Notes under the pieces: model-generated
The model's database searches: none
What the model saw: only the letters and a program-made list of their open reading frames with translations
What the model was told of the DNA's origin: nothing
Shown here: one piece after another, positions 1 through 22,917 of the stretch
Position numbering within the stretch: the first letter of the stretch is position 1
How the letters are laid out: every line of letters starts with the position of its first letter
Program-made: the position numbers and the translations under genes
IMG/VR virus record: IMGVR_UViG_3300042543_000428
Span: 1-22,917 of that record
Direction: 5' to 3' (one strand)
DNA from: a virus
Length of the DNA stretch: 22,917 bases

Positions 1-2907
1 GGCCAGTTGGTCGCGCTGCAACTCGAGCGCGGTTTTCTGGTTGCGGATCTGCTCAAGCTGCGCCTTGATAGCGGCCTTGTCCGCGTTCGGTGCTCCCTTC
101 GCCAACTCGGCCTGCTTGCGGGCGATCGCCAACTCAGCGAGACGCTGCGTCAACTCCGCAACCTGCTGCTTGGACTCCGACGTGCTCAACGGGGCCAGAG
201 ACGCCGCAGCGCCGTCCATTGACTGCCGGAAATCCTGCGCCGGAACCGCCAACGCCGAAACCTGACTTTGCAGCCCCGACAAGCCGCCGCTGAACTGGTT
301 CACCGAACTCGTCGCCTCACCGAGGTTGAAGTTGAACACCACACCCTCGGCGTTACCGAACACATCTTTGACTTGCTGCATCATCAGGCGGGCGATCCCC
401 ACCACTTCACCCACAGCGCCCTTGATTCCGCCGGCGAACCCGGTACCGATGGCTTCACCGGACCTATCCACCCAGCCCGACCCGGCGAACGGCCCCTTGT
501 CGGCCGGGGAGTTCGGGAAGAACTGCCTCGCCGCAGCCATCAACGATTGGGCGGCCGCGGCCACCGCACCCGACTGCGAAGAAATGCCGCCCGCGAATTC
601 CCGGCCCACAGCCTCACCGGAAGCCCGGGCAGACGCCGACAAACTCTGCAACGCCGAGGTGATCTGACCCGACCAGCCCTGCACCGCTGCCACGGCCTGG
701 GAACCGCCGTTGGTGACTGCCGACACCAGATCGTTCATGGCGGTCTGCGCCGAAGTCACTAAGCCGGTGAACGAAGTTTGCGCCAAAGTTGGTAACTGGC
801 CGATGGAAGCTTGGAATGCGGTGGTGATCTGCGAGCCCGCCGCCCCGACCGCCGAAACGGCCTGACCCAACGCCCCGGTGATCACCGCGGGAATCTGGTT
901 GAACGCCTGCTGCACCGCGTTGGTGATGTTCCCGGCCTGCTGACCGATGGACAACACCATGAACCCGAACGCCCCGGTGATGCTGGTTTGCACACCCTGG
1001 AACGCTGTGGTGGCCGTCAACGGCAGCTGCTGGAACGCCGTGGAGATAGCGGTGTTCAACTGGGTCACACCCGCTGTCACGGTCTGCTGGATGACACCCC
1101 ACGCCCCGGTGATCGCCGGCGCCAACGCGCCGAACGCCTGCCCCACCTTCGCGGGCAGCGTCGACAGCGGCAGCACCGCCTGGTCGATGCCCTGCTGCAA
1201 CACCGGGCCGAGCTGGGTGACCGCGGCTTGGGCCTCAGTGATCACCCCGGTCATCTGGGTTCCGATTTGCGCCTTCACCGCGTCGGTGACCCCGGTGCCG
1301 GTGAACGCCGACTTCAACGCCTCAGCCTGGGCCTGTTTCGACACATTCACCGCGGCCGACAACTGGTTGTTGATCGCCTCGGTTAAACCCGCACCACCGT
1401 CGGTGGCAGTTGACGCCGTCGCGGACAGGTTCTGCTGGAACTGCCTGGCCGCCTCACTGCCAGCCTCGGCAGCAGCTTTCGGGGCCTCACCGAAGAACTG
1501 CCGGAACGGGGCCTTATCACCCAGAACCCCGTCCTTGCCGAACAACCCGAGGAACCCCTCGGTCTGCTTCTGGCTGGTGTCCAAATCCTGCTTAGCGCCG
1601 GTGATCCGCTCAAAGGTTGCCGCGACATCCTTGATCTTGTCGATCGTGTCGACGATGCCGCTGATGATGGTGGCCACATCCTCGAAGCCGCTTTTCAGCA
1701 GCGGCAGGATGTCGTTGACGATCGACCGCAGATCGGCGGCGAAGTCTTTCATCTTCTGCCCGAAAGCAGGATCGGACAGGTTGTCGAAACTCCACGCCGC
1801 GATGTCCTTGATCGTGCCGCCGATCTCCCCCAACACCGCTTTGAGGTTCTGCATCGCCGAATCGAGTTGCCCGTTGGCGGTGATCTTGTCCACCCAGGTG
1901 GAGAACTCGTTGCCGATCCGGCTGAACGAATCAGCGAGACCGTTGAGGAAGCTGCCCGACAACCCTCTGGTGAGGTTGAGCAGCCCGTTGGTGAACGCCT
2001 GGAATCCCGGTGTCGCCCTGGTGATCGCCGAACTGATGTTGTCGATGATGGTGCGGACGCTTTCCAGGCCCGCGCCGCTGGTGACAACATCGACCACACC
2101 ACCGAAAGCGTTTGACAGGACCGTGGCGACGTTGGCCAGCTGCCCTTGGATTTTCGGGATGAACTCGCCGACCTTACGGAACGGTTCCTGCAAACCCTTC
2201 TCGAAGGCGCCGCTGACAGCGGTCTTCAGATTGTCGAAGGCCGGTTTGACAGCCTCGGCTGCCTTAGCGATGCCATCCATGCCCAACGCCAACACCGACG
2301 CCGGAACCACCGCGGCGGCCAACAGGCCGGGCAAAGCGACAAGCGCACCAGTGGCCAAAGACAAAGCTGGGGCCGCTAACGCCACGACCGCGGCGGCTAT
2401 CGCCCCGGCCTCACCGAACTTCGCCATCGAGTTCGCGGTGTTTGAGAAACCCTTGGAAAGCCCGGACAGCGACGACGACACCCGGTTGAATCCACGCAAC
2501 GCTGTCGCACCGAAACCAGCCGTCGCGGTGGTGAACGCCGCGGAAAACCTGACCAACGATCTACGCACACTGTTGTTGTCGACGTCGACTTCCACCGGAA
2601 CCTTCACCGCTTGGCCGCGCAAACCACGCGCAAACCCCGCCAGGAAAGACCTCACCCGGGTTTGGTCGGCCTCCGGCTCAACCGGAACCTTCACCGCGTT
2701 AGCGGCCGAAACTTTGACCTTCGCGTCGGGAAGGTTCGCGGTGGCTGCCCGCACCTCGTCCCGCAGCCGGCTGGTGTCCGCACCAACCCTGATATCAGCG
2801 ACTTTACGTTCCAGCTTCTCCAGTTCGCCCTGCAGTTCCTCCCGGAACCGATCCAAATCAGGAATGACCCGGATCGAGACCTTCCCGACTTCCTTCGAAC
2901 CGGCCAT
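1..2907 (-). CDS. Tape measure protein (C-terminus outside window)
   Basis: The frame is open from ATG 2907 to the window edge, 969 codons. GAGGAAGG lies five bases before the ATG. The N-terminus (MAGSKEVGKVSIRVIPDLD) leads into coiled-coil and linker repeats (KVPVEPEADQTRV; KVPVEVDVDNNSV). A strongly hydrophobic region at about 168-210 probably inserts in the membrane during DNA entry. Repeated AAxxFxQxP/AITGAxGxxx units follow between about 560 and 760. FFPNSPADKGPFAGSGW (796-812), a hallmark of tape measures, comes next, with SGEAIGTGFAGGI after it. A final visible coiled coil (VAELTQRLAELAIARKQAE) runs to the edge. Its length sets tail length: at about 0.15 nm per residue, 969 residues imply at least 145 nm. 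Confidence 0.95.
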   Translation of the reverse strand, partial: MAGSKEVGKVSIRVIPDLDRFREELQGELEKLERKVADIRVGADTSRLRDEVRAATANLPDAKVKVSAANAVKVPVEPEADQTRVRSFLAGFARGLRGQAVKVPVEVDVDNNSVRRSLVRFSAAFTTATAGFGATALRGFNRVSSSLSGLSKGFSNTANSMAKFGEAGAIAAAVVALAAPALSLATGALVALPGLLAAAVVPASVLALGMDGIAKAAEAVKPAFDNLKTAVSGAFEKGLQEPFRKVGEFIPKIQGQLANVATVLSNAFGGVVDVVTSGAGLESVRTIIDNISSAITRATPGFQAFTNGLLNLTRGLSGSFLNGLADSFSRIGNEFSTWVDKITANGQLDSAMQNLKAVLGEIGGTIKDIAAWSFDNLSDPAFGQKMKDFAADLRSIVNDILPLLKSGFEDVATIISGIVDTIDKIKDVAATFERITGAKQDLDTSQKQTEGFLGLFGKDGVLGDKAPFRQFFGEAPKAAAEAGSEAARQFQQNLSATASTATDGGAGLTEAINNQLSAAVNVSKQAQAEALKSAFTGTGVTDAVKAQIGTQMTGVITEAQAAVTQLGPVLQQGIDQAVLPLSTLPAKVGQAFGALAPAITGAWGVIQQTVTAGVTQLNTAISTAFQQLPLTATTAFQGVQTSITGAFGFMVLSIGQQAGNITNAVQQAFNQIPAVITGALGQAVSAVGAAGSQITTAFQASIGQLPTLAQTSFTGLVTSAQTAMNDLVSAVTNGGSQAVAAVQGWSGQITSALQSLSASARASGEAVGREFAGGISSQSGAVAAAAQSLMAAARQFFPNSPADKGPFAGSGWVDRSGEAIGTGFAGGIKGAVGEVVGIARLMMQQVKDVFGNAEGVVFNFNLGEATSSVNQFSGGLSGLQSQVSALAVPAQDFRQSMDGAAASLAPLSTSESKQQVAELTQRLAELAIARKQAELAKGAPNADKAAIKAQLEQIRNQKTALELQRDQLA

Positions 2908-3663
2908 CTGAACCTTCCTCAGCCAACTTTTGGGCCGCGATAGCGGCGAATGAACCAGCGCCGCGGCGCTTCGGACGGTCAGGGATGGGGAACGGCTCCG
3001 GCGGCTTCGGCCGGGACTTCACATGCGCCGACACATAGGTGTGCTGCAAAGCCCGAACCGCGTTCACCGTCGCCGCCGCCGCATACCGGGACGCGTCCCA
3101 ACCGCGGAACTCCTGCCCACCACGCACAGCAGCGTTGAACCGCCCACCCTCAGGCAAGCCGCGGATCAACACCAACAACCACAGCGGGGTCAGCGGGCTG
3201 CCCGGATGCATCAGATCCCGCAAATCCACCCGGTAATGCTCGAGCAGGTCAGCGGCCAAATGCTCACCGTACTCATCTATGAGGTCGGCGAGCCCTCGGC
3301 TTCCCCCGCCTGGGTGCCCTCCATCCACCGCGAAAACACCCGCAGCGTCAACGCCAAATCGTCCTCAATGGACTCCACAAGCCTCGCGCCGAGCTTCTCG
3401 TTGTCGGCCACCAAAGGCAGGATCTTCAACGCGATCTGAGCGGACTGCTCAGTGGCCACCAAACCGTCCTGGTCCTCGTCTTTCTGGATGGCGGACAGCT
3501 CATCGAGCAGTGTGTACACCTGTTCCCGGGTGGTTTTGGGGAGCCGCAGAAGGTTCCGCAGCGTCAACGTTTTCCCCTCCCCCACGTCCAGTTGGCAGGG
3601 GGCGAATTCGCGCTCGATGTCTTCGCGGAGGGAATCCAAAGTCAAAATGTTGTTGTTGGGCAT
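2858..3663 (-). CDS. Tail assembly chaperone (frameshifted long form, GT-like)
   Basis: A second frame, offset by -1, overlaps the end of the short form and continues to 2858. If ribosomes slip at 3301-3307, the product is about 120 residues of the short form plus 148 residues (GSRGLADLIDEYGEHLAADLLEHY and onward), 268 aa in all. The extension contains LTPLWLLVLIRGLPEGGRFNAAVRGG and FRGWDASRYAAAATVNAVRAL, typical of the T part in actinophages. It has no independent start with a good ribosome binding site. It overlaps the tape measure start by 50 bases. The long form links chaperone complexes to the tube subunits in lambda-type assembly. Confidence 0.82.
3277..3663 (-). CDS. Tail assembly chaperone (short form, G-like)
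   Basis: A 128-aa protein starting MPNNNILTLDSLREDIEREFAP, with the usual LTLRNLLRLPKTTREQVYTLLDEL helix and SIEDDLALTLRVFSRWMEG near the end. It is the G-type chaperone that coats the tape measure during tail assembly. ATG 3663 has GAAAGG seven bases upstream; an upstream extension through the inverted-repeat region would be Pro/Ser-rich and unlikely. Its last codons contain the G5AA run used for the -1 shift. Confidence 0.87.
   Translation of the reverse strand: MPNNNILTLDSLREDIEREFAPCQLDVGEGKTLTLRNLLRLPKTTREQVYTLLDELSAIQKDEDQDGLVATEQSAQIALKILPLVADNEKLGARLVESIEDDLALTLRVFSRWMEGTQAGEAEGSPTS
3301..3307 (-). other. Candidate -1 ribosomal slippery site (GGGGGAA)
   Basis: On the coding strand GCG-GGG-GAA-GCC changes to GGC-GGG-GGA-AGC after a -1 slip. 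The P-site GGG re-pairs perfectly; the A-site GAA tRNA would face GGA with one G-U pair. It is therefore not a perfect XXXYYYZ heptamer. A weak GAGG/CCUC stem starts three bases later. The site is the only homopolymeric run in the overlap. Confidence 0.62.
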
Positions 3664-3710
3664 GGCTGGGCCTTTCTCATAGCGGGTCTTTGGCGGGCAG
3701 TGTGGTGAAG

Positions 3711-3748
3711 GGGGGAGGGGAGCGGCCCGCCAGGAACTCCCCTCCCCC
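3711..3748 (-). terminator. Perfect 12-bp inverted repeat after the tail tube gene
   Basis: GGGGGAGGGGAG (3711-3722) and CTCCCCTCCCCC (3737-3748) are exact reverse complements around a 14-base loop, starting a few bases after the tube-protein stop. The RNA hairpin would be very stable. The sequence after it on the RNA strand is CUUCACCAC, with almost no U tract. Partial termination, or a 3'-end RNA-stabilising hairpin that keeps tube mRNA abundant relative to chaperone mRNA, are both reasonable. Confidence 0.75.
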
Positions 3749-3755
3749 GGCCTAC

Positions 3756-4430
3756 TCACGGGACGAAGAAGTCCTTGTTGATCCAGGAGAACTTCACTTC
3801 GGTGTTGTGGCGCAGCAGCGTCGCCCGGATGGGCAGCGCCGCGAACTCGTCGGTGGCCATTTCCACCGCATCGTCCCGCCTGAACGACGCCTTGTGGGCG
3901 TGGAACCCGATCTTGTTGTCGCCGTCCACGATCAGGATGAACAGGGCCTTCTCCACCGGGACGGTGGTACCGCCGGCCACACCGAATACACCGGTCGTGG
4001 TGGGCAGGGCGTCCTTGCCGTAGTACAGCTCGAACGCACCCGAGTCGAACTGGTGCAGTTTGAAGACGAGGTAGTCAGCGACCGGTTTGGTTTCCACCTC
4101 GCGCAGCGACTCGTTCTGCCAAGTGCCACGCGTCTCCAGATCGCCGCCGTCGTAACCGAACTCCGGCAGATCATCGCGGGAGGTGTGCCCGACGTTGACC
4201 CACGCCACAGGCAGTGTGGTCTTCGCATCCGCGGCAGCCGAACGGCCACCGGCCTTGCCGCCAGCGTCAGCGTCGGGGTCAACAACAACATCGTCAACCC
4301 CGGCTTCGAGAAGCAGCTTCGGGGTAGCCAGAGCGGCAAGCTCAGTTGGGGTCGGTGCGGCAGTTCCGACCGGGGCCGTGAAAATGAACCCAGTCGCAGC
4401 GGTGATCACCGCTTTGTCATTGATTGGCAT
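3756..4430 (-). CDS. Major tail tube protein
   Basis: A 224-aa tube protein located directly between tail terminator and chaperones, as usual. It begins MPINDKAVITAATGFIFTAPVGTAAP and contains AWVNVGHTSRDDLPEFGYDGGD and ETRGTWQNESLREVETKP, common in actinophage tube proteins. It ends with beta strands (VEMATDEFAALPIRATLL). An Asp/Ala/Gly-rich stretch at about 46-70 (VDDVVVDPDADAGGKAGGRS) looks like a flexible loop, possibly on the tube surface. AGGAG lies nine bases before the ATG. A perfect 12-bp inverted repeat follows the stop. Confidence 0.9.
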   Translation of the reverse strand: MPINDKAVITAATGFIFTAPVGTAAPTPTELAALATPKLLLEAGVDDVVVDPDADAGGKAGGRSAAADAKTTLPVAWVNVGHTSRDDLPEFGYDGGDLETRGTWQNESLREVETKPVADYLVFKLHQFDSGAFELYYGKDALPTTTGVFGVAGGTTVPVEKALFILIVDGDNKIGFHAHKASFRRDDAVEMATDEFAALPIRATLLRHNTEVKFSWINKDFFVP

Positions 4431-4445
4431 GTCTATTTACTCCTG

Positions 4446-4856
4446 TTACTTGATTGGAAGGGGCCGAACCCCGAATGCGATAAGTCCCTGAACCCGCCAG
4501 GAGTCCTGGAAAGGAGACGGGTACTGGGCGGCGCCAGAGGTCTCCCGTATTGAATGCAGATAGCCGGTATCTGTTCGTGCCTGATTCCTCGCAGCCGAAT
4601 ACAGCGCCTCCAGGGCGTCCTCGTACAGCTGCTCGGTTTCCACCAACCCCTCTATGCCGTAAGCGGTCAACTCAATGACCGGCATGGCCAACTGGGTAGG
4701 TCTTCGGTCGTGCCGCATCCCACCGATCCGCCTGACTTGCAGCATCGGGAAATCACGAAAGTCGATGTCCTCCACCCAGGAACCGACCTTCACATCGGGA
4801 AACGAGTCCCGCAGGATGGGGAGAATGACCGACTGGATGCGAGGCATCCTCGACAT
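4446..4856 (-). CDS. Tail terminator protein
   Basis: A 136-aa protein with hallmarks of actinophage tail terminators: IQSVILPILRDSFPDVKVGSW, FPMLQVRRIGGMRHDR, VIELTAYGIEGLVETEQLYE, and SSPFQDSWRVQGLI-like SPFQDSWRVQGLIAFGVRP. It caps the tail tube at fixed length and joins it to the head. I use ATG 4856, with GGGAGG five bases upstream. The GTG two codons before is fused to that site and unlikely. The tube protein follows 15 bases later. Confidence 0.87.
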   Translation of the reverse strand: MSRMPRIQSVILPILRDSFPDVKVGSWVEDIDFRDFPMLQVRRIGGMRHDRRPTQLAMPVIELTAYGIEGLVETEQLYEDALEALYSAARNQARTDTGYLHSIRETSGAAQYPSPFQDSWRVQGLIAFGVRPLPIK

Positions 4857-4866
4857 ACTCACCTCC

Positions 4867-5223
4867 CTAGGCTTGGCTGTGCGTCCCCGTCATGATGTAA
4901 AGACCGAACGGCGCTCTCGTGCGGGTGCCCTCCAACTTCCCCGAGGGGGCGTGCCCGTACTCGATGGCCATCGCGTTCTCGGCGGTCATGGAGACGTGAT
5001 AGTCGCAGGTGTAGCGGCCGTCCGCTTCGGACACCTCGATGGCGGTTTCGCCGGCCGAGTCGCGGTCGTACTTCACCCACCGTGTTGATGAGCGGGCAGC
5101 TGTTAAACGGGTTTGCGCGATGCCCTCCAGGCGGCCCGCTTCGTCCCGCAACGCACCCTTCACCCCACCCATGTGGGCGATCATCCCGTTGAACGCTTTG
5201 CCCTTCTTGTAGATCTCAGCCAT
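4867..5223 (-). CDS. Neck / tail-completion protein (HK97 gp10-like)
   Basis: A 118-aa protein between stopper and tail terminator. It begins MAEIYKKGKAFNGMIAHMGGVKGALRDEAGRLEGIAQTRL, the N-terminal helix of gp10-like neck proteins. It contains the typical AMAIEYGHAPSG motif near the end, followed by GLYIMTGT. Its place in the operon fits a head-tail joining factor. The start ATG shares one base with the stopper stop. A family-level call is safe; the exact step in joining is not visible. Confidence 0.75.
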   Translation of the reverse strand: MAEIYKKGKAFNGMIAHMGGVKGALRDEAGRLEGIAQTRLTAARSSTRWVKYDRDSAGETAIEVSEADGRYTCDYHVSMTAENAMAIEYGHAPSGKLEGTRTRAPFGLYIMTGTHSQA

Positions 5224-5570
5224 CAGTGCCTCTTGATGGTGTAGATCAGGTGGGCGGTGCGCGGAGAGTTGCTGTACCTCAACGGGTCACCGTGGATGAC
5301 CCACCGCTCACCCATCCACTCAATTTGGGACTGGGCACCCAACACGCATCTCAGGCCGCGGGGGAACCGCAGCGAATACACCTTCTCGCTGTCGAACCCG
5401 TCCCCGTACTGGTCGGCTGAGGCTGCACCACCGGAACCCAACGGTTGGATGCGTGCCCTGGCGCGGAACCCGCACTTAGCGGCTTGGGTTTTCGTGTTCC
5501 CGTCCGCGTCGGTGACCTTTTCCTCCGGGAACACAACCACGCACTGATTACCCCTATCGAGGAGGCTCAT
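5223..5570 (-). CDS. Head-to-tail stopper
   Basis: A 115-aa beta-rich protein with the actinophage stopper pattern: MSLLDRGNQCVVVFPEEKVTD, then ADQYGDGFDSEKVYSLRFPRG, then QIEWMGERWVIHGDPLRYSNS and RTAHLIYTIKRH. Stoppers form the ring closing the DNA channel below the adaptor after packaging. It is coupled to the previous gene by ATGA and to the next by a one-base overlap (TGATG). Length and order are normal for the family. Confidence 0.82.
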   Translation of the reverse strand: MSLLDRGNQCVVVFPEEKVTDADGNTKTQAAKCGFRARARIQPLGSGGAASADQYGDGFDSEKVYSLRFPRGLRCVLGAQSQIEWMGERWVIHGDPLRYSNSPRTAHLIYTIKRH

Positions 5571-5854
5571 TGGGTGAGTGCGGCTTTCACGTCCGAGGGC
5601 CGGATCAGCTTCGTGCGGTCCTTGAGGACGTGCGGGATGGTGCCGTCAGCGACGAGCCTCTTCAGCCGGTTCATGGAGATGTCAACGACACCTGGGATGC
5701 GTGTCATCGGGATCGGAGTGTCGTCTTCTCCACGGCCCTCCACTCGGTCACCGTGATCTTCGGTGGAGCCTTCCGCCCAGGACTTCCCGGCCAGCAGCAG
5801 CTTCGCCAACGACTCTGGCAGGTCGACGTTGATTTCTCCGTTGGTGATTTCCAT
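5567..5854 (-). CDS. Small head-region protein with excisionase-like C-terminus (95 aa)
   Basis: Residues 1-25 (MEITNGEINVDLPESLAKLLLAGKSW) match the N-terminal module of the KAPAK protein at 8117-8314. After an acidic linker (EGSTEDHGDRVEGRGEDD), residues 50-95 read like a MerR/excisionase winged helix: ISMNRLKRLVADGTIPHV, then LIRPSDVKAAL. This is the usual recognition helix, wing and closing helix pattern. I chose ATG 5854 with GAAGGTG eight bases upstream; GTG 5860 overlaps the previous stop but has no spacing for it. The stop overlaps the next ATG. DNA binding is inferred. A structural role with a borrowed fold is the alternative. Confidence 0.68.
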   Translation of the reverse strand: MEITNGEINVDLPESLAKLLLAGKSWAEGSTEDHGDRVEGRGEDDTPIPMTRIPGVVDISMNRLKRLVADGTIPHVLKDRTKLIRPSDVKAALTQ

Positions 5855-5856
5855 AG

Positions 5857-6744
5857 TCACAGCACCTTCGGCGGGGCCAACACGTCGAACGTGACTGAAC
5901 CAGACGCATAACGGTTAGCTGTGTTGCCGCCGTACATAATTATCATCGAATCCGGCGAGCAAGCGTCCTCAAACACCACCACTCGCCTGCCACCGTTGTC
6001 AGAGGATTCCCACAACACCCTCGCGGGGCCACCGGCACCGGACTGCACATACGTTTTCGCTGGGGTAGTCGCCACCTGGCTCATCCCGATAAGCCGCCGA
6101 TACCGTGCCCGAACATTGTAGCCGTCGGTATCGCCAGAGTTAGCTGTACCTGTAATGGTGTGGCTGGCATAGTTACTCACCGACACCGAATTACTGGCGA
6201 ACGTGTACGTCGGATTGTTGGCTTTACCAGCCAAATCCGTGCCGGTGGTGCAAGTGACCACAACTTCCTGCGGGCCTTTGCCCGGTGTGATAGCCGCACC
6301 GTAGGCTCGAACCTCGCCCCGCGTCTTATCGGTGGGATGTGAACCGCCTGTCAAAGCCGCACCCAACTGGGTAAGCGTCTGCGTGCCGTACTTGACCGTG
6401 ATGGTCCACACCGACCCGCCTGGAACAACATCGGGGATCGTGAAGCCCACGAACACCACGAGGTAGTCATCAAACTCGCCGGGGGTGTGCGTGTACGTTG
6501 CGCCCATCGTTTTCGACGCGGTGACAACGTACTGCCCCCCACCGACAGCGGTGTTGGAGACCCGCACCAACGTGGGGTCTGGTGTGGTTGATGCGGGGCA
6601 GCACTGCCGCCGCTCCAACGCGGTGACACGACCGTCAAGCCCGGACAGATCATCCCCGCCTCGGGGCGGCACAGTGATCTGCGTCGGATCGCCAATACGG
6701 TCCTTGCTGCCGATCATCGGGGCCATCTTGTTACTTGCAGTCAC
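5857..6744 (-). CDS. Neck-region beta-rich protein (295 aa, unrecognised)
   Basis: I do not recognise the family. The N-terminal 55 residues contain a short potential coiled coil (LDGRVTALERRQCC) that could trimerise or cap the preceding fibre. The rest is Thr/Val/Gly-rich beta structure (FDDYLVVFVGFTIPDVVPGG; SVWTITVKYGTQTLTQ; GYNVRARYRRLIG; RRVVVFEDACSPDSMIIMYGG), suggesting a jelly-roll or Ig-like head. It starts with GTG overlapping the coiled-coil gene and overlaps or abuts the next small gene, so expression is coupled. A fibre tip or capsid/neck decoration is plausible. DNA around 5900-6250 is more AT-rich than flanking genes, hinting at acquisition. Confidence 0.6.
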   Translation of the reverse strand: MTASNKMAPMIGSKDRIGDPTQITVPPRGGDDLSGLDGRVTALERRQCCPASTTPDPTLVRVSNTAVGGGQYVVTASKTMGATYTHTPGEFDDYLVVFVGFTIPDVVPGGSVWTITVKYGTQTLTQLGAALTGGSHPTDKTRGEVRAYGAAITPGKGPQEVVVTCTTGTDLAGKANNPTYTFASNSVSVSNYASHTITGTANSGDTDGYNVRARYRRLIGMSQVATTPAKTYVQSGAGGPARVLWESSDNGGRRVVVFEDACSPDSMIIMYGGNTANRYASGSVTFDVLAPPKVL

Positions 6745-7706
6745 GGTTTCACCTTCCCGTCGATTTCGATTCCAGTGGCTTCGATCAGCGCCATCACAAC
6801 ATCGTTAAGCAACCAGAACATCTCGGTGACGCTCTGCACCGTGGCATTAGGCCCGTTTATGGCATCCATCAAATCTTGGTAAGCCCTCTTTGTCAGATAA
6901 TTGTTCAGGACGAACTCAATGACATCGTTGATTGCCTGCCGGGTATTGCCCAGATCGACCTCATGCTTATCGGCCAACGCATCAAGACCACTGGCAGCGG
7001 TTTCACCGACACGCACACCGACCGCCTCCGCGTAATTCTTCGCGGCAATCAGATTCTGGTCACAGGAACCCGATACACCTGCGGCAAGTTGTTCCGTGTA
7101 ATCCTTGAGCTGCAGCTTGGCCTGATTGATATCGGCGTCCACCTGAGTTTGATCCGCTTTAGCCCCAACAGCACTCTCAAGCGCGGCGATCCGCGCCGAC
7201 AGCGTAGCCGTCGCCGCCGTCACCGCAGCCTCCATTGCAGCCTGGTCAACCGAACCAGGAGTCAACGCATCATCAACCGTCAACACCCGTCGGCCGTTCA
7301 CCAGTAACGAGCCGTCAGGCAGATCCATGTTCAGCGACACAGGCTTATTCGGGCCGGAAATATCCAAACCCTCAATGCCGACCTGGCCGTCATCGGTGTT
7401 CAGCCGGATCGTCTTCGGCATCGCCTTGAACTGCGACTGAACAGCCTCCTGGATCATCGGGCCGAACTCAGTGAGCTTCCGCTCAATGATCGCCTCAACA
7501 GCAGCCTCATCGGTGACGCCGGCCGGGATCGCCGCAATCGAGGCGTCGATCAACGTCTGCACCTGGGCCTGCGTCAAACCACCAGACCCACCGCCCGTGG
7601 GGAGGGTGCCCAAACCCCCACCAGTGGGCTTCGGGACACCGTAATCCCGCTCCAAAACCTCATAGATGAGGGCTGTCACACCCACAACCGTGATAACAGT
7701 TGCCAT
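6741..7706 (-). CDS. Neck-region fibrous protein with coiled coils (321 aa, unrecognised)
   Basis: I do not recognise the family. Residues 1-18 are hydrophobic (MATVITVVGVTALIYEVL), then a Gly/Pro linker (PKPTGGGLGTLPTGGGSGG). Long Ala-rich helices follow (LTQAQVQTLIDASIAAIPAG; AAMEAAVTAATATLSARIAALESAVGAK; QVDADINQAKLQLKDYTEQLAAG) with coiled-coil spacing. A beta patch lies between them (TIRLNTDDGQVGIEGLDIS). The C-terminus is helical (ALIEATGIEIDGKVKP). The layout fits an elongated trimeric fibre or whisker. It lies between the head-tail adaptor and stopper genes and overlaps the next gene as GTGA. A neck fibre or head fibre is the best inference; a tail-fibre relative moved here is the alternative. 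Confidence 0.6.
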   Translation of the reverse strand: MATVITVVGVTALIYEVLERDYGVPKPTGGGLGTLPTGGGSGGLTQAQVQTLIDASIAAIPAGVTDEAAVEAIIERKLTEFGPMIQEAVQSQFKAMPKTIRLNTDDGQVGIEGLDISGPNKPVSLNMDLPDGSLLVNGRRVLTVDDALTPGSVDQAAMEAAVTAATATLSARIAALESAVGAKADQTQVDADINQAKLQLKDYTEQLAAGVSGSCDQNLIAAKNYAEAVGVRVGETAASGLDALADKHEVDLGNTRQAINDVIEFVLNNYLTKRAYQDLMDAINGPNATVQSVTEMFWLLNDVVMALIEATGIEIDGKVKP

Positions 7707-7711
7707 AGCCT

Positions 7712-8113
7712 TTAAATCTCCGCCCTAAGAATCGTGTGCCCATCGCCCAACAACAGAGAAGGAACCAGCGTCGTCAACCGATTGCGGTGAACACCCAATG
7801 TCGCCCACTCATCGGGCAGGATCTGCAACCTGCCCGTCGTCAACTCCTTGGAAAGCTGGTAGGTGTAGCTGCCGTCGGTCTCCGAAACGAAACCCTCCGG
7901 GTTGCGGCACAACCGCAACACCGCATCGGCCTCAACCTGAACCAAGTCCTCCACATCCAGCCGGCCCGAATCAATCCAGGCGTCCAGATCGGGAATCCTG
8001 CGGCGAATCAGACGCTCCACATCCTCGAGGCGAACCTCGACGAGCGCCTTCTCCTCCTCGGTCAAAGCACGCGACCAGCGCACCGCCACATCACATGCCG
8101 ACGCGAACGCCAT
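7712..8113 (-). CDS. Head-to-tail adaptor protein
   Basis: A 133-aa helical protein starting MAFASACDVAVRWSRALTEEEKALVEVRLEDVERLIRRRIPDL. This resembles the gp15/gp6-type adaptors that dock under the portal in siphophages. The middle has the typical VQVEADAVLRLCRNPEGFVSETDGSYTYQLS pattern. It starts three bases after the KAPAK protein stop and ends five bases before the next gene. The adaptor, stopper and tail terminator normally follow each other closely. Here two extra genes interrupt that order. Confidence 0.82.
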   Translation of the reverse strand: MAFASACDVAVRWSRALTEEEKALVEVRLEDVERLIRRRIPDLDAWIDSGRLDVEDLVQVEADAVLRLCRNPEGFVSETDGSYTYQLSKELTTGRLQILPDEWATLGVHRNRLTTLVPSLLLGDGHTILRAEI

Positions 8114-8116
8114 CTC

Positions 8117-8314
8117 TCACGCCCCAACCTTCTTCGTGGGGGCTTTCTTCGCCGGTGCCTTCGCCGGCGCTTTCTTCGCCGGGGCTTTGGCCGGCGCTTC
8201 TGCCGCAACCGCGTTTTCCGCGGCAGCCTCCCAGCCGCCCGCCGAAACCAGCACACCGGCCAAAACCTCCGGCACGTCGGCTTCCTCGCCGCTGACCTTA
8301 TTTCTGATCTTCAT
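8117..8314 (-). CDS. Small capsid-region protein with KAPAK-rich tail (65 aa)
   Basis: The N-terminus MKIRNKVSGEEADVPEVLAGVLVSAGGW is a short module often found after actinophage capsid genes. The C-terminal half is Lys/Ala/Pro-rich (APAKAPAKKAPAKAPAKKA), like histone H1 or mycobacterial HU tails, and probably binds DNA. The ATG at 8314 overlaps the HNH stop (ATGA), with GAAAGG six bases upstream. The N-terminal module matches that of the protein at 5567-5854. A role in DNA condensation or head completion is inferred; the function is not established here. Confidence 0.75.
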   Translation of the reverse strand: MKIRNKVSGEEADVPEVLAGVLVSAGGWEAAAENAVAAEAPAKAPAKKAPAKAPAKKAPTKKVGA

Positions 8315-8832
8315 TCGCAACCTTTCAACCGCGATTCCAACTCGGCCACCCGTTCCTCAAGTGCAGCGATCCGACGCAGATAGTGCTGCCGTTCGTTCAT
8401 CTCAGCCACATTGTTGATGTTCGAGATAGCCTGGAGATGAGCAGGATTCACACACTGCCGGTTAGCGCAAGTATGGTGGATCGTCACACCGTCGATGTTC
8501 TCGTCGGGGTGAAAGAAACTGTAGGAATACCTGTAGGCCATGACGGTACGTGATCTGGATTCCTTTGGAATCTTGTTCAGAGGGAACGTCCCACGTTTAC
8601 AGGCCAACCAGTTCCAGCAACCACCAAAGTCTCTCAGGTCAACCCTGTCCCAGAACCGGTCTTCCTCAGACCAGTCAAGTCGCAACTTGCGGAGTGGGAC
8701 TAGCTGATGACCCTTTGCGCGTTGATTAGCGTGCCCAACACAAAAATCACCCCTGCGTGGTTTATCGCAACCTTTGAACGCGCAGCGCGGAGGGGTCGGG
8801 GCTACCGACCCCTCCGAAACTGCAAGGCTCAC
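8311..8832 (-). CDS. Free-standing HNH homing-type endonuclease
   Basis: A 173-aa HNH_3-type nuclease. Residues 17-34 form a zinc-finger-like element (C17, C22, C31, H34), followed by GHQLVPLRK, as in other actinophage homing enzymes. The nuclease core is TIHHTCANRQCVNPAHLQAIS, with H119/H120, C122, C127, N129 and H132. A C-terminal coiled coil (RIAALEERVAELESRLK) may mediate dimers. It starts with GTG overlapping the capsid stop and ends overlapping the next ATG. That fits a mobile gene inserted into a tightly packed operon without breaking coupling. The DNA looks more AT-rich than the capsid gene beside it, which suggests acquisition. Confidence 0.88.
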   Translation of the reverse strand: MSLAVSEGSVAPTPPRCAFKGCDKPRRGDFCVGHANQRAKGHQLVPLRKLRLDWSEEDRFWDRVDLRDFGGCWNWLACKRGTFPLNKIPKESRSRTVMAYRYSYSFFHPDENIDGVTIHHTCANRQCVNPAHLQAISNINNVAEMNERQHYLRRIAALEERVAELESRLKGCE

Positions 8833-9752
8833 TTCGTGAGTTTCACAAAGCTTGCGGGGTCGTTGACGAGGACGCCGAACTCGGCCTCGACGCGCACTGC
8901 GACGAGGTTGTTCTGCCAGAGACTGACGAGGCCGGAGCCGTCACCGTTGGCGCTCATGTCCAACGTGGCTTGGTCGGACACGTCGTAGGAGATGCCGCCG
9001 ATCTGCCCCCACACCACCTGCTGCCAGTCACCCATGAAGCCGAGGATGTTGGTTGCGTTGGTGACGTGATCCGACAGGAACGTCGGACGGCCCAGCACCC
9101 GGCCCGAACGGAACGGGGAGTTGATGTCGGTGTAGGTGGCCTCAATGAACAGCGGGCGCTTACTGGCGTCCACCGCGGCGTTGATGACCGGCTCCGCCTG
9201 GTTGTCGAACAGTGTCCCGTTCCACTTCTTGTTCGCGTCGACCAGGAGCTGCAGACCGGCGTTCAGCGACGTGTACGCGGTGTCCGCCGCGGTGGCACCC
9301 GACAGCTTCACGCTCTTCGTGGTCTGCGCGACGTTCGCCCCGAACGGGGAGTTCGTGCCGTGCAGCACCGCCGCGTCGAACGCAACCGCAATCGCCTCAG
9401 CGACTTTCTGCCGCATGGTGTTCAGGTAGTTCGCGGGATTGACCCGCACCACCTCGGACGAAGCAGCGAAGATCGTGGCGATCTTGTGCGGGACGATGTC
9501 CTGTTTGACCATGTCGCCTTTGGTGACGGGCTTCTGATCACCCTCACCGACCCACTTGGCGGTCACATCGCCGGTCCAGTGCGGGATCCGCACACCGGTC
9601 GGACCCAAAGGGATCTTGCGGGCGATCTGCTGAACAACGGAGGTCTTCTCAATCTCCGCGAAGTAGTCCTGAGCCAAAATCGGCTCGAGGTAACCCGAGA
9701 ACATCGCGTCGCCGGTCCGAGCGACCGTATTAGGGGTATTGAATGCAGGCAT
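8829..9752 (-). CDS. Major capsid protein (HK97 fold)
   Basis: A 307-aa HK97-type capsid protein. The N-terminal arm and E-loop region read EKTSVVQQIARKIPLGPTG, then IPHWTGDVTAKWVGEGDQKPVTKGD, the usual signature in actinophages. The backbone helix EVVRVNPANYLNTMRQKVAEAIAVAFDAAVLHG follows, and the P/A-domain region ends with VAVRVEAEFGVLVNDPASFVKL. The short N-terminus implies no large delta domain, consistent with the separate scaffold. Ribosome binding is an A/G-rich but weak stretch (GAAAGAAGA), surprisingly poor for the most abundant virion protein. Its stop overlaps the next gene as GTGA. Confidence 0.95.
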   Translation of the reverse strand: MPAFNTPNTVARTGDAMFSGYLEPILAQDYFAEIEKTSVVQQIARKIPLGPTGVRIPHWTGDVTAKWVGEGDQKPVTKGDMVKQDIVPHKIATIFAASSEVVRVNPANYLNTMRQKVAEAIAVAFDAAVLHGTNSPFGANVAQTTKSVKLSGATAADTAYTSLNAGLQLLVDANKKWNGTLFDNQAEPVINAAVDASKRPLFIEATYTDINSPFRSGRVLGRPTFLSDHVTNATNILGFMGDWQQVVWGQIGGISYDVSDQATLDMSANGDGSGLVSLWQNNLVAVRVEAEFGVLVNDPASFVKLTK

Positions 9753-9783
9753 TTCTGTTTATCTTCTTTCTTGAAAAGGGGGT

Positions 9784-10257
9784 TTAGGCGCCGACCATCC
9801 GCTTCACGGTCTCCAACAACGGATCACCGTTCAGCGGCAGCACATTGCCCGAACCCTGAGATGGGTCAACAGGGCGCTCCCGGGCGGGAGCCTTGTCCAG
9901 AAGCGACTTCACACGCTTCACGCTGTCCGAAACCGTGGCCTCATCGTCACCCTGAATCAGGGCAGCCACATCCAGAACATCCTCAGCTGGGATGCCCTCA
10001 GCGAGAACAGTCTTCAACTTCAACAACTCCAAGCTGCGGGCGGAAAGCTCAGCCTGGGTTTCGTTGAACGCTGCGTCCTGATCACCATGAGACTTCTTGA
10101 GTGCCTCGATAGCCGCGAGGGCTTCGTTGCGTTCAGTCCGGTATTTCGCGTTCTCCCTGCGAACCTTCCGGATCTCCTCAAGCATGCCGCTGTCCTCTGG
10201 GGTGACCTCCGGGGCCACAGCAGATTCAGTGTCGGCGGTAACGGCTTCGTCTGACAT
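9784..10257 (-). CDS. Capsid scaffolding protein
   Basis: A 157-aa acidic, helical protein. It has a disordered acidic N-terminus (MSDEAVTADTESAVAPEVTPED), a central coiled coil (MLEEIRKVRRENAKYRTERNEALAAIEALKKS), and a C-terminal short basic helix (LLETVKRMVGA) that fits a capsid-binding tail. Scaffolds guide procapsid assembly and then leave or are degraded; no protease domain is present. I use ATG 10257 with AGGAGG ten bases upstream; an in-frame ATG 13 codons earlier lacks a site. It is immediately followed by the major capsid gene. Confidence 0.87.
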   Translation of the reverse strand: MSDEAVTADTESAVAPEVTPEDSGMLEEIRKVRRENAKYRTERNEALAAIEALKKSHGDQDAAFNETQAELSARSLELLKLKTVLAEGIPAEDVLDVAALIQGDDEATVSDSVKRVKSLLDKAPARERPVDPSQGSGNVLPLNGDPLLETVKRMVGA

Positions 10258-10317
10258 GTTGGGTTTGCCTCCTGGGCGTAGTTGAGAACCCATCAAGGGC
10301 TCACGGTTTTCCTTAAC

Positions 10318-11394
10318 TCAGGCCGCGTTCAGGGCGGCCCAGTCAGTTGCGTCGGCCTCACCCGCGGCGATCATCTGCCGCAACTGGTTGAGTGCCTCAC
10401 GATTCAGGGTGGTTTTGTACCACCCAGGTTTCCCCTTATTCGGCCCGAACTTAGGGCCGTTGCGGGAGTAGAACTTCTTGTCCGGTTCGGCTTCCAAAGC
10501 CTTCTCAGCGCGGCGGGAAGCTTCCTCCCACAACGTGAACGCCCTCTGCGATGCCCGCCGGCCAACCCAGTTCTCCAAATCGAACACCGGGACGACTTTG
10601 CAGTCGCAGTTCGTGTGGAAACGGTCCTCCGGGGCCATGAACTCCTCAATGTCCCCGAAGTACTCCTCGAGGCTCGACGCCCGGAACATGTCCACCAGCT
10701 CGTCGTCGGGTAAATCCACCCCGGCGGACTGCCCCGTGTAATACACAGGGCCGCGGGACACCAACGCCAAACAGAACGCGCACGTCTCTTTCCCGGTGGC
10801 GACCCTGGCCCAGCCACGCACCTCGGTGACCGCCAACTCCACCTTGCGGTCCACCGTCACCTTCGACCCGGCCCACGAGGTGACCTCGGCGGTCGGGTTC
10901 AACAAATCCCGGAACTCCGCGATCTGCTCATCAGTCAGCTTTACCCGTTCACGCTGCTCGGTGAGTTTGTCGTCCAACGGTTTATCGTTCTTCACCGCGT
11001 TGATGATTTGGCGGCGGCCGGCGTTCTCCACTTCACGCACCACCACCGCGGCGACCTGCCCAACCACCTGCTGCGGGGCGGCTTCCACCGACATCGACGC
11101 CCGCACCGGCTCCAAAGCCTGGGCGAACCAGGAGAACTCGTAGGGCTCCAACTCCCGCGCCAACACCGGTAAATCCGGGTGGGCCTGGCGGCGGGCGATG
11201 TCGTAGAAATCCCTGGCCAGCATCGCTGACTGCTCGCGGCGCCGCTTCACCTCCGGGAACAGCAGCCGCAGAAACGAAACCCAGTCCGCCGCCGTCAACA
11301 AAGGCTGCGCCGCGAACTTCGCGAACTGCAACACGAACCGCACCACAGCAGCCGAGATCAACGCCTGCTGCAACGCATAATCCTCAGCATCCAC
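10318..11394 (-). CDS. MuF-like minor capsid (head morphogenesis) protein
   Basis: A 358-aa MuF-like protein. The N-terminal two thirds are helical. The signature region is KETCAFCLALVSRGPVYYT (C205, C208) followed by RFHTNCDCKVVPVF (H260, C263, C265), a likely metal-binding pair of knuckles typical of this family. MuF proteins associate with the portal inside the procapsid and may be injected. The C-terminal 75 residues (FTLWEEASRRAEKALEAEPDKK and a basic tail) show no extra toxin domain. Start GTG 11394 has AGAGG about seven bases upstream. Confidence 0.88.
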   Translation of the reverse strand: MDAEDYALQQALISAAVVRFVLQFAKFAAQPLLTAADWVSFLRLLFPEVKRRREQSAMLARDFYDIARRQAHPDLPVLARELEPYEFSWFAQALEPVRASMSVEAAPQQVVGQVAAVVVREVENAGRRQIINAVKNDKPLDDKLTEQRERVKLTDEQIAEFRDLLNPTAEVTSWAGSKVTVDRKVELAVTEVRGWARVATGKETCAFCLALVSRGPVYYTGQSAGVDLPDDELVDMFRASSLEEYFGDIEEFMAPEDRFHTNCDCKVVPVFDLENWVGRRASQRAFTLWEEASRRAEKALEAEPDKKFYSRNGPKFGPNKGKPGWYKTTLNREALNQLRQMIAAGEADATDWAALNAA

Positions 11395-11409
11395 CAGGGC
11401 CTCTTTTGG

Positions 11410-12792
11410 TTACGCGCCGATCACGTCCTCAACGGCGGGTTTGGGTTTCGGTTCGGAATACATGCCGGCCAACTGGCCCAAAGGGTTCTCCTCGGCGTCC
11501 CAGGCCCGCATCTCCTCACGCTCAGCAATGGAGTACCCGAGGTCGATACGTGCTCTCTCTTTGCCGATCACACCCGCACCGTTGGCGTACAACTTCGTCA
11601 CCGCATCGGCTTTCGCCGCATAAGTAGGGGTTGAGGGGTCACGCCACACCGACTCCAGGCGGAACATCTCCGGTGGGGCGTCCTGCCCCTTGGCGACCTT
11701 GTAAGCGATCCGCATGGCCTGTTCCCACGCCCCACCGAACAGCTTGTTCTTGCGCTCCACCTTCTTCACCAACCGGCTCTCGCTGGACTTGATCGCTTCA
11801 GCAGAAGCCGGATTATCCGAAGAGAAACTCAAGTATTGAGGCGGTAAACCTGTGTACGCGGCCGCTTTCCTATCCAAAGCGTCAAGGGCGTCAACGAAGT
11901 TGCGTAGCTCCGCGGCGGAGAACTGGGTGGCGTTCGCATCAGGATCCTCAAACGCCAAAATGCGTGCCATATAGGCGTCGAACAGCGCCTTACCCGTCTC
12001 CGGGTCCACCCCCAAATCCTCCGGCTTAACCCCGAAAATCAGACGCTGCGGGATGGCCATCAGCTCCGCCGTCCCCTGCATGTCCATCAAAATGCGGGCA
12101 GCCGCATCAGTGACCGACCGAACCTCCGGGCTGATCTCCGACGTGCCATACGTGTCCGACAACCGGGTGCGGTTCGCCATCGGGATCACCGGAACGAACC
12201 CCAACGAATGCTTCACCAGCGACACCTGCACCCAGCGGCCCCGCTCCCGCACCCACTGCACCGTCACATCAGGCAGATACAGGGTCGACGCCACCAAACC
12301 GGAACGCTCATCGTCATACACAGCGCGGATCGCCTTCGTAACCTCACGGGTCCGCGGATCAATCACCGCATGCAACGACGTGGGGGGCTCCACCCGGATG
12401 ATCGGAACATCCGGGTCCACATTCACATCAGTGCGCGGGTCCGCAGCCGCCACCGTGATGTAGGCACGCCCATAAATCAGGGCGTCGGTGTGACCCAGCG
12501 TGGCCTCCACATCGAGGTCGTTCGCTTGCCACCAGTCCCACAGCTCCGCGTCGCCCTTATCGGCGCCGCCCATGCGGAACCCCTCCAACTCCTGTCTCTC
12601 CGCAATCGCATCCACATACAGGCGCGGATACCCCACATGCGCCAACAGCCGGCGCATCTCTGGGGGAACGGCGATACCGATCGCGTCTGGCCTTTTCTCG
12701 GCGTCGTAGTAGGCGCGGCTATCCCGGAAAGGGGTTTGCGTGGCTTCGAAAACACTCAGAAGCGCCTCACGCATGTCCTCAATGTCAGCCAC
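11410..12792 (-). CDS. Portal protein
   Basis: A 460-aa SPP1 gp6-type portal, forming the dodecameric ring at one capsid vertex through which DNA passes. Characteristic segments are YVDAIAERQELEGFRMGG (about 60-77), the clip/wing region LIYGRAYITVAAADP, and the stem/crown region AAAYTGLPPQYLSFSSDNPASAEAIKSSE, which is well conserved in actinophage portals. The start is GTG at 12792, with a weak purine-rich AGAGAG about nine bases upstream. It follows TerL and precedes MuF by 15 bases, the usual order. Nothing unusual is visible. Confidence 0.93.
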   Translation of the reverse strand: MADIEDMREALLSVFEATQTPFRDSRAYYDAEKRPDAIGIAVPPEMRRLLAHVGYPRLYVDAIAERQELEGFRMGGADKGDAELWDWWQANDLDVEATLGHTDALIYGRAYITVAAADPRTDVNVDPDVPIIRVEPPTSLHAVIDPRTREVTKAIRAVYDDERSGLVASTLYLPDVTVQWVRERGRWVQVSLVKHSLGFVPVIPMANRTRLSDTYGTSEISPEVRSVTDAAARILMDMQGTAELMAIPQRLIFGVKPEDLGVDPETGKALFDAYMARILAFEDPDANATQFSAAELRNFVDALDALDRKAAAYTGLPPQYLSFSSDNPASAEAIKSSESRLVKKVERKNKLFGGAWEQAMRIAYKVAKGQDAPPEMFRLESVWRDPSTPTYAAKADAVTKLYANGAGVIGKERARIDLGYSIAEREEMRAWDAEENPLGQLAGMYSEPKPKPAVEDVIGA

Positions 12793-12835
12793 TGGCGTTA
12801 ACTCTCTCTGTAGTCGGCAATCACCCCGGAAGAGG

Positions 12836-14497
12836 TCACTTGATGACCGACACCCTTCTGCTTCTAGCTTTCCTCGACATCAGGTACTCCTGGCGGGCAC
12901 CGAAAGCTAAAACCCCGCACACCGCGGCGTCGATCTTCTTTGACGAATCCTTTGACGCCTTACGGATAGTCACCGCATCGAAGTTCGTCGGGTTGCGGCG
13001 GGCGTTCAACACATGCTGACGTAAAACCGGGTTCCCGTCGTGGGTCATCTCCCGCTCCAAAACAGCGTCAAGGAACCGTTCGCAGTCCAACGCGAACCGT
13101 TTCTTCACCTGGCCGCGCATATCGAACGCCACCGGGCTACCCGGGGACGCGTTGACCTTCAAAACCCGTTTGAAGTCCCGGCCCCACGCATCCACATAGC
13201 TTTCGAACATGTGAACATCAGCGCGGAACGCCACCACATCGAACCGTTCGAAGCATGAGCGGACCACCGCGTCCACATCGGTGCGGGGAACCTCACCGCC
13301 GTACACCTCCGGGTTCCACGCCTTGATCAAAAACAGGCAGCCGTCGTCGATGCGGCACGCCACCAACGCCGACCAGTCCCCGGACTTCGACCCGTCGAAC
13401 CCCAACGTGACCCGTTCACCCTTGGCCAGGACAGCGGCCGGGTCTGCCACCGCGTCCCACTCATACGGGGCGATCCACGAATCCTCCGCGGCGTTCAACT
13501 GATTCAGATGCTTGCGGCGGGACTCGGTCACCGGGTTCCGCACATCCATCACAGCGTCAAGGATCTCGTCGACCGGGAGCCACACCGAATCGCCGCGGGC
13601 GACCTCAATGCCCTCCCGCAGCTTCGCCACACCCAACTCGTAGCCCTGCGGGTCGTCCTTCAGTGACGGGATCTCCGAAACCGGTGTGTCCGCCGGGGCC
13701 TCCAACGAGTCGTACAACACACCAACATCGAAGGCCTGGCCAGCCTTCACCAACTGGAAAGCGTCGTAGTCCCGCTCGGCCACCGAATCCTCACCGGGGA
13801 TGTGGGCGTTGCACAACGACAACTTCCTGGACCCGTGAACCTTCGTCACGTTCCCGCTGATCGCGTTCGCCAACGCATGCCCGCCGTTGGACTCCTGCCA
13901 CAGCTGCGTCTCGTCCTGAATGACGAACGTGGGCCGGTTACCTTCCAGCGACGTCGCACTGGCCGTGCATGACTCGATCCGGCCGCCGGCGCCGCTGTAA
14001 ATGATGGTTTTGCACACCTCGAGCTTGTACTGCTGGCGCAACTTGTCGGTGATCAGCACCGGGAACATGCTGAACAAGTTCCGGGTCTGGTCATGGGAAC
14101 ACGCCACGGCGGTCACCCACGCCGCGAACCGCTCCTTACCAACCGGCTCGCCCCGCAAATCGAAGTGGCTGAACGACACCGGCCCGCACAGCTCCGCCAA
14201 AGCGATAGCCGCGGAAAAAGGGTTCTTACCCCACCCCTTGCAGCGCCGAAGAGTCGCAGAAGGATACGTGTACGTGCCGTCCTCGTTCACCGCGTACAAG
14301 TGCAGAGCGAACCGTGTCTGCTCCAACGTGGGAAGGAAAAACCCCTCCCCGTCCGGGGAACGCAGGTAATTAGCCCACCAGTTCAGGATCCCCCACCCCA
14401 ACGTGCGTTCCGGGATGAACCACGACCCGTCAAGGGTCTTCCGCCAAGTCGGGCCTTCTATGTTCGGTGGCGCCGGGAGCAACACTGACTCGTCCAC
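12836..14497 (-). CDS. terL: Terminase large subunit
   Basis: This 553-aa protein is the ATP-driven packaging motor and nuclease. The ATPase half shows a variant Walker A, CKGWGKNPF (86-94, with K91), and Walker B, FVIQDE (191-196). The nuclease half is RuvC-like: D368 in LGFDGSKSGDW, D427 in FRADVH and D523 in KIDAAV. I chose GTG at 14497 because AGGAGG ends eight bases before it; GTG 14506 and TTG 14503 lie too close to that site. The protein ends with a basic tail (SRKARSRRVSVIK). Length is usual for the family. The portal gene follows 43 bases later. The small subunit lies 6.7 kb upstream, not adjacent. Confidence 0.95.
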   Translation of the reverse strand: MDESVLLPAPPNIEGPTWRKTLDGSWFIPERTLGWGILNWWANYLRSPDGEGFFLPTLEQTRFALHLYAVNEDGTYTYPSATLRRCKGWGKNPFSAAIALAELCGPVSFSHFDLRGEPVGKERFAAWVTAVACSHDQTRNLFSMFPVLITDKLRQQYKLEVCKTIIYSGAGGRIESCTASATSLEGNRPTFVIQDETQLWQESNGGHALANAISGNVTKVHGSRKLSLCNAHIPGEDSVAERDYDAFQLVKAGQAFDVGVLYDSLEAPADTPVSEIPSLKDDPQGYELGVAKLREGIEVARGDSVWLPVDEILDAVMDVRNPVTESRRKHLNQLNAAEDSWIAPYEWDAVADPAAVLAKGERVTLGFDGSKSGDWSALVACRIDDGCLFLIKAWNPEVYGGEVPRTDVDAVVRSCFERFDVVAFRADVHMFESYVDAWGRDFKRVLKVNASPGSPVAFDMRGQVKKRFALDCERFLDAVLEREMTHDGNPVLRQHVLNARRNPTNFDAVTIRKASKDSSKKIDAAVCGVLAFGARQEYLMSRKARSRRVSVIK

Positions 14498-14631
14498 TCC
14501 CAACACCTCCTGAGTCCTTGTTTTTGGTGCGGCAGTACGCCACGTTCTTCCAATGGAACCTGTACGTCACACACCCGTTCGACAACACGAAGAAGTCGCC
14601 AACCAACTGTTCAACAGCACCGTGTGCTCCA

Positions 14632-15312
14632 TCAGATGATCGGTAGAAGCAGCATCCTGACGAACGCGGAACCCAGCAGCAGAAACGCCAAAGACCCCAA
14701 CGCCAACTGAATCTTCGGCCCGGAGAACTTCGTCGCCACACTCCCAAAGAACAACACCAGCGCGAACATGATCGTCAACATTGTGTACTTGCCCGACACC
14801 GAGCTGTAGATGCTGGACTCGGCCAGCAACTCCTCAGCCTTCGCTGCGAACCGCTCGGACTTCTCCTGCCCAGGAGGGATATACGAATCCAACCCCATCG
14901 GGGTGCCTTTCGGCAGTTTCCCGTCAGCGGGGTCAACAACACCCAACCAAGTTCCCTGCGCCTCATCTAACTCAGGGGAGAACCGCTCAACGATGAACGC
15001 GGCGAAATCATCCCGGCCCAGGAGGATCGCTTTCTGCCACTCAATCCACACCGACGCATCAACGGATGTTTGCTCCGCGCCGCGGGCAGCCCACCGCGCT
15101 GAATCGGCACGCAACACATTGGACTCCGACACCAAACCGGAACCCTTACCGCCCCAACGGGAAGCCTCAAACGAGGCCCACGTCGCGGAGATCGCGGCCA
15201 CAGCCATGATGATCGCCATGATGTTCTCAAACCATCGTTGGCGGCGCTCCGCCAGTGTTTCGACGTGATCCTTCTCCGGGGCGGCGAACAGGAACTCCCG
15301 CACCCCGCTCAC
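14632..15312 (-). CDS. Three-segment membrane protein of the lysis cassette
   Basis: A 226-aa protein with hydrophobic segments at about 30-48 (NIMAIIMAVAAISATWASF), 177-194 (TMLTIMFALVLFFGSVAT) and 202-224 (QLALGSLAFLLLGSAFVRML). Between the first two lies a region of about 125 residues, mostly helical and charged (SESNVLRADSARWAARGAEQTSVDASVW). This resembles a family of bacterial inner-membrane proteins of unknown function, recalled only from the WASFEASRWGG pattern. I start it at GTG 15312, which overlaps the previous stop as GTGA. An ATG 27 codons earlier would overlap that gene by 85 bases. It may be a second holin, an antiholin, or a host-derived membrane protein modifying the infected cell. 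Confidence 0.6.
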   Translation of the reverse strand: MSGVREFLFAAPEKDHVETLAERRQRWFENIMAIIMAVAAISATWASFEASRWGGKGSGLVSESNVLRADSARWAARGAEQTSVDASVWIEWQKAILLGRDDFAAFIVERFSPELDEAQGTWLGVVDPADGKLPKGTPMGLDSYIPPGQEKSERFAAKAEELLAESSIYSSVSGKYTMLTIMFALVLFFGSVATKFSGPKIQLALGSLAFLLLGSAFVRMLLLPII

Positions 15313-15869
15313 TGGTGAACCTGCAACCGCATCATGTACGACATTCCTGTCTGGATCATCGTCTTCAGCATCATGGCCCCTACCAGGGTCCACAGTTCGG
15401 TGGAGAACAGGTCGGCGTCCGGGCCGATCACCATCGCGCCGGCCGCCAACGCGGCGAAACCAATATCAATGGCGGCGCCCTGAACGAACGTGCGGGTTGT
15501 CACCACACCACCTGAGAAGGACTCCTCGAGGTGCTCGACTTGATCCTCAAGCTTGTCGGTTTTCTTATCGACAGCTTTCTCAATAGCTTTCTGCGTGTTC
15601 TGCACGAACTGTTGTTTGTTCTGCTGAACAGCGGTGTTGACCGCTTCTTTGATGAGCGCACCTAGGTCGATTCCCGGTGGTGCAGCCGGCGCAGCCGGGG
15701 GAAGGTTCTGCGGCGGCTGGTAGGCCGGCACAGGTGCGTGCGCGTAGGTGTAACCCGGTGCCTGCTCAACGTCGTACTGCATCTGCTGGGGTGCCGGGGG
15801 TGCCACCGGGCCGGGTGGCGGCGGGGCGGGCCGCGGCGGGCCAGGTTGCTGGCTTTCCCACGGCATCAT
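15309..15869 (-). CDS. Probable holin with proline-rich N-terminus
   Basis: A 186-aa membrane protein just after the endolysin. Residues 1-66 are Pro/Ala-rich (PPRPAPPPPGPVAPP) and probably disordered. Residues 68-118 form a charged helix with coiled-coil character (NTQKAIEKAVDKKTDKLEDQVEHLEESF). Two hydrophobic segments follow, at about 131-149 (GAAIDIGFAALAAGAMVIG) and 158-180 (ELWTLVGAMMLKTMIQTGM). Two membrane segments next to a lysin gene fit a holin, which forms membrane holes at a set time. The N-terminal extension is long for a holin. The ATG has AGGAGGT 11 bases upstream, overlapping the lysin stop region. It could instead be a holin regulator acting with the next gene. Confidence 0.65.
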   Translation of the reverse strand: MMPWESQQPGPPRPAPPPPGPVAPPAPQQMQYDVEQAPGYTYAHAPVPAYQPPQNLPPAAPAAPPGIDLGALIKEAVNTAVQQNKQQFVQNTQKAIEKAVDKKTDKLEDQVEHLEESFSGGVVTTRTFVQGAAIDIGFAALAAGAMVIGPDADLFSTELWTLVGAMMLKTMIQTGMSYMMRLQVHQ

Positions 15870-15885
15870 CGTCGGTCAATACCTC

Positions 15886-17190
15886 CTAGAAACTGTTACG
15901 GGTTTCCTCATAGAGGGCTCGGGCATCCACACCGGCACGCTGACACAACTCAAACACCAGGCGTTGGGTCAACAACCCCTCAGCGCGGATGTTCAACAAC
16001 AAGCCGTGATCGTCCTCTGTCACGCTGTGATGCCACGGCCGGCCGGTCAGCGGGGTTCCCGGAGCCAACGACGGCTCAGGAGCCGGCGGAGGAGGTGGTG
16101 GTGGTGGTGGTGGTGCAGGTTCGTGAACACCTGGCTCCCGGGAACCATCCAACACCGGCAACGGATCCACCTTCGCCCCCGGATCGTAACCACGCGGCAT
16201 ATACGACAAATGCAGATGCGCAGCAACACCCCCGTTAGTGCCCTCATTCGGGTTGATCACACCGATCTGCTGACCCGCTTGGACTTTCGCACCCACAGTG
16301 AGCGCGTGCTCCCGAACGATGTGGCCGTACTCCCACACCCCGCCACCCTGCGAATCGTCGGAGTCGATGACAAGCCAACCGCACGGGTCCGGGCCGCCGT
16401 AACCCGCCGCGGCACCGGAGAAGATGACCGTCCCCGACTGCACCGCGAAAACCGGGCGGTCCCCAGCACCACCGTTGAAACCGAAATCCACCCCAGTGTG
16501 GATCGTGCCCCACCGAGGCCCGAACGGGCTGGTGACAATCCTGTCCGCGGTGACCGGCCAAAACCGGCCCTGAGTGGCAACTGGGGCGGGACCGGGCAGC
16601 GCAGGAGCGTCGACGCTGCCGTGCGGCCGCGCCCAGATGTAGCCTTTGCCAGCTGCGAGCAGAACGGTCTGCGCCAAGGTCAGCCAGTAACCCCACTTAC
16701 CGGGTGTTGACGGCCCACCGGAGTCGGTGATCCACACCGCCCGCTGGTTATCCTCGTCGGAATATCCATGCGCCGACACATAGTGGTATGTGGTCCCGAA
16801 GTTGTAGAAATTTGGTGCCGGCCCTGAGCCTTTGATCGGGAACGGGATATTCGATAGGGGGGCAACGAAATTGATGACCAGGCCGAACCCCCCGTCGATG
16901 CTGGTGACAAGGTGATCCCAGAAGGCTTCCACCTCAGCCTGCGTCGGCGGGTCATTGGGGAGCGACACGGTGATGTAGTCCGCGTTGTGGACGTATTCGT
17001 TGAGGACACGCTCAATGAGCCCGAGGTGGTCGGTGCCACCCTCATGGGTCTGGCACTTCGCGGCCAGGACATGCTCCTCAACGTGGATGCCCCTGTCCGA
17101 CAGGCACATCTGTGCGCTGGCCGGCCCGCACCAGTACCCGGTTTCCTGGGCTGCTAACTCCGCGTTATAGGGGAGGATCTTCTCGGTCAT
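15886..17190 (-). CDS. Endolysin with C39-like and M23 peptidase domains
   Basis: A 434-aa two-peptidase lysin that should cleave peptidoglycan stem peptides or cross-bridges at lysis. Residues 8-190 resemble a C39-like papain-fold peptidase: C21 in TGYWCGPAS, H136 in TYHYVSAHGY and D156 in VWITDSGG. Residues 205-345 form an M23 (lysostaphin-type) zinc peptidase: H231 and D235 in IHTGVDFGF, and H325/H327 in AAHLHLSY. Ten consecutive prolines (360-369) then link to a 65-residue C-terminal domain (LLLNIRAEGLLTQRLVFELCQRAG), possibly wall-binding. No amidase or muramidase domain is visible. The start is supported by AAGGAGGTGAT, an 11-base match to the end of 16S rRNA, placed ten bases (from AGGAGG) before ATG. 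No LysB-like esterase gene is in the window. Confidence 0.88.
   Translation of the reverse strand: MTEKILPYNAELAAQETGYWCGPASAQMCLSDRGIHVEEHVLAAKCQTHEGGTDHLGLIERVLNEYVHNADYITVSLPNDPPTQAEVEAFWDHLVTSIDGGFGLVINFVAPLSNIPFPIKGSGPAPNFYNFGTTYHYVSAHGYSDEDNQRAVWITDSGGPSTPGKWGYWLTLAQTVLLAAGKGYIWARPHGSVDAPALPGPAPVATQGRFWPVTADRIVTSPFGPRWGTIHTGVDFGFNGGAGDRPVFAVQSGTVIFSGAAAGYGGPDPCGWLVIDSDDSQGGGVWEYGHIVREHALTVGAKVQAGQQIGVINPNEGTNGGVAAHLHLSYMPRGYDPGAKVDPLPVLDGSREPGVHEPAPPPPPPPPPPAPEPSLAPGTPLTGRPWHHSVTEDDHGLLLNIRAEGLLTQRLVFELCQRAGVDARALYEETRNSF
16088..16114. repeat. GGT/GGA trinucleotide repeat encoding a poly-proline linker
   Basis: Two GGA followed by seven GGT units on the plus strand. Read as minus-strand codons they give most of ten consecutive prolines in the endolysin linker. 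Such tracts can slip during replication; loss or gain of whole units keeps the frame. Confidence 0.9.
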
Positions 17191-17225
17191 GGTGGCATCA
17201 CCTCCTTACAAAGTTATGCGGGGGT

Positions 17226-19301
17226 TTAAACCGTTCCGTTGTTGCGGATCTGGGATTCAGCGGCGGCTGTTTCCACAGTGATCTCAGCGTCCTCCCAGCG
17301 GCCACGAACCCACACAAAGCAACTGGACAAAACACCTTCCCGGACAGCCCACAAATCCCCATCCTCAGCGGTTCCAGGCAATTCCCCAACGGAATCGGTG
17401 ATACCACCTATCCGTAAGGGTTTGCTGCTCCCCTCACCCAGCGAGAACCTCTGCACCCGGCCTGTGACGTTCGTTTCGATGTGGCCGCGAATCATAGTTC
17501 CACCAGTGAGCATCTGAACCTGAACCGCGAGCTTGCCCGAACCGGCGTCAACAACACGCAAATCGGTGTGAACGGTGGAGCCGAACAGTTGGTCGGTATC
17601 AGCGGTTGCAACGGTGATCGCCCCACCGACCGTGTTGTTGTTCTTCACGTAGCTGCGGGAGATGCGGCGCGTGAAATGCTTAGTGCCACCAGTGCCCTGC
17701 TCCTGACCGGAGAACGTCACATCAACGAAGCCGCAGCCGCCCTGGCTGGGTGGCTCAATCGTGAAATATGTGACCCACACACCGACACCGACACCGGAAA
17801 GCGCAGTGTCAACGAACACGTTGCGTCCGTACCGGTACTCCACGATGCCGTCCAAAAACGCCGGGGTGCCCAGAAGTCGGTTGTCTTCAACGATGGTGAC
17901 GTTCTGCTTCTGCGAGGACTGGGCGACGGTCTGCCTAGCGATACTGGCCTGTAGCAGCCCGCTGACAGTGATCAACGCCCCGGTGTAGGGCGTTTCATCC
18001 CAAACGTTCTCCCCGATCACCAGGGCCTTCATCCCATTGGCGACTATGCCAGTCGGCCAGTTGTGGAAATTGCAGCCGGTCACCACGATTTCCGACACAT
18101 AATCCCGCAGGGACATCGAACCGGTACCCAGCAGCAGGGCCGAGCCTAGGTTCATGCCCTGAAAGATGACATTGGAAATGATGAAGTGACCGAACCCGCC
18201 TGTTTTCAGCGGCCCCTTCTGCGCTACCCGAATACCAGCCACCGACGCCCAGGCGATAGCGCCGCCCGTGATCTCGAACTCGCCCGTGAAAACACCGTCA
18301 GCCACCGAAATGTCGATGCCGTACTCCCACCGGCCCGGCGATTTGTAGTAGTTGATTTTGTTATTCGTCCACCTGATGCCGCCGCCGGCTTCCCACCGCA
18401 CCGCAGCCGTCGATAACCGGGACGTGGCGAACACGCAGTCGGAGATGCCGCCGTCACCAGAATCACCCAAATCCAAATCAGACTGAGTGATAAACAGGCC
18501 GTAACGCACCGGCTCGTAGAAATAGCATCCGGTGATGTTGTAGCTGAAACCATCAGTGCGGACGCAATCGAAGAAACCCTGAACCGTCAACCGGGACAAC
18601 GCCCAGAAGTTCGAACCCTCAAACAGAAGGCCCGTCCCAGCGGTGGGAGGGCTTCCGAATGGGCGGGTGTTGATGATGGCGAAATCCTCAAGGATCACAC
18701 CTTTTCCGGTCACCCTGACCGCGTTCGCATTCGCCGAGGTCGTGATGATGGCGGTCGCTGCCGTGCCGGGATAGTTGGTGCTGGTGATGGCTTGGTTGGT
18801 CAGCCTGCCGCCGCAACCGACGATCTTGAGCGGCTTATCAATGACCAGTTCACCGGAAATGAGGAACCTTCCCGGTGGCAGGAAAATCGTGTCCCCGGAA
18901 CCGGCATCATTGATTAGCTTCTGCAAACCTGCAAGGCAATCAGCGGAACCTGTGCCGTCCAACCCAGCCGCGTACACCAAATAATCATCCGCCGCAGCAT
19001 CACCCGGTAAACCCTGCGGCCCACGCTCACCAGGATCGCCCTTATCGCCCTTGGGCCCCGGAGCGCCGTCTTGGCCTGCGGCACCATCAACACCGTCCCT
19101 GCCAGGGGCACCGTCCACACCATCCCGGCCCGCAACACCCGGCTCACCCTTCTCCCCGCGAGGACCAACAGGCCCAATAGGGCCGACACCACCCTCACCA
19201 GACCCAGGAGGGCCAGGAGGGCCAGCAGGCCCCTCCGGGCCGCGAGGACCAGGAACACCAACTAGACGATTCAACGGCGCATCAGCATCACAATAAGACA
19301 T
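17226..19301 (-). CDS. Collagen-like minor tail protein with beta-helix domain (691 aa)
   Basis: Residues 1-15 ([15 protein letters not shown]) mirror the N-terminus of the first fibre. Residues 16-100 are collagen-like Gly-X-Y triplets with Gly/Pro- and KGD-rich sections. From about residue 117 ([19 protein letters not shown]) a pectate-lyase-3-like beginning appears: an early helix, then [27 protein letters not shown]. Beta-helix-like repeats follow ([45 protein letters not shown]). In phages such parallel beta-helices bind or cleave cell-surface glycans. The last part ([31 protein letters not shown]) looks like a C-terminal knob. Ribosome binding is weak and may be masked by the leader hairpin. 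It is a good candidate for the receptor-binding protein, but enzymatic activity cannot be judged from this sequence. Confidence 0.87.
19000..19259 (-). repeat. Collagen-type Gly-X-Y coding repeats (second fibre)
   Basis: About 85 codons of Gly-X-Y with internally repetitive DNA; the [15 protein letters not shown] unit is a near-perfect tandem duplication. The 24 bases at 19236-19259 are identical to 20737-20760 in the first fibre gene and encode the VGVPGPRGP junction. Confidence 0.8.
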
Positions 19302-19308
19302 TCAATTT

Positions 19309-19349
19309 CCCGCTTTCCCTTTGTCCCTCATTGTTTGGAGGAAAACGGG
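19309..19349 (-). promoter_or_regulatory. Leader hairpin before the beta-helix fibre gene
   Basis: On the RNA strand, CCCGUUUUCC (19349-19340) can pair with GGAAAGCGGG (19318-19309), including one U-G pair, around a 21-nt loop. The hairpin ends seven bases before the ATG of the next gene and lacks a U tract. The stem's 3' arm covers the only purine-rich sequence (GGGAAAGCGGG) that could bind ribosomes there. That suggests translational control rather than termination. Confidence 0.35.
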
Positions 19350-19351
19350 AT

Positions 19352-19591
19352 CTAATCGTCTTTCCTCACTTGAACCGGCTCAACACCCACCACGGCTTCA
19401 GCTTCACGTAGAACAACCGCCAAAGCGTTAGCGCGGGCCTCATCAGTGGGATCATCAACCGGAACCCCATCCGGCGTGGCCGTCCATGCTTCCCGAACCT
19501 CGTCCGCAATCTCGGGATGGGCGGCGATAACCGCCAACAAAGCAGCCTGCTTCGCCTGCAAGTCGGCGAAAACCTCGTCATAGCGTGCCAT
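19352..19591 (-). CDS. Small helical protein between the two fibre genes (79 aa)
   Basis: I do not recognise the family. The protein is acidic and helical: MARYDEVFADLQAKQAALLAVIAAHPEIADEV, a Pro/Asp-rich turn (GVPVDDPTDE), then ARANALAVVLREAEAVVGV. AGGAG lies nine bases upstream of the ATG. It is sandwiched between two collagen-like fibre genes, with only 17 bases before and 50 bases after it. A fibre-specific chaperone or a small fibre-associated subunit is plausible from position, but nothing in the sequence proves it. Confidence 0.65.
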   Translation of the reverse strand: MARYDEVFADLQAKQAALLAVIAAHPEIADEVREAWTATPDGVPVDDPTDEARANALAVVLREAEAVVGVEPVQVRKDD

Positions 19592-19608
19592 TCAAATATC
19601 TCCTAAAC

Positions 19609-20799
19609 TCACCAAGTGTCCCAAGCGACACGTTTCCACTGATCCACACCCACAGCCACATACAGGTAATTGGCGTCGGCGGCGATCTGCCCCAAAGCGC
19701 CGACCGCTGTAGGGGAACCGGGGATTAAACCGGCGCGAACCGTAGCGACCGGAAGGGTCGTGAGTCCCGTAGCCCCGGCGATAGCGGCAGCCTCGAAACG
19801 CTGCAAAACCCGCCCGCCGACGCCCTTCGGGGCCAACTCCAAATTAATGTTCGTGTCCGAACCCGACACCTGAATCCGCGCAGGATCACCCGGAAGGACG
19901 GGTACTAAGTCCGGTGCCGTCAACGTACACAGCCGCAATGTTTTGTTCGTCAACGTCACCACATTCCCGGCAGTGACGATCTGATTCGTCACTAGCGGGG
20001 CCGTCAGATTACTGGCAGCCTCCCCCGAAGGCGCGACGTAAGCGTTCCCGGCGACCGGAACCAACACGATATGCGCGGGCTGCGTGGCATCCGGCTGTCT
20101 CTGCGCGACAAGCATGAACCCGTTCTTACGAACCCGAAGCTTCGCAAACGAATCCGCATCCCCGTCATAACCGATCTGATACACGGTGCCTGGGTAGTTC
20201 ACACCACCGGGCTGATCGGCGCGGTGATCCACAATCCGAACCGCACGCGGCAACGCAACACCTGTAGCCGCATTCGTGCCCGCATCAACCAAACGGAACC
20301 GGTTAATCTCAGGGAAACCCGACAGATCAAACTGACCAACACCAGTAAGGCCAGTATCCGGCCAAGCAACATCCGAACCGTTCAACCACGACTCAATCCG
20401 CGCCTTCAACACCCGCCACGGCGACACCTTCACCGCCCGGTCAGCAGACCTCGAAACCGGATCAACAACCAAAACCTCAGTGTCATCATCGAAAACGTCG
20501 ATAGCCTCCAACGAATCGACATCAACAACACCGTCTTTGCCGTCAACACCTTCCTTACCAGGAGGGCCGGCATCACCCTTCTCCCCGCGAGGACCGTCAA
20601 CACCGTCCTTGCCCGGAGGGCCAGCATCACCCTTATCGCCCTTCGGGCCGCGCTCGCCCGGATCACCCTTATCGCCCTTCGGCCCAGGAACAGCAACCCC
20701 ACCAGAACCATCCCCGGAATCACCCTTATCGCCCTTCGGGCCGCGAGGACCAGGAACACCCACAAACCGACGCACCGGCGAATCGCCACAATAAGGCAT
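19609..20799 (-). CDS. Collagen-like minor tail protein (396 aa)
   Basis: Residues 1-14 (MPYCGDSPVRRFVG) form a short N-terminal segment nearly shared with the larger fibre downstream. Residues 15-90 are Gly-X-Y triplets ([20 protein letters not shown] type) that should form a collagen-like triple helix. The rest is a beta-rich body containing DSLEAIDVFDDDTEVLVVDPV and, near the end, AIAGATGLTTLPVATVRAGL. It finishes with a compact C-terminal unit (GALGQIAADANYLYVAVGV). This layout is typical of trimeric tail fibres or adhesins. GGTGGAG lies just before the ATG, which directly abuts the previous stop. Repeated GGN-rich triplets make three near-copies of the same DNA segment between 20620 and 20760. 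Confidence 0.85.
   Translation of the reverse strand: MPYCGDSPVRRFVGVPGPRGPKGDKGDSGDGSGGVAVPGPKGDKGDPGERGPKGDKGDAGPPGKDGVDGPRGEKGDAGPPGKEGVDGKDGVVDVDSLEAIDVFDDDTEVLVVDPVSRSADRAVKVSPWRVLKARIESWLNGSDVAWPDTGLTGVGQFDLSGFPEINRFRLVDAGTNAATGVALPRAVRIVDHRADQPGGVNYPGTVYQIGYDGDADSFAKLRVRKNGFMLVAQRQPDATQPAHIVLVPVAGNAYVAPSGEAASNLTAPLVTNQIVTAGNVVTLTNKTLRLCTLTAPDLVPVLPGDPARIQVSGSDTNINLELAPKGVGGRVLQRFEAAAIAGATGLTTLPVATVRAGLIPGSPTAVGALGQIAADANYLYVAVGVDQWKRVAWDTW
20563..20760 (-). repeat. Collagen-type Gly-X-Y coding repeats (first fibre)
   Basis: The DNA encoding the Gly-X-Y run carries repeated units; for example, CACCCTTATCGCCCTTCGG (plus strand) recurs three times between about 20628 and 20740. The 24 bases at 20737-20760 are identical to 19236-19259 in the second fibre gene. 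Such tracts can expand, contract or recombine with each other. Confidence 0.8.
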
Positions 20800-21114
20800 C
20801 TACTTCTCCACCTTCACATAGCCCTTAGCCCAAGCAGTACCGCCCGCCGGCTCACCCTCAGGCAAAAACACCAACTGCCAACGCGCACGATTCGCAACCG
20901 TGTCAGCGACCTCCGACTCCACCTTCAACGAAGCCACAGACCCATCCACATCAAAAAACCAACGCGAACCATCCACAAACTCGAAAAACAAATCACCGGG
21001 CGGGAAAGGCAGAGGATCACCGCACTGATCCACCAACTCCACATTCCAAAAGAAATCCCGGCCCCTGGTCACAAACATCACATCATCCCGTTGCGGGACA
21101 CCCACATAACCCAC
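20800..21114 (-). CDS. LtfC-like tail-associated protein
   Basis: A 104-aa beta-rich protein with the pattern PQRDDVMFVTRGRDFFWNVELVD, then FEFVDGSRWFFDVDG, then ARWQLVFLPEGEPAGGTAWAKGYVKV. This matches a small beta-sandwich family common just before minor tail genes in actinophages, annotated LtfC-like. It is probably a structural or assembly component of the tail tip or fibre. I chose GTG at 21114 because GGGAGG lies five bases upstream. A TTG eight codons earlier is possible but has no ribosome binding site. The stop TAG is followed immediately by the ATG of the collagen-like gene, so the two are coupled. Family call is from memory of the motif. Confidence 0.7.
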   Translation of the reverse strand: MGYVGVPQRDDVMFVTRGRDFFWNVELVDQCGDPLPFPPGDLFFEFVDGSRWFFDVDGSVASLKVESEVADTVANRARWQLVFLPEGEPAGGTAWAKGYVKVEK

Positions 21115-21138
21115 AAAAACCTCCCAAACCACCAGCAA

Positions 21139-21208
21139 CCGAAAGAAAAGCCGGGGGAGAGGAGCACCAACACGCCCACCGCGCAGCAGCTACAACCCTC
21201 ACCCCGGC
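21139..21208 (-). terminator. Terminator-like hairpin after small terminase
   Basis: On the RNA strand, GCCGGGG (21208-21202), a one-base bulge and GAGGG pair with CUCUC and CCCCGGC (ending at 21150). The flank that follows is UUUUCUUUC. A GC-rich stem of about 12 pairs with a U-rich tail looks like an intrinsic terminator or attenuator. The loop is long, about 34 nt, so efficiency is uncertain. It would separate HNH/TerS expression from the tail-fibre and lysis genes. Confidence 0.42.
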
Positions 21209-21210
21209 GG

Positions 21211-21630
21211 TCAACGAGCAGCCAAACGCTCCCGCAACATCCCCGCCACATCAATCACCTGAGCATCCGACACCGAACGCTCAACCTCCAACCGAACCCG
21301 ACGCCGCGCACCCTCAGTCACCAACAAATCCGACAACTGCGCCAACAACGCCGCCACCATCTGAGCCGACGGCCGCGAAGCCTTAAACTGCTGATCCAAA
21401 AAGAACAACACCGACCGCGCCATCTCATAATCACTCGGCTCATAGAACCGGGCCTGCGCCGAAACCGACAACGACCCAAACAAATCCACCGTCATCGGAT
21501 GCGGATCAACAAAACCCAACTCCGGCGCCCGAACACACCCAATCGCCGAAACCTTCTCAACCTCAACATCAGGCTTATTCCGCCGAACACGCTCATCACT
21601 ACGCTTCGGCACCGGCCCACGAGCACCCAT
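21211..21630 (-). CDS. terS: Terminase small subunit
   Basis: This 139-aa protein begins MGARGPVPKRSDERVRRNK, the basic N-terminus typical of actinophage small terminases. That segment contributes to recognition of packaging DNA. The middle holds RFYEPSDYEMARSVLFFLDQQF, followed by the LAQLSDLLVTEGARRRVRLEVER segment, both familiar in this family and likely oligomerisation helices. TerS binds viral DNA near the packaging site and hands it to TerL. The ATG is preceded by AGGAGGGTG six bases upstream. Unusually, the large subunit is not next: about 6.7 kb of fibre and lysis genes separate them. A hairpin with a U-rich 3' flank follows the stop. Confidence 0.85.
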   Translation of the reverse strand: MGARGPVPKRSDERVRRNKPDVEVEKVSAIGCVRAPELGFVDPHPMTVDLFGSLSVSAQARFYEPSDYEMARSVLFFLDQQFKASRPSAQMVAALLAQLSDLLVTEGARRRVRLEVERSVSDAQVIDVAGMLRERLAAR

Positions 21631-21671
21631 CGCACACCCTCCTGGGGCAACACGGCAGGCACCAGGCCCAC

Positions 21672-21947
21672 CTACAACGAATCCAACTCAAACAACAACC
21701 TCAACGCGTCATCCCGCATCCGCACATCCTCAACAAGACGCTCAACCAACTCCTGCTGACGAACCAACAACCACAACGACAACGCCATCGACACAGCACC
21801 AGCACCCCGCGGCTCCCCCTCCGCAGCACACACAAAACCCTCAACCAAACACCCCAAAAAATCCTCAACCGAACCATCAAAAACCGACCACTCACGCCGA
21901 ACCGACCCCACCAACACATCCAACGACGCAAACGTCGACTCAAACAC
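21672..21947 (-). CDS. Hypothetical protein between HNH and small terminase (91 aa)
   Basis: I do not recognise the family. It starts with GTG and overlaps the HNH stop by eight bases, so it is probably coupled to it. The sequence is mostly helical: a hydrophobic, weakly acidic N-terminal half (MFESTFASLDVLVG), then a long amphipathic helix (LWLLVRQQELVERLVEDVRM) that could support dimerisation. There is no cysteine motif, signal peptide or clear membrane segment. Its position between an HNH nuclease and TerS suggests a packaging accessory role or one in early infection; this is inference. The coding strand shares the strong G/T third-position bias of its neighbours, which supports it being a real gene. 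Confidence 0.7.
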   Translation of the reverse strand: MFESTFASLDVLVGSVRREWSVFDGSVEDFLGCLVEGFVCAAEGEPRGAGAVSMALSLWLLVRQQELVERLVEDVRMRDDALRLLFELDSL

Positions 21948-22272
21948 CGAACCCCCCCGGATGACGATCCGCCGGCCGAAACCTCAACCCCGCCAACTCA
22001 CGCCGACGCGCAACACCCTCCAAAGCCGACTTCCGCGCATGACACCCACGATGAATCGGCGCCAAATTCGAGCCCTCACCACCACCACGCGCCCGAGACA
22101 CCCGATGATCAACCTCATCAGCCCCACCCCGGCCGCACACACAACAAACATCCGACTCACGCAACACCCGCCGGCGAATCCGAGCCCACCCAGCAGGCAT
22201 CGGCACACGATCAGGCCGATCAGCACCCCAAGGCACCCCAAACCACCACCAATCACACGAAAACACGCTCAA
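21940..22272 (-). CDS. HNH endonuclease (packaging-associated)
   Basis: A compact 110-aa HNH nuclease. Visible motifs are a CxxC zinc pair (C43, C46), the DEVDH core with catalytic H56, N69 in GSNLAPIH, then C77-H78 and K81-S in GCHARKS. In cohesive-end phages, an HNH protein encoded beside terminase often works with it in cos cleavage; that role is inferred from position. The start is probably TTG at 22272 or GTG two codons later. An ATG at codon 25 would remove the RPDRVP segment that usually precedes the first helix in this family. No strong ribosome binding site is visible. The gene overlaps the next one by eight bases. Its coding strand is markedly G/T-rich at third positions, as in the genes down to about 19.4 kb. 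Confidence 0.88.
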   Translation of the reverse strand: MSVFSCDWWWFGVPWGADRPDRVPMPAGWARIRRRVLRESDVCCVCGRGGADEVDHRVSRARGGGEGSNLAPIHRGCHARKSALEGVARRRELAGLRFRPADRHPGGFGV

Positions 22273-22403
22273 GGACGCGAAAACCGCAGGTCAAAGCCCC
22301 CCATCGGCTTCAAAACCCGTACCGGAAAATTCAGCAGCCTAACCCAGCGGTCATCGAAGCGGGGCAGGGTTGGTACCCCCTGGGGTCAGGGAAGCGAACC
22401 CGC
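22273..22403. other. Non-coding gap; candidate cos or genome-end junction
   Basis: This 131-bp stretch is among the longest gene-free intervals in the window. It lies directly before the HNH-TerS packaging genes, where cos sites lie in many cohesive-end actinophages. It contains ACCCC-CT-GGGGT (22375-22386), five-base arms around two bases, and AAGCC/GGCTT arms seven bases apart near 22294-22312 (seen on the minus strand). I see no convincing -35/-10 pair on the minus strand and no T-tract terminator. The cos assignment rests on position and GC-rich symmetry only. Confidence 0.3.
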
Positions 22404-22631
22404 CTAGGCTCCCCAGTCGTCTCTGGGAACGAGATCCAGTGCCCCACGACGCTCAAGCTCTTGGCCTGCGTCAGCGACACCAGCTGAGCCTTCGATCAGC
22501 GCGGCGATCAGGTCTTGGGTTGGGATGTTGCGAAGCTTCCTATCCGCTTCCTCGTCGCACTCAAAGTCGTCTTCCCATTCCATGTCTGCCATGTCGTCGG
22601 TGACTTGGTTGTAGTAGTCACGGAACTTCAA
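22404..22631 (-). CDS. Small acidic protein, function unknown (75 aa, TTG start)
   Basis: I do not recognise the family. The chosen start is TTG, giving MKFRDYYNQVTDD. A strong AGGAGG lies seven bases upstream, and the start overlaps the peptidase stop as TTGA. The same frame is open further upstream, but that part would overlap the peptidase gene deeply and is Arg/Ser-rich, unlike the rest. The first 30 residues are very acidic (DDMADMEWEDDFECDEEAD). The second half is predicted helical (IPTQDLIAALIEGSAGVADAGQELERRG), resembling a short interaction domain. Coupling to the metallopeptidase suggests a partner or inhibitor role, but that is inference. It is the last gene before the 131-bp non-coding gap. 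Confidence 0.6.
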   Translation of the reverse strand: MKFRDYYNQVTDDMADMEWEDDFECDEEADRKLRNIPTQDLIAALIEGSAGVADAGQELERRGALDLVPRDDWGA

Positions 22632-22917
22632 CGCTGGGCCTCCTGTGTTCCGGGTGCTGGCCGCCATCCGAAGACTCTGGCGTATTGGTCTGCTGCTGAG
22701 TTGGTGCCTTTGCCTCCGAGGAAGAACTGTGCGGCTGCTTCCGCGTAGCCTTCGACGGCTGAGCTTTGACCGTAACGTGAGAGGTCTTTCTTGAGTGTTT
22801 TCCACACTCCGGCTGAGCCGGAGCGGCCTCCACCGAAAGCGGCCATTGGGCCTCCGGTGTCGCCGTTCATGTCGTCAAGTATGTGACCCATTTCGTGAAC
22901 CATTGTGTAAGCGCGGG
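22628..22917 (-). CDS. Zincin-like metallopeptidase domain protein (N-terminus outside window)
   Basis: The frame is open to the window edge, so only the last 95 residues are seen. The visible part starts with RAYTMVHEMGHILDDM, which contains HEMGH, a zincin-type HExxH motif: two zinc-binding histidines and a catalytic glutamate. Further on, SAVEGYAEAAAQFFLG resembles the downstream glutamate helix of gluzincin-like enzymes; assigning the third zinc ligand there is inference. The C-terminus (ARVFGWRP) is short and has no membrane segment. In phages, such domains occur at the C-termini of MuF-like or other virion proteins and as small toxins or peptidases, and the missing N-terminus would decide which. 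It overlaps the next gene by four bases (TTGA), so the two are translationally coupled. Metallopeptidase fold: fairly sure. Substrate: unknown. Confidence 0.7.
   Translation of the reverse strand, partial: RAYTMVHEMGHILDDMNGDTGGPMAAFGGGRSGSAGVWKTLKKDLSRYGQSSAVEGYAEAAAQFFLGGKGTNSAADQYARVFGWRPAPGTQEAQR

Follow-up and report, generated by a model that had tools for sequence, protein, structure and literature searches.

The window, a 22.9 kb record from an uncultivated virus, carries a head-tail module on its minus strand in the order TerL, portal, protease, scaffold, MCP, HNH gene, a Lys/Ala/Pro-rich protein, Ad1, FIB1, FIB2, a 97-aa gene, Hc1, Ne1, tail terminator, MTP, tail chaperones and tape measure. 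Ad1, the head-tail adaptor (7712..8113, 133 aa), was recognized by PHROG 137 (E 1e-37) and Pfam Phage_Gp19, and the head closure (stopper) protein Hc1 (5223..5570) by PHROG 320 (E 2.8e-35). FIB1 (6741..7706, 321 aa) and FIB2 (5857..6744, 295 aa, GTG start), which we read as the shaft and tip proteins of a fibre, overlap by GTGA, exactly where the initial annotation had placed two coupled ORFs in the connector block. Its statement that the pair lies between adaptor and stopper needs one amendment: Ad1 is the upstream neighbour and Hc1 forms the downstream border, but FIB2 does not abut Hc1 because a small 97-aa gene with weak HTH_17 resemblance (5567..5860) intervenes, itself coupled to FIB2 by a second GTGA. 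Both frames are kept open in relatives at dN/dS values of 0.22-0.46, and FIB1 and FIB2 are thus real genes. A suggested shift toward AT in the second gene proved weak, with FIB2 at a GC of 0.58-0.63 and the pair's lowest 500-base value (0.556, 6751-7250) inside FIB1; the window minimum of 0.536 falls in the HNH gene. This endonuclease gene (8311-8832) overlaps the end of the capsid gene and is present in only some contigs. Elsewhere in the window, overlapping tail assembly chaperone ORFs (2858-3759) are probably joined by a programmed frameshift, as in named relatives, and the region upstream of the terminase (20000-22300) shows strong GC and AT skew and long overlapping ORFs on both strands.

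By the order and similarity of portal, MCP, Ad1, Hc1, terminator and MTP, the window has a cluster A-type virion module. The phages PetterN (Mycobacterium), Rosalind (Gordonia) and Phrankenstein (Rhodococcus) share its gene order, and their proteins are about 31-66% identical to those of the window (portal 56-66%, MCP 52-61%, Hc1 38-55%); between Ad1 and Hc1 they hold at most a 47-65-aa ORF. Of 1027 records from named relatives (cluster A-type phages of Mycobacterium, Gordonia and Rhodococcus), 1021 covered a concatenated Ad1+Hc1 query by a single place. Since ~1.85 kb of inserted DNA would split such a match, the FIB1-FIB2 cassette counts as inserted when compared with named phages, and the earlier description of this block as normally uninterrupted is correct for about 1021 of these records. 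Phage Douge, a cluster A member, offers a further comparison. Its connector consists of portal gp5, adaptor gp9, stopper gp10 and terminator gp12, and a neck fibre is not mentioned in the passages on this connector (PMC13033339).

None of the named phages searched has the cassette, but it recurs in uncultivated phages. When FIB1, FIB2, a collar tip, two tail FIB1s and the small gene were compared by tblastn with 50,697 phage records, no match was returned. Searches of Pfam and PHROGs with FIB1 and FIB2 gave nothing clearly above chance, the best hit being PHROG 10825, of unknown function, at E 0.008 for FIB1; against PDB sequences FIB1 had no match and FIB2 a single one at E 0.12. Viral contigs yielded 31 FIB1 and 23 FIB2 relatives, and about 40 uncultivated contigs, all of metagenomic origin, carry relatives of the cassette. 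A FIB2 profile run against bacterial and archaeal genomes gave four pattern matches and no relatives, and indicated no host. P0004 and P0018 did not align with each other. We considered an assembly artefact and ruled it out, as identical cassettes recur across contigs of different samples (L022/L023/L024/L025; L027-L031).

The layout first proposed for FIB1, with a hydrophobic N-terminus, a Gly-rich linker and coiled-coil-like helices, was borne out by hydropathy, composition and a heptad test. The top 15-residue hydropathy window is at residue 4 (mean KD 2.2), residues 28-46 (7569..7625) form a Gly-rich hinge followed by mostly helix, and a heptad-like window was reached in 8 of 500 shuffles. 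An AlphaFold2 model built with no templates (pLDDT 54) is likewise mostly helical, with a first helix at 7-22, and a short segment of the shaft (~97-146, IRLN...SVNGKRVLT; 7269..7418) is predicted as strand with low confidence. Every FIB1 of the connector locus opens with the same ~27 residues, M(A/T)TV(I/F)TV(V/I)GVxxLIYxxLxxDYG (residues 1-27, 7626..7706), which we propose as the neck anchor, and continues into the Gly-rich hinge. In a search with the anchor segment alone, its start lay 5-25 nt after Ad1 in 41 of 41 loci. Past the hinge the shaft differs in length and sequence, FIB1-type proteins spanning 280-473 aa, and the C-terminus of most shafts is a conserved domain built around an invariant FWLLND core. 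In the window this C-terminal domain, a candidate for tip coupling, covers residues 256-321 (NGPxAT...FWLLND...ATGI; 6744..6941), and neck and tail copies taken together share 18 invariant columns in it.

FIB2 begins with a GxxxRxG... motif (6667..6726), the proposed site of docking to the shaft. The motif, with invariant G12 and R16 in FIB2 numbering, is common to the beta-domain heads, to the otherwise unrelated collar heads and to an additional middle protein found in L026 and L027. The connector locus uses two kinds of head, that of the window and one of the PHROG 523 'tail collar fibre' type (E 6e-11 in L027, 4e-9 in L104). In L026, L027 and L104 the tail collar head (PF07484, PHROG 523) caps a shaft of the same kind at the neck locus, whereas the window's own FIB2 has no collar match in Pfam and bears a different, beta-domain head. 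A template-free AlphaFold2 model of FIB2 (pLDDT 60) shows a short helix at 36-46 and then beta structure only. With this low-confidence model, the all-beta head (residues 55-295, 5860..6582) was matched by Foldseek in BFVD to mycobacteriophage minor tail proteins (best E 3e-7, prob 1.0, TM about 0.5), namely predicted folds from phages PP, Hawkeye, Gaia and Stubby at 10-17% identity; the FIB2 gene, unlike theirs, lies in the connector block. Foldseek against the PDB gave no E below 0.01, and VIA-align scores of up to Z 6.7 fell on unrelated beta-sandwiches and were treated as noise. One group of loci (L013-L017, L039-L043) has another shaft end and tips that lack the FIB2 motif; the end of the shaft and the start of the tip thus change in concert. 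From this paired change we infer that the FIB1 C-terminus would bind the FIB2 N-terminal motif.

L038 is of the same phage type as the window. Ad1, the HTH-like gene, Hc1 and MTP are 99-100% identical between the two at the nucleotide level. FIB1 retains 99% nucleotide identity over codons 1-30 and 82% over codons 31-60, and collapses just 3' of the hinge to 56% over codons 61-150 (48-56% past the hinge), while FIB2 is 97% identical at its N-terminus and 61-71% in the head. Exchange at the hinge and within the tip produces such a profile. The initial annotation had also allowed that the fibre guides assembly; such a role is disfavoured because named relatives do without the genes and the cassette is swapped while its flanks stay near-identical.

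Relatives of the cassette also occur in the tail-fibre regions of other phages (L021, L032, L044, L099, L106), where, in the copies that could be read, the neighbouring genes are of collagen-like, beta-helix or minor tail type and an endolysin gene follows. Overall, these copies share 91-98% nucleotide identity with neck cassettes over 1-2 kb. The L032 tail cassette matches the L027 neck cassette at 91.4% over 1958 bp, and that of L044 matches the L004 and L007 neck cassettes at 93-95% over 1.1-1.26 kb, with 879 of 897 nt (98%) identical in FIB2; both matches start inside FIB1. The L032 contig (63.8 kb) has its own TMP and PHROG 106 and PHROG 110 tail genes, which the cassette follows, ahead of the endolysin, and its head genes are only distantly similar (portal 23%). 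Four tail-region copies, all from metagenomic contigs, have a FIB1 N-terminus that could be read (L021, L032, L044, L106), and it resembled the anchor no better than shuffles did. The N-terminus of the L032 tail FIB1 is instead common to another tail-region protein (score 125 vs 21.2+/-4.2 for shuffles). Copies in the connector and tail blocks therefore have the same distal parts behind different front ends, a single one at the connector and others in the tail. With conserved coupling ends, exchangeable heads, one of them of the tail-collar type, and recent copies in tail-fibre regions, the shaft-plus-tip fibre of the initial annotation is well supported.

Where this fibre sits on the virion is a separate question. 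The near-identical shaft and tip in tail-fibre regions elsewhere, together with the minor tail proteins as fold relatives of the FIB2 head, are what one would expect of an ordinary tail fibre whose gene was displaced into the connector block and whose anchor differs because the baseplate of this phage differs. Gene order need not match virion position: the neck-passage gene of TP901-1, ORF51, follows the baseplate genes (PMC4493119), so gene position alone cannot decide virion location. Against a displaced tail fibre, the anchor-bearing gene follows Ad1 in all 41 loci, and the cassette is absent from named relatives that have related tail genes. Moreover, a 44-kb window-type contig keeps the tail genes of PHROGs 106, 110, 352 and 737 and has no fibre copy in its tail block; as the full minor tail gene set is retained, the fibre is an addition. 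We regard a displaced tail fibre as unlikely, though it is the strongest of the competing readings. Close homologs among tail-tip proteins had been named in advance as evidence against a neck fibre, and the homologs found go halfway, lying in tail-fibre regions with a different front end. The proposed neck or collar location has indirect support: the constant position of the anchor and the other N-termini of the tail copies favour it, but a docking partner was not found, since the anchor showed no co-variation beyond permutation with portal, MCP, Ad1, Hc1, Ne1, terminator or MTP and no second copy in the genome. In a related phage, an endonuclease VII-like gene (L050 2595-3545) separates the tape measure gene from the distal tail genes.

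Encoding close to the capsid gene and with the other head genes would also suit a capsid fibre or a decoration on capsomers, with a role comparable to that of phi29 head fibres, and head accessory proteins are known from actinophages (PMC7150772). Neither Pfam, PHROGs nor solved structures gave any resemblance in this direction, and a place directly after the adaptor suits the portal vertex at least as well, which makes a head fibre improbable in our view. We hold it more improbable still, to the point of being hardly credible, that the pair belongs to a moron, an accessory cassette with no part in the virion, which was inserted in the structural operon. Its absence from named relatives and the small accessory genes, HTH-like or DUF732, that travel with it would fit such an origin; the shaft and tip architecture, the collar-type heads, the minor-tail-protein fold and the copies in tail-fibre regions speak against it.

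Our preferred reading, which we judge probable, is that the two proteins build a modular fibre for host binding that is attached at the neck or portal vertex and supplements the normal tail; gene position and the anchor swap suggest the neck attachment. Under this model, FIB1 would be a coiled-coil shaft, probably trimeric, that is part of the virion and is attached to the connector or portal vertex by its ~27-residue N-terminus, and the Gly-rich hinge would allow it to swing. At the distal end, its conserved C-terminus would bind FIB2 through the conserved motif at the FIB2 N-terminus, and the beta-domain head of FIB2 would touch the host surface. Shaft and tip would be replaced as a unit, the anchor being kept or replaced for neck or tail use. 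We give an even chance to a broader proposal: a cassette for receptor binding would change between tail tip and neck as attachment sites of tailed phages, its shaft and tip retained and only the anchor end of the shaft, at the N-terminus, exchanged. If so, the phage would gain a second, rapidly exchangeable adhesin away from the conserved baseplate.

Neck fibres have been documented mainly in lactococcal and T4-type phages. The lactococcal NPS of the 936 group and TP901-1 is a proposed neck fibre with a conserved N-terminus, a coiled coil and variable host-binding C-terminal modules, and is reported to be non-essential (PMC6669499, PMC4493119). Like it, the cassette combines a constant N-terminus, present in 41 of 41 loci, with a variable, presumably coiled-coil shaft and a variable head. 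In NPS a single protein of ~500-900 aa carries a near-identical, BppU-like N-terminus of ~180 aa, whereas the cassette comprises two coupled proteins and an anchor of ~27 aa. NPS shares its anchor-side fold with a baseplate protein (BppU); the cassette shares shaft and tip with tail-fibre regions and differs in the anchor. No BppU-like N-terminal beta-sandwich (~130-180 aa) was found in FIB1, where helix 7-22, the Gly-rich linker and further helices are predicted, with low confidence. With no such domain seen and two proteins instead of one, the cassette is not an NPS member by the features tested; by analogy, it may work like the lactococcal neck-passage fibres with no sequence relation to any solved structure. 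With phi29 head fibres and T4 fibritin it shares the idea of an elongated head or neck fibre that assists adsorption or assembly, but FIB1 has no sequence match to them in PDB or Pfam, and the exchangeable two-protein shaft and tip sets it apart.

If the neck reading is correct, the cluster A type would here gain its first reported modular neck adhesin, in our own judgement from a limited literature search. The fibre may then have changed between tail and neck positions through a swap of its plug-like front end. The natural pairs with the same shaft and tip and different anchors make the question of the attachment site directly testable, and the cassette supplies a short candidate anchor peptide.

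Two small genes accompany the cassette. The 97-aa-type gene lies behind the tip both at the neck and in tail loci (L032 7480-7845; L106 8674-9036) at 33-88% identity; it has an N-terminal motif that is DUF7302-like by eye and a C-terminus with the weak HTH_17 resemblance, and may encode a tip chaperone or accessory protein. The third slot is taken by a predicted secreted DUF732 protein, in place of the HTH-like gene or beside it, in several cassettes (L007 3571-3870; L010 2894-3196; also L004, L009, L046 and L021).
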